Below are positions 1 through 64,000 of a DNA stretch of 64,000 bases, piece by piece; within the stretch, counting starts at the first letter, position 1, and each line of letters opens with the position of its first letter. A program made the position numbers and the translations under genes. The notes beneath the pieces are model-generated. The model had not been told where the DNA came from. It saw nothing but the letters and a program-made list of their open reading frames with translations, and did no database searches. Origin of the DNA: Bombyx mori (taxonomy: Eukaryota; Arthropoda; Insecta; Lepidoptera; Bombycidae); NCBI RefSeq assembly GCF_030269925.1, contig NC_085119.1, forward strand, positions 15,349,001-15,413,000. The letters are read 5' to 3'.

Positions 1-62
1 AACAATGAGCGATCGACTGAAGGAGGAGATGGAAATTATTAGTATGTAAGTATATTGATATA

Positions 63-275
63 TCTATACTAATAATCTACAGTGGTTTTTACGGATGTTC
101 CGTTATAACTACTGAACCATTTATCCGATTGACTTGAAACTTGGTATCCATGTAGAAAATACATGTACTTAATGGATAGGCTAATATTTATATGAGTGTT
201 GGATTCCCTAATGATAATGACAATAAATAATAATGTTAATTTTAAATGCCCAGCGAAGCGGACGAGTGCGGCTAT
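63..275 (+). mobile_element. Short non-autonomous Helitron, decayed 3' end
   Basis: The segment begins with TC after an A (TCTATACTAATAATC) and ends in CCCAGCGAAGCGGACG...GGCTAT, close to the common lepidopteran Helitron end with a terminal CTAG, here CTAT. It carries no coding capacity. The internal ORF of about 90 codons starting at 196 runs out of the repeat and looks accidental. Family assignment rests on recognition of the terminal style; the changed last base suggests it is no longer mobile. Confidence 0.5.
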
Positions 276-1073
276 TAAATCATATAGTCATTTCATATTA
301 CATGTAAACGGTATGTGTATATATATTTATTGTATTTATGTATTTTCTATTGTTATTAGTACACCGCCACATATCTGCTGTATTTATCTTCTCCAGAATT
401 TCTGTAAATTAAACGGTTGTCTGGAAGGGATCGCTTTAAACGATAAGAGCGCCTATTGTACAAATATATCTGCTTATTGACTGTTTTCTTTAATGTTAAT
501 TGTGTTTTGGAGGGCAGTAAAGTATGTATATTCTCTCCCTCTTTCTCTTCCGCTCTCTAACTGACTGCATAGCGGCAATGCAGAATACGGTTATCAATAT
601 GCAACTGTCTATGTAATTCAATAAGACATTCATAATTTCATCTCAAAATGGGCATTGAGGTGATTAGATTTTACCGAATAAGCGACAACGTCTCAAAAAA
701 TATTCATCGTAAAAAAAAAAAAACATTTGCCACCCTAAAATTGTAATTCAAGATTGCCAGCGCACAAATTAGCAATTTCCATTTCCAAATTATCCGTTGC
801 GTTCCTAAAGCTTCTCGAAGCTCCCCTCGGCAAATCGGCATGCCCATACAGAGCTTAAAGTCGTTTAAAATTCATTTTCTCTCGAATTGTTAGCCCTCGC
901 CCCATAACTACCCTCTAATCACGCGGTACTAACATGTACACTTATGAAGTGGCCTTTAAAACATCAAAGACTAACGCCTCGTTCCTAAAAATAGGGGAGA
1001 GAAAAATGATAGCAATACTGCTTTATTATGAATAGAAAAATTGTAGTTTGAGTTTTTGAATATCATCCAGTTT
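276..1073. other. Gene-free AT-rich spacer
   Basis: No convincing ORF, RNA gene or repeat boundary is visible. A short segment around 780-860 (CTTCTCGAAGCTCC and neighbours) is more GC-rich than its surroundings but I recognise nothing in it. Confidence 0.5.
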
Positions 1074-1269
1074 TGTTCTGCTGTGGTGAAGCAGTAATGC
1101 GTTTCTGTTTGAAGGGTTGGGCAGCCCTTATACTGTAGAACTGAGACTTGAATTCGTGTTTCAATGTGGATGATGATATTTACGTCGTCGGTGTCTATAG
1201 AATCCGGTAACCAATTAACATCAGATGCGCCGTGAGCTCGTCCATCCACCTAAGCTGTAAAAGAATAAA
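1074..1269 (+). mobile_element. Bm1 SINE, 5'-truncated, diverged
   Basis: It contains the Bm1 blocks GTGAAGCAGTAATGCGTTTC, a GGGCAGCC segment, GTCTATAGAATCCGGTAACC and GTGAGCTCGTCCATCCACC, and ends in an A-rich tail. The ORF on the opposite strand is just antisense SINE. Confidence 0.8.
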
Positions 1270-1424
1270 TGGACACAAATCATTTTAAAAATATGTGACA
1301 AATTTGTGAAAATAAGTAGTTGTTTGTTTGTTTATCACAAAATTTTAATGAACGAAATTTCGATATTCTGTTATAAAGAATATAAAGACACTTTTAGTAC
1401 GGTATATAAAATTTTCAAGTTTTT

Positions 1425-1806
1425 GGAACGAAGCTCCTTAAGAGACGATGCGGAGGGGTACCCGAACCGGGAAAAGACGTCCGTAACGTAAGATTTTTAT
1501 TATTTATGTATAGTCTTAGTATGGTGGCTATACAGTCTCTAATGTATAGTCTACGTGATGACGGTTATTATTATTTTTCATATAAATAGCTGTTTCTTTG
1601 TATATTATAATTATATATTTTTTATGAATCATTGTGAATAAAATAAAGTTGATAATTTTGTAGAGTAGTTTTTTTTATCAATAAAAAAAAAATTATAAAA
1701 AAATTATACCCGAATAATTATTTTCTTTATACCTCGAATAGAACTTAAAATTCATATTTTTTAAATAAGGAACTTCGTTCCTATCCGGTGTCCCACGACA
1801 CCACAC
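1425..1806. mobile_element. Unclassified repeat with palindromic ends, copy 1
   Basis: The left end GGAACGAAGCTCCTTA and the right end AAGGAACTTCGTTCC are near-perfect inverted repeats, and each is close to palindromic itself. About 70 bases at the left (GATGCGGAGGGGTACCC...AACGTCCGTAACGTAAGA) and about 130 at the right (CCCGAATAATTATTTTCTTT...TATCCGGTGTC) are shared with the second copy at 43474-43904. The middle differs: here it is AT-rich with no recognisable RNA. It could be a MITE-like DNA transposon; no transposase was seen. Confidence 0.5.
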
Positions 1807-1814
1807 ATCTTTTT

Positions 1815-2620
1815 TTTTTTTTTTTTCGACACATAGACAAAGACCTGAAAGCATATATTTCCTATAGACAGAATGATGCCGAATCGACAATGAGCGTGCT
1901 CATAAAACGTCATCGCAAATGAGACTTCTTCGTTTGTTGTTACTGAAATGCGAAGCGTCCCCTCAAACAGTACGTACGCAGTAATCTTCTTGAAGGCCTG
2001 AAATAAAAGTGGCTGGAGATTTCCTTAATTAAAGGTTTGAACAACCTCTTTGATGTCATTGGGGGAACGGAAAAAAAAATTGGAAACTGGAAATTCTTCG
2101 ATGTCGCCGCCTCTTCATTGGAACCCGTGAATTTTGATGAGTTTTCAATGTATTTTTAAAGGTAAATATTGAGTGAATTCGATGCTCCCTCGTCGCTAAT
2201 GAATCCGTATCAGATATTTTATTCAAACTCTCCGAAAAATAAGCTACCTAATAAGTAACAAAAAATGCAGAAAAAAAAATTATAACCTTTTTATTTACCA
2301 CGGTGTTCGATTATTTTATCTTATGATATGGTATGAATTTGGGTTGAAGAACGTTCGTATATATGCCACGTTATATATTTATTACGTGCACCTACGAGAA
2401 TAATAGTTCTGTGGTAATTTAATTAAATGCCATTGGCCTTTTTATTTTAAAAAAAAGTTTTGTTACGACATTATGCTAATCATGGTTGGATCGGCTCTAC
2501 TTAAACGATAGACAATCTTTCGAACTCAAATTCTCACCAGCAAAGCGAATTTAACCTGTAAATTGAAACACAAAAAATATTTGCAGATTCTATTAAAATT
2601 CCCAAGATATGTATTAATAT
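1815..2620. other. Gene-free AT-rich spacer
   Basis: No supported gene. On the minus strand an AATAAA lies near 2289-2294, about 330 bases beyond the proposed stop of the small secreted-protein gene upstream, and could be its polyadenylation signal. Confidence 0.4.
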
Positions 2621-2709
2621 TTATACGTAGTGCGAAGTTCCGTTCGATGCTGAATAATTATTTATAGTCGATTCTTGATTTGAGTATTTTTGTATGAGAA
2701 CATCTCGGG
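2621..2709 (-). CDS. Candidate second exon of secreted-protein gene A
   Basis: On the minus strand a strong acceptor (a run of T followed by CAG, at 2710-2720) is followed by a frame that accepts the phase-1 donor of the exon at 3267-3489. It stays open for 28 codons, ending GTSHYV before TAA at 2621. The joined product would be about 103 residues. The intron would be 557 bases. An open run of this length can occur by chance in AT-rich DNA, so this is an inference from splice signals and phase only. No equivalent second exon was found for gene B. Confidence 0.25.
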
Positions 2710-3266
2710 CTGAAAAAAAAATTGAAGATAATTTTAGGGGAACATTAATTATAATTAATTACTTCAGTTAGTAAGTCTAATCGAGCAACAGAATCGATTT
2801 TGATATGATAAAGTACCAGCATTATTAAGCTATTGCATAGTTTTTATCGCGGACTTTGAGCGCGGCGACCGAATCAAGAAATTCCGTAACGAAAATAAAA
2901 GCTAAGACATTCACACGTTGCGCTTGTGTAGTGTTTGTGAATAAGCCCGCGGCGTGACGTCGCACTGCATGCGCATCATGAAAAGTCTGCCCATCTCTCT
3001 CTGGCGCGGTCTAGCTTATTAGTGTGAAGGGGACAGTAAATGTTTTGCTTTTGTTAATGTATAAATATAGCGCGGTCTTATTTTATTATTGTTTTAATAT
3101 TCAATTATTATTGTCTAATTATAATTGCATAAGTTGAAAAAAAATTGCTATGCAATAGCTTTACCGCGGCAGTCCCCGATTGCCACACGAGTTTCTTTAT
3201 TTGCATTTAACGTGACGGAAAATATTAATTTAGACAGTTTTAGATATTTAAAAAAATTATGCTTAC

Positions 3267-3489
3267 CTCGCCTGCTGGCAAATCGATTGACGACGTCAGC
3301 AAATTCTCTACCAATAATTTCAACGATTGATTTATTTCCGAACCACATATCCATAGCGCTGTTGGACAGCCATTTCGAAGGTCTGTAATCCCTTGGAGGA
3401 TGAGATGTTTCTATCTTAACTTTCCGACTTTCCGAAACTATTATAATGAGCTGTAGTATAATTAAAATTTTGTAATATTCCCTAAGCAT
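3267..3489 (-). CDS. First coding exon of a small putative secreted protein (gene A)
   Basis: I do not recognise the family. ATG at 3489 has a good context (CAAAATG) and starts MLREYYKILIILQLIIIVSE, a typical signal peptide with a hydrophobic core at residues 8-18. About 55 further residues end ...NRFASRR before a donor GGTAAGC at 3262-3267, leaving phase 1. The segment AMDMWFGNKSIVEIIGRE (residues 45-62) aligns with AMDFIYSNKTVMGLLARE in the exon at 6907-7156, which also has a signal peptide and a phase-1 donor, so I infer a tandem duplicated gene pair. ATCAGCT just upstream of the ATG resembles an arthropod initiator. Without transcripts it could be a pseudogene or a chance ORF. Confidence 0.45.
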
Positions 3490-3740
3490 TTTGTAGCTGA
3501 TGTACGCTGCGAGTGGTTCGTGAAGAATGATATGAATATTTAATGCGTCTAAAATATTTCTGAGATAGTTGATGATTAATCAGGATGTGTGCTGATGTGT
3601 TGCTGTAACATGTTGTGGTAATAGTTTCCGTGTTTAGTGTGAACCAAGTATTTCGTATTTTGTTTGGTTTTCATGAGTCGTGGACATAATTAAAACTACT
3701 TTTACGTTATATTATTTTCGACGTTTCACATACTTTATAC

Positions 3741-3887
3741 TTTTTTTTTTTTTTTATTGCCTTTGTAGGCAGACGAGCATACGGCCCACCTGATGGTGAG
3801 TGGTTACCGTCGCCCATGGACTTCAGCAATGCCAAGGGCAGAGCCAAGCCGCTGCCTACCGCTTAATACTCTCCACAAGCCTTTAGA
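3741..3887 (-). mobile_element. 3' tail of Jockey/CR1-like LINE, 5'-truncated
   Basis: On the minus strand it reads through GGCAGCGGCTTGGCTCTGCC, a GTCCATGGGCGACGGTAACC block and GGGCCGTATGCTCGTCTGCC to GGCAATAAAAA, the same 3' end as eight other copies in the window. Only about the last 25 codons of the RT ORF remain. A short Bm1-like fragment (GCTGGTGGTAGGACTTCTTG) follows directly at 3892. Confidence 0.75.
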
Positions 3888-4211
3888 CGACTTTGCTGGT
3901 GGTAGGACTTCTTGTGAGTCTACACGGTTAAGCATTATTTTGCTATTATGTTACGACTATAATAGTTCATTGTTAAGAAAATGACACATGTTAGTTAACG
4001 CATCTGTCGTCCTTAACATAATACCAACATAAAATATCTAAATAATGATTATGCTCTACCATCTAAAAGATAAGATAAAAATCAAAATAATGGAATAGAT
4101 CTTCCTCCTACAGGCGATACAAATTTAATGTTTTGTCTATTTTTAAAGCGTTTTAATTTTTTTCTAACGAAAGACATTACCTACATACTTAAATACGTAC
4201 ATTATTTTCAT

Positions 4212-4480
4212 AGTGAAGGAATAAAATCGTATAATAAAAATCAAACCTGCAAGGATTATAATTTGCGTAATTATTGGTGGGAGGGCGTCTTATGAGTCCG
4301 CATGGGCAGGTACCACCACCCTACCTATTTCTGTCGTGAAGCAGTAGTGCCTTTTGGTTTGAAGGCTGGGGCGGCCGTTGTACTGTTATAACTGAGAACT
4401 TAGAGCTTTGTCCGGCTCTGGTAACCACTTAACACCTAGGTGAGCCGTAAGCTAGTCTATCCATCTAATAAGTAAAAAAG
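4212..4480 (+). mobile_element. Bm1 SINE, partly 5'-truncated
   Basis: It begins in the Bm1 linker (GTGAAGGAATAAAATCGT, AATAAAAATCAAACC, ATAATTTGCGTAATTA) before the usual GGTGGGAGG body, so it is longer at the 5' side than most copies here but lacks the tRNA-like head. The ATTTACGTTGTAGATG block is deleted or scrambled near 4400. Confidence 0.8.
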
Positions 4481-4590
4481 GTTATTCGTCGATATTTGAA
4501 TATTGTGCTAACTACCGTTATTATTGTTTAAAACATATTTCTAGATTTTTAAACGTCAGAAACATTATATTGAACATAAACATTATATTT

Positions 4591-4835
4591 TACTGGTGGT
4601 AGGACCTGTTGTGAGTCAGCGCGGGTAGGTACCACCGCCCTGCCTATTTCTGCCGTGAAGCAGTAATGCGTTTCGGTTTGAAGGGTGGGGCAGCCGTTGT
4701 AACTATACTGAGACCTTACAACTGATATCTCAAGGTGGGTGGCGCATTTGCGTTATAGATGTCTATGGGCTCCAGTAACCACTTAACACCAGGTGGGCTG
4801 TGAGCTGGTCCACGCATCTAAGCAATAAAAAAAAA
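4591..4835 (+). mobile_element. Bm1 SINE body, left arm of an inverted pair
   Basis: A body-only copy starting exactly at TACTGGTGGTAGGACC and ending AAGCAATAAAAAA. The next copy, 65 bases downstream, is in opposite orientation, so the two can form a long hairpin of about 240 base pairs. Confidence 0.9.
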
Positions 4836-4900
4836 TATGACCGCGATAAAGACGCTGAGATTAAACCGTTAAAGTCGATTTATAAATTATATTTTTATTT

Positions 4901-5140
4901 ATTTTTATTGCTTATATGGTTCGACGAGCTCACAGCCGACCTGATGTTAAGTGGTTATTGGAGCCCATAGACATCTACAACGTAAATGCGCCACCCACCT
5001 TGAGATATAAGCTCTAAGACCTCTGTATAGTTACAACGGCTGCCCTATCCTTCAAACCGAAACGCATTACTGCTTCACGGCAGAAATAGGCAGGGTGGTG
5101 GTGCCTACCCGCGCGGACTCACAAGAGGTCCTACCACCAA
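4901..5140 (-). mobile_element. Bm1 SINE body, right arm of an inverted pair
   Basis: Minus-strand copy beginning with TTTTTATTGCTTATATGG and ending GGTCCTACCACCAATTA, i.e. truncated at the same 5' boundary as its partner. Confidence 0.9.
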
Positions 5141-5340
5141 TTATACCAAGTATTTGTTTCACCATGATATTAGCTCAATTCGATCGATCAGCAAAGAGCT
5201 TGAAACTATCATATCTTCAAAACAGTATCTCCTTTCATAGCTTTCGTTCAAAACAGTAGCTTTGTTTTTGTTTTTAAATCGAAGTCAAAAAATGCCTATG
5301 GCATTAAGTCCGCCTTTATACTTTCTAGTATAAGAAGTTA

Positions 5341-5371
<31 letters not shown>
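5341..5371. repeat. (AAAT)n microsatellite
   Basis: Seven or more AAAT units in a row; a second shorter run lies near 5416-5430. Confidence 0.95.
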
Positions 5372-5629
5372 AAATACACAATCTATATCGTTTTTCGGCG
5401 GTTTTCGTGCTGCATAAATAAATAAATAAACTTAATGCAATAAAATTTCATCTTAATTTTTTATTTATTTATTATTTTAATTTTATGCTAAAATAATATA
5501 TTACACGGATTGCTCTCTTGTCGCATGCAATGGAATGCTTCATTGGTTTTTATCTGAAATAGAAAAGCATTACATACTTTAAAATTTGCTTTAATTGTTT
5601 ATTAAATTACATTCTTATCAGCCCGCGAA

Positions 5630-5730
5630 TGACTCTTGTTGGTTAAATGGCTTTCCCAAGGTTTGCCACAACGGTCGGTCCTGCGCTACCCGCGACCACA
5701 GAATTCCTCGTCCCAGGCATACCCACACTG
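5630..5730 (-). mobile_element. Decayed C-terminal fragment of an RTE-like LINE
   Basis: On the minus strand one frame reads RVAQDRPLWQTLGKAI, which resembles the last residues of RTE-type ORF2 proteins (compare VATDRPHWTSVGEAY in the element at 14250-17000). Surrounding sequence is too decayed to extend. Confidence 0.35.
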
Positions 5731-5970
5731 TATCTTCTTCTACGAATATGATATTCAATTCATATAATTAAAACTAAATTTTTAGAATTTTTGTTTTAAT
5801 TATTACACCTCATAAATATGTATTAATTATGTCCAATGTATTCTCTGCCAGTCAACTAAAGCTAATAATATATATAATAATAAAATTTATAAAATAATAA
5901 TAAAATAAAATAATGGCAGGCTTATCGAAACATAAATTAGACCCACAAACATATTATATGTACTTAATTT

Positions 5971-6110
5971 CATCATCATCATCATCATTTCAGCCTATCG
6001 CCGTCCACTGCTGGACATAGGCCTCTCCAATAGATTTCCAGTGCGACCGGTCCATTGCCACCTGCATCCAACGAGACCCAGCGCTTTTTACTAGGTCGTC
6101 GGTCCATCTA
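5971..6110 (-). mobile_element. RTE-type LINE 3' end with perfect 11-bp target duplication
   Basis: It starts with (CAT)n followed by TTTCAGCCTATCGCCGTCCA, which is the reverse complement of the 3' end of the RTE element at 14250-17000, including the codons for ...RWTDDLVKSAGSRWMQVA. The insertion is bounded by GTACTTAATTT at 5960-5970 and again at 6111-6121. This defines a 140-base, heavily 5'-truncated insertion made by target-primed reverse transcription, with a GAT-type microsatellite tail. Confidence 0.85.
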
Positions 6111-6564
6111 GTACTTAATTTAAAAGAAATAAACATTAAACACATACACAAAAATACATAAGTACACACTACACGTAAGTGTAAATATAAGTGTAAGTAT
6201 AAACTATACAATATTAGAGAAAATATATTATTATAAACTTAATGAAACAAGCATCAATTCTAAATGATTCCGCTAATTTTACCAAAAGCATTCGCCGAAC
6301 CCTTAACTTGAACATACACCGGTAGTACTTTAGATGTTTAATTAATTAATGAATATTATATTATAAGAAGGCTCGATTAATATCAAGGAGTTTTAAGCAT
6401 GATGAATAATAAAGATAATATAAGATAATATAGGATAATATAGTTAGATATAAAACATAAAGATTGATTAACTTAGACATCACATTTATCTACAATAACC
6501 TAACGTAATCTTTATCATATTTTGCTTCTTGGATGTAAATAATTTTGTTTTGTATATAGCAAGG

Positions 6565-6878
6565 TTTTTTTTTTCCCTAGCATACGGCCCACCTGATGGT
6601 GAATGGTTACCGTCGCCCATGAACTTCAGCAATGCCAGTAGCAGAGCCAAGCCGCTCCCTACCGCTTAATACTCTCCACAAGCCTCGTTTTAAGAAGGAC
6701 ATGTCATAGCGCTCGGGAAACACCGTGGAGGGGAGCTCATTCAATAGCCAAATGGTACGTGACAAAAAATACCTCTGGAAACGCACTGTCGATGAACGCA
6801 GCGGTTCCAGATAATATGGATGAACTCTGCTCCGATGGCGGGAGGTGCGATGATAAAAAGGAAATGGCACTACGTCGT
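6565..6878 (-). mobile_element. Jockey/CR1-like LINE 3' fragment
   Basis: The minus strand encodes FYHRTSRHRSRVHPYYLEPL, then the LSRTIWLLNELPSTVFPERY block and the shared 3' end. The typical FLPRT..LWNELP motif of the ORF C-terminus is visible. It lies about 27 bases beyond the splice donor of the exon at 6907-7156, so if that gene is real the LINE has landed in its first intron. Confidence 0.8.
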
Positions 6879-6906
6879 TGAAAAAAACAAGTTACAAAAA
6901 ACTCAC

Positions 6907-7156
6907 TTTTTCTGCCTTTCATCTCAACAATCCTATCGATAGCGCTCGAACCAAGATTCCACAGTTCTCTAGCTAGCAATCCCATCACAGTTTTATTGGA
7001 GTAGATGAAATCCATTGCCTTCCCAACCAAAACATCCGAAGTTGTGTATTTATTGTTCTCTAGCTTCTGAATTTCTCGGTTCAATTCTTTTGGGCTCTTA
7101 AACGAGTTCATTGGTGATATTATTAGAAGTAATACCAAAATGTGCGGCTGGAACAT
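6907..7156 (-). CDS. First coding exon of a small putative secreted protein (gene B)
   Basis: The likely start is the ATG at 7156 (CAACATG), giving MFQPHILVLLLIISPMNS, a clear signal peptide; an in-frame ATG 39 bases upstream sits on a TATCAGTAC initiator-like element and is less likely. After a lysine-rich stretch comes AMDFIYSNKTVMGLLARE (residues 47-64), matching gene A, then ...VEMKGRK and a consensus donor GTGAGT at 6901-6906 in phase 1, the same phase as gene A. Function unknown; I infer a duplicated gene family of short secreted proteins. The downstream exon was not found among the transposon-rich sequence at 3500-6560. Confidence 0.5.
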
Positions 7157-7199
7157 GTTGAATGGGTGAATGTAATGGATGTACTGATAAAACATTCCG

Positions 7200-8575
7200 A
7201 GAAGATCCTCTGTTTGTATTGTATACGGTAAGTAGATTTGTTATTGCTTGTGTTTTGTTAAAGTTTCCCAGAACTGTACGGAGCTCTAGGTACGGAAAGA
7301 TTATCGAGAAACACAAACCACAGCGCTTGTTGTATGAGATTATTGGTTACACATTATTGATTCGTTGTTTATTGGTTCACACGATTATTGGTTCGTTTTC
7401 TGAAATTTTATGTGTTGTACTAAGTTAAGAAGATTATTTTGTGTTTTTCTATTATGGTCTGCTGATTTACATTCAGTATTCACTATAATTCAAATAGCTA
7501 ATTGATTTTTGGCAAAGATTTTAAAATTATGTGTGAAGTAAAATTTTAAAATGAAATCATATTACTTTAACCACTTTTCCAATATCATCATATATTAAAT
7601 ATCATACTACTGATTAATTAAAAGTCATGCTGCTCTTAAACCAGAACACAAACAGGTTTTAAGAGGTAATATATTGGTGAATAGTTGTGTGTATAATTCA
7701 AATACACATGAAGCATTCGCATATGACTTATTCGCAAAATTTGAGACTCTAGTTATTTTGGCAATATCAACAAATTCCAAATAACCTTATAAGTCGTTTC
7801 AACTAAAAATCAGTAATAGAACAGTTTCAATAACGACCGGCTCTGTGCTGTCCGGTTCTGTAAATTCCCGGATAGTACCTTCAGTATATATTATATATAT
7901 TATCCATTGTATATTATATACTGAAGGTACTATGCGGGTTGGGGGGGGGGAGGTACTATTAATATGCTTGTAGCTTCAATAAACGGTTTTACGTAAATGT
8001 AGACTTATCAAATTATATAAAACAGATGTATCAAAATTAAGTTTTCATTTCCAAATCTTTGAATCTCACTTAAAATTTCCGTAAAATACAACGGAAAATA
8101 GATCCATGATCTCTTGACTTATTTAGGGATCACAAAGTGTCACAAAGGCACAGGACTGCACGTGACAATCGAGGGAGCGACCGTATTGAATGAAATTTAC
8201 ATTTTTCTTACTTAGGACTTGTAATAGAATTTTCTTGTCGTCAAACTTTTCATGGGAAACTTCTAAATCAGTACTGACACGTTTTTGTTTTACCTGTTTA
8301 TAGCTTAAGCGAAATTTTTATCAACAATTGCAAGAATACATTTGCCTTAAATTGTAATTCAAATTTATTACTTAGTTTACCTACTTCTTTGATTGTTGTT
8401 CTATTTTGTGGAAGTTTTTGCTTCCGGCATTTGAAGTTCCCGTTATATATTCAATTTATTTCTGCTTTTAACGTATTCTTTATGTTTATTATCATTCTGA
8501 TTTTCCTTTGCAATAAGACATGAGTTTATTTGTGTTTAGGCTGTAAAATAAAATTAATTCTATTACACATTATGT
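7200..8575. other. Gene-free AT-rich spacer with one long hairpin
   Basis: Apart from the inverted repeat at 7872-7933 I see no gene or recognisable repeat. A G-run lies at 7942-7951. Confidence 0.5.
7872..7933. repeat. Perfect 19-bp inverted repeat
   Basis: ATAGTACCTTCAGTATATA at 7872-7890 is exactly complementary to 7915-7933, with a 24-base AT-rich loop. A few further bases outside (CCCG and CGGG) also pair with a bulge, as in a miniature palindromic transposon. Confidence 0.85.
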
Positions 8576-8633
8576 AAGGGTAGTAAGGGTAGTGGTAAAG
8601 GTAGTATATATTATTGTGTATACATGTAGATAT

Positions 8634-8878
8634 TACTGGTGGTAGGACCTCTTGTGAGTTCGCACGGGTAGGTACCACCACCCTGCCTATTTCTGCCGTG
8701 AAGCAGTAATGCGTTTCGGTTTGAAGGGTGGGGCAGCCGTTGTAACTATACTTGAGACCTTAGAACTTATATCTCAAGGTGGGTGGCGCATTTAGGTTGT
8801 TGATGTCTATGGTCTCCAGTAACCACTTAACACTAGGTGGGCTGTGAGTTCGTCCACGCATCTAAGCAATAAAAAAAA
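8634..8878 (+). mobile_element. Bm1 SINE body
   Basis: Starts at TACTGGTGGTAGGACCTCTT and ends GCAATAAAAAAA; little diverged from the other bodies. It lacks the tRNA-like head. Confidence 0.9.
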
Positions 8879-8884
8879 TGGGTC

Positions 8885-9475
8885 CAAAAAAAGTTTTTTA
8901 AGCATCTTTTATAACGTTGTCGTCGCTTTAACTCACCAGAACCGACAGAATTTATCTCTCTAGTCGATCGTGAGCCACTAAGGGATCAAATGTATTTATA
9001 TAAAATAATAAATAATGAGACTGATTCGAGCTGTCTTCTTCCCAAAATTTCATTTAAATTTCATACAAAATTAGTCGTATTTCCGCGCGTTCTAAACAGA
9101 CCTTCCACATGTCCACGGCTCGAACGAAATATGCTTCTCTTTTGTCCGTAGATCTTGTGGGTTGTATGATGCTAAGTTCTCTAATGCTGACATCTTTTGC
9201 TTGTCAATTGTAGCATATAGAAAAGCTATTTTAAAATATTTATAAGGTGATTTAGTCCGATGAGTATTATAGTCTTATAGTGTAAGTTGATGTACAAAAT
9301 AATATTGTGTTTCTTTTGTTTTTTTGTAACTTAAATTTCTAAATTTCTCTTCTTGTTCACTTTCTACTTATATGTGATTTTGATTGTATAAAGATATTTG
9401 GTTATTGTTTTAGCTATATTTTTTTAAATATTATATGTTTGTATTGTACTGTTTGTTTCCCAAATAAATAAATAA
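8885..9475. other. Gene-free AT-rich spacer
   Basis: No supported feature. A slightly GC-richer part (9060-9190) has no ORF of interest. Confidence 0.5.
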
Positions 9476-9479
9476 ATCT

Positions 9480-9579
9480 CTAGGTGGTTGGCAGTATTTA
9501 CGTTCTGATGTCTATGGGCTCTGGTTACCACTTAACGCCAGGTGGGTAGTAAGCTCGTTCAATAGACTAAGCAAAAAAG
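9480..9579 (+). mobile_element. Bm1 SINE 3' fragment
   Basis: Only the last hundred bases are kept, from CTAGGTGGTTGGCAG through GATGTCTATGGGCTCTGG and CAGGTGGGTAGTAAGCTCG to the short A-tail. Confidence 0.75.
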
Positions 9580-9589
9580 GTGAAGAATC

Positions 9590-10530
9590 AACTTGTAATT
9601 ATTTCTATTATCACTCCCCAGTTTTTCTCTCTTTTTTTTTTCTACCAACATCATCCATAATAACACACCTTTACGATAATTATAGTGTATTTCCGTACGT
9701 ACATTCCACTTAAAATATTTACCATTTACCGACACTTTAAAAGCCGACACTATTTAAAGACAGTCGTTATAAGCACTGTATACATTCAAAAAAAATATAT
9801 TTTTTAAACCATACTATCCATAATATTCTTTCATTTTCATAGCAACACCAACAACGTTTTTTTCAAGGTATAATTATTAAATATCAATGTCAAATTCAAA
9901 TAGTGCACGTGTAAATATATTTATTCATTGCCATTGACGTAATAGTACTTCTGGGAACAAACATTGCTGGTAACATTTTGTAAGCCTTTGCCAGATTAGT
10001 CTAAGATTCAAATCCTTTAAATGTGTTTTAAATTTCATTCAAACATCGAAATAGAGCGTATTGACATTTATCACACCTCTTGCGATTGTGAGAGTCTATG
10101 CTTTGTATACAGAGTGCAGTGATCAATTCGAGACGCGAGATCGAAATCTCATTTGTATCTTACAACCACAAATACAACATGCAATTTTTTATTTTACTCT
10201 TGAATATGAAGGAATGCTTGACCAAATATTTAATTGACAAATTTAATTGTTATTGACAAATTTATTTAATATATAATATAATATTTATATTTCTAGATCC
10301 TACCCGTGCATTCTGCTATCACTGTTTACTCAAATTTATAATTTATCTGGTATCTATTTAGACTATGTTATGCACCTTCATTTTGAAAGTCGTTCGTGCT
10401 GGGTACGTGCTTAAAAAACTGTCAAAGGACTTGAATATCGGCATAAGCTCATACCAATACCTATCACTCGATATCAATACGGAGTGGCTTGCCATTAGGT
10501 CAGGGACGTTTTGAAAGTGGGTCGCTATTG
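9590..10530. other. Gene-free AT-rich spacer
   Basis: No gene, RNA or clear repeat recognised. Confidence 0.5.
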
Positions 10531-10532
10531 AA

Positions 10533-10955
10533 TCTATATATTAATACGTGAAGCAAAAACTTTGTACCTATTTTTACGAAAATTGCGCGGAGGGAGGAAT
10601 ATGAGTTTTTCCACACTTATAAAGAATATAGAGAAAGAGTGCTGAATGCTTTAAATGTTTCTTTATTATGCATTAATAATACATTAAATCAATTAAATAA
10701 AACATAACACACACTACCATGTATTTAACACACACACACACACACACATACGTGTTTATTGTCAAACTTTTAGTCTGTGTTCAAATTGAGAATAGATTAT
10801 TATTGTTTGTCTTTAATATTATTTTTCTATAGTGTAGTCTTGGTGAAATCTCTGATTATAGATATATGTAGTCTTTGACAATAGAACAATAATAATGTCC
10901 ATACTTATGATTTCATTTGGTTATAGTCTAATTTAGACTACAGAAGGACCACTAG
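10533..10955 (+). mobile_element. Non-autonomous Helitron, full-length copy (family H1)
   Basis: It begins A/TCTATATATTAATACGTG and ends ...GGACCACTAG/T, the A^T target and the TC...CTAG termini of Helitrons. Just inside the 3' end is a hairpin (TAGTCTAATTTAGACTA, 10925-10941). The same family occurs at 40563, 49722 and 54235. A CA microsatellite (10731-10748) is part of the element. No RepHel coding capacity, so it would depend on an autonomous partner. Confidence 0.85.
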
Positions 10956-11159
10956 TTCCATTTAAATAATTCGCTCGTCTATTAGTATTAATAAAAGAAC
11001 CACCATATACTAGTCAAAACAAAATAAGAACCAACAGTTTTTTTCAGTGTGCGGATGAAGGGTTGGTTAATAATGATCAGATTAGATAAATTGTTTATTT
11101 TTTATTTAAATAGAACAATTCAAAATTCAAAAATAATAATGTATATATATAATTACCAA

Positions 11160-11585
11160 ATTTTGGAGCCTCTGGGTCTGCGGAGGGACTTCGGTTCCCT
11201 CTGTATTTTGTACCGTATGTTCCATGGGGAGTGCTCTGAGGAATTGTTCGAGATGATACCAGCATCTCGTTTTTACCATCGCACCGCCCGCCACCGGAGT
11301 AGAGTTCATCCATACTACCTGGAGCCACTGCGATTATCCACAGTGCGTTTCCAGAGATCTTTTTTGCCACGTACCATCCGGCTATGGAATGAGCTCCCCT
11401 CCACGGTGTTTCCCGAGCGCTATGACATGTCCTTCTTCAAACGAGGCTTGTGGAGAGTATTAAGCGGTAGGCAGCGGCTTGGCTCTGCCCCTGGCATTGC
11501 TGAAGTCCATGGGCGACGGTAACCACTCACCATCAGGTGGGCCGTATGCCCGTCTGCCTACAAAGGCAATAAAAAAAAAAAAAAA
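11160..11585 (+). mobile_element. Jockey/CR1-like LINE 3' fragment, longest copy
   Basis: An open frame from about 11160 to 11522 encodes ...LRRDFGSLCILYRMFHGECS, then EELFEMIPASRFYHRTARHR, LPRTIRLWNELPSTVFPERY and the end GIAEVHGRR. These are C-terminal motifs downstream of the RT domain in Jockey/CR1-like elements. The stop is followed by ACCACTCACCATCAGGTGGG and GGCAATAAAAA. The RT domain itself is missing: a 5'-truncated insertion. Its last 75 bases are strikingly like the Bm1 3' end. Confidence 0.85.
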
Positions 11586-11789
11586 CCAAAATCTATACAC
11601 TTTAAAAAAAATATGCAGATGGAATACTCAAAAGAAAATAGTTAAGGTAACAATACCACAATAAATCATCAGGGGTTTGCGAATGCATAAAAAATAAATT
11701 ATCGCTACCGACGTTAAAATAAAGAAGTGGCCCTGATTTTTTTTTCACTAGTATATATCAAAATGCAAAATTAGAAGGCTTAAATGGCG

Positions 11790-12010
11790 TTGGGGAGGGC
11801 ATATTATTATGGTTAGAGGTAAATATAAATGGAGCATAATTGTGACACGATGGTATCCTAGAGAAAGCAAAAGGAAAAAAGGTAGATCGCAAAAAAGATT
11901 TGATGACGACATAAGAGAAGTGGCAGGCGTGACATGGAACAGAGTGGCACAAGAAAGACATGAGTGGAAAAGGTTGGAGGAGGCCTTTGTCGATTGGCAA
12001 ACAGATCTGC
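11790..12010 (+). mobile_element. C-terminal fragment of a third RTE-type LINE
   Basis: The frame from 11809 reads KWSIIVTRWYPRESKRKKGR followed by DDIREVAGVTWNRVAQER and ends near LEEAFVDWQTDL. It aligns with the C-terminus of the intact LINE at 28869-33030 (VTEWYPRDGHRSKGRKNQRW, LEEAYVERQA) but is clearly a different family. It is followed within 10 bases by a Bm1 copy, and translation through that junction is an artefact. Confidence 0.7.
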
Positions 12011-12016
12011 AGGTCT

Positions 12017-12257
12017 TACTGGTGGTAGGACCTCTTGTGAGTCCGCGCGGGTTGGTACCACCGCCCTGCCTATTTCTGCCAAGAAGCAATAATGCGTTTC
12101 GGTTTGAAGGGTAGGGCAGCCGTTGTAACTATACTGAGATCTTGGAACTTATATCTCAAGGTGGGTGGCGCATTTACGTTGTAAATGTCTATGGGCTCCA
12201 GTAACCACTTAACACCAGGTGGGCTGTGAGCTCGTCCATCCATCTAAGCAATAAAAA
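12017..12257 (+). mobile_element. Bm1 SINE body
   Basis: Starts at TACTGGTGGTAGGACC and ends AAGCAATAAAAAG; inserted at the end of the RTE fragment. Confidence 0.9.
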
Positions 12258-12269
12258 GATAAATAAAAA

Positions 12270-13680
12270 AATTAGAAATATTTAGTCATATAATTGTAAT
12301 ATAGATCTGAATAAAAGGCTATTTAATTAAGTTCAATTTAGTATATATCAGGCGCCAAATTAACTATTTCACATGTATCTATTATTGCGCACTATTCCTT
12401 CCTGTACGTTTGCTGAGATCTCTCTCACTCATTCAATAACGAAATTAACAAAATTAACAAACACGAAAGCGGACGAAACGAGCTTACGAAGAGAAAATTT
12501 TATTGTGCTCTTAAATTTTTGAGCTTTGCCGAAAGCTCCGGAGCAAGTTAGCCGATCTCCGTCTGCCGCGACGCGATAACACTTGTTTACAATAAGCCCC
12601 GGCAGAGTAACACTTTTGTGTTTTCAGCTTTTCGAAGCTTTCATTCTTAGAGCTGCCAACGTTGCGTGCTGACCGGAAAGAAATGTTATTATATTTTTAG
12701 CTTTTTTAATAATATTAAACACAAAATTTTATTAATTTTGATATTCCAATGTAAGATGAATACTAACAATATGCTCCATCGTATTTTTAGCAATTTATGC
12801 ACGTAAAGGGATTCTACATTATAGCACTATTATGAAAAAATATCGCCTTTTAAAATTAGAAATAATCTTAAATATCATTAGAAGTTAACTTCTCAAATAA
12901 ATAGCTTTATTTCAGTAACGAGCTTAAAATAGACCTCTAAATGTATTGACGACTTTATCTTGCTTTAATAGAAACAGAAAAATTAAGTAATAAACTGCTA
13001 AGTGACGTAAATAAGACCTCGTGAACTAAATAATAAAGGACTGATTTAATAAATACGAAGGCGTCGAATTCAGGAAAAAATAGGTACTACGTTAAAATTT
13101 GAAACATCGACAAATATGGGAAGGTTTCGAATTTTCCGAGAGCAACGCCAAAATTAAGAAAGACCGTAACTTCTCTAACAAGTTATAAGAGTGGAGGTCT
13201 TTAGAATTTGGCTGCTATACTACCGTTATCGATTCCAATAAAAGCCGCTCTTTTATTTCAGGCGTGGAAAGAAAAAAAAAAAAAGAAAGAAATTACAGAG
13301 AACAGCTGAAATTCTCATTAAAATTCCATTACGACACCAACCTCTCGAATATGGCAATGGATTTTGACGATGAAATTATTTTTTTATAACAACTTGTATC
13401 GGGAGACTAATGGGTGATCGTGGGTTTGCCTGTCGAAGTTAATTGAATACTAAAATTTGTTTATTAAGACGCTATCTATAAAATCTGTTTGCTTGAAGAT
13501 TAAGTTAAGACTCTAGAGGATTATAATAGAACTATTAGAATATCACTGATTTATTGTATTAATGCGATTCCGTGTAGTGAATACTATATATTATAGATAG
13601 AATGCTAATTTGGTTTACGGGTTTCATATCAGAAATAAACTGCACAGAAATAATTTTATATTGTAAGCTCATAATGTGAA
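12270..13680. other. Gene-free region
   Basis: No ORF or RNA gene supported. The part at 12440-12660 is richer in GC and in short palindromes (TTTTCGAAGC and similar) and might be conserved non-coding sequence, but nothing is identifiable. Confidence 0.45.
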
Positions 13681-13682
13681 GT

Positions 13683-13890
13683 ATATTACCATGCTGCATA
13701 TTTCTGCCGTAAAGTGGCCAGGCTTTCGTTTGAAGGCTGACACATCCCTAGTACAATACAATTGGGACCTCAACCACGTGTTTGAAGGTGGCATTCAGGC
13801 CCATGGCATAAGCGTGATGTCTTCGGTCTCCAGTTGTCACTTAACATAAGGTGGGCTGTGAGTTCACTTCCACAAGTAGGCAACATAAGA
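13683..13890 (+). mobile_element. Bm1 SINE, strongly diverged
   Basis: Recognisable by CATATTTCTGCCGTAAAG, TTTGAAGGCTGACAC, CTCCAGTTGTCACTTAAC and GGTGGGCTGTGAG in the right order. Confidence 0.7.
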
Positions 13891-13899
13891 TTAAAAATA

Positions 13900-14245
13900 A
13901 TGTAATTAAAATACAGGATGTATTGGGTGCCTTCACATGAGTCCTTGCAAAATATAGTGATGAGTAGATCCAGTCTTGAACTTGATATTTAATTAACCAT
14001 TATTTTAATAATAATAATAATAATAATAGCTCAAAGCGAAATTACTTAATTACTTCCGAACGACAATGGAGCCACAGATCAGAGCAGCTTTGAAGATACT
14101 TAGTTGCCGGAAATTAATATATTAAATGTTAATATAATATCCTGAATAAAACTAAACTTTAATTAATTGAATTTTCTTTCTAATTAAATACTGTTTACTA
14201 TATAATCCATTTGTTGACAAAGCATAATAAATATACCACACACGA
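13900..14245. other. Gene-free spacer with (AAT)n microsatellite
   Basis: An (ATA)n run occupies 14008-14029. Nothing else is recognised. Confidence 0.6.
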
Positions 14246-14249
14246 GATG

Positions 14250-17000
14250 GATCATCATCATCATCATTTCAGCCTGTCTGCTGTCCACTGCTGAACATAG
14301 GCCTCTCCAACTGATGTCCAGTGCGGCCGGTCCGTTGCCACCTGCATCCAACGTGACCCAGCAATTTTCACCAGGTCGTCGGTCCATCTGGTAGGTGGCC
14401 GTCCCACACTGCGTTTGCCAGTACGTGGTCTCCACTCGAGGATCTTTCTGCCCCATCGGCCGTCCGATCTTCGCGCTATGTGGCCAGCCCACTGCCACTT
14501 CAGCTTGCTAATCCTACGGGCTATGTCAGCAACTTTGGTTCTTCTACGGATCTCCTCATTTCTGATTCGATTTCGTAGAGAAATACCCAGCATAGCCCTC
14601 TCCATAGCTCGCTGCGCGACACTAAGCTTCCTGAAAAGATCCCTTGTGAAGCACCACGTCTCGGAACCGTAAGTCATCACTGGCAACACACATTGGTTGT
14701 ACACCTTTGTCTTTAGACACTGAGGGATTTTGGACGAGAACACATTTCTTAATTTACCGAACGCTGCCCAGCCGAGTTGGATCCGCCTACTGACCTCTCT
14801 CTCAAAGTTGGACTTACCTAATCGGACTACCTGTCCCAGGTATATATAGTCGTCTACGACTTCAAGAGTAGAGTTCCCAACGGTAACTGCGGTGGGCTTA
14901 ATATGGACATTGAACATGATTTTCGTTTTATCCATATTCATTTTAAGGCCCACTCGTTGAGAAACTTTATTGAGGTCTCCGAGCATCTGTCCCAAATCTT
15001 CCAGCGACTCAGCCATGACTACTATATCGTCAGCAAATCGAAGGTGTGTGATGTATTCGCCGTTTATATTGATGCCAAATCCTTGTCATTCCAGAAGCTT
15101 GAAGGAATCCTCTAAGGCAGCGGTAAACAGTTTCGGGGATATGACATCTCCCTGTCTAACTCCTCTTTTAAGCGTGATTTCCTTCGTGGAATGCTCCTGT
15201 ACTCGGACTGACATTGTGGCGTTATTATACAAGTACTTCAACACCTCGACATACCGATAGTCAATACGGCATCGCTGGAGAGATCTAAGGACCGCCCAAG
15301 TTTCGACAGAATCAAAGGCCTTTTCATAGTCCACAAACGCCAAGCATATGGGCCGATTATACTCTTCGGTCTTTTGTATAATCTGCCGCAGCGTATGTAT
15401 GTGGTCTATGGTGCTAAAGCCTTTTCGGAAACCGGCTTGTTCGATAGGCTGAAAGTCATCGAGCCTGCGTTCGAGACGGTTCGTGATGACTCTCGAGAAC
15501 AGCTTATAGACATGGCTCAGCAGTGTTATGGGCCTGTAGTTCTTCAATAAGGATTTGTCGCCTTTTTTGAAAAACAAAACCACAACACCCCTGTTCCATG
15601 CCTCCGACGTTTTCCCTTTGAGCAAGGAGGAATTAAATAGCTTCTGAAGGACTTTCAGTACCGGCGTCCCGCCCGCTTTCAAAAGCTCTGTGGTGATTCC
15701 ATCCTCGCCCGGCGCCTTGTTGTTCTTGAGCTGTTTGAGGGCCATCCTAATCTCGTACAGGCTGATGTCCGGGATATCCTCGGTATAGTGTCGGGTTAAC
15801 TTGGCTCTAGGGTCTGTAACCGAGCTTGCAGGCTCATTGGATATCGAGGTGTATAACTGCCCATAAAATCTTTCTATCTCCCGTAGCACCTCGGCCTTAT
15901 TCGACGTTACACATCCATCTTCGGTTTTCAGATTTGTCAAGTGGCTCTGCCCAATAGACACGTCTCTTGCAAAGACTCTGGAGCCTTGGTTCCGCTCAAT
16001 AGTTTCCTTAATACGTTGTGTATTAAAGGAGCGTAGGTCGTGTCGCATGGACTTCGTGATTTGTCTATTGAGCTGCCTATATGACTCAGCTTCCTCAGAA
16101 GTTTGGAGTGTCATAGAACGTCGGCTAGCCATGAGGTTCCGGGTGTAGTCAGATAATTTTTGAGGTCTATTTTTGCGGTGGGCTTTAAAATACTTAGACC
16201 CTACCGTATGGACAGTTTCCACCAGCCTGCTGTAGATATCATCCACTAATAACTTGCTGTCTAGTCCTTCGAAGCGATTAGATAATTCGAGTTGAAAACT
16301 CTCGGGGTTCTGAATATGTGCATTTGGTGGTCGGAGCGTGGACTTCATCAGACGCGATCTTTCCAATCTGACATTAATACTCAATATGGCCCTTACAATT
16401 CGGTGATCGCTTCCGGTTTTTACTCTATGGATCACAGAGACATCGTTGAATATCTGTCTACTGGTGCTCATGATGAAATCGATTTCATTTTTGGTTACAC
16501 CGTCGGGACTCATCCAGGTCCATTTCCTGTGAGGCGGCTTCTGGAAGAAAGAATTCATCATATAGAGTCCTTCTTTCTCCAGAAAGTCAGCCAACCTCTG
16601 TCCTCTGGAGTTCCGCTGCCCATATCCAAACTGACCCACTTTCAACTCATCATTGCTTCTACAACCCAGCTTTGCATTAAAGTCTCCCATAACAACAGTA
16701 AAATGTGTTTTGGAGCTATGTATGGCCCTACTGACGTTCTCATACAAAGCTTCTACCTCATCGTCTGGGTGTGTCTGAGTGGGAGCGTAAACCTGTATGA
16801 CCTTCAATGAATATCGTTACGATATTCTGAGTATCAGGCACGCTACCCTATTCGAGACGCTCCCGACGGACACAATGTTGTTCACGAGAGACTTGTGGAC
16901 GATAAAACCAACACCACCTTGGGACTTCTGCTCTCCCTCTCGGTATGGTTGTCTCAATATTATACTCATAATTAACATGAAGATCGGATCCGAGAACTCT
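14250..17000 (-). mobile_element. RTE-type LINE, almost complete, 5'-truncated, inactivated
   Basis: The minus strand carries endonuclease and reverse transcriptase in one frame, ending at a (GAT)n tail (14252-14266), the tail type of RTE elements. The 5' boundary is fuzzy near 17000, inside the endonuclease, so the first part of the protein is missing. Two in-frame stops interrupt the ORF. No target duplication could be matched. Confidence 0.85.
14264..16960 (-). pseudogene. RTE ORF2 (endonuclease-reverse transcriptase) with two in-frame stops
   Basis: Read continuously on the minus strand: the endonuclease shows GGVGFIVHKSL, QVYAPTQTHPDDEVE, VMGDFNAKLG, NEIDFIMS and GSDHRIVRA. The RT shows KGDKSLLKNYRPITLLSHVY, QAGFRKGFSTIDHIH, FVDYEKAFDSVE (motif A), RGVRQGDVISPKLF and, after the second stop, LRFADDIVVMAE (catalytic FADD box). 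The C-terminal part includes WQWAGHIARR and ends WTADRLK. Stops are a TAA at about 16816-16818 and a TGA at 15086-15088, the latter just before the FADD box; both keep the frame, so they are simple point mutations. Main open pieces are 15086-16807 and 14264-15085. Not capable of making full-length protein. Confidence 0.9.
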
Positions 17001-17166
17001 TGATTAAAAATGAGAAGTATGATAGCACTGATCGTTGTGGTCTTTCAATATGTTCCAGTACCATAAATAAATTAACAGGAGCGTAAAGAATTCGGGAAAT
17101 AATTTATAGTTGCAATCACGAAAAACTGGCTAGATTATTTTATTCAGCTTACGCAGGTCGTAAACA

Positions 17167-17421
17167 TTTTTTTTTTTTTTTTTTTATTGCTTAGATGGGT
17201 GGACGAGCTCACAGCCCACCTGATGTTAAGTGGTTACTGGAGCCCATAGACATCTACAACGTAGACGCGCCACCCACCTTGAGATACAAGTTCTAAAGTC
17301 TCAGTATAGTTACAACGGCTACCCCACCCTTCAAACCGAAACGCATTACTGCTTCACGGCAGAAATAAGCAGGGCGGTGGTACCTATCCGCGCGGACTCA
17401 CAAGAGGTCCTACCACCAGTA
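17167..17421 (-). mobile_element. Bm1 SINE body with 8-bp target duplication
   Basis: Long T-run, then TTATTGCTTAGATGGGTGG and so on to GGTCCTACCACCA. GTAAACAT flanks it on both sides (17160-17167 and 17419-17426), so this headless copy inserted as such. Confidence 0.9.
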
Positions 17422-17429
17422 AACATAAT

Positions 17430-19045
17430 TTGATCGTCATTCATACTCATATAGAGTCAGGTAGCCAGGATGTCATATAGACTTCTATAGGTTGCTATGA
17501 CCCATCTTTTAGAATTACAAAAATACAGCGAAGAAGAATCTTTGAACTTTATTCTGATAAACCCTTCATCATCATATAGTTAACTAGAAGTAATATGTCA
17601 GACTTTTCTTCATTCTTTGCAAACACAAGTAAATATGTGATTCTCATTATTATGCTTTACATTTCTTTTTATTAACATCGGAGATATTTTAATGGGAAAT
17701 CGAATATTATGTTACGAAGTAGATCCAACTTAACCCGTTTACCTTGGTCAAGTGTTTATCCTCTTACGAAGCGTAAATAATAATGACACCGTAAGGTCGA
17801 GATTATTTATTGTAGACCGATCAATATAGTCTGAGGTAGTTTTTAAACGATAATTTTTTTCCCTCGTTCGAAATTTTAGTCAGTATAAAGTAAATACATA
17901 AAAGTTTTTTCCGTATTTCTTTGTCAAGGATTTGCAAAATACGTAGTACCACGGTAGTTGATTCAAACTCAACCACGATTTTAATTTCACAAGTTGTTAT
18001 ACAAAAAAAATTGCAGGTCATTTTATCTTTATCTCTTTATCAACACACGATGTATCTATTACGTCCCGGACACTTTATTTATTGTTGACATAGATACATA
18101 GAGATGAATAGCCGATGGCTTAAAACTATTCATGGATTTTTATGGTCGTTTATCCATAAACATTAAAAAAGTATACTTCATCAATCACAATGATGAAGTA
18201 TACTTTTGATCGAGATTACCTCTCATTAGCATTTGGAATAAAAGCTATGAAGCTCTTAATATCAGGATATTTGAGTATTTGCTAGATTAGGCATCGACAT
18301 CGACCCGTATGAGTTCTCAACTTGTGAGTCTAATAAAAATATGTGTTGAATTATTTTACATTATAATGTTCTCGTGAGTCTTTCGTGGACCCACATTACA
18401 TTCATTGCTGTTATTTAGAAATCAGGGTGTCTGTTCTAAGAAACAACCAAGACATAACCGCATTTGCTACTACATCTATATCTATTTCTAGCATCGCAAC
18501 TACGAGACTATATAGAGCGATAATAGTAATTTTCTAAATAAAAAATCAATAGACAAACATCACTTCGTTATTTTATATAGAATTATACAAAAGGGATAGA
18601 GGGCTGTAATTTGGTAGCTCATTTTCTTGCCGGATCGACGAGTACATGGCAATAGAAAGATTAGAAAGCTTATAAAAATGGAACGTCTTATTCCAGTATA
18701 GTCTTTTTTTGAATATGAAGACGATTTGTTCTTTCATGATTATTTGTTCGTTTTGGTGTTGTCAATATTTTCAAAAATCTACGATCATCTGGCCTATAAA
18801 ATTCAGCCATCCAATAGCGACACGGAGAATGTCAGACTGCAGACAGTGCAGGGAGCACAAATAGATACGGTACATACTGTAAAGAAAAATCAACGATTCC
18901 GGACTTGACAAAATATCTTGGGATTGCATTTTTCTCATTGAGTGTGTTGTGATAAATAATGATAAATAAATCACGCACAATAATCCGGCCCCAAATTAGG
19001 ATTCCCCGTGTTATAGATACAAGAGTTTGACGTACATACTTACTC
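17430..19045. other. Gene-free AT-rich spacer with one hairpin
   Basis: No gene is supported; ORFs of 60-66 codons here have no recognisable features. It holds the perfect inverted repeat at 18167-18207. Confidence 0.5.
18167..18207. repeat. Perfect 17-bp inverted repeat
   Basis: AAAAGTATACTTCATCA at 18167-18183 pairs exactly with 18191-18207 around a 7-base loop. It does not belong to any repeat family I recognise; the T-run after the right arm is too short to argue for a terminator. Confidence 0.9.
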
Positions 19046-19052
19046 AAGTATA

Positions 19053-19164
19053 ATTTTTTTTTTATACTTGGAGGCAGACGAGCATTCGGCCTATCTGATA
19101 GTGAGTGGTTACCGTCGCCCGTGGATTTCAGCAACGCCAGGGGCAGAGCCAAACCGCTGCCTAC
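19053..19164 (-). mobile_element. 3' tail of Jockey/CR1-like LINE
   Basis: T-run, GGAGGCAGACGAGCATTCGG, TGAGTGGTTACCGTCGCCC and GCCAAACCGCTGCCTAC: the shortest kind of 5'-truncated copy, about 110 bases. Confidence 0.75.
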
Positions 19165-19304
19165 AAATATATACATATATAGATACTAAGCACCCAGACA
19201 AAGAGAAGCCAAACATGTTCATTACATGAATCTTTGCCCGATGTGGGAATCAAATCCACGACCCTCGGCGCAACAGGAAGGGGAGCTGTCAAATTAGTCA
19301 GTAA

Positions 19305-19599
19305 TCTCTATATATAAAAATGAATTACTGTTCGTTAGTCTCGCTAAAACTCGAGAACGGCTGGACCGATTTGGCTTATTTTGGTCTTTAATTATGAAAT
19401 TTGTGGAAGTCCAGAGAAGGTTTAAAAGGTAGTAAAATATGAAAATGATCGAAATTAAATAAAAATAACAATTTTGTTTTTCCTTTGATGTGTCCCCCGT
19501 CGGACAGATTCCTTTTGTTCGTTTTAAGTTTATTTTATACAAAAGTTTAGGTCTTTTATTTATCGATTGAGGCACTACGAAGTCTGCCGGGTCAACTAG
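19305..19599 (+). mobile_element. Non-autonomous Helitron, second family
   Basis: A/TCTCTATATATAAAAATG at the left and GTCTGCCGGGTCAACTAG/T at the right fit Helitron ends. Internal blocks GTTCGTTAGTCTCGCTAAAA and GAACGGCTGGACCGATTTGG are typical of a very common lepidopteran repeat. Non-coding; the ORF of 93 codons on the other strand is incidental. Confidence 0.75.
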
Positions 19600-19604
19600 T
19601 ACAA

Positions 19605-20930
19605 ATTAAATTTCGTGAGACAACGAGAATTTAGATTTAGTAAAGCAATTTGCTGCTGGTTTCAGCTTCCGTCAGCGTACTCGTTCATTGCTTTAAGCTT
19701 TGGGACGATCTCTTACCTCTTGACTCGCTTTTATTTCTGTATACACTTTAGTAGACATTTTTTTACGAAGCATTTTATGGGTCCTTATCAGTGTTTCCAC
19801 TTTAATGATTTCCTTTCCCCACGTCTCAATTCAAATTTCCCCTTCTCAGGGCTGTTTTCTACTCAAAAATTTTTCTGCTGTAGTTTTTACTTTTGGCCCT
19901 AAGGCCCTACCCTATGGTAGTAACTAAAAAAAGAGGTATTTATCGATTTTAGGTTTATTTTAGGTTTTAACCATGATTTTCTGCAATTTCCCCTTTTAAT
20001 GTCTTCCCCTTTTTCTCCCCCTATGCACCCTAATTACCCCTTAAATGGGGAACTTCCTCTCATTGTGAAAACGCTGGTCCTTATACATATTTAGCGACCC
20101 CAAGCTAATATTTTGTCGTACTTTTAGGTACCAAAAACATTTATCAGACAAGAAAAACAGCAACCTAATTTAATGTTCTTATCTGAGAAGTCACATGGAT
20201 ATAATAAACATTATTTTTGATTAAGTCTACAATTGAAAGTCCTTAGAATGTAACCACAAATGCTGGTGAATTCACCTCAGGCATTATCCTTTTCTGATCT
20301 CTATCTACTCTCTACTTTTTGATTTCTGTTAGATCAACCAATTTATTTCGTACAAAAGCCCCTTCAAACAAAAGCTTTAATATATTGTAATAGATTCCAG
20401 GTTTCGATCAAAGCACCTACACGGTAAATATATGAACTTTACGTAAATATTTATTCGGCTTTAAGGGGAAATTTATTGGTCCGTTTCAATTACAATATGT
20501 CATACGACGCTTATGGATGTAATTGATTGTGTTTTGGCACACTTACTGAAAAATAAGTACGGAATAAACAATCTTTATGTTTGCTACGTGCTTTTATTTT
20601 AGTCTAGGGCCTTTTTGTAAATATATCCTTGCTTTTGGCATAAATGGGCAGATAAAATTTTGATTAAATTGTCATGGTATTGACAAATACCTGTCGTAGA
20701 GTGTATCGCATGCCTGTGTTGGTAAATACGATCCTCCTTCCTTTTATCTGCCATGAACGAATCAGGAGGCTAGTCTAAAGGATGTAAATAGGTGTGGTAT
20801 AGGGTGAATAAGCCTTGTACAATACAGCATTTGTAATTACATTCTAAGGACTTTCATGCGTCAACTTAAATACATTCGGTACTTCAAGTATCAAGTATAT
20901 CAAGTATTCACGTATCAAGGTACCATTGCT
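19605..20930. other. Gene-free spacer
   Basis: Some C-rich, T-rich stretches (19800-20060) but no recognisable coding or RNA feature. Confidence 0.45.
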
Positions 20931-20945
20931 AGAGCCATGGATACT

Positions 20946-21175
20946 TTTTTTTTTATATGACTGAAAGATTACTGGTGGCCCGGAGGCCTTTCCAGCTTCA
21001 CCAGGACAGGTGGGCGAGCAAAGGCTCAGCCAGGAGGGGTGGGATTTGCTAACAACTGCCCGAGCGCCTCCGAAGGAGACCTACCAACTCAAGAGCAATT
21101 GCTTCGCTAATGAATCTACTACCGGATCGGAATCGCGACCCACTGAGAAGATCCGGAGAGAAACTCAGCGGGCTA
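20946..21175 (-). mobile_element. Unnamed retroposed repeat with 13-bp target duplication
   Basis: The segment opens with a T-run, so its A-tail is on the minus strand, and is bounded by AGCCATGGATACT at 20933-20945 and 21176-21188. It contains GGATCGGAATCGCGACCCAC followed by TGAGAAGATCCGG and AGAAACTCAGCGGG, a block that recurs at 37145, 37485 and 48840. No ORF. It is probably the truncated 3' part of a LINE or a SINE that I cannot name. Confidence 0.65.
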
Positions 21176-21204
21176 AGCCATGGATACTCTTTTAGCAATA
21201 AAAA

Positions 21205-21685
21205 AATACAAGATACTCATTAAAAGAAGAGAAGCCTGCAAAGTTTATCTCGTCGGTTCTGTTCAAGACTGCGCTGTTTTTGGAACAAGGGCTAGAAATT
21301 ACTTTTATATTTAATGAGAATCTTAGATAAAATAAAAGTTGAAATAAATCGGTTCCAATTAGAGTTGAAAAGGCTCAAGACTACAAAAATCAGATAGTTT
21401 TATATAATATCAAGTCGTCGTCGCCTAATTTGTCTCTTACGTGATATTTCCCCTGCCTCCCATGGATAAGGTAGATCTCAGGTGTATTATGAACTCAGCT
21501 TGTACTACCGATCTTGTTTCTGTAGAGTCCTCGCAATTTCGAATTTTGTCCTCATATTTCAAAGTACTAAAGCTGCATTTCGAATCGATGGTAAAATCAT
21601 GCTTAATTGAATAAAATTGGTCGTTTTTATTATGAAGTATGATGGCAAAATTACTAATATCAATAAGATTTTACTTGCGTAGTTT
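21205..21685. other. Gene-free spacer
   Basis: Nothing recognised. Confidence 0.5.
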
Positions 21686-21689
21686 GAGA

Positions 21690-21933
21690 TTTTTTTTTAT
21701 TGTTTAGATGGGTGGACGAGCTCACAGCCCACCTGGTGTTAAGTGATTACTGGAGCCCATAGATATCTACAATGTAAATGCGCCACCCACCTTGAGATAT
21801 AAGTTCTAAGGTATCAGTATAGTTACAACGGCTACCCCACCCTTCAAACCGAAACGCATTACTGCTTCACGGCAGAAATAGGCGGGGTGGTGGTACCTAC
21901 CCGTGCGGACTCACAAGAGGTCCTACCACCAGT
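21690..21933 (-). mobile_element. Bm1 SINE body
   Basis: Minus-strand body with T-run at the left and GGTCCTACCACCAG at the right; TGAGATTT appears on both sides, probably the target duplication. Confidence 0.9.
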
Positions 21934-21939
21934 GGTGAG

Positions 21940-22182
21940 ATTTCGTGTTGTCATCCAATGTATATTTGGAGGGTTAAATCTAAACAACCCCATCGTTTTT
22001 TTACTCGAGCTTTTAAATACGAGCTTCCGATTTGTCAGACAATATCGGGGCTGAATGTCGTAAGCTCACCTGCTTCCAATGGAAATCGAAAAATACGGTG
22101 TGGTTTGTGTGGATTGACGTCGCATATAATAGGTATGCGAACATCAGATGATATTCATGTAACTAAAGAACGGTTTCATTAA
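21940..22182 (+). pseudogene. Possible relic of a DNA-transposase C-terminus
   Basis: The frame ends ...NGNRKIRCGLCGLTSHIIG then MRTSDDIHVTKERFH and a stop. A basic stretch followed by CxxC and a terminal [FY]H is reminiscent of the C-terminal cysteine-rich domain of piggyBac-like transposases, but the second half of the cysteines is missing. Weak resemblance only; it may be unrelated. Confidence 0.25.
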
Positions 22183-22199
22183 AATGTATAAGGTAACCC

Positions 22200-22780
22200 C
22201 ACTAGACCCAACCGGAGATTTTTGGATCAATTGAGTACTAATTGGGTATGGTTTGTTAAAAAAAAAAATCAAATTTTTCTCATACTTGGGGTATATTCAA
22301 GATTTAATAATTTTGTTAATTGGATAATTCGAAAATAGAAGGTTCAATATTTAATTGTTGAAGTTTTTTTGAATATAATTTGTTTTTATTGCGAAAGATG
22401 TGGAACGGTGTCAATTTCCGTTGTGGTATATAGGTAAGCCTTGGGTCTTGCTAGTAAGTTCTAGTATTTACAATGAGATTATGTACAAAATATTCTTAAT
22501 GAAATTATATCCAAATATAATAATGAGAAAGAGGGCTAGATTCAATACAACGCAAATTAGGCTTAATCTACTTTGAAAAAAAAAACCAAGTTATTTTTCC
22601 ATTAGCGTAATCCGGTAGAATATTATAGAAGAGACTAACAGTATACAGGAATTTTGTTTTCAAAACTTATATACCACATGTACGTGAATGCATCTATTCG
22701 TGGGGAAGATCTTCCAAAGAGTGGGCGTCATTGTCTAGTGAAACTGTTGTTGGCGCGATTCAGGATTTTTCTGTATTTCT
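22200..22780. other. Gene-free AT-rich spacer
   Basis: Nothing recognised. Confidence 0.5.
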
Positions 22781-22787
22781 TTTAAGC

Positions 22788-23034
22788 TTACTGGTGGTAG
22801 GCCTTCTTGTGAGTCCGCGCGAGTAGGTACCACCACCCTGCCTATTACTGCCGTGAAGCAGTAATGCGCTTCGGTTTGAAGGGTAGGGCAGCCGTTGTAA
22901 CTATACTGAGATCTTAGAACTTGTATCTCAAGGTGGGTGACGCATTTACGTTATACATGTCTATGGGCTCCATTAACCACTTAAGACTAGGTGGGCTGTG
23001 AGCTCGACCACTCATCTAAGCAATAAAAAAAATA
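22788..23034 (+). mobile_element. Bm1 SINE body
   Basis: Starts TTACTGGTGGTAGGCCTTCT and ends AAGCAATAAAAAA; full body without head. Confidence 0.9.
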
Positions 23035-23039
23035 AAAAT

Positions 23040-23870
23040 AAAACTATTAGCTACCGTTATAGGATAATTCTAGAAATTTATTCAATTAATTCGGTTATTT
23101 AACAGCCTACCTGTTCGGCGCGAGAGAATTTACATAAAGGTCAATCAGGAGCGATCCAAGATTGCGAAGTTCCGAAGTACATTGGCTGTTTTTGTAATAA
23201 ACTACGAGTTATTGTTATATAATATTATGTACTAGCAATAACGTAATGTAAACTATAAATAATAATAATTTATTGAAGTTATACTTCTTTAGGCGCGTTA
23301 TGAAAAATTGATGAGAGTGAAATTTTACGATGCGCGTGCACCGTGATACAAAATTAACAGAAATGAAGTTGCCCACTAAATCCAATTACATTACAATACG
23401 ACCGACGTAACTTGGCGAGTCTGAATATAACCGCAGGTGAACTTTCCGAACCGTATCGATAATTACCGAATTTATACGATGTCAAGAAAAGGGATGTCCA
23501 ATATGCGTGTTTGAGGATGTTGTTTAATCGAATTTTTTTTCAAATTGATTAAAATTTGAATAAAAAAAAGAAATAAATTTAATAAAAATAAAGTATAGCT
23601 TCTTACGCGCGTACATAAGTACACGCGCCCTTTTTAGTTTGAGTCCCATTTTATTTAAGCGAAACCAATTTTTAGAAAGAGCCTATGTAACATACAAGCC
23701 ACTTGCATGGACTATTTTTTAATTTTATGTTGGCTGTCGGAGTCTGCACAAATCGAAGAGACATTTTAAATGGCTGGAATATTGTGATGGTCATCACTAT
23801 AGAAACTGTTATCATTCTCAACATTGTGCTCTATGGCCATAGGGTTTCAAACTCCATCACTTTTCTTGAT
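23040..23870. other. Gene-free spacer
   Basis: No supported gene or repeat. Confidence 0.5.
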
Positions 23871-23875
23871 ACATA

Positions 23876-24105
23876 GTTGTCGTGGCCTAAAGGATAAGAC
23901 GTCAGGTGCATCCGTAACTTGCGATGCACCGCTGTTCGAATCCCGCGAATCCCGCAGGCAAATACCAATTTTTCTAAAGAAATACGTACTAAACAAAATG
24001 CTCACGAGTGACTACCACGGTGAAGGAATAACATCGTGTGATACAGCCGTTGTACAAACTGAGACTTTAAACTCACGTTTCGGAGCGAATGCATTTATTC
24101 AGTGA
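23876..24105 (+). mobile_element. Bm1 SINE head with deleted body
   Basis: The tRNA-derived head is present: GTGGCCTAAAGGATAAGACG (A-box region) and GTTCGAATCCCGC (B-box), followed by the linker ACCACGGTGAAGGAATAACA. The body between the linker and GATACAGCCGTTGTACAAAC is deleted, so this copy is the complement of the many headless ones. A polymerase III internal promoter could still be recognisable. Confidence 0.75.
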
Positions 24106-24665
24106 TGTAAAATTAACGCATTAATAAAATATGAAACCGCTTTTGTTATTTAGATTTTTAAAGCATCATAAAACCGGGTGTCAGCTTGATTTTTTCGAAG
24201 ATTTTCTTCGTGAGCTGCAACATGTCGTGAGTGAATTCAAATTAATACATCTGAAGTGAAAGGATGAGCCTAGTACCTAATAAGCCTTCAAATTTTAATG
24301 AAGACTGGTCGGATTCCTCAATCGTTTAATCATACGACAGAGGCTAGACAAACCGTATTTATGAAGACCATAAATCAAGTACTCCTTAACATATTTATTT
24401 GGTAGAATATTCTACAGAAATCCTATAGTAAACTGGAAGGGTCGGACCTTTGGCTATTTTGATAGGCGTTCACTAATTAAGTTTGCAGTGAGGGCAATCT
24501 ATTTACTATGGATATTTAAAGATAATATTTTTGTGTAATTTGAAATGGAGATTTCCGTCTTGGCTTATTGTAGGCAAGTAATAGAAATTTCGAATTTATT
24601 TAAAAATAAACCTGTTTTTGGTTACGAAAATGCAAGATTTTTTGGTTAGTTTTATGTGGTTTTTA

Positions 24666-24788
24666 CGGTAGGCAGCGGCTTGGCTCTGCCCCTGGCATTG
24701 CTGAAGTCCATGGGCGACGGTAACCACTCACCATCAGGTGGGCCGTATGCTCGTCTGCCTTCAAGGGCAATAAAAAAAAAAAAAAAAA
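24666..24788 (+). mobile_element. 3' tail of Jockey/CR1-like LINE
   Basis: CGGTAGGCAGCGGCTTGGC, the shared 3' end and an A-tail of 18 bases; nothing of the RT remains. Confidence 0.8.
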
Positions 24789-24789
24789 G

Positions 24790-24900
24790 TGGATGTGTAA
24801 ACTAGCTCACGACTCGTCTGATCTAAAGTTGACTACTTGAGCCAATATGGTACCCCTTACTAAACCTGAAACACTCCTGCTCCGAAGCAGAAATTACAAA
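24790..24900 (-). mobile_element. Bm1 SINE fragment, strongly diverged
   Basis: AACTAGCTCACGACTCGTCT, AGTTGACTACTTGAGCC and GAAGCAGAAAT keep Bm1 order on the minus strand, directly after the A-tail of the LINE fragment. Confidence 0.5.
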
Positions 24901-25310
24901 AGTGTTTTTTTTTTCTACTTTCATAAAAATTTTAAATATTAATGATTAATGTAGGTAGTATTAATTTGCGGAAACAAACTAATTGAATAACATTAGGTAC
25001 CGGGCTTCCTGTTTTGCACAAAAACACTCAATCTCGAATTGGAACTCACTGAACCCGCTTCGATAAGCGTGCAAAAACCAATTTGGCAGTTCACAAAGCG
25101 CTCCTGTTTATTATCCCTAAATCTATAGTCTCCATCTTCAAGTAGCTCGATCTTATTCACACCTTAATGTTTACGGTAAGCACGAGTAAGACAAATGACT
25201 TTTGAAACTAAATTTTGCATTTAAATAACTTTTTTCAGAATAAGTTTCTCAACTTTTACACTGATCAAATAAATTTCAGGTTCCACAAGAATTTTTCAGG
25301 TTAATTTTAC

Positions 25311-25704
25311 TGTTACGCGCTGGGATTCGGGATAGATAAAACTTCCACAGAAGTACAAATTAAACCTCTGTTGAAAACTTAGAACACTTCACAATACGTA
25401 ATCCACTTCTTCCGCTTCGCTTCAAGCGGTTCGTTCGCTGTTTCGCCTCGTGTAGATCCGATTATTAACTGTCTTCGTGTCATATCTGCAACGCTTTTGT
25501 AGTCGTTACGATATCTCTACAATTATTGAACATTCCCGGCCAGACTAGTCGTTTCCATATTTGTTTTCGCTATTTGATAATAGGTGGCGTTGCACTTCTC
25601 GAGCGTTCTAGATTTTACTAGTTCTTTTGATATTCGTTTCTGCTATTCGACGACAGATAGCGTCACTCTTACCGGCGTAGCACTGGGTTAATTTTACTCC
25701 CAAC
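25311..25704. mobile_element. Candidate solo LTR
   Basis: A 394-base segment beginning TGTTACGCGCTGGGATTCGG and ending TTTTACTCCCAACA (TG...CA), more GC-rich than its flanks. GGTTAATTTTACT occurs just before (25299-25311) and near the end (25686-25698). Inside, a unit of roughly 75 bases (TTCGCTATTTGATAATAGG and CTGCTATTCGACGACAG) is imperfectly repeated. No gag, pol or primer-binding site lies nearby. I infer a solo LTR, but strand and family are unknown and no short target duplication is evident. Confidence 0.35.
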
Positions 25705-25920
25705 AAAGAGGTACTGTAGGTCTGCATGGATAATTACCATCATTCTGCATATTATGCGTTCCTGTTTGAAGGATGGGATGGCCTGTTTGAGACTTGAAAC
25801 TCCATATCTCAAGGTGGTAGGTGTCGGCATTGACATTTTGATGTCTATGGTATGGTCGTCTATAGTCAGGAAGCGTCAGATCTCAGCTGGTTCATCAGCT
25901 GGTTCGCCCGACGGCGTAAT
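25705..25920 (+). mobile_element. Bm1 SINE, strongly diverged
   Basis: GGTACTGTAGGTCTGCATGG, GCGTTCCTGTTTGAAGGATG and CATATCTCAAGGTGGTAGG keep Bm1 order; the 3' part is disrupted. Confidence 0.6.
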
Positions 25921-26127
25921 AAATAAATAAAATAGAATAGAAAATCGAAAATTTCCTGTTAGCAGACGAGTATATCAAGAAAACATCGCAATGCCCAGGG
26001 GACAAGACGCCATCCGTGAAGAGCGAGACGGGTTATGTGTAATTTCTTTAATTTCTTTTTATTTATACACCCTTACACCGTAGAAAGTATACTTCAATCA
26101 ACTTGGAATAATTTATCTCGCGTTCAC

Positions 26128-26260
26128 TTTTTTTTTTTTTTTTTCTTTTTTTATTGCCTTTGTAGGCAGTCGAGCATACGGCCCACCTGATGGTGAGTGG
26201 TTACCGTCGCCCATGGACTTCAGCAATGCCAAGGGCAGAGCCAAGCCGCTGCCTACCGCA
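26128..26260 (-). mobile_element. 3' tail of Jockey/CR1-like LINE
   Basis: Long T-run, then TTATTGCCTTTGTAGGCAG and so on to GCCAAGCCGCTGCCTACCG. An ORF starting inside it continues rightward to 26548 without recognisable features. Confidence 0.8.
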
Positions 26261-26582
26261 CTTTCATCTTCACCAATTCTTCTTCAGAAGATCTCACGAA
26301 GAACGAGAGACTTAGCGGCATTCTGCAGCAATGATGATAGTAGATATCTGCGAAGGGTTTTAGTAAATCAATCTAAAATATATTTTAACGAAAATAACAA
26401 ACTAGTACTTGAAATTAATGTTTCAATGTCAAATGACATTTTGAGTTGTAACCGTGAACAGTTTTTGTGGTCGTTTGCGAACATTTATTTATCAAAAGCA
26501 TACGATAGATGTCACTTGGGTAGTTTTAATGAGCTAATGTTTCTATAAACTGAACGAAAATCATAGAGGATGGTGTTTTTTT

Positions 26583-26730
26583 TCCACAAGTGAAAATCGC
26601 CGGATCCCCATCCGCGCAGTGGGTGGGGTATGTGGGAGTTGAACCTCACTAAAAACTGCCGCTCACAGCTGGCGCCTTACCCCAGACCGGACCGGAGGCC
26701 AGTCCACAGCTCACAGAGGAGGGTAGGTGG
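26583..26730 (-). mobile_element. GC-rich retroelement tail, copy 2
   Basis: GAAAATCGCCGGATCCCC, GTGGGTGGGGTATGTGGGAG and TTGAACCTCACTAAAAACTG match, in the same order, the reverse complement of the segment at 36300-36430. Both look like the 3' untranslated tail of one LINE family that I cannot name with certainty. Confidence 0.45.
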
Positions 26731-26779
26731 TTTTCACTAAAATGTAAAGATTTTAATAAAATGCCAAGACGAGTTTTAA

Positions 26780-27016
26780 CGGTGGTAAGGCATTTTATAA
26801 GCCCGCACGGGTAGGTACCACTACCCTACTTATTTCTACCGTGAAGCAGTTATGCGTTTCGGTTTGAAGGGTGGGGCTGCCGTGCTACCGTAAAAACTAA
26901 AGAACGCATGTCTCAAGGTGGCTGATGGAATTTACGTGGTTGATGTCCATGGGCTCAGGTGCATATTTAACGCAAGGTGGGCGTTGAGTTCATCTCTCGG
27001 CCTTAGCAATAACTAA
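26780..27016 (+). mobile_element. Bm1 SINE body
   Basis: Starts CGGTGGTAAGGCATTTTATA; typical blocks follow (AAGCAGTTATGCGTTTCGG, GATGTCCATGGGCTC). Moderately diverged. Confidence 0.8.
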
Positions 27017-27257
27017 AAATGAAATCAACACTACACATATGTCTCGCATAGACGTCCCCTTTTCGGTACCGATTCGTTCACAATATAATTTAATTAATCC
27101 CACGTTGTTTAGAACGATAATTGGAGATATGCCGCGGAATGTCACACAGAGGGTGTCGCGGCTTTAATTGCACGGTTAGTTGTGTGTTTTATAATTGAGT
27201 TTGATTTCGTGTTTATTGAGTAGAAACTTAATAATTTTTTTATAGTCTATCTTTGAA

Positions 27258-27693
27258 GTCGTCGTGGCCTAAGAGATAAGACGTCCGGTGCATTCTTGTT
27301 GAGCGATGCACCTGTGTTCGAATCCCTGGCGGGTACCAATTTTTCTAATCAATTACGTACTCAACAAATGTTCACGATTGTCTTCCACGGTAAAGGAATA
27401 ACATCGTGTAATAAAAATCAAACCCGCAAAATTATAATTTGCGTAATTACTGGTGGTAGGACCTCTTGTGAGTCCGCGCGGGTCGGTACCACCACCCTGC
27501 CTATTTCGGCAGTGAAGCAGTAATGCGTTTCGGTTTGAAGGGTGGGGCAGCCGTTGTAACTATACTTGAGGCCTTAGAACTTATATCTCAAGGTGGGTGG
27601 CGCATTTACGTTGTGGATGTCTATGGGCTCCAGTAACCACTTAACACCAGGTGGGCTGTCAGCTCGTCCACCCATATAAGCAATAAAAAAAAA
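27258..27693 (+). mobile_element. Bm1 SINE, full length
   Basis: The most complete copy, 436 bases: a tRNA-related head with A-box-like GTGGCCTAAGAGATAAGACG and B-box-like GTTCGAATCCCTGG, the linker (TACGTACTCAACAAATG, AAAGGAATAACATCGTG, AAATCAAACCCGCAAAA), the body from TACTGGTGGTAGGACC, and the 3' end ...CAATAAAAAAAAA. The head would supply the internal polymerase III promoter. Little diverged, so probably a fairly recent insertion. It encodes no protein; the ORF of 75 codons across it is spurious. Confidence 0.92.
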
Positions 27694-28040
27694 TCTGTAT
27701 GGTATAGCTTATCGTATATTTATTATTATGGCATAGATAGACGACGCCATAAGTTCCTCTGATCTCTTTGAGAAATTAGAGTTGTCAATTGGTTTGAAGT
27801 AACGAATGCCTTTGAAACCAAACCGCTATCTGCAATTAGGCAGGACTGTGGTACTGAGCTGTACAGTCTCCCAAAGTGCCTAGTATTATAAATATTAAGA
27901 TCTGCCGTAAACATATAAAATTTGACCTACTATACTAAAATACTGGTCGTGTAATTTGAATGAAGATGCTCTTAAATCCTAAAGGCTTTACTGCCTCACG
28001 ACAGAAATAGGCAGGTTGGACGTATAAAATTTATTGTTCG

Positions 28041-28142
28041 ATTTTTTTATTGCTTAGTTGGGAGGACGAGCTCACAGCCCACCTGGTGTTAAGTGGTTAC
28101 TGGAGCCCATAGACATCCACAACTTAAATGCGCCACCCATCT
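28041..28142 (-). mobile_element. Bm1 SINE 3' part, left half of a head-to-head pair
   Basis: T-run, TTGCTTAGTTGGGAGGACG, CCCACCTGGTGTTAAGTGG, stopping at CGCCACCCATCTTGG, where the opposite-strand copy starts. Confidence 0.85.
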
Positions 28143-28375
28143 TGGTGATAGGACGTCTTGTCAGTCCACATCGGTAGGTACCACTACTCCGCAAATTTCT
28201 GCCGTCACTCAGTAATGCGTTTCAGTGAAGGGTAGGGCAGTCGTTGTACTGTTAAAACGGAGACCTTAGAACTCATATCTCAAGGTAGGCGGTGGTGGCA
28301 TTTACGTTGTAGATGTCTATGGGCTCCGGTAACCACTTAAAAGCCTCGTCCACCTATCTAAGCTATAAAAAAAAA
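28143..28375 (+). mobile_element. Bm1 SINE body, right half of a head-to-head pair
   Basis: TGGTGATAGGACGTCTTGTC to CTAAGCTATAAAAAAAAA; moderately diverged, with a deletion of the CAGGTGGGCTGTGAG block. It interrupts or abuts the minus-strand copy. Confidence 0.8.
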
Positions 28376-28379
28376 CTGG

Positions 28380-28785
28380 TTTTCACTCATACATAACGAA
28401 ATGCACATACGCATATTACGCACCATATAAATTGGCACCTACAGAATCTTCAAAGCGCACACCCTGCGCGTAACTGCCTCCTACAAGGTGTAAAGGAGAA
28501 TTCGAGCGTTTGATGTGTTGTCCTGACGAGGGGAGAAACGTCGACTCCGCCAGACAGAGTTGTCGAGGGCCACTCAACTACATCAAAGCAACGTCTGAAG
28601 GTGTTCTGAATGGTAGGTAATATTTTTGAAAATTTTCTACCTATTTGTACAACTAAATAATAATTATAGTAGGTACTTTCAATAAATAGGTATTTTAATG
28701 ATTATGGCCAAGTGTATTCGCATCAAGCAATGCGACCACGCTGCTAATCGAATCCTGCCGGTAGCTATCGCTTTTTATAACAAAA
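28380..28785. other. Gene-free spacer
   Basis: A segment at 28500-28600 is GC-richer (GACGAGGGGAGAAACGTCGA) but I recognise nothing in it. Confidence 0.5.
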
Positions 28786-29229
28786 CTAGCGACCCGCCCT
28801 CGCTTCGCTTCAGAAACTGCAATTTATTATTGATTTCTCCACTATTTAATGGATGTTATTATACCTATTATATATATTTCCGTTTCCGGTAGTCGTGTCG
28901 TAAACATCGCTGTGTATCTGTTCGTTATTAAAAACATAAAAGTGTATACTTGGAGGTGAAATCCCGCAGGCAAGCTGCATCCCAGTATTAAGGAAAGTGA
29001 CACTGAGTATTTCTAAACTAAATTCGTGGCACAAAACCTGGAATTAACGATATTGTGAACAAAACCTGGATATTTAGAGGTTAAAACTTATAAAGATTTT
29101 ATGTTGGTACTACAGATTTCGTTGTCAAACTGTCTGCTGTCAAATACGAAATTCGATAGTGACAGTTAGTATAGAGTTGCCAAGATATCATTTTGACTAT
29201 TACCATTACGTTCCATTACACGTATAAAT

Positions 29230-29976
29230 ATGGAAGAACAATTTCAACTCTTATTCGATAAAATGAAAATTGAGATGAAAAATCAATCTGAATCCATAAC
29301 CAATACCATAATGAACAAAATGGATGAGAAATTAAAACCTATTTTAGAGGAAAATAAATACTTAAAATTAAAAGTAGAGAACTTGGAAAAGAAAATCGAA
29401 ATTTTAGAGAGAGATAAGAAAACTAACAATATAATAATCCATGGATTGACAGAAGACGAGAAATCGACACCCGAGCTTATCGACAAGGTCAAAGATACAA
29501 TAACAAAAGAATTAGGCATAGCAATCGAAAATTATGAATTCAACAAAATATATCGTATTGGTAAAACAAACAAAGGTAATCCATCAAAGGTAATCCGACC
29601 TATACTAATATGCTTGACTACTGGATGGAAAAAAGCGGAAATATTGAAAAATAAGAGAAAGTTAAAAGACCTGCATATCACGGAAGATTACTCTAAAGAA
29701 ACCTTAGAAAAACGTAAGGCTTTACTACCACAACTCATGGAAGAACGGAGAAAAGGTAATTTCGCCTATTTAAGATATGATAAACTAATAATTAAAGAAA
29801 ATAAATACGTCAAGGACTCGAGGAAGAGAGAACTCTCAATTTCACCACAAACAAACTCTCAATCCAAAAAAATTCAACCTTCAACTTCAGCCAAGAATAA
29901 CAGAACGAATGCATTCGATTTGATGAGAGGTCGGTCTAACTCTTTCACAACATTGACGACAGGTCAAAAACAATAG
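29230..29976 (+). CDS. LINE ORF1 protein, coiled-coil RNA-binding type
   Basis: 248 residues from an ATG in good context. Residues 1-65 form a predicted coiled coil (heptads through MKNQSESITNTIMNKMDEKL and ENKYLKLKVENLEKKIEILE). TNNIIIHGL at about 66-74 looks like the start of an RRM-like domain. A C-terminal domain follows (ITEDYSKETLEKRKALLPQL, then GNFAYLRYDKLIIKEN). This is the L1 ORF1p / transposase-22 layout: a nucleic-acid-binding chaperone that coats the element RNA. The Ser/Asn-rich tail is probably disordered. It lies 123 bases upstream of the ORF2 ATG, in the same direction, with no overlap. Confidence 0.85.
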   Translation: MEEQFQLLFDKMKIEMKNQSESITNTIMNKMDEKLKPILEENKYLKLKVENLEKKIEILERDKKTNNIIIHGLTEDEKSTPELIDKVKDTITKELGIAIENYEFNKIYRIGKTNKGNPSKVIRPILICLTTGWKKAEILKNKRKLKDLHITEDYSKETLEKRKALLPQLMEERRKGNFAYLRYDKLIIKENKYVKDSRKRELSISPQTNSQSKKIQPSTSAKNNRTNAFDLMRGRSNSFTTLTTGQKQ

Positions 29977-30099
29977 CAACGAGTTATCGACGGACGGAAA
30001 AAGGAACTAACATATGAATATAAAAGAAAAACAATAGAAACAAAAACAACTCTCCCAAGCCGATTGGTCTTCGTGGGGGAGAATGACCAACACCCTCTA

Positions 30100-32934
30100 A
30101 TGGAAAAGAAGAGATTTTTAGATATACACATAGCCACTTTTAACGCAAGATCATTAAGAACTCCTGAAAAACTTCAAGAACTTGAATTAGCTTTATCAGA
30201 TATAAAATGGGATATAATAGGAATAAGTGAAATGAGAAGATATGGAGAAGGAATTGAAGACTATGGAAACTTTATTTTACACTATAAAGGCGAGACACCA
30301 GGGCTCTACGGAGTCGGCTTTCTTGTAAAAAAAGGACTTGCCGAGAAAATAGGAGAAATCAAAGGTGTCTCAGAGAGAATAGCAGTTTTAAACATTGAGT
30401 TACCAGTCAAAAATGCTGAAAAATGGTCTATAATTCAAGCTTATTCTCCAACAGAATCGAACAAGAAAGATGACATAAGGAAAATAGAAAAATTCTATGA
30501 AGATTTACATCTTACCATTGAAAATTCGCATAAAAATATAATTGTCATGGGTGATTTTAACGGTCAGATAGGAAAGCGCAATAACTTTGGAGAAGAATAC
30601 ACTATAGGACTGTATGGCTCAGGCAAAAGAACTAATAACGGAGAGAGATTAGTGACTTTTGCCTTACAACATAAACTCAGTATTCTTAATAGTTTTTTCA
30701 AAAAGAAGAAAAACAAAAAATGGACATGGACATCCCCAAATGGCATTCATAAAAACGAAATCGATTTTGTCATGTCAAATAATCCTAAGTTTTTCAAGGA
30801 TGTGTCAATTATCCACAACTTAAATTTCCACTCTGATCATAAAATGGTCCGTGCTGCATTGACTGGGATACCTATGAAAAGGACAAGGAAGTATCTTATC
30901 AATAATTCAAGGATAGTGTGTACGGGAGAAAGCGAAGCACTCTCAGCGAATCTCAAATTATTGGCAAAGAACCAACACTTCAATAAAGATTTATCCATTG
31001 AAGAAAAATACAATAAGTTCATACAAATATTAAAAGAAGCGACAAGAAAGACTAATACAGAAGATAATAGAGCGATTTCAAAACAAACACAGGAACTACT
31101 TCAAGAAAGGAAAAACCTCATTAAAGGAAAGGAGGATAAATACAAAATATCAGAAATTAGTAAGAAAATAAATGAACAAATTAGAAAAGATAGAAAAATT
31201 AAACGGGACAACACTATGAAAAAACACATAGAGAAGACAGGTGGAATTAAAAAGGCTATAAAAGAACTAACAGTAAAAAAGGACTGGATGCCAAAAGTAA
31301 AGACTGACAAAAATAACTACACTTGTAAACGACCAGAAATACTGGAGTTGGCTACAGATTATTACAAGAAACTATATAAAAGCAACAAGAGCGGAAGAGC
31401 TCAAATAAATGAACTAGAATCTGTAGGAACTAATATCACACCTACAATTTTGACGGAGGAAACAATGAAAGCAATCAATTCTCAAAAAATAGACAAAACT
31501 CCTGGATCTGACCAAATAACCAACGAACTACTAAAATCGGTTGCATCGACCATTGCCCCGATATTGACTGAACTGTTTAATGACATTATTGAGACTGAAG
31601 ATATACCCACCGATTGGACAAAATCAACTATAATTTTATTACACAAAAAGGGAGACAAAGGAGACATTGGAAATTATCGCCCAATTAGTTTGATGTCCAA
31701 TGTGTATAAAGTATTTTCTAAAATTATACTCTCGCGAATTACAACTACACTTGATGAAAACCAACCAAAGGAACAAGCCGGCTTTAGAAGCAAATTTTCA
31801 ACGATAGATCACATACACGTTGTAAGACAAATCATACAAAAATACAAAGAATACAATAAATCCTTTTATGTAGGATTCGTTGATTTTAATAAAGCCTTCG
31901 ATTCTCTAGAACATTCATTTATTTGGCAAGCACTACAGAGTCAAGGAGTGGAGGCCAAATTCATAAAAATTCTTCAAAACATATATTGTGGAAGTGTAGC
32001 ACAAGTGCGGCTTGAAAAAACTGGTAGACAATTCCCAATAGAACGAGGGGTTCGTCAAGGAGACCCTATATCGCCTAAGCTATTTACGGCTGTTTTGGAG
32101 AACATATTCCGGAATATAAATTGGGAAAAAAATGGCATTAACATCAACGGTGAAAATCTCAACCATTTAAGATTTGCGGACGATCTGGTCCTCTTTTCTG
32201 AATGCCCGGAAAAACTGCAGCATATGCTACAAGAACTGTCAGATCAAAGTGCAAAAGCAGGGCTATCGATGAATACCGCTAAGACCAAAATTATGACCAA
32301 TTCTACGAAGACCTATAATATCACCGTTAACAACGAAAAAATCGAATATGTGGAAGAGTATGTTTACCTGGGGCAGTTAATATCGCCAAGTGACACTATG
32401 CAAAAAGAGATCGATCGGAGAATAGCCAATACTTGGAAGAGATACTGGTCCCTCAGTGAAATAATGAAAAATAAAGATATGCCTATGAAAGACAAACGAA
32501 AAGTATACAATACGTGCATTCTACCATGCCTGATCTATGGATGCCAGACATGGGCATTGACAAAAAAACAATTAAATAAAATAAACATATGTCAGAACAA
32601 TATAGAAAGAAGTATCACTGGAATTAAGAGAAAAGATAAAATTAGACTAACATACGTAAAAAATATAACAAAATTAAAAAGCGTCGAAAAGGTACATAAA
32701 ATGCAAAAGTGGAGATGGGCAGGACATATGTTAAGAGAGACACAAGAAAAGTGGACAAAGAATGTAACGGAATGGTACCCAAGAGATGGCCATAGAAGTA
32801 AAGGCAGAAAAAATCAAAGATGGGAAGATGATTTCAAAAGAATAGCTGGCGGAGAGTGGCTGAGAAAGTCAAAGGACAGAACCTTGTGGAAAACATTAGA
32901 GGAGGCCTATGTCGAGAGACAAGCTGTTTCCTAG
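30100..32934 (+). CDS. LINE ORF2: apurinic-type endonuclease and reverse transcriptase
   Basis: 944 residues from ATG at 30100; the frame is open from 30064 via a TTG, but ATG is the likely start. The N-terminal endonuclease (about 1-235) has TFNARSLRTPEKL, the catalytic Glu in GISEMRRYGEG, YSPTESNKKDD, VMGDFNGQIG (about 148-157), NEIDFVMS and the SDHKMVRA His box. The reverse transcriptase (about 490-740) has HKKGDKGDIGNYRPISLMSN, QAGFRSKFSTIDHIHVV, VDFNKAFDSLEH (motif A), RGVRQGDPISPKLFTAVLE and LRFADDLVLF (FADD about 692-695). The C-terminal part includes KWRWAGHMLRETQ and ends RQAVS. All catalytic residues I can check are present and there is no frameshift. It nicks the target and primes cDNA synthesis there. 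No RNase H was seen. Confidence 0.93.
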   Translation: MEKKRFLDIHIATFNARSLRTPEKLQELELALSDIKWDIIGISEMRRYGEGIEDYGNFILHYKGETPGLYGVGFLVKKGLAEKIGEIKGVSERIAVLNIELPVKNAEKWSIIQAYSPTESNKKDDIRKIEKFYEDLHLTIENSHKNIIVMGDFNGQIGKRNNFGEEYTIGLYGSGKRTNNGERLVTFALQHKLSILNSFFKKKKNKKWTWTSPNGIHKNEIDFVMSNNPKFFKDVSIIHNLNFHSDHKMVRAALTGIPMKRTRKYLINNSRIVCTGESEALSANLKLLAKNQHFNKDLSIEEKYNKFIQILKEATRKTNTEDNRAISKQTQELLQERKNLIKGKEDKYKISEISKKINEQIRKDRKIKRDNTMKKHIEKTGGIKKAIKELTVKKDWMPKVKTDKNNYTCKRPEILELATDYYKKLYKSNKSGRAQINELESVGTNITPTILTEETMKAINSQKIDKTPGSDQITNELLKSVASTIAPILTELFNDIIETEDIPTDWTKSTIILLHKKGDKGDIGNYRPISLMSNVYKVFSKIILSRITTTLDENQPKEQAGFRSKFSTIDHIHVVRQIIQKYKEYNKSFYVGFVDFNKAFDSLEHSFIWQALQSQGVEAKFIKILQNIYCGSVAQVRLEKTGRQFPIERGVRQGDPISPKLFTAVLENIFRNINWEKNGININGENLNHLRFADDLVLFSECPEKLQHMLQELSDQSAKAGLSMNTAKTKIMTNSTKTYNITVNNEKIEYVEEYVYLGQLISPSDTMQKEIDRRIANTWKRYWSLSEIMKNKDMPMKDKRKVYNTCILPCLIYGCQTWALTKKQLNKINICQNNIERSITGIKRKDKIRLTYVKNITKLKSVEKVHKMQKWRWAGHMLRETQEKWTKNVTEWYPRDGHRSKGRKNQRWEDDFKRIAGGEWLRKSKDRTLWKTLEEAYVERQAVS

Positions 32935-33179
32935 CATTAAAATATATATATATATATATATAATATTTAGATATAAGCATTGTAAATTTTAACAGCAATA
33001 AAGGCTTATTATTATTATTATTATTATTATATTATACCTATAAACCTTCCTCTTCAATCACTCTACCTATAAAAAAAACCGCATCAAAATCCGTAGCTTA
33101 GTTTTAAAGATTTAAGCATACATAGGGACAGACAGATATAGGGACAGAGAAAGCGACTTTGTTTTATACTATGTAGTGA

Positions 33180-36000
33180 TACGTCCCGAAAATGTGTTCC
33201 ACTTTGAATGAATAGCAGGTATTATATATCAAATAATTGTTCTTATTTATGCAAAGAAGTACTGAATTGTTTGGAAATTGAGACATTGACCGCTGGTTTC
33301 AAAGTGGGAGGGAAGCCAACGTTGTTACGTCAATAGATTCCCAATTGAAGTTTCTTGTAAATATTCGACTTCAAAAGGCCGGTGAGGCCGTACAACCCAT
33401 CTACATCAATACTAATTAAAGTACCCGCTAATTCCACATCTAACATTTTTTTACTCCGCAGCAGCTTTTCATGAAACAGTGCTACACTTTAAAAGGTATA
33501 GGAAGACGGAAATTGGTAAAGCTATAGGACAAACTTAAATTAAGCATTTTATGAACACGAATTGTGCAGACTGGTGTGATCAAATCCAAGATCAAACAAA
33601 GACTTATTTTTTTAATACCACGTTCAAGCTTATCAATTCTATTGCAACCCTTGATGTCACTCGAGGGCTAAGACACTTCTCACGTTTTAGGAAGACTCCA
33701 TCCTAATAAGTGGCTCTTGTATCTTCAAAGAAAAACTCGACGCGAAAAAACAGCGATAAAGCACTTGAGCAGTACTTGTAACACACGGAGCATTGCAAAG
33801 TATATTTATACACTGCATATAGTAAGTACATTCTGTTTGCAATGTAAGTAAAACTTAGATCTCATGCGTGACTGTACAGTCAGTAGTTTTACGTGGTATT
33901 GTCTTATCTACAGCAATAGGAGATTTAAGTTTTTAGCCCCCTTTGTTATTAACTGCTTCCCGGAGACCATGGATACAGTGTAAATATTTTAGTTTCACAT
34001 TACTCACGCTATTCAGACCAATGTCCTGAGATAACAAACGCGAAGTTACCCCTCTTCAGTAGACGACAGTCGATGTATTTGATTTAGATATTTCACTAGT
34101 ATCGTATTAAACGTTAGTAGATTTTGATTGTCATTTAGTTTTTTTATTTTGACAGATCGTTTGTTTCAAATTTTACAGGTCACTGGCGACTAATGATAGT
34201 TTTGACTGAATGCAACAGTAAGAAGAATAGTTATGAGACTCAAAAATTCAATAGTATGTTTTTGTATTTAATACTATTAAATAAATCTACCTCTTCAAAT
34301 ACAGCACCATATACCGTTGCACCAAAGTTCATTTTGATGAATAGAACCTCTAAATTTAGTTTTTATTTTCAAACAGCTTCAACGGAAACAGAATCAGAGC
34401 TTTAAAAGCTTCCGCCGTTCCTAACATAATTATCCCTGCCGTGCGAAACTTTAACAATTAACACTAAGTAGGCTTTAACCTAAATAAAACTAGACTATAC
34501 GTAATAGATATAAATTACTGATTAACTGGAGTGTGCAATCGTGCACGTAACTATCCGGTTAAATTTAGTCTATTTAAATTTCTTGAACATTTCTAGTGAC
34601 TAGTCGAAAACAATATTGTCCGTTGAAACAAAGGAATAAAAGCAAGAGGGCATAGCGGTAGTTATATTATATAAAAGATACAAAATATTAAGAGAAACTC
34701 TTTATTATAAAATTTGTCCAATTTGTATTTCATATTGTAAGGAGATTTATAATTTAATTGTCTGAGAATCGGATTGTGAATATAAGTCGACTTCAGCTGT
34801 CGTGTACTTTGAAATGTAGCTTTGGACAATGGTCTTAGGTATAATGGGCTTTCTGATCTCAAAAAGGGAATAATGTAGAAATTTATTTTCATTATATAAA
34901 TAATTTGCAAATCTAAATAACAATAGAACAGCTTTAGATTTAGCGTGCCCAGAATTTATCTAAAACATTAAATGTAGTAGATCGGAAATACTATTTATAT
35001 CTGTGTTTATTTGTCAAATATTCTGTAATAAATCAGTGTTTATAATTTTTCTGAAAACCAATTCTCTACATGAGGTCTCATTGTTAAATTTTGCATAAAT
35101 AGATATATTAAGAGTATGTACGCTATGAATATACCTATTATAAATTCATTTTGATAATTTATTGTACATTAAATTTTACTGGGAAATTCGGTAAAATACT
35201 TTGTTGGAACTAAAACAACTCCAAAACAATTTAGTTTTCATGTCAAAGTTTTGATGTAGGCTCCCAAAGTTTGAGGATTTAGTGTCTTAGCAATTATAAA
35301 ATGTCCATCTAATGCGAACATACCTGAAACAGCTTTGAAAATATAGGGCATTGAATATTGAGTAAATTCAATATTATATTTAAAAAACTGAACCTAAAAT
35401 CTTTATTGGTTTTTTGTTAAGATACTGTCCCAAAGAAATTACCCATGCTTTTAGAATGAGATTAAAAATATATATAGAATATTTATCATAAATGTTCAAT
35501 AGTTTTATTATTATATTTATGATACTAATTTAAGGATCTATCACAGAGTCGACATAGTAAGTCAAACATAGTGAACAAAATGTAAATGTATCTTAAAATA
35601 ATATAACGGCAGCCAAACATCATCACAATGTTTATAGTATAGTAATGTTTTATTTAAATGTAGTTGAAGTTTGGTCAAAGATACTCACGTTAGTACCCTG
35701 GCAACTCAATTCAAGGGGGCCCTGTAAGCTCATCTGCTCAAATAATTTAAAAGAACTAACCAACATAACAGTTGAGCGAGCGACTGTACACAGCCCACTG
35801 CTGTCTAAAATATGGCCGCCATAATTTCCCAACCGTTCGAAATTTCACATACATTAATTATAACAGCTAGACTAAGCTGAATATTGTGTAGTATCCAAGG
35901 ATAGCATACTATCAAGACTGATATTAAACTTAAATAATGGACAAAGGTTGAAAATGTAAGTTTTTTTTCCAGTCTTATAATAAGTGGCTACCAAAGTCTA
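33180..36000. other. Long gene-free AT-rich region
   Basis: About 2.8 kb without a supported gene, RNA or repeat boundary. ORFs here are at most 82 codons and lack features. A decayed Bm1-like stretch (ACTGCTACTGAAACCGAAAT ... GGGCAGGATGGTAGTAC) lies just after, at 36040-36130. Confidence 0.5.
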
Positions 36001-36134
36001 TAAGTACTCACATCACGAGTCATCTGGAAATAAGTCACCCAAGCCTCAATTTTATTGTATAATGAATGCACTGCTACTGAAACCGAAATGTTTGTTTCAA
36101 GCAAAAAAATGGGCAGGATGGTAGTACACCCATT

Positions 36135-36440
36135 CTAACCGGCGCCATCTAGGTGGACTTCGGATAGCCTGTCGACCGAGAGGGCTGGTAGTCGTGGCGC
36201 CGACGACCGCCGGTCCGGCGTCCCGAGGGAGGGAGGGCGGGGGATTGGAGAGATGTGCTCCACACTAAACGCTTCACTTTCCCCTCTTTGCTTTTTCATA
36301 AGTTATGTCTCATGCGAGCTTCGGACGTGGGTTGTTGACCGACAGGAGGTTTTTAGTCGGTTCGACTCTGACATGCCCCGCCCGGCATCCCCAGTGGAGG
36401 GCAGAAGTCCGGCGATTTCCTCCTGATCAAAATAAAATAA
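36135..36440 (+). mobile_element. GC-rich retroelement 3' tail, copy 1
   Basis: An abrupt GC-rich block: GTGGCGCCGACGACCGCCGG, GTCCCGAGGGAGGGAGGGCG, then GTTTTTAGTCGGTTCGACTC, GGCATCCCCAGTGGAGGGC, GTCCGGCGATTTCC and an A-rich end AAAATAAAATAAAAGG. Its last 130 bases match the minus-strand segment at 26583-26730. It has no ORF and fits a non-LTR retrotransposon 3' UTR, family unnamed. Confidence 0.5.
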
Positions 36441-36444
36441 AAGG

Positions 36445-37125
36445 ATGGTAGAACGGGTCCGTGGAAATTGACGAAATGTTCTATTAGTAGTAAAATCAAG
36501 AGATTATTTTGAATAATTCTAATTTAAAATTTACCCATTCAGTTCAAATCATATACTTTAAAGAAACATTTCTGAAAATTATGTGATTGTGTCTACTACT
36601 ACCGTATAATACTGAGAGTTTAATGGAAGGATGACCGTTAATTCACGAGAAAGCTTAGTTTGAAACATTTGCCCATATGCCTCGATGGGTCGCGAAGTTT
36701 CTCAGGGGGACGGACGATTCGGATGTTATTATGTAGCATGTGATAAATTATTAAACTTTTATTTTATATTATTATCTAAACTGTTATTATTACATACATT
36801 ATGAAACGTAAAAAAAGAAACTAATAATTACATTTATTATTTGTACGTTGAACGGACAAACGATCCAAATTTCTGTTTAGAGACTTGCTGGTCTGGTTTG
36901 ACCGCGAAAATTATCGTATCTATGTACGCGCTTTTATCGCACCTCAATTGGCTGATCGACTGAAATGAGACGCTTGCATATTTGTCATAGCTTTTGCTTG
37001 CAATATTAATTTACTGTTGCTTCGTAACATAATCCTATATCTTCACACTCTTCTTCTATTTTGAGCTGGTGTTTCCGTAAAATTGATAGTCTTTTAAACT
37101 GTTATTTAATTTTACAAGACTTCCC
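36445..37125. other. Gene-free spacer
   Basis: Nothing recognised. Confidence 0.5.
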
Positions 37126-37144
37126 ATAGGCACCACTGCGTTTT

Positions 37145-37260
37145 GCGTTAGATCTTCTCAGTGGGTCGTGATTCGTATCCGGTGGTAGATTCTACTCTTG
37201 CTAGGGCTAATGTTAACAAATTGAGCCTTTGAGCTCATTTACCCATCCGAACGTAGCTGA
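37145..37260 (-). repeat. Unnamed GC-rich repeat (same family as 20946), minus copy
   Basis: GATCTTCTCAGTGGGTCGTG, TCCGGTGGTAGATTCTAC and CTTGCTAGGGCTAATGTT are the reverse complement of blocks seen at 48810-48900. Confidence 0.6.
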
Positions 37261-37484
37261 AATAGCCCCTTAGGCTGCCAACGAATAAGTATGAAAACAA
37301 ACAACAATCCTCATGTCATAGTGGGGTTAATTTTCAAGGGCCTATATTGCTCGAAGTTGGGATCTTTTGTTGAAAACACACAAGTAACACAGCTCCCTGT
37401 AATGTACCTTTAGTGAAACCTGGAATCATTTTGAGTAGATTCACGGAGTTGGAGAATGTTCCACACTGATAATGTTAGAGCAGT

Positions 37485-37735
37485 TGCGACGCAGAGTCTA
37501 CTATCGGATCGGAATCGCGACCCACAGAAGATCCGGCGAGAAACTTAGTAGGCTGTGTCTATGGGCTAGTTCGCTCGTCGAACTCTTCGTTGTAATCGAC
37601 GAGTTTGACGAGAACGGTGACTGCTGCTTGAGGGTCCTAAAAGCACCGAGTGAATCTGGGGGATCCGACAAGACAGTTTCAGGCTCTGCGTTGCCTCGTG
37701 GCGGTCGAATAAGTCAACATCCTTAAGGAGGTCAG
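37485..37735 (+). repeat. Unnamed GC-rich repeat, plus copy
   Basis: TACTATCGGATCGGAATCGC, GACCCACAGAAGATCCGG and GAACGGTGACTGCTGCTTGA parallel 48845-48980. With the copy at 37145 it forms an inverted pair about 225 bases apart. ORFs on both strands here are by-products of its base composition. Confidence 0.6.
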
Positions 37736-37744
37736 CACACCTTG

Positions 37745-38890
37745 AATGTGATGCCAGACACCACGTCTGAAACATTAAAATATACTCACAAAATATAAGG
37801 CCCGGGAATCAAAGTTTGACCTTTTGGTGTGTTTGTACCGTGTTGGATACAGTGACAGTTTTGATAAATTAGCCCGTTCGGTAATAAATAATATATGTTT
37901 GGTCACGTTAGGTAAATTACACTTTCTAACGCTCTGTCATGTAAAATTATTTCAAATCCCAAAATTAAAAGTGAATATAAAAGCAAAACTCAAAAAAAAC
38001 CATCAAGCGATTGTAAATTGATTTGCAACACAGAATTCAATTTGGATTACTTTCTCATTCGAAAAAAAAGTATCCGAAACAAATTCTTGTTTCATCAATA
38101 CATCACTGGGAGTTTTAAAGCCGCTTTTTTGCTGTCGCAGTTTTGCACCGTCTTCTCTATTTCGAAGCAGTAAAGTTTCAAATGGCTTGTTCTATACATT
38201 CAGATAGTTCGTACACTGGATTGAAGTAAAGCCGGATTTGTATTGCTCAATCTCTGATTTGCGAGGTGACAAAATGATTAATGAAGACGTTGACATATCG
38301 TTGGGAAACAATAAATAAGGCTGAGGAACAATTTTGAGTTCGCTTAACTACTTTCTTGTGATATAAAACCGCATGGGATTATCAGGAACTTCGTTTTGAT
38401 GACGTATGCTACTGAAGGGTCTATAGTCTCCGAGTATTCACTGACACTCTCTATCTTGTGTTTATTGTCATGCATTAGAAAGGAAGAGAGTTGAGCAACG
38501 GGTAGCTAGGTCTAGGTGGTTTTAGCGTAACGCTTACCATATAAGATAATTGTAGCGAAAATTATAAGTAAGTATGTTAAATTATTAGAACAGGATTTTC
38601 TTCATTTTCTAATTGACCTCTTTGTTGCTTAAATGATTAATTAATGATACTGGTGGGACTTGGAAACTTTATGAAAGCCGGCTCTACCCGGGAGTTCGGT
38701 TGCGTGTACTTAAATAGATGTTAGACAATGCAGTGTTATATTAGGTCCTTAACTATGAAATTGGCTTTTATTAGACAGAAAGTAGAAATCATTTTTTTGT
38801 CAAATTATTTCTATCAATCGAAATATGCACCCAAGGTATCGATGCATCTCTACCAGTTGTAATTTTGAATGCCCATCTTGAAGTTAAGTA
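37745..38890. other. Gene-free spacer
   Basis: No supported gene; no clear repeat edges. Confidence 0.45.
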
Positions 38891-38899
38891 AGTGTATGG

Positions 38900-39140
38900 G
38901 AATTAAGAAACCCTTCAATTTTCTACTGCATCTTGGGTATCGAATATTTGCCCTGTCAAGATGTTATTATAATTTTTTTTCCAAAGTGGAAGTCTATCGG
39001 CGGAAGGTTCAGTGAGTACGGTAGATAACGCAAATTATCCAACTCTAGCTCTGGCAACTTTGAGACCGTATAAGGTCGAGCTTTGTCCTGTCGGACCAGG
39101 TGGGATGAGTGGGTAGAGATCTGAGCGACCATTTTTGTCA
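38900..39140 (-). pseudogene. Mariner-type transposase relic, C-terminal catalytic region
   Basis: One minus-strand frame reads VRQDKARPYTVSKLPELELD then LRYLPYSLNLPPIDFHFGKK, matching the mariner pattern HDNARPH...LPHPPYSPDLAP(T/S)D. After a frame change it continues with TGQIFDTQDAVENALKGF. The final Asp of the triad is visible in the PPIDFHF block. The N-terminus and inverted repeats are not recognisable; this is an old, non-functional copy. Confidence 0.65.
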
Positions 39141-39149
39141 CTTTAACTT

Positions 39150-39835
39150 CTGACAAATGATACAGAATTGAGTTGTCTTTACCTATTTAAAACAGAGATA
39201 TCTATGCAATCTTGTATAAGATAGCATTTCGTTCAATAATTGATCGAAAAATTATAGTCTAGATGGCGAGATTCCAAGAAAAATATCTTAGAAAAATTAC
39301 GAATCCGTATAAAGTGATTTTGTCGAAAAGATGATCCGGCTTTAAGGTTTTAACGTCAAAGTTCTACAAAAGAAAGTATCAGATGCAGTCTCTATCTAAG
39401 TATAGACTAGGCGCCTCGGGCAAGTGATATAAGACGATCGGAAGAGGAAGCTGCATTTGGAATACCTTTTGTATAGCATTTAAGAACTGAATTTAATTTC
39501 CAATACGTAGGAGTAGTAGCTCTTATTTTATTTGTTATATTCTTTAAAATATAATTCTAGTTCCTTGAGCGAAGGTTGAGATTTCAGTGGCATTGTTTTT
39601 ATAATAAGAGACTATCCTATTATTTCATCCTAATAGTGCTATTTTAAGCCGGAATACGTGATATATTCGCAGTAGAAATAGGCAGCACGGCTGTACTAAT
39701 CTATGTACGTGAGCTCGAGAGCTTATTAATATTCGAATGACTACATGAAAACACGGTATTAATTACCAAAAAAAGTTTCAACGCTCAAAACCCAGAAACT
39801 GCTATAGCGTGTTAAACTAGTAAAGTTACACTAGG
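39150..39835. other. Gene-free spacer
   Basis: Nothing recognised beyond a tiny Bm1-like scrap near 39665 (AGTAGAAATAGGCAGC). Confidence 0.45.
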
Positions 39836-39839
39836 CCAC

Positions 39840-39942
39840 TTTTTTACTACCTCTACAGACAGACAGCCCACCTGTTGGTGAGTGGATACCGTCGCCCATA
39901 GACGTCAGCAATGCTAGGGGCACAGTCAAGGTGCTGTTAACC
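39840..39942 (-). mobile_element. 3' tail of Jockey/CR1-like LINE, diverged
   Basis: CAGCCCACCTGTTGGTGAGT, GATACCGTCGCCCATAGACG and CAGCAATGCTAGGGGCA keep the order of the family. Confidence 0.6.
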
Positions 39943-40339
39943 TTTTGCCTACTTTGTTGTAGCTATAACTAGGACATGTTAATGCAATTGTAAACTCAAT
40001 AGCAAATATTAAAAACAATAAGGTATTGGATTATAATATGTATGCCACCGTTCGTTTTAAGATCCCCGTGCAGTCAAAATTTCAAGTATATTAAAAGGTT
40101 AACGACCGGTGCGAACTCACCTTGTCTTGAAATTGTCATTTGCAACTGTTCAAAGCTTTCACTGCTACTCCTTCGGAATACAGGTCCTTGGAAAAACGTG
40201 TTCGGTACGTAATCATTTAGCATTTTGGTAAATGTCCAATGTTTGAGCTACGCTACAAATGTTTAAGTAGTTACAAAATTACGTACCAGTTTCAAAGCTC
40301 GCGTTGCGGTTTCAGTGCATTTTATCCTTTTGGACGCGT

Positions 40340-40560
40340 GTTTCGGGGCCTAGTGTAGTGAATGTACTATGAAATCGTCGCCGCGTTGTGGAGATACGGC
40401 GCCCTCAAAGCCTCCGCAGCCTTTGATGTTAAAAAGCCACTTGAGTGCAGTCTAGCGCCGTACAATGTCACATGTCTGAGACTGAATCGCAGGGATGTGT
40501 ACAAGAACTTGCAGATTTGTATTTCTCGAAGAAAGAACTTTCTGGATTTTGACGGGCAAA
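40340..40560. other. GC-rich unclassified block with open frames on both strands
   Basis: The stretch is open on the plus strand from 40362 and on the minus strand from 40645, as is common in GC-rich DNA. The translation (e.g. LWRYGALKASAAFDVKKPLE) matches nothing I know. It may be part of an unrecognised retroelement or a diverged exon. It directly precedes a Helitron. Confidence 0.3.
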
Positions 40561-40562
40561 AA

Positions 40563-40990
40563 TCTATAATATTAATACGTGAAGCAAAAATTTTGCATCC
40601 CTTTTTACGAAAATTGCCCGGACGGAGGAGTATGAAATTTCCCACACTTATAGAGAATATAGGGAAGAAGTGGAGAATGTTTATATTTTCTTAAATTATG
40701 CATAAAAATACATTAAACCAATAAAAAAAACATTGCACACACTACCATGTATTTGACACACACACGCATGCATAATATTTGTTTATTGTCAAACTTTTCT
40801 TATTTGCTTAAAGTCTGTGGTCAAATCGACAATAGATTAATATTGTTTGTCTTTATTAATATTTGTCTAAAGTGTAGTCTTGGTGAAATCTGTGATAGTA
40901 AAAAAGTCTTTGACAATAGAATCATAATAGTGTTAAAATTTATAATTTCATTTAATTATAGTCGAATTTCGACTACCTAGGGACCACTAG
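40563..40990 (+). mobile_element. Non-autonomous Helitron, full-length copy (family H1)
   Basis: Starts A/TCTATAATATTAATACGTG and ends GGGACCACTAG/T. The 3' hairpin GTCGAATTTCGAC is perfect (40961-40973). About 428 bases and colinear with the copy at 10533. Confidence 0.87.
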
Positions 40991-40994
40991 TTGC

Positions 40995-41715
40995 TACAAT
41001 TATATTTGAATTTTTGAATCAAAGCTTAGTTAATCCGTTCTAATCCAAATAGAAATTCCGCCTTAATTATCTTAATCCTAAACTAAATGTTTTGATTAAT
41101 ATTTGAAGGTACAATAAAACGTCTATGCAAAAACCAAAGGGAATTTCATTAAAAGATATTGAAACATTATTTTTAGACAAGCCAAGACAAGTCAAAACCT
41201 TCAAAAGGCCTTTTGTGTTGTCATTCAAAATATGGGTAAGAGAAAATATTTATGAAGCTTGTGGTATTAAATCTATTTAAGATTCTGTTGATGATTCTAC
41301 TAAGGCTAAGGAGTTCGTTGAAGAATGACCAGTAGCGCTCTCGAAGTACTGTAGTTGCAATATCTGTGATGGTTAATCTTTTGTTTATTTTTCGGGCTGG
41401 GGGGCAAAGCTCTCACGAGATTCCTGCTTCTAGGAGCCAGCGAGAGGTTAGAGAATCGGTGGCCGAAGAAGACAAACGCCCAGACACTAAATGGTGTCTT
41501 ACCTACCTGCATTTACTAATATTGTACCCAAATGGAACGTTCCACTATCCTGTCTACTTCTGCAATACAATTGAAACTTCATGTTATCTCTCAAGGCATT
41601 TGGAGTTGTGTTGACAACGGGTCCAGTAACATGTTATTCACAACAATAAAAAAAGATTTTTGTTATGTCCTGTAATGATGATTTGATTAATTAATATTGG
41701 ACTTGATGTGTCTAA
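40995..41715. other. Gene-free spacer
   Basis: Nothing recognised; short ORFs only. Confidence 0.5.
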
Positions 41716-41823
41716 TACTGTGTGTGGGTGTGGGTGCGTTGGCGTGCGTCTGCGCGTACGTATGTGTGCGCGCGCGTGTGTGTGTGTGGGTTTGGGTGTG
41801 TGTGTGTGTGTGTGTGTGGGTTT

Positions 41824-41869
<46 letters not shown>

Positions 41870-41929
41870 ATTTGGGTGCGTGTGTGCATGTGTGTGTGTG
41901 GATTTGGGTGCGTGTGTGCATGCGTGTGC

Positions 41930-41963
<34 letters not shown>

Positions 41964-41965
41964 TT
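41716..41965. repeat. GT-rich compound minisatellite
   Basis: About 250 bases of GT dinucleotides with interspersed units (GTGGGTTTGGGTGTG, GTGGATTTGGGTGCGTGTG, the latter repeated near 41868 and 41900), ending in a GA run. The ORFs of 80-120 codons on both strands are translation of the repeat (Val-Cys or Thr-His runs) and not genes. Alternating purine-pyrimidine tracts of this length can adopt Z-DNA. Confidence 0.97.
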
Positions 41966-42243
41966 GTATGGCGCTTTCATTATTAATCGTCATGCTACTT
42001 TCGTACCTAGCTCTCGCCTAAACACTGCCAGATGTGAACAAATTGTTACCACTGCTTGACTGTATCAGTCGGAAGAAATTGTACGTTCCAATGTAAAGAG
42101 TAATCGTTATTCCAATTCCAGATAGAGCTGATAAAAAAGCAATGAGTCACGTAGGTAAACATAAAACACCAATCTAATTAATCGTTTTTCTGCTTTCACG
42201 TTCCCTGCTATCATCATGAAGCCCCTTTGAATTCGAAAATTTA

Positions 42244-42605
42244 TCCTAATATTATAAATGTGAAAACTGTGTTTGTTTGTTACTCATTGTCAAAAAAACG
42301 AAATGAAAATTTGCATTAAGAGGTCAATATGTATGACTTTTTTATTACGATAGTTCATGTGAACAGCACTGGACATACATATTATGTATCTGTTAGAATA
42401 AATACGACAGAGTTAATGATTTTACGTATCAACCGATTTACAAATCGAATAGCAGCTCTGTAGATCATACCAGACCGCAGTAAGTAGATCAGTGATACAC
42501 AAATTTTATATAATCCAAATTATCCAAAAAAAAACGAAAGGTATTTAATGATTTTTTTCTGGTTGGCACTTTTTAAAGCGGGCGTGCAACCGCGGGACAC
42601 GTCTA
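42244..42605 (+). mobile_element. Non-autonomous Helitron, third family
   Basis: A/TCCTAATATTATAAATGTG at the left, typical of lepidopteran Helitrons, and GCAACCGCGGGACACGTCTAG/T at the right. GTTTGTTTGTTACTCATTG follows the start. No coding capacity. Confidence 0.65.
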
Positions 42606-42649
42606 GTATAAAATAAAAGTCACAGATCCGCATTCGATATTCCCAGATC

Positions 42650-42960
42650 AATATAAAACTTAATTGGAACGGATGGGACTTGAATTTGTAATTGAAAGAT
42701 TACAGGTTCGATCCTGGAGTTCGAGTGTCGTTTTCGCATCAGATAGATTGATATTTATAGCCTCGGAGGAATTCGGTTGTTATAATTGCATTCGTCTTAT
42801 TCCTCTTCTAATGATGAAAGGAATTCTTCTTATTCGGAACCCAATTGGACTTTTATCCCCGGGGTTCGTTAATATTAATGTAAAGCTTATTATTCTTGAT
42901 AAGCCCTGGTGTTTTTGATTGCCGGTTCGAATGCGGTGGGAAATTCTTGATGAAGATTTC
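42650..42960. other. Unclassified block with tRNA B-box-like motifs
   Basis: GGTTCGATCC at 42705 and GGTTCGAATGC at 42922 resemble T-arm sequences, and open frames of 60-84 codons lie on both strands. I could not fold a tRNA: the first T-arm has a 6-base loop and the anticodon arm does not form. The family is unknown. Confidence 0.25.
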
Positions 42961-43473
42961 ATTCCAATGATTTTTACTTATTTTATTTTTTACTGATTAG
43001 AGTATATTCGTTTTTTAAAGCATAGAGCAGTCAGCTATGTGATTTAGCTTCCACATATAATATTCTACTAACTACTAATACCTTACAGTATATTTATTAA
43101 CATGTTTATCTAACAACAAAACACATTCGAGCCATTAAAATCGTCAATAGCCCAGCTATTCTGCGTCCATACGCCACAAATGATTTACCAATATCCGGGG
43201 ACTAAAAGCGACTCCTACTATAAAACCGGCTTCCTTGAAACGGACCAAGAAAAATGAGGTAATACTGCATTACTCACTGTGCTAACACTAGTGCTTTTAA
43301 CATAATGGATGTAAGCCATTACAGTGCCTTCGTTGTTCTGGAACTTTTCAAACACACTGCTGACTTTGTTTTATGTATGATAATTACATTTTGTTAACAT
43401 TTCGTGGTTTATGTGTTGATGTAAAGATTTTATTAGCTTAAGTTTTATAGAGTGAAATACTTAGTTGATTTTT

Positions 43474-43904
43474 GGAACGAAGTTCCTGATGGCACGATGC
43501 GGAGGGGTACCCTAATCGGGAAAAACGTCCGTAACGTAAGATTTTTTCTATTTAGTTTGTTATCAACAGATGTCGCTGCACGTAAATTCAACAATTCCTG
43601 AATAGCAGTGACGAGATGTTACACAGTTGATAGACGTTCTCGTATTTCTCTTGCTAAATCATACTTACCTGGCATAGGGGATACCGTGATCATGCAGGCG
43701 GTTCCCCCCAGGGCGAAGCTGCTCCATTGCACTGCGGAGTGGTTGACCCTTGCGATTATTTTTATTTTTATCAATAAAAAAATTATAATAGAAAATGTAT
43801 GTAGACCCGAATAATTATTTTCTTTTATACCTCGAATCGAACTTTAATTTAATATTTTTATAATGAGGAATTTCGTTCCTATCCGGTGTCGTACGACCCC
43901 ACAC
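43474..43904. mobile_element. Repeat with palindromic ends, copy 2, carrying a U1 snRNA segment
   Basis: The left end GGAACGAAGTTCCTGATGG and the right end GAGGAATTTCGTTCCTATCC pair as inverted repeats and correspond to the copy at 1425-1806. The shared left part runs to about 43545 and the shared right part resumes near 43763. Between them lie 217 bases not found in copy 1, including the U1-like sequence. Confidence 0.55.
43661..43760 (+). ncRNA. U1 snRNA 5' two-thirds, truncated (pseudogene or captured copy)
   Basis: U1 pairs with 5' splice sites. The sequence starts ATACTTACCTGGC, the invariant 5' splice-site-recognition end of U1. It continues through stem-loop I with the U1-70K-type loop (GATCATGCAGG) and stem-loop II with the U1A-binding loop (CATTGCACTGCGGAG), then GTTGACCCTTGCGATTATT. 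It stops at about nucleotide 100 of the usual ~164: stem-loop III, the Sm site and stem-loop IV are missing and T-rich repeat sequence follows. It therefore cannot form a normal snRNP. The matching part is very well preserved. No polymerase II snRNA promoter element could be confirmed upstream. Identification is from known U1 sequence. Confidence 0.85.
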
Positions 43905-43909
43905 TTTTT

Positions 43910-44320
43910 TTATTGACAAATTGTATTGTGAAAAAACTTACTTAGATTTTATTGAAGGGAAATTTGATAAAAAGCTTTAACCGTAGACAATAGCCGCGGC
44001 TTAGCTATACCTTTGTACCTTTGGCGTTACCAATGTTCAGGACCGTCGGTGATCAAAGAGGACTAGGATGAATTTTGACTTCCATAGAAATCATTGATAC
44101 ACCAAAACAGTCTTGAAGACAATGAAAATCTTAATCAATCTATTCAGCCCTCTAATTAACATCCACCATAATCTACTTGATCTAAAATAGAATCTTGCCT
44201 ATAGACAGGAATAGACATCGAATAGCTTAAAGCATTTCAATGTACATATTCTGTACCGATATAAAATCATAGAAAGCCGTGAATAAAGAAGGATGCTAAA
44301 AATACCACATTTTTATATAT
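43910..44320. other. Gene-free spacer
   Basis: Nothing recognised. Confidence 0.5.
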
Positions 44321-44327
44321 TATAATA

Positions 44328-44667
44328 GGTTGGGGAAAAAGTCTTTTCGCATTATAGTATGTATGAACTTGTAATAAAATCTCTTTGGTTATACTATTTG
44401 TATCTGGCTGATTTTGATATCATTAAAAGTTTAAATTTTAAAGAAGATAATTCCTAAGTCAAATTAGGAAAATGTGTGATTTTTATTTATTTTTCGTACT
44501 GTCAAGATGAGTGAATCTAATGAAGAAATTCGATACATTTTAAAATTTTACTACAAAAAAGTTATCGAACAAAATGGTACCTACAAACTTTAGTTAAATG
44601 TAAATAAACTATATTAAAAAATGTTGTGAATATTCTTAAAAAATGCGAAGAAACTTTTTCCCCAAAC
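44328..44667 (+). mobile_element. Internally deleted mariner-type transposon
   Basis: Terminal inverted repeats GGTTGGGGAAAAAGTC...TTCGCATT (44328-44352) and its complement AATGCGAAGAAACTTTTTCC at the right, with the TA target duplicated on both sides. ATG at 44507 begins MSESNEEIRYILKFYYKK, a mariner-like transposase N-terminus. This frame passes straight into VIEQNGTYKL and a stop, which looks like the transposase C-terminus, so about 1 kb including the catalytic domain was lost, apparently in frame. Non-autonomous but its ends look mobilisable in principle (inference). Confidence 0.8.
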
Positions 44668-44674
44668 TATTTAT

Positions 44675-45525
44675 TAATTGTAATATACGTGTAAATATGT
44701 CATAATATCTATGTCAATAGATATTTAAAAGCATAATAAAAAAGTATTGCATATATGTTACATATAATATGCTTAGGCAGGTAAGACATAAAGTTATGAT
44801 ATGATTATTCATTAAAGATAATTTATAGATGTGATGTAATTTATTTGCGCAACTTATGCAAAAGAAAAATGTCTTCCCTAAGGATTTGATTTGATCCCTA
44901 AGGATTGAACTATGCCCATATATATCAGACGAAAATTACATTAGCATGTTAATACAATGATTTTTTCTGCAGAAGCGTTCATGGCTAAATTTGTGTTAAA
45001 AAGGCGTGGATATAGTCCAAAATCCATTGGTGTTAACATTGTGATACTTTAATAGGCATGAGATCCAAATAATATATTATTTAGTTTAAAAAAATTTAGA
45101 AAATCAGAATGACTGCTTTTGTAACAGAGATACACAGGATGGTAGTTTCTGTGGTAGGTAAATATGCGAAATCGTATTAACTATGGTACCTTACCGAGAA
45201 TTGTGTTTTTTTTTTATAGCATCGGTTTTTATTACATGATTATTCAAATATGTGCTTTCATCTTAACTTCATAAGATTCATATCCCGGCATGGTCACGTC
45301 ATCCGATATTATAGCACCAGATATCTTACACAACAGACTAACTCAGGAATATTAGAAGCGTGGCTTGGTCCAGATTTAAACGTTACGGTTCTCAACATAA
45401 AATATATCTCGGCTTCAAATTGTATATAATAATTGATGAACGTTAGCTTGCAGACCAGATATTACATAGAAAATTCTGTTTTTAGTAGTACAGGACGAAT
45501 TACTTGAGGCATTTTAAATATTCAA
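44675..45525. other. Gene-free AT-rich spacer
   Basis: Nothing recognised. Confidence 0.5.
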
Positions 45526-45526
45526 G

Positions 45527-45803
45527 AAATCGAACCCGCAAAATTATAATTTGCGTAATTACTGGTGGTAGGACCTCTTGTGAGTCCGCACGGGTGCGTA
45601 CCACCACCGTCTATTTCTGCCGTAAAGCAGTAATGCGTTTCGGTTTAAAGGGTGGGGCAGCCGTTGTAACTATACTGAGACCTTAGAACTTATATCTCAA
45701 GGTACGTGGCGCATTTACGTCATAGATTTCTATGGGCTACAGTAGCCGCTTAACACCAGGTAGGCTGTGAGCTCGTCCACCCATCCAAGCAATAAAAAAA
45801 AAA
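45527..45803 (+). mobile_element. Bm1 SINE, 5'-truncated in the linker
   Basis: Starts AATCGAACCCGCAAAATTAT, runs through GCGTAATTACTGGTGGTAGG and ends CCAAGCAATAAAAAAAA. Little diverged. Confidence 0.9.
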
Positions 45804-45809
45804 GATTAA

Positions 45810-47120
45810 GGTGCTTATTTTGACATGCATGTCTGTCGCGACCAGAAGAAAACGAAACCTGAGTAGTACTATTATTTTGACATATACTAATTTAATACCC
45901 TTTCAAATCCTATTGCTTCTCTTATAAAAGAACATTTCTCCTACATTTTTTTAAGAAAGAACCAAGTACTACACAAAAATCCGTCCAAGGATTCGTACGA
46001 TCTTATTTTCTTAATATTCGATACGTTTCTAACCCTTTTAAAGGAAAAATACCCTTCTACAAGCCGCAAGAAGTTCACTCATCCGTATTAGATTGGTGAG
46101 CTCTTGTTATTGAAATCCTTACAGGTAAAATCTATTAGAAGATTACTTCCAAAGGGAGGAAACGTGTGTTCACACTGGGAAACAATGCATGCTATGTAGA
46201 GGTGACGTCAAACGAGAACCCGGATTAAGAATTTATTTATTTATTTTAGAAGCGCAGTTACCATTTAAGCGACCTCATAGTAATAGTAGTCAAAGTAATA
46301 ATTATGATATATATAGTATATATTATGATGTAATAATAAGATTGAGAAAAAAAAAATCAGTAAAAATAATAATAAAATAAATTAATAATAATAATTAAGA
46401 TGTAGTTTTCGATCTCTGACCGAAAATAAATTATAATGTATTTTTTATAGATAATTAATTAGTGCTGATTAATTTAGACAATTTTAAAATAGTGTCTTAT
46501 ATAGGGAAGGCGATCCTAATTAAGAAATTTATGGAGATTCGGTGTGAATCCGCGTTGTAGACACTGCCTTTGTAATTCAAGGATTATATTTGCGACCATT
46601 GATCCACGGATAAATTTAGAAGAGTACCACAGCTACTCACTATTGGCGAAAAATTATTTTACCTTAAAAATTATAAAACTACTGATTACGACATATTACT
46701 GATGGTGACGCATTCTCTATTTATAATTTCAACTCTAAAGCTCCACAATTTCCTTTAAATGATCAATAACATTATTTTACTTGATTTAAAAACCATATAA
46801 AAGTGATAATTGGACTATTTGAATAGTATAGTAAAAAACAAATAAATGGTATTTTTGATTATTTTATTAGAACAGAATATAGTGTACGCGCAATATAACA
46901 AAAGAAAAAGCCTTACTTTTTCGCATTTCGAATAAAAATCCCGGTTTTTTTTTTACTTTGAAATACTCTTATCTTCGCCCCGTAATTATATTTGTTGACA
47001 TTTTGTTACAGAAGGGAAGCCTAGAAACGTTGGATTTAAGGTTTAATAAACTAAACGCTTTGCTTTGAATAGATATTGGAATTCAATAGGTAGTTAGTAT
47101 TTCCTATCGATTAACAAATT
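45810..47120. other. Gene-free AT-rich spacer
   Basis: No supported gene; only short low-complexity ORFs. Confidence 0.5.
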
Positions 47121-47123
47121 CCG

Positions 47124-47476
47124 AAGTGCTTTGAATAATTGTTCGAGATGATACCGACATCTCGTTTTTACCATCGCACCGCCCGCCACCGGAGTAGAGT
47201 TCTTCCATACTACCTAGAGTCACTGCGTTCATCCACAGTGCGTTTCCAGAGGTCTTTTTTGCCACGTACCATCCGGCTATGGAATGAGCTCCCCTCCACG
47301 GTGTTTCCCGAGCGCTATGACATGTTTTTCTTCAAACGAGGCTTGTGGAGAGTATTAAGCGGTAAGCAGTGGCTTGGCTCTGCCCCTGGCATTGCTGAAG
47401 TCCATGGGCGACGGTAACCACTCACCATCAGGTGGGCCGTATGCTAGTCTACATACAAGGGCAATAAAAAAAAAAA
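47124..47476 (+). mobile_element. Jockey/CR1-like LINE 3' fragment
   Basis: From 47139 the frame encodes MIPTSRFYHRTARHRSRVLP, FLPRTIRLWNELPSTVFPER and GIAEVHGRR, nearly identical to the copy at 11160. It is truncated about 105 bases later at its 5' side and ends GGCAATAAAAAAA. Confidence 0.85.
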
Positions 47477-47618
47477 ATCTGATGCGTTTAAAAGTTTTCA
47501 ATTCTAAAAAGTCACTATCTTGTTAAGTGCATGAAATATTCGCTACAGTCACTACCTAATGTGTCATGCGTATATAATTTGGCCCTCAGATATAATAATA
47601 ATATGTTTGATTATAATC

Positions 47619-47845
47619 TTTTATTGCTTACAGGGGTTAACCCGCCCCACTTGATCTTAATTATAACAATTACCAGAGCCCATAGGCGTAAACAGTGTAA
47701 ATGTCACCAACCACTTTGAGACATAAGTTCTAAGTGTCAGTTTCATAGTAAAACGGTTGCCCCACCCTTCAAACTCAAAAGGCATTACTGCTTTACTACC
47801 GAAAATAGGCATGGTGGTGGTACCTACCCGTGCGGGCTCACAAAA
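47619..47845 (-). mobile_element. Bm1 SINE, diverged
   Basis: TTTTATTGCTTACAGGGG, CAGAGCCCATAGGCG, TGCCCCACCCTTCAAACTC and GGTACCTACCCGTGCGGGC are in Bm1 order on the minus strand. Confidence 0.8.
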
Positions 47846-47849
47846 CAGT

Positions 47850-48730
47850 AAGTTCTGAGAAGTGAGAACGTAGAATTACCAAGTATGTTTAAGGACTAAA
47901 AAAAGGCTACAAGCGCGAGCTATGCTAATGTCTATGCTAAATTGAAATCGATTTAAAATAAAGGATACAAAATTTATCCCCGAAAATCGAAAAAACGTTA
48001 CTAAAGTTTTCTCTTTTAAAGATATTAATGGAAAATTGATAGCCGATGTCTCGTGGAGTGGCCGATGTTTTCAAAACACGATGTGTACAGAATGCAAATG
48101 AGGTCTGGACGTATTCGCTTTGGCAGTTACTCTCATTGGTGTGATTGTGTTAGAGGCTTTAGTTGTACTTTAAATTAAGCTTTTAAAGGACGTAAACTTC
48201 TTTACAGCTTCTCTTGGGACACAAGATAGGATTTAGGAAAAGGGATAGAGAAAATTAAGCAACAAAGATTATTATTATTATACTATGCATATTTGCATCT
48301 GGTGCCCGAGTGCAGTTCAAAATGAAGGCCACCCCAGGCTTGTTTGATGAAGGACAAATCTAAACAACAAAGGGTATGATTGAGTGACAGCTGTCAATAC
48401 TGTCAAAGCTTTCGGAATTGAAGCCGCGCCTGCCGTAAAAGTTTCTCCTTTAGGACATATTGCAGAGCGTACGAAAAATGATAAATGGAAATTGATAAAG
48501 TACAAATAGATCTAATAAGAATTTAAGAAAATTAAAGACCTTATTTGTTTTTTATTAAATAATTATGGAATTTCACAATAACTTTACCCCTGAATACCAC
48601 CCCCACTTTGAGAGATAATGTCACAACCTCATTTGTATTGCCTTACTCACTTGCAGGCGGCGAAGTACGAAAATAATCAGATTGCAACTGATAAATATCA
48701 GTGTTTCGGTTTTTCTCTTTTTTTCCTATT
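47850..48730. other. Gene-free spacer
   Basis: Nothing recognised; short ORFs only. Confidence 0.45.
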
Positions 48731-48739
48731 TATGCTGTT

Positions 48740-49060
48740 AGCTTTGAGGAGCTTTTTCAGCTTCTCCTTGACGTGGAGGTGAGCTCACGGGGCTCAAACC
48801 GGGAATGTTCCTAACATTGGCCCTAGCAAGAGCAGTGCTTCGCAGAATGTACCACCGGATCGGAAACGCAACCCACTGAGAAGAACCGGCGAGAAACTCA
48901 GCGAGCTGCGTCTTTGGGTTAATTTACTCGTCGAGTCCTTCGTCGCAAGGCTTAGCGAGGACGGTGACCGATGCTTGAGGTACTTAAAAGCACCGTTAAT
49001 GGCTCGGAAGGATCCGTAATGACGTGTTTACCATTCGGTCCACAGGATCGGTGTTTCGGT
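48740..49060 (+). repeat. Unnamed GC-rich repeat, longest copy
   Basis: GGAGCTTTTTCAGCTTCTCC, CCTAGCAAGAGCAGTGCTTC, CACCGGATCGGAAACGCAAC, GAGAAACTCAGCGAGCTGCG and AGGACGGTGACCGATGCTTG. It covers blocks seen separately at 20946, 37145 and 37485. No RT-like ORF; likely the untranslated end of a LINE or a long SINE, family unknown. Confidence 0.6.
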
Positions 49061-49064
49061 ATAT

Positions 49065-49715
49065 GCGAGTCGTAGACCTGATTAAAATTGCTTTTAGGGC
49101 TCAATCTCTTGTTATTGTTACTGACGCTTACTAACATTTATTTATCTTTCATAAAATTACAAAATATCGTCCGTGATTACGAAGACTGTATCTCCCGAAT
49201 CTTAGAATGTGCCTGAAAATCAAATGTACTTCTAAAAGATTGGAAATGTGTGACTATATTTCAGTGGTAAGACTTCCTTACTGACTTATTTTTCCAAAAT
49301 GATATCTTTGGTCTCTTTCTGTGAATTTTTGCCGTTTTCATAATAAGTGGAATATAATGCGTTGTCATCAACGTGATAACCACAATTACTTCACTCGAGC
49401 AGTTTTCAGTCGTCCGTTTACTTCGATTATTCGTTTCGTTGGCGTCACAACAAGATAGTGCACTTACCGTAGCCTCGCATTTCATTAATATTCATTGAAA
49501 CTAAAGTTCTAAAACTGTATTCATTAATTTATGACCAGAATTGTGAATTTTCGTAGCGCTACTTCGAATTCGTTTAAAGATTTTTAATATGTCTTGGAGT
49601 ATTAGAAGTTGATTAACATAAACTTATTTAATAGATTATTTTTAATCTAATTTATTTGATGGTTCGCTTCTTCTGTCGAATAATCATAAGGTAACAAAGC
49701 TCTTCTTGGAGGTCA
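49065..49715. other. Gene-free spacer
   Basis: Nothing recognised. Confidence 0.5.
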
Positions 49716-49721
49716 CATAAA

Positions 49722-50141
49722 TCTATATATTAATACGTGAAGCAAAAATGTTGTATCCCTTTATACAAAAATTGCGCGGACGGAGGAGTATGAAATTTTC
49801 CACACTTTTAGAGAATATAGAGAAGAAGTGCACAATGCTAATATTTTTGTAAAATAATGCTTAAAAGATATATTAAATCAATAAAGAAAACATTACACAC
49901 ACTACATACCATGTATTTGACGAACACACGCATGCATACTATTTATTGTCAAACTTTTGTTTTTGACGTCTGTGGTCAAATTGAAAATAGATTAAATATT
50001 GTTTGTCTTTATTAATATTTTTTTATAGAGTAGCCTTAGCGAAATTTGTGATTACAGAAGTATAAAATACAATCATAATAGTGTACAAACTTACAATTCC
50101 AATTAATTAAAGTCGAATTTCGACGACTGTGGGACCTCTAG
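49722..50141 (+). mobile_element. Non-autonomous Helitron, full-length copy (family H1)
   Basis: A/TCTATATATTAATACGTG to GTGGGACCTCTAG/T with the 3' hairpin GTCGAATTTCGAC (50112-50124). About 420 bases. Confidence 0.85.
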
Positions 50142-50244
50142 TATTGATAAATACAGGATAATAATTATAGTAATAATTTTTGGGAAAACTGAAGGTTTTA
50201 TTTTTGTAATTTTGGACGAAGTTATCATAAAGAATTACCGGAAG

Positions 50245-51015
50245 TATATACTAAAGGATGGGACGGTCGACATTTGTTCAGGAGTCTATTAGATATAATA
50301 TTATCTGGCTGTTCTCGTTTTGATAATGGTGAGTACTTGCATAGACATAATCAAGTGGAAGATTATTCATCAACAACTTGCTCTGAAATATGGTTTTATT
50401 GATTCTGCTGTACCTTATTACCAATACCAACCTCAACAAGTTCTTGCAAATGGTCATGTTACGCTCTACTGGGACCGATCTATTATCACGGATAGGTATA
50501 TTGTTGCCAACAAGCCTGATATTATGATAATAGATCGGTCTGCGCGTTGAGCAGTGTTGGTAAATGTCACCATTCCTCATGAAGGGAACCTCGTGAAGGC
50601 AGAGAAGGTAATATATTTAGACCTGGCCCACGAGACTACCACCATGTGGCATGCTGATTCAACCACCATTGTTCCAATAGGTAGGTCGGTACACGGTTTG
50701 ATAGCTAAAGCTTTCGATCAACACCTTACGAAACTTTCGTTATCAAGCTGGGTTAGGGGCCTGATGCAGAAGGCAGTTTTACCCTCGATACTGCGCATAT
50801 TGTGAGGAGGTTTCTCGTTGTGTTTTTAAAAAAATGTATTTTTATATCTTTTTAAACAATATTGTATAATTAACATAGTAGGATAATAGTAACTGCGAAC
50901 AAATAACGCACACTCGACCGGTCCCAATATTATCAAATGGAAATATTGTATAATTAATATAGTAGAATAGTAGTAACTGCGAACAAATAAAGCACACTCG
51001 ACCAGCCCCAATATT
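50245..51015 (+). pseudogene. R4/Dong-type LINE 3' relic
   Basis: The plus strand encodes DGTVDIC, KIIHQQLALKYGFIDS, VPYYQYQPQQVLANGHVTLY, ITDRYIVANKPDIMIIDRS, a stop at 50548-50550, then VLVNVTIPHEGNLVKAEKVI and so on to SILRIL (stop at 50803-50805). This is the C-terminal restriction-like endonuclease region of the R4/Dong element at 60.5-64 kb. Stops and frame shifts make it inactive. Its 3' UTR contains two copies of an 84-base tandem unit. Confidence 0.8.
50858..51015 (+). repeat. Two-unit tandem repeat in the LINE 3' UTR
   Basis: Units start at 50858 and 50942 (AATATTGTATAATTAA..AT) and share GTAACTGCGAACAAATAA and GCACACTCGACC. The period is 84 bases with a few differences between units. 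Confidence 0.85.
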
Positions 51016-51019
51016 TTTT

Positions 51020-51740
51020 AATAGTCATATTTAGTGATGCCATCATGTATCCTACTCCTTGGGTCGTATTCCTCAATGCTGAGGGTCATCACCACTCTTC
51101 TCTATCACTTTCTCTCGCACGATTCACCATTACGTAAAGTCAATCTAAATTTTTTATTACCAATTCTTGAACGCAACTACAAACAGGACATTTTAAAAAG
51201 CATTCCGAAGTCGGATCTAAGAACGGACGGACATCAGTAACCGGCTAGAAGCGGCTGAGCGCGCGTAATCTGAGCGACGAACCGAATGTCTACAAGAGAT
51301 TTATTCCAGTACAGAGGAAAATAGAAAAGTTACGGGTGCAAGTGTACTGAATTTAGAATAAGCTTCGAAAACTGTTTATTTAATTTTCTTACTTCACTTT
51401 CAATACGATTTGAGTTTGTATTTGAATGTCGTAGATGGGACTTATGGATATAATGGTCGCAGTCAAACTCATAATTTCAAATGGATAGGGGCAATAGAAA
51501 CGGAATGCATTAGTACATTATGGCAGATATTGCCAAATGTTACTTTTTATAAGCTTAAAATACCCTAACCAAGTAAAGTAATTGTTATTATTACGAATAG
51601 AAAAGTATTATAAGTAGCAGTCCAGTTTACCGTGGCGGGAAAATATAACCAACCGTATTTTCTTGTATAATAATATGAATACAGTGTAATTCATTGCAAT
51701 CATCAACCCATCAATGATAATGGTATCGTCATAATCTGGC
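51020..51740. other. Gene-free spacer
   Basis: One short motif (51226-51260, GACATCAGTAACCGGCTAGA) recurs in inverted orientation at 52772-52806. Nothing else is recognised. Confidence 0.5.
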
Positions 51741-51746
51741 ACATTA

Positions 51747-51993
51747 TTTTTTTGTTATTGCTTAGACTGATGAACGCCCTCACAGCCCAGCTGGTGGTAG
51801 ATGGTTAACGGAGCCCGTAGACATCAGCAACGTAAATGCCGCAACCCACTTTGAGACGTGAGTTGTTCTAAGTCTAACCCTAGAGTACAACAGTTGTTCC
51901 ACCCTTCAAACAGGAACGTTTTACTGTTTCAGGGCAGAAATGGATGGGTAGATAGTGCCTTTTGTGCCAGTTGAGAAGTCGTCCTACCATCAA
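51747..51993 (-). mobile_element. Bm1 SINE, diverged
   Basis: TTGTTATTGCTTAGACTGATG, GGAGCCCGTAGACATCAGC, CCACCCTTCAAACAGGAACG and GTCGTCCTACCATCAA in order on the minus strand. Confidence 0.75.
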
Positions 51994-52090
51994 TAAAGCC
52001 GATGATCACCATAGCGTGAATATCATCGCCTTACCTTACGAAGGCACTAAATTATAGGTTTAAAAAAAAAGAGTGAAATATGAGAATAGA

Positions 52091-52202
52091 ATTTTTTTGT
52101 TGCCCTTGTAGGCAGACGGGCATACGGCCCACCTGATGTTGAGTGGTTACCGTCGCCCATGGACTTCAGCAATGCCAGGGGCAGAGCCAAACCGCTGCCT
52201 AT
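52091..52202 (-). mobile_element. 3' tail of Jockey/CR1-like LINE
   Basis: TTTTTTTGTTGCCCTTGTAGG, ACGGCCCACCTGATGTTGAG and GCCAAACCGCTGCCTAT. Confidence 0.75.
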
Positions 52203-52209
52203 CATTTTT

Positions 52210-54230
52210 CTTTTGAATAGAAAAGGTTACAAGAGGAACAACAACAAGAGGTACAAGGCTTCAAACAGGATGTGTCTACTAAAATTGAAGAATGGATTAC
52301 CATTCTTCAATGGTACTATCATATTAAGGAGGTAGAAGAAAAAAAAAATTGAACTCGTTACATACGTCAAGGGCGAAATAATTATAATGCTACAACCATG
52401 TTGTTACCTTACGATGAGATGTTTTAGAATTAGAATAAATACGTGAATAGTGATGGTAAGTCTGAATCAACTGCTTGTTAAAATATGTTAATTCTCTTTC
52501 TCTTCTTGAGGATCCAGACAGTTTGATGCTATTTTTGTATTTCTCTACCAATACCTGTAGTTATTATCATGAGGGGTAATGCTGAAAGGTGCTTTTGGTT
52601 CTGTAAAAAATAACACATCTTTTTGGGTATTCCGATAACAATATTATATATTAGCAAACTCTTATTTTGAATACAAAGCCTCAAAGTGGTTCAGAAAAAA
52701 ACACAAAATCGAATCGAATACATTCAAGATATATTTCGAAATATGAATTCTAAGTACGGAACATTATAAAAGCTTAGCCGCTTCAAGCCGGTAACTGATG
52801 TTCGTCTGTACTATTCCGGCATTGCTTATCTTCACCGGGCGCAGTTCCAGTCGTTAGTAAAGGATTCGCGTTTCTAAAGTTCGAATTTACTGCACGGATT
52901 TCGAAAAGTATAATATTATTTTCTATATGAACAAATAAGTTTACGTGGCACTAAAAGGGGCGTAGAGCGTTTTTAATGTTTTTAAGAATTTAATTTAATA
53001 GATACAGATACAGATACAAATATAGATATAGATATAGATATAGATATAGATATAGATATAGATATAGATATAGATTTTACTTTAGACTTTAAATAAGATT
53101 TGCTTTTTTTGAACATCTAGACGATTTTGCTCCTCAATTGAATTGTATAACGTAAGCTATACAATATTATGTACTTTCTACTGACTCTGAATAAACGGAC
53201 AAATCACAGTCTATGCTGGGATTAGATACAATGCGTCGAACATAACGAGAATTTTAAGATTCTTACAAATAACTCATTTGAAAATTCAGTACATGTCCAC
53301 CAAGGAACATTACATAAAAAGCAACTAATAGTACAATCAATATATTGCGGTTCTAAATTATGTACCCGAGCCGCCGTTTGTATAAATTCTATGCGCTTTT
53401 CTCCCATAAGACGTCTCCCCTGCTGTAATGAAGGGTCCACAAGAATAAATTACATAAATATATGTATTTGTTTAGAATTACAATATCCATAGTTACTGTT
53501 CAGATGATGCATAGGATCTAGTGTACGTAACGTGTAGAATGTCAAGCCCTTAACGTTGTTACTAGAACTTTCTTTCAAAAATATGTCGAGTTTTTTTTTT
53601 TGACTTTGCAACACAGGATTCATGTATCAAGGTGAATGGTGGCATTTACATTGTTGTTGTCTTTGAAAAGAACTAAATAGGTCACATTTTATTGAAAACT
53701 ACATATTATGTATATTACATTTTATTGATAGCTACATGGATGTTAGTTAAAAACAGAGGACTGACCGTTAAAATTTACGCAATGAAGTAACTTAACTAAA
53801 AACCTGTTTTTTTAGTTTATTTGAATATTTTGGACACTTCAAAGACATTACAGTTTTTGTGATCAAGGACGGAAGTTTAAATTGACTTAGCCGAAGAAAA
53901 ACTATGAGTTTATATTATAGTTACAATCAAAAGTAGCTAAAAGCACGATGCTGTCAATAGCATTAGTTAGGATATCTCTGATGACCACAAGCTATATGAG
54001 AAAACTTGCAGTATGTAATGCGCAAGGATACTCTTAAACACTTCCTAGGTTCGTCATCATGACAAATCGATTCCATATTATGGCGTTGTTTTCAGAATAA
54101 CAGATATCAATGTACAAACAAGAAACGACACTTCGGTGTGAGTGAAGTGGAAACAAAAGATCTCCTTACCTTTATCGCATCGACCGACTGGCTCACGAAA
54201 AATGTAAAATAGACATTTGAAACGTTGCAA
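52210..54230. other. Gene-free region with small hairpin and microsatellite
   Basis: A perfect 12-bp hairpin (ATTGAAGAATGG / CCATTCTTCAAT) lies at 52284-52311. A (GATATA)n run lies at 53003-53074. A minus-strand ORF at 53222-53440 has no recognisable domain. A Bm1-like scrap is near 53630-53670. Confidence 0.5.
53003..53074. repeat. (GATATA)n microsatellite
   Basis: GATACA units grade into about nine GATATA units. Confidence 0.95.
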
Positions 54231-54234
54231 ATAA

Positions 54235-54616
54235 TCTATATATTAATACGTGAAGCAAAAACTTTGTATCCCTTTTTACGAAAATTGCGCGGACGGAGGA
54301 GTATGAAATTTTCCACATTTATAGAGAATATAGAGAAGAAGTGCACAATGCTAATATTTTTTTTTAAATTATGCATTAATAATACATTCAATCAATAAAA
54401 AAAACATTGCACACACTACCATGTATTTGACACACACACGCATGCATACTATTATTTATTGTCAAACTTATGTTCTTGACGACTGTGGTCAAATTGAGAT
54501 TAAATTAAATATTGTTTGTCTTTATTAATATTTTTCTATAGTGTAGCCTTGACGAAATCTGTGATTATAGAAGTCTTTGAAAATAAAATCATAATAGTGT
54601 ACAAACTTACAATACT
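54235..54616 (+). mobile_element. Non-autonomous Helitron (family H1), 3' end missing
   Basis: Colinear with the other H1 copies from TCTATATATTAATACGTG to TGTACAAACTTACAAT, where similarity stops abruptly. The 3' hairpin and CTAG end are absent, so the copy is a dead end. Confidence 0.85.
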
Positions 54617-54619
54617 ATA

Positions 54620-55480
54620 CGATAATAAAAACGCAAGATTAAACCGTAATAGTAGTATTAATTACTTCATCACATAGTTCATATATATGGAGCTAATTAA
54701 ATAGAATGCGTGTAAAACTTAAGCAACGGCGAGTCTTTTACACTGTGCAATTGAATTATTGCAGTTTTTCTTACTTTCGTTTTTGTTATTGGCAGCGATA
54801 AAATAGAGGCGAGGGAGGGGACTTTAATAACGCTATAGGCAGTTTCCGCTGTCATTTATTTATTTTATCTATTATTTTCCCAAGGAAGTAAATGTACCAA
54901 ACCATGCTGTACACAAAATTGCATTATTCAATGATTCGAATTTTTATTAGAATTGGTTTAACTATCAACAAAAGTCATTAACATTGTTAGTATACAAGTA
55001 ATGTGCGGTAAAAAATGCGTCACATACTTTGTGAGCCTTAGCTAGATAGAGGATTTGGACAATGCCAAGATCTCTGATGTCGTCTCCAAGCTCTATTAAA
55101 AATCATACGGTCTTTGGAGTTGAACAGTTGAAGACAATTGATAGAATACATTATTACATAAAATGCAAGATATGTAATAACGAGCATGCATAGTATAGAT
55201 GTACTAATGTATAGTAGATATGCGTGAGTAGCTTCGAACCCGTTGCCCATTGAATAAGAGGCACTCACCATCATAAAGGATTTAAACTATTGGATGATGT
55301 TTTTTCATTTCACTGGTCAGATTCGCTCGCGTCTATGAGACATGAAGGGTGAATGAATGGTTGATCGGTCTGATGAACAGCATCACGTGCACGACGCTCC
55401 GCAGATGCCGGCGGAAGATCAGCCCCGCAATACAGATACAACAGTACAGTGTTGGCGTTGCTGAGTCGGTAACTTTTTTC
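54620..55480. other. Gene-free spacer
   Basis: A minus-strand ORF at 55038-55274 with a hydrophobic stretch (YISTSILCMLVITYLAFYVI) is the only thing of note; no start context or splice signal supports a gene. Confidence 0.4.
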
Positions 55481-55484
55481 AAGC

Positions 55485-55729
55485 CTTTTTTTATTTTTTG
55501 TGGCTTAGTTGGGTGGACGAGCTCACAGCCCACCTGGTGTTAAGTGGTTACTGGAGCCCATAGACGCGTAAATGCGCCACCCACCTTGATATGTAATTTC
55601 TAAGGCCTCAGGTATAGTTACAACGGCTGCCCCACCCTTCAAACCGAAACGCATTACTGCTTCACGGCCGAAATTGGCAGGGCAGTCGTACCTACCCGCG
55701 CGGACTCACAAGAGGTCCTATCACCAGTA
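55485..55729 (-). mobile_element. Bm1 SINE body
   Basis: TTTTTATTTTTTGTGGCTTAG at the left, AGGTCCTATCACCAGT at the right; AAGCCT on both sides is a possible short target duplication. Confidence 0.88.
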
Positions 55730-56034
55730 AAAGCCTCGATATTTTGTCCTTTTTTTGTGTTATTTTCATTAAATTTTTTGTAATATTTTTTTAATACTAT
55801 TATTATTATTTACTTTTAAAGGATTAAAGACTAAACCCCAAAAAAATGTTTGTCGCTGGTGCCAGTGGCTACGAATCGAGCCACTAGTGGTTAGGTTTCC
55901 AAAATGGGAAAACTCCTTACGTTACGGTCGTATCAAGAACAACTGCTTCCTGTACCAGGACCCTAACCCAGCTGAAGACGAGAAAGTTTCTTAAGGTGCT
56001 AGTCGAAACTTTTCACTATAAAACCGTGTACTGA

Positions 56035-56445
56035 CAACTATTGGAACAGTGATGGTTAAATCAACATGCCACATGGCGGTAGTCTCGTGGGTCAGGTTTA
56101 AATATTTTATTTATTTGTCCTTTTTTACTTTCACGAGACTCTGTGGAATGGTAATCTCGACGCGCATTTATTATCACAATATCAGGCTTATTGGTGACTG
56201 TACGTGATAACAGGACAGTCAAAGTAGAGCGTAACATTACCATGTTCAAGAAATGGTTGAGGTTAGTGTTGGCAGTTAGAGAAAGTAGAATCGACAAAAC
56301 CATATTTTAGAACAAGTTGTTGATGGATAATCATAGCCACTTGGCTATGTCTATGCAAATACTCGTTTTTAGCAAAACGAGAACCGCCAGAAACAATATG
56401 ACTATGGCTCAAAAATATCGATCGTCCCATCCCTTAATACCTTTA
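56035..56445 (-). pseudogene. R4/Dong-type LINE relic, strongly decayed
   Basis: Minus-strand pieces in several frames (GTTACGCTCTACTTTGACTG, NKPDIVIINAR, CATCAACAACTTGTTCTAAA) parallel the C-terminal endonuclease region at 50245-50810 at the DNA level. A (TTA)n run borders it at 56448-56461. Confidence 0.6.
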
Positions 56446-56469
56446 TTATTATTATTATTAAGTTTCAAG

Positions 56470-58690
56470 TATATTCTATAACTTCCATCACTTAAGGACT
56501 TTGAACCTATGCCTAACAACTTCGCGTCAGAAATAGGGTGGATGATGTTACCAAGCCGTAAATACTGACAAATTGCCCTTAAACGTAGTAATGATGCAAA
56601 CTCGCAATTTTTTCTCATTTAATTTTTAAAAGTTTCTGGTCTTCGCCTAAGGATGTATGCGTGGATTATGGAAACTTTTTTCATAAGGAGAAGTAAGGAT
56701 AATCGTTTTGTTAAAATAAAACAAGAGACACCCCTAAGGTATTATTCTCTTTTTAAGCTGTTAAATACATACATTTCCTGTCGACTTGCGAGTAGTAAAC
56801 TAATTCCTTTTGGAGTTTAAAGATCAAATGCGATTTGATAATAAATCTTAATTATTTACTGCTAGTAGCTTGTAACCTAACAGCACACAAGATATGGCGC
56901 TAAATCGACCCATAGCTAAATAGATAGTTCGTGAATCCGTTCGTTTATTATTTGATCTTGGATCGTCTCACTTTTCGATCCATACTGAAAGTAATTGTTT
57001 ATGTATGTATTTATTACTAATCACCACATCATCAGCTCACTTCTAACTGTCGTTATATTTTTGTGTTAATTTCTTGATTTCGTTTTTAGCAAGGATCGGT
57101 TGGTCGTATAACACCCAGAACAACACAACGAACAGAAATACAAAAAAAAAAACAAGAAAACAAATACTGTAACTTAAAATTAATTGCGGATTTAAACTGT
57201 AATGTTTACGTATTAAAAGCGCTAAATAAAAAAATATTTATTAGTGAAGTTAAAGGAATCTTAAAAACTACACAAACCCGTTAGGCATAATACTTAATAA
57301 AAGTAAAATGAATTTAATAAAACAAAGAAAATCATAAGCAGAAAAAAAAAGAAATGATCAAAAAGAACCCACGGTCTTAATTAAAAACCAACCATTATAT
57401 TTTTTTTTCTAAAAACAAAAAAGGAAACACGGCCGCACTAATCAAACCATCAAACCCTGCAACCCAGAGAGAAATAATAAAATAACCATCGACTTCCTGA
57501 TAAAGGCAATTCCGAGTCTCGGCGAAGAAAAAATAAAAATATATATAAAAAAGATAAATTCTCCCTTTGCATTTTATTTCATCCGCGGCCCGAAGCTTCC
57601 TTTTGTTCTGAGTGATTTATGAAGTAATGGTAACCTTACAAAACATTTAACATCGGCCAACGATGTAAGTAAATGGAAATGAAAATTCGTAAACAAACGC
57701 AAGAGGAAATGGCTGGCTTATTTGTAATTCAAAATAACACAAAAAAGAAAAATAAAACGCTGCGGTTTGAATTTTAGATTGCGATCGTGATTTTACTGGT
57801 GAACGCTAATAAATGAAGTGACAATGCGCAATGAAATAATTTAATAGTTTTGTTTTCATGTACGCTTCTTTTAAAATCCATAAGAGGTTTGAAGGTCGGT
57901 CTAACTACTCTAATCATATTTTAACAACTGTAATTTATTTTTTGAGTTTATGGCCTGGTATCTAGCCCTTTAGGCCAAAGCTGTCATTTTTCAAGTATCT
58001 ATGAAACATAGATTATACACTTAATATTTGAGATCTGAAAATTGACCTGCCTAGATAAGAGAGGAGAAACTATTGGATAACAATTTTCTTTGTAGCATTT
58101 GATGATTTTACCATTATATTATATATATTACAGAACTACTGAAATAATTCACAAATTTTCGATCATCCATTGCATTTTAGATGGCATCGACATCATTTTG
58201 CCACTACCACCCCATGACCATTTGCTAAATAATATAGGTACAGATGCAAAAGCATTTTAGTTATTTCGATTTAAGGGCTTACTGATATAACCTAAAAAGG
58301 GCCTCCGATTTGTTAAGCGAATACGTACCGATCCATATTACGACGACTCTTGATTAGATTCAAGTTAACGATCTCGTTCATTAGCGAAGTTCGTAAGTAA
58401 CGCGAATTACATCTTCGCCTCAATAATTTGATGACTCTCGAGAAACAAAATTAATTATGTGATTATTGCTTTCCAAGTGGGAGCTGCGTAATGGGACATC
58501 GAATACTTGGATGCTAGACGTTCATTTGCTTTAGTGGAAGAAGGAAAGACTTTGATGAGATATATATTTTTAACTAGTGTGGACATGCTGCTCATCTGTA
58601 TTAAGTGGTGGAAACGATAGGCAACAAGGACCCAGATTCTGCTACTCACCTTGAGGCATAGACTTGAGGATTGAGGACATAGACACAGCA
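56470..58690. other. Long gene-free AT-rich region
   Basis: About 2.2 kb without supported features; very A-rich between 57110 and 57560. Confidence 0.5.
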
Positions 58691-58699
58691 TGAACTGAC

Positions 58700-58945
58700 T
58701 TTTTTTATTTTATTGTTTAGATGGGTGGACGAGCTCACAGCCCACCTGATGTTGACTGGTTACTAGGGCCCATAGACATCTACAACGTAAATGCGCCACC
58801 CACCTTGAGATATTAGTTCTAAGGCCTCAAGTATAGTTACAACGGCTGTCCCACCCTTCAAACCGAAACTCATTACTGCTTCACGGCAGAAATAGGCAGG
58901 GTTGTGGTACCTACCGGTGCGGAATCACAAGAGGTCTACCACTAC
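58700..58945 (-). mobile_element. Bm1 SINE body
   Basis: TTTTTATTTTATTGTTTAG to CAAGAGGTCTACCACTACTAG on the minus strand. Confidence 0.88.
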
Positions 58946-59059
58946 TAGACTAATTATCCGTGTACATTGATAGCACGTTCTATTAGATGGTAGCCAAAAA
59001 CATTACATACAGCAAGAGGTACGTTGAACCGCAAGAGTTGGCTTCTCCTGGTTACGGCA

Positions 59060-59345
59060 TAATAATATGCTGTCTACGGATTGAGGCAAAATAACATTCT
59101 CTCTCTCTGTTTTTCTTCCCAGCTATTTATCTCACATGGTGGTTGGGTCAGTTTTCCTTACTTTACTCCTCCACTTCGCTCTGTCTTCGACATCCTCGTC
59201 AGCAACATCGCATATCCCTTTGTCCTCAGCACTACATCCTTCCACCTTGTAATAACCTTCTGCGGCACACAAATAAATACAAGAAGGAAGACAACAACGC
59301 AACAATTTCTTAACATTGACAAGATGAAAGAAAGCCATTCAAATT
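59060..59345 (-). pseudogene. Possible LINE C-terminal fragment
   Basis: The minus-strand frame contains VADEDVEDRAKWRSKVRKTD followed by PTTM and a stop. An aspartate-rich DRAKWR...DP ending is common at the C-terminus of several LINE ORF2 proteins. The rest is not recognisable. Confidence 0.4.
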
Positions 59346-59608
59346 TATTTAAAAACATTCGACGGTAATTGCTTATTGTAAATTATTGCGCCAATTTGTT
59401 TTCTTTGTCTACACTGAGCTGGCAGATTAAATGCCATCATTCAGCTTGAGAGATTCTAAGAGTTTTTCTTCAACGGCATTAAGTTCAGATTTTACTTTAT
59501 GTCGTGTAGGTACTAAATAAATACACCCATGACAAATCTGTTCAGCATAGACAAAAGTCACTAAGGTCACCAAGGACCCAAGTTTAGATGATATCGGAAC
59601 AAGGGCTC

Positions 59609-60093
59609 CTTTTTTATTGCTTAGCTGGGCTCACGTCCCAACTAGGGCTAAATGGTTATCGGCGTCCGTAGACATCAGCAACGTAAATGCCGCTTACTCA
59701 CCATAAGACGCGAAGTCTAAGTCTTGATTGTAGAGTATAACGACTGTCCCGGCCTTGAAACGCTTTCCTGATTCGCGGCAAAAATAGGCATAGTGGTAGT
59801 GGTGGTGGTGGTGGTAGGCTTGTGTGTCCGCACGGGTAAGTACCACCACCCCCCCCTATTTCTGCCGTGAAGCAATAATGCGTTTCGATTTGAAGGGTGG
59901 GGCAGCCGTTGTAACTATACTAAGACCTTAGGACTCATATCTCAAGATGGGTGGGCATTTACGTTGTACATGTCTGTGGGCTCCAGTAACCACTTAATAC
60001 CAGGTGGGCTGTGAGCTCGTTCACGCATCTAAGCAATAAAAAAGGCAACTGTCTGGCTGTTGCGGGCTCAGAGGATAGTCTACCACCATTAAA
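59609..60093 (-). mobile_element. Bm1 SINE, diverged, split by another Bm1
   Basis: The 3' part is at 59609-59800 (TTTTTATTGCTTAGCTGGG ... AAATAGGCATAGTGGT). The missing 5' part reappears after the inserted copy, at about 60046-60093 (TTGCGGGCTCAGAGGATAGT then CTACCACCATTA). Confidence 0.75.
59808..60044 (+). mobile_element. Bm1 SINE body nested in an older Bm1
   Basis: GGTGGTGGTAGGCTTGTGTG to AAGCAATAAAAAAGG; much closer to consensus than its host copy, so it is the later insertion. Confidence 0.85.
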
Positions 60094-60094
60094 G

Positions 60095-60465
60095 TGTGGG
60101 GGTTTTCATGTGCACATCCTCCGGTATGTCCACGTCAGATATGTATTTATTCAACCCTTAATCTCAGTAGAAATGTTTCCCTTCGCAGAATACACGAGTT
60201 ACATTACCAATGGCTTACGATTTGAATCATGATCTTAAACCATCATCCTTGCTGTTGAATATTAATGAAACTCGAATTGGCCGTTACACAAAACGACTAA
60301 GATTTCCGGAGATTAGTCGTTTCTGCTGTTCGGATTTATTCATAGCGACTTGTATTCTGTGAAGTTTGAGTACCTTAAGATTTGAATTTTGAGTTTAAGT
60401 AACATAATCATTATAAGAAAGGTAAAAAAAAAACAATCCGGTCACAAAGAAAGCTGGCGAATCGT
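60095..60465. other. Gene-free spacer
   Basis: Nothing recognised. Confidence 0.5.
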
Positions 60466-60469
60466 ATTA

Positions 60470-63400
60470 TTGTTATAGTGTATTAAACACTGCCACGCCT
60501 GGGAAGACGGCAGGACACACTCCGGCGAGGTGGGCAACAATCGGCCGGAGCGTTGGGGACTATTGGGAGAGAAACCGGCGAACTATACGGGCATTATCGA
60601 GCAAGACTGCCTTTTGCATTTGGGCCACCACCGACTTTTTGTTGAGACCAAGCCTCTCGAGATGTTTTGAGAGGCTTTTAGGGACCAAACCATTCACCGA
60701 CACAACTACCGGGATTATTTCTGTAGATACCACCCTCCACATGTCGGTCACCTCGTGCGCCAGGTCCAAATATTTGGTCTTTTTATCTGCCTCGACCCGC
60801 ACGAGGTTCTCGTCGTAGGGGATGGTGATATCCACCAGAAATACCCGAGACTCCGTCCGGTCCATCAGCACGATATCAGGCTTATTCGCAAGAATAGTCC
60901 TGTCCGTAATGATGGGCCGGTCCCAGTAGAGCTTGGCACGGTCGTTTTCGAGTACAGCGTCCGGCTGGTACTTATAATACGGTAGCCTCTGTTCGATGAG
61001 GCCATACTTAAGGGCGAGCTCTTGGTGGAGGATTCTGGCTGCTTGGTTATGTCTGTGCAAGTACTCAGTGTTAGCAAGCATAGAACAACCAGAGGTGACA
61101 TGTCTGAGGGATTCACCCGGTCGGCGGCATAATCGACAGATGTCAGCTGTCCCATCCCTCAGAATGTGCTTCCTATAGTTGTTCGTCCTGATAACCTGAT
61201 CCTGTATTGCACAGACAAAACCCTCGGTTTCCCCAAAGAGGTCACCGAATCGCAGCCAGTGCACGGAGGCTTCTTTGTCCACGTGGGGCTCATGCAGTGC
61301 CTGAAAGAAGCGTCCGTGCAGCTCTTTCCCTTTCCATATGGCCTCACGGTCAGAGGTACTGAGTACCGCCGGTGATTGCCACCCGTCTCTGGCCAGGGCT
61401 AGCGGGGTCAGTCCTTTGTCGCATTCCATGACCTCTCTGTGCATCACACTGTCAGCCCTCGATAGGAAATATTCCCTGAGACTGCACACCCCACTGTTGT
61501 GCATGACCTTGGCGCTAAGTAGGCCCCGGCCACCACACTTCCGCGGAATGTACAATCTCATTACCGAGGACTTCGGGTGGAGCATCCTATGGAGGGTCAT
61601 AATTGAGCGGACTTTTCTATCCAGGGCATCCAGTTCGGTCTGAGTCCACCTGAGCACGCCGAAGGTATACAACAGGACGGGCATCGCCCAGCCGTTAAAC
61701 GCCCTTGTCTTATTCACGCCCGACAAAAGGCTCTTACACACTTTTGTCAAACGTTCATAAAACACGTCGCATGCAGCCTGTTTGACGACCGCCACGTCAA
61801 TACCTAAATTTTGCGACATGCCCAGGTACCGGTATGTTTCTCCCTCGGAGAGTGCCCGAAGGTTTATCCCATCGGATACAGGTAAACGATCCGATGAGAC
61901 TATGCTCCCTCTCTCTACATGGACAACCGCACACTTGTCGACTCCCAGCCTCATCCTAATGCGACTACTGAAATCACAAGTGATGTCAAGCAGTCGCCTG
62001 AGGCCTGCAGCATGAGGAGCGTACAACTTGAGGTCATCCATGTAGAACAAGTGGGACACCTTCAAGCCCCCCCTTCGGAACTGAAAGCCTGTCCTCGAAG
62101 CCTCCAGTAATGAACTGAGAGGATTCAGGGCCAGGCAAAACCACAATGGACTCAGACAATCACCCTGAAATATACCCCGATTCACCTTTATTCGGTCTTC
62201 TACAGCCGACAGCCGCACACCGGATAGACTAAGCATTGTACTCCATTGCCCCATACAGGCACCGAGGAAGTCTCGAACTGTATCGTCTATCTTATACAGC
62301 TCGAGGACCCTCTTCAGCCATGTATGGGGGACCGAGTCAAATGCCTTTTTATAATCTATCCAGGCGGCAGAGAAATTTCGTCGGTTGCGTTTGACCTGCT
62401 GGCCAGCTACCGCGTCGATCAAGAGGAGTTCCTTAGTACCGCGGCTACCACGCCTACACCCGTTCTGGGCACCAGACAGTACTCGACAGCTGTCTATGTG
62501 GTGTGAGATCTTAGTTTCCAGAACGGATGTCAGTGTCTTATAGGTGGTAGGAAGACACGTTATTGGCCGGTACTATGCCGGATCCGCGGTACTTTCCGAT
62601 TTTGGAATGAGGTGAGTGATCCCAGTAGTGAGGAAGGCGGGGAGCACTTTTGTATCTAGGGCTTCCTGGAACTGTCTGGCGAGGGTTTCGTGACAAGCCC
62701 GGAAACTTTTTAGCCAGTAAAGCTGCAGTCCGTCGCAGCCTGGAGACTTCCAGTGTGAAGAACTACAGACTGCAGCCTTAATATCACCTTTGCTGATAGT
62801 AACCGGGCTCATCGGTGGTATGCCCGCACACGAGTCCTCAATGACCTGCATCCAGGAGCCCTCCACATGCTCCACAGGTCTTGACCACAAGTTGCGCCAG
62901 AATGTGACCATCTCCTGTCCAGCTGGACGTTCGGTGACGGCGCTAACATTGGCCTGTTCTAGGGACCTGTAGAACTTCCTCTGATCACTCACGAAGAGGC
63001 GATTCTGGCGATACCTTTGAACTCGTTCCGAGTACCGCCGGATGCGCTTGCTCCAAGCAGCCACCTTCTGCTTCAGGAGGTCTATGCGATCTGCCAGCTG
63101 TTGTGCATTTGGCACTGCAGGGCCTAAGCCACACCTCGCAAACGCAATTCTGACAAACCGCAAGACTCTCGGCCTCGTGTTGCCCGTCCTGAAGCTAATC
63201 AGTTTGCCGATAAGGACTCTAGCGTCACTGATACGACGTTCAATTCTGCGCTTCCAAGCAGGCTCGGCTTCTCTCACACGCTGAGCGTCGGCAGCTGTCA
63301 CCTGCCGATTTGGCTGGAGCTTGGCGCCGATATACCGACATACTGCCATTGCGGCGCCAAACAGGATTGAATTCGTATCAGTGAGGCTGCTGCTGTTCTC

Positions 63401-64000
63401 CAAATATGGAAGCAGCATCTCGTTAACGGCCTCAACGACATTCCGACTATGGTGACTCTGAGCTATTTTGGGGATCCGGGGTCTCGCGTCGAGAGGCATC
63501 TCACGCACTTCCAGAATCGCCTCTTCAAGAATCCTCCTGATCTGCTCGTTGTCCTGGGAAGCTATTCCATCCGCCCCTCCGTCAGCAGCCAATGGTTGGT
63601 AACCAGTGTCTACCGCACCGCCGACATTTAAGTCCTGCATAGATGCGATAGACACACGTCCTTCAGCTGGTGCAAGAGAGGAAGCCGGAACAGCCTCGAG
63701 TCGTAGTTGTTCGAGTTCGTTTGCGCTGAAGATGTTAGAGCGCATTATGAAACGAACTCGGTCGGCTAGGTTCTGGTCTGTGATGTGTGTCAGCGATGGC
63801 TCAAGCGCTTGAAAATTACGAAGCAGTCTTGCTCGACGCCCTGTGCCGCCTGTTTCTCCCCCCACAGCCCCAAAGTGGGCGCGCATGACATTGGAATTTT
63901 GTTCACGGGTCCATCGCATGCGCCGCCCTCCACCGAGTGCGGGTGTCTGTTGCGGAGTCCTTGTGGACTCTGCAGGCACCAAGCCTCCCGGTGGTGATGA
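60470..64000 (-). mobile_element. R4/Dong-type LINE, runs off the window end
   Basis: A single long ORF on the minus strand with central RT and a C-terminal endonuclease of restriction-enzyme type identifies the R4 clade, of which Dong from B. mori is the founding silkworm member. The GC-rich coding part ends abruptly near 60470, where AT-rich DNA with TAA-like repeats (TAACAATAATAC on the minus strand) begins. The 5' end is outside the window. Confidence 0.85.
60560..64000 (-). pseudogene. R4/Dong ORF: reverse transcriptase and restriction-like endonuclease, one amber stop
   Basis: The frame is open from the window edge to 62573, where a TAG (62573-62575) interrupts STADPA/YRPITCLPTTY, then open again to 60560. 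The N-terminal region contains GGGRRMRWTREQN and GTGRRARLLRNF, probably nucleic-acid binding. RT motifs: YRPITCLPTTYKTL, WIDYKKAFDSVPH (motif A), IFQGDCLSPLWFCLALNPLS, LFYMDDLKLYAPH (catalytic YMDD). Next come a zinc-knuckle-like CRLCRRPGESLRHVTSGC and an endonuclease core KPDIVLMDRTESRVFLVDIT. The product ends RIVRRFLSQ. One nonsense change (a CAG codon at this site would keep the YRP motif) is the only lesion seen, so the copy died recently or reads through. The ORF start is not in the window. Confidence 0.9.

What the first reader, a model, noticed from the sequence alone, without database searches (positions are those of the whole stretch)
43661..43760. Truncated U1 snRNA sequence embedded in an interspersed repeat
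Seen: the first ~100 nt of U1 (ATACTTACCTG end, stem-loops I and II with the U1-70K and U1A loop sequences) are almost intact, then stop; the Sm site is lost. They lie between the conserved left and right parts of a repeat whose other copy (1425-1806) has an unrelated middle. Inference: a mobile element has captured, or been inserted by, a U1 retrocopy; or this is a U1-derived composite repeat. A free RNA with intact 5' splice-site, 70K and U1A determinants but no Sm site could act as a decoy if transcribed.
Basis: partly seen in the sequence, partly recalled or inferred. Interest (0 to 1): 0.75.

Follow-up and report, generated by a model that had tools for sequence, protein, structure and literature searches.

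The report
Truncated dead U1 copy inside repeat
A broken copy of the first 100 letters of the splicing RNA U1 sits in the middle of one copy of a short genomic repeat; it looks like an ordinary dead pseudogene, and whether a mobile element is spreading it could not be tested.

Summary
Window 43661-43760 (+) matches U1 snRNA from nt 1 to about nt 97-100 (Rfam RF00003, E 5.4e-15 for the window, 69.0 bits against a gathering score of 69.5). The 5' splice-site sequence, stem-loops I and II and the U1A loop are kept; the U1-70K loop has a change at a conserved base; Sm site and 3' half are absent. It lies between 43469-43554 and 43762-43914, which match 1420-1506 (88.5%) and 1669-1816 (83.0%) of a second repeat copy with an unrelated middle. 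Corrections: the insert is about 207 bp, of which U1 is only half, after 106 bp of unknown origin; and the decoy idea is weak. Most likely it is an ordinary dead 3'-truncated U1 pseudogene nested in an older repeat. A retrocopy is slightly favoured over DNA capture, but no target-site duplication abuts it and the break is not where mammalian copies usually break. The decisive comparison with other genomic copies and true U1 genes could not be made: 21 of 21 genome searches did not complete.

The parts
43469..43554 (+). Left shared part of the repeat; begins TTTTTGGAACGAAGTTCC (palindrome 43474-43486)
   Evidence: BLASTN 88.5% over 87 columns to 1420-1506; alignment; palindrome
43555..43660 (+). 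106 bp of unknown origin before U1; could be the middle of this repeat copy or U1 gene flank; no recognisable PSEA
43661..43760 (+). U1 snRNA nt 1 to about 97-100: 5' splice-site sequence, stem-loops I and II, first bases of stem-loop III; 3' truncated
   Evidence: Rfam RF00003 E 4.7e-17, E 5.4e-15 whole window; pairwise alignment
43762..43914 (+). Right shared part of the repeat; contains GGAATTTCGTTCC (43867-43879) and a palindrome near its end (43885-43900), followed by a T run
   Evidence: BLASTN 83.0% over 153 columns to 1669-1816; palindrome
1420..1816 (+). Second copy of the repeat, with an unrelated AT-rich middle (about 1508-1672) and no U1; 16-nt inverted repeats 1425-1440 / 1766-1781 (94%)
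   Evidence: inverted repeats

Best explanation
A dead, 3'-truncated U1 pseudogene nested in the middle of one copy of an older short interspersed repeat. Most likely a LINE reverse transcriptase took a U1 RNA, started internally near the foot of stem-loop III on an AT-rich target, copied to the RNA's 5' end and inserted the cDNA in the AT-rich middle of the repeat, where it decayed. It has no function of its own: no Sm site, no U1 3' end, no demonstrable promoter. Shown: U1 identity, start at nt 1, 3' truncation, nesting between two shared repeat parts, absence of U1 in the other clear copy. Inferred: the RNA route, the order of events and the lack of expression.
For: The match begins at U1 nt 1 and ends near nt 97-100, as expected of a cDNA that reached the RNA's 5' end; the 3' break lies in AT-rich sequence that the repeat continues (GATTATT / TTATTTTTAT), so microhomology is possible. 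In mammals 65% of the snRNA copies studied are 3'-truncated and show homology at the 3' junction (PMC4476161, section 8). LINE sequences are in the window (RVT_1 in 3 of the 4 ORFs scanned, of 23 listed). One of two clear repeat copies carries U1, as for a private event.
Against: No target-site duplication abuts U1: the longest shared word between its flanks is TATTT, five bases and not at the ends, while 70-100% of mammalian truncated copies have one. Mammalian truncations fall almost always in single-stranded, purine-rich segments; this break lies in the 5' arm of stem-loop III by the Rfam structure and in U-rich sequence. In genomes with stringent LINEs, e.g. platypus, processed snRNA copies are rare (PMC4476161, passage); the LINEs here were not typed. 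A 7-base direct repeat TTATCAA flanks the whole 208-bp unit, which would suit insertion of U1 with its 5' flank, though it is within chance (80, 232 and 425 of 1000 shuffles for three choices of stretches). Wholly different middles are also what an element that captures host DNA would show. The 106 bp before U1 are unexplained.
Confidence: 0.5

Rival explanations
1. DNA-level capture: the repeat is a DNA transposon with fixed ends and variable middles (like Helitron or Pack-type elements) that took up a piece of a U1 gene, promoter and first 100 nt, by microhomology-mediated repair.
For: Ends conserved and colinear, middles unrelated; inverted repeats near the ends of the other copy, 16 nt at 94%; 106 bp of non-repeat sequence precede U1 as a promoter would; a 7-nt direct repeat flanks the whole unit.
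Against: The 106 bp show no significant fly U1 or Bombyx U6 PSEA match (motifs from memory); the 7-nt repeat is not above chance; only two clear copies are known here; the ends do not look like Helitron ends (criteria recalled, not run).
Confidence: 0.25
2. U1-carrying composite repeat family: the U1 segment is a fixed part of a subfamily of this repeat and is spread with it, as U1/U2 heads are in SINEU elements.
For: snRNA-headed SINEs exist (Kojima 2015, recalled and seen only as cited in PMC8010984); stem-loops I and II are well kept.
Against: One of two clear repeat copies in the window has U1 and no second U1 reaches E 0.05 in 64 kb; U1 lies in the middle, not at an end. Genome copies untested.
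Confidence: 0.12
3. U1 gene broken by a U1-targeting transposon of the Dada kind: the break falls on the U1 site (GCGATT) that zebrafish Dada-U1 elements use (GCGAAT/GCGAAC).
For: Break at GCGATT 43752-43757; Dada-U1 target and TSD as in PMC3706591 (passages).
Against: No second GCGA(A/T)(T/C) on the + strand between 43600 and 46000 and no GTGCAAT between 43500 and 44200; no U1 3' half found in the window; the sequence right of the break also occurs at 1669-1816 without U1. A Dada element can be longer than the stretch searched for the TSD.
Confidence: 0.03
4. Functional decoy: an expressed short RNA with the U1 5' end that binds 5' splice sites and U1 proteins without assembling a snRNP.
For: 5' splice-site sequence and U1A loop intact; both hairpin loops form in the predicted fold.
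Against: The fold is only modestly better than shuffles (z -1.34, 19 of 200 as good) and pairs nt 8-12 of the splice-site end; 70K loop altered; U1 deleted of its Sm site is degraded (PMC10801842, passages); no promoter shown.
Confidence: 0.03

Closest known systems
3'-truncated snRNA pseudogenes of mammals (PMC4476161; classes of Denison and Weiner as cited there)
   Same: Starts at snRNA nt 1, 3'-truncated, possible junction microhomology
   Different: No abutting target-site duplication found; break in a stem and in U-rich sequence; insect-like host; lies inside another repeat with 106 bp of unknown sequence before it
SINEU (U1/U2-headed SINEs; recalled, and cited in PMC8010984)
   Same: U1 5' sequence within an interspersed repeat
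   Different: U1 is not at the repeat's end; one of two clear window copies carries it; multi-copy spread untested
Dada-U1 DNA transposons (PMC3706591, PMC8869645, passages)
   Same: Junction at the same U1 site (GCGATT)
   Different: No TSD partner or subterminal GTGCAAT in the stretches searched, no U1 3' half found; a transposase was not sought (4 of 23 listed ORFs were scanned)
snRNA/LINE chimeras by template switching (PMC4476161, PMC13174262, passages)
   Same: snRNA joined to a repeat
   Different: The repeat lies on both sides of U1, and it has not been shown to be a LINE

Membership tests
Dispersed 3'-truncated snRNA pseudogene | Significant snRNA homology | tested here: met
   RF00003, E 5.4e-15 in 64 kb
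Dispersed 3'-truncated snRNA pseudogene | Starts at snRNA nt 1 and lacks the 3' part, Sm site included | tested here: met
   43661 = nt 1, ends about nt 97-100; no 3' half found in window
Dispersed 3'-truncated snRNA pseudogene | Not at a functional U1 locus | not testable with these tools
   Genome unreachable; true U1 genes of the species not seen
LINE-mobilised retrocopy | Target-site duplication abutting the copy (70-100% of mammalian truncated copies) | tested here: not met
   Longest shared word TATTT, not at the ends; hence the RNA route is an inference, not a filing
LINE-mobilised retrocopy | Truncation in a single-stranded purine-rich segment with homology to the target | tested here: inconclusive
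   Homology possible (GATTATT meets TTATTTTTAT), but the break is in the 5' arm of stem-loop III and U-rich; no empty site is known
SINEU-like U1-headed SINE | U1 at the 5' end of the repeat unit | tested here: not met
   192 bp (86 bp shared part plus 106 bp) lie between the repeat start 43469 and U1
SINEU-like U1-headed SINE | Many copies with the same U1 junction | not testable with these tools
   The genome search unanswered 21 of 21; 1 of 2 clear window copies has U1
Dada-U1 insertion | 6-bp TSD GCGAAT-like on both sides | tested here: not met
   Only one GCGA(A/T)(T/C) on the + strand in 43600-46000; not searched further out
Dada-U1 insertion | Subterminal GTGCAAT and U1 3' half beyond the element | tested here: not met
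   No GTGCAAT in 43500-44200; no U1 3' half in the window
DNA transposon that captures host DNA | Fixed ends with variable middles in many copies | tested here: inconclusive
   Seen for two of two clear window copies; more copies unreachable
DNA transposon that captures host DNA | Captured part includes the gene's own flank (U1 promoter) | tested here: inconclusive
   No significant PSEA match with motifs from memory; true lepidopteran U1 promoters not available

The most novel reading that the evidence does not exclude
A lepidopteran repeat family with fixed ends has taken up the 5' half of a U1 gene with its promoter and spreads it as an Sm-less U1 module through the genome.
Probability: 0.1. 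Interest if true: 0.6.

Novelty: new member of a known kind. Interest (0 to 1): 0.2.

Why it matters
If it is a lone dead copy, it adds one insect example to a pattern that the papers seen here describe in mammals and other vertebrates, and matters little. If the junction proved to be repeated across the genome, it would be a U1-carrying mobile element in an insect and a natural source of Sm-less U1 RNA, which would be worth an experiment.

Tried and rejected
Full-length or functional U1: rejected, no Sm site or 3' half. Dada-U1 insertion: the break is at the right U1 site but TSD and subterminal repeat are missing in the stretches searched, and the 3' half is missing. U1 flanked by its own TSD: none of 6 or more bases. 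TTATCAA as TSD of the whole unit: within chance (80, 232 and 425 of 1000 shuffles for three choices of stretches). snRNA promoter in the 106 bp: no support. tRNA genes in the window: none by ARAGORN with the bacterial code. More copies in public collections: three patterns from the repeat and one from U1 gave 0 stretches in viral contigs (4 of 8 scans used); one pattern in genome contigs gave 6 stretches, 6 of 6 in bacterial records by title and taken as chance without further reading. Papers: 9 searches; none of the titles listed describes a U1-carrying repeat in Lepidoptera, but searches listed 20 of 22 and 15 of 74 papers, one search found 0, and the library holds open-licence papers only.

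Full report
What is there. Position 43661 (+) is nucleotide 1 of a U1 snRNA sequence. Rfam's U1 model gives 69.0 bits, E 4.7e-17 on 551 bases and E 5.4e-15 on the whole 64 kb window, where it is the only match at E 0.05 or better. At Rfam's gathering cut-off of 69.5 it is not listed, which is what a truncated copy would do. I judge the alignment convincing to about model position 98. By my reading of the pair line, 23 of 24 pairs of stem-loops I and II are standard. The 5' splice-site sequence and the ATTGCAC loop are kept; the 70K loop has a conserved A changed to C. The last matching bases, GCGATT(ATT), are the start of stem-loop III. The Sm site and stem-loop IV are absent, and no U1 3' half was found elsewhere in the window (the BLAST part used a 3' half from memory, and its 6 hits were 10 bases each, E 2.6).

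The repeat. The left flank 43469-43554 matches 1420-1506 (88.5% over 87 columns) and the right flank 43762-43914 matches 1669-1816 (83.0% over 153 columns), in the same order and orientation. These are the two clear copies (patterns: 2 matches each against 0.01 and 0.09 expected). One search also lists short weak matches, mostly AT-rich (best E 0.002 at 25919-25945, not examined); of the left-part ones looked at, that near 38397-38369 (-) could be a remnant of a third left end. The copy at 1420-1816 has 16-nt inverted repeats near its ends (94%). Its middle shows no similarity to the 104 bp 43557-43660. So the 207 bp between the shared parts in the U1 copy are 106 bp of unknown sequence followed by about 100 nt of U1. 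I could not name the repeat family; T runs beside both ends leave its own target duplication unclear.

How it most likely arose. An RNA-derived copy can start exactly at nt 1 and be 3'-truncated. PMC4476161 (passages; section 8) reports that 65% of the mammalian snRNA copies studied are 3'-truncated, that truncation falls almost always in short single-stranded, purine-rich segments with homology to the target, and that 70-100% of truncated copies have target duplications. The present copy shares the start, the truncation and possible junction homology. It lacks an abutting target duplication, and its break is in the 5' arm of stem-loop III and U-rich, which speaks against the mammalian route; the same paper finds such copies rare where LINEs are stringent (platypus) but present in a lizard with several LINE clades (passages). 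A 7-nt repeat, TTATCAA, flanks the whole 208-bp unit, but 80, 232 and 425 of 1000 dinucleotide shuffles of three choices of stretches do as well. The retrocopy route is therefore a preferred inference at 0.5, not a demonstrated fact. DNA-level capture by an element with fixed ends and variable middles is a real rival (0.25). It predicts that the 106 bp are a U1 gene flank. The PSEA motifs I had (from memory) do not show it: 909 of 1728 and 1342 of 1728 sampled 100-mers of the window score as well. Lepidopteran U1 promoters were not available, so this test is weak.

A coincidence worth telling. The U1 break falls on GCGATT, the site in U1 at which zebrafish Dada-U1 transposons insert (GCGAAT/GCGAAC; PMC3706591, passages; PMC8869645, passages). 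The diagnostic features of such an insertion were not found (no second site copy on the + strand in 43600-46000, no GTGCAAT in 43500-44200, no U1 3' half), and the sequence right of the break occurs without U1 in the other repeat copy. I treat it as chance.

Function. I find no case for a decoy. The RNA fold is only slightly better than shuffles (z -1.34, 19 of 200 as good) and pairs nt 8-12 of the splice-site end, the 70K loop is changed, and U1 RNA deleted of its Sm site is reported to be degraded (PMC10801842, passages). Expression could not be tested.

Limits. The comparison with the rest of the genome was not possible: 21 of 21 genome-search runs were unanswered (listed in Tried and rejected). 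PMC8190105 (passages) reports 2-31 U1 copies per haploid genome in the ten species it measured by qPCR, B. mori among them, so the comparison with true U1 genes would be small and quick.

Noticed in passing
43752-43757: The U1 break coincides with the Dada-U1 insertion site of zebrafish U1 genes (GCGAAT/GCGAAC), without the other Dada features sought.
   Followed up: yes
43767-43920: The right repeat part of the U1 copy is flanked by a 16-nt AT-rich inverted repeat (94%) that the other copy shows only weakly.
   Followed up: no
38397-38369 (-): AACGAAGTTCCTGAT...ATGCGG resembles the repeat's left end; possible remnant of a third copy.
   Followed up: partly
44324-44671: A short element with 30-nt terminal inverted repeats, 90% complementary; mariner-MITE-like by recall.
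   Followed up: partly
29197-32934 (+): Probable LINE with two long open frames, 259 aa (no Pfam match) and 985 aa with endonuclease and reverse transcriptase domains.
   Followed up: partly
60560-62572 (-): 670-aa open frame with a reverse transcriptase domain.
   Followed up: partly
14264-16816 (-): Probable LINE broken over two frames: 15086-16816 has endonuclease and part of a reverse transcriptase domain; 14264-15085 was listed but not scanned.
   Followed up: partly
1508-1672: Unrelated AT-rich middle of the other repeat copy; origin unknown.
   Followed up: partly
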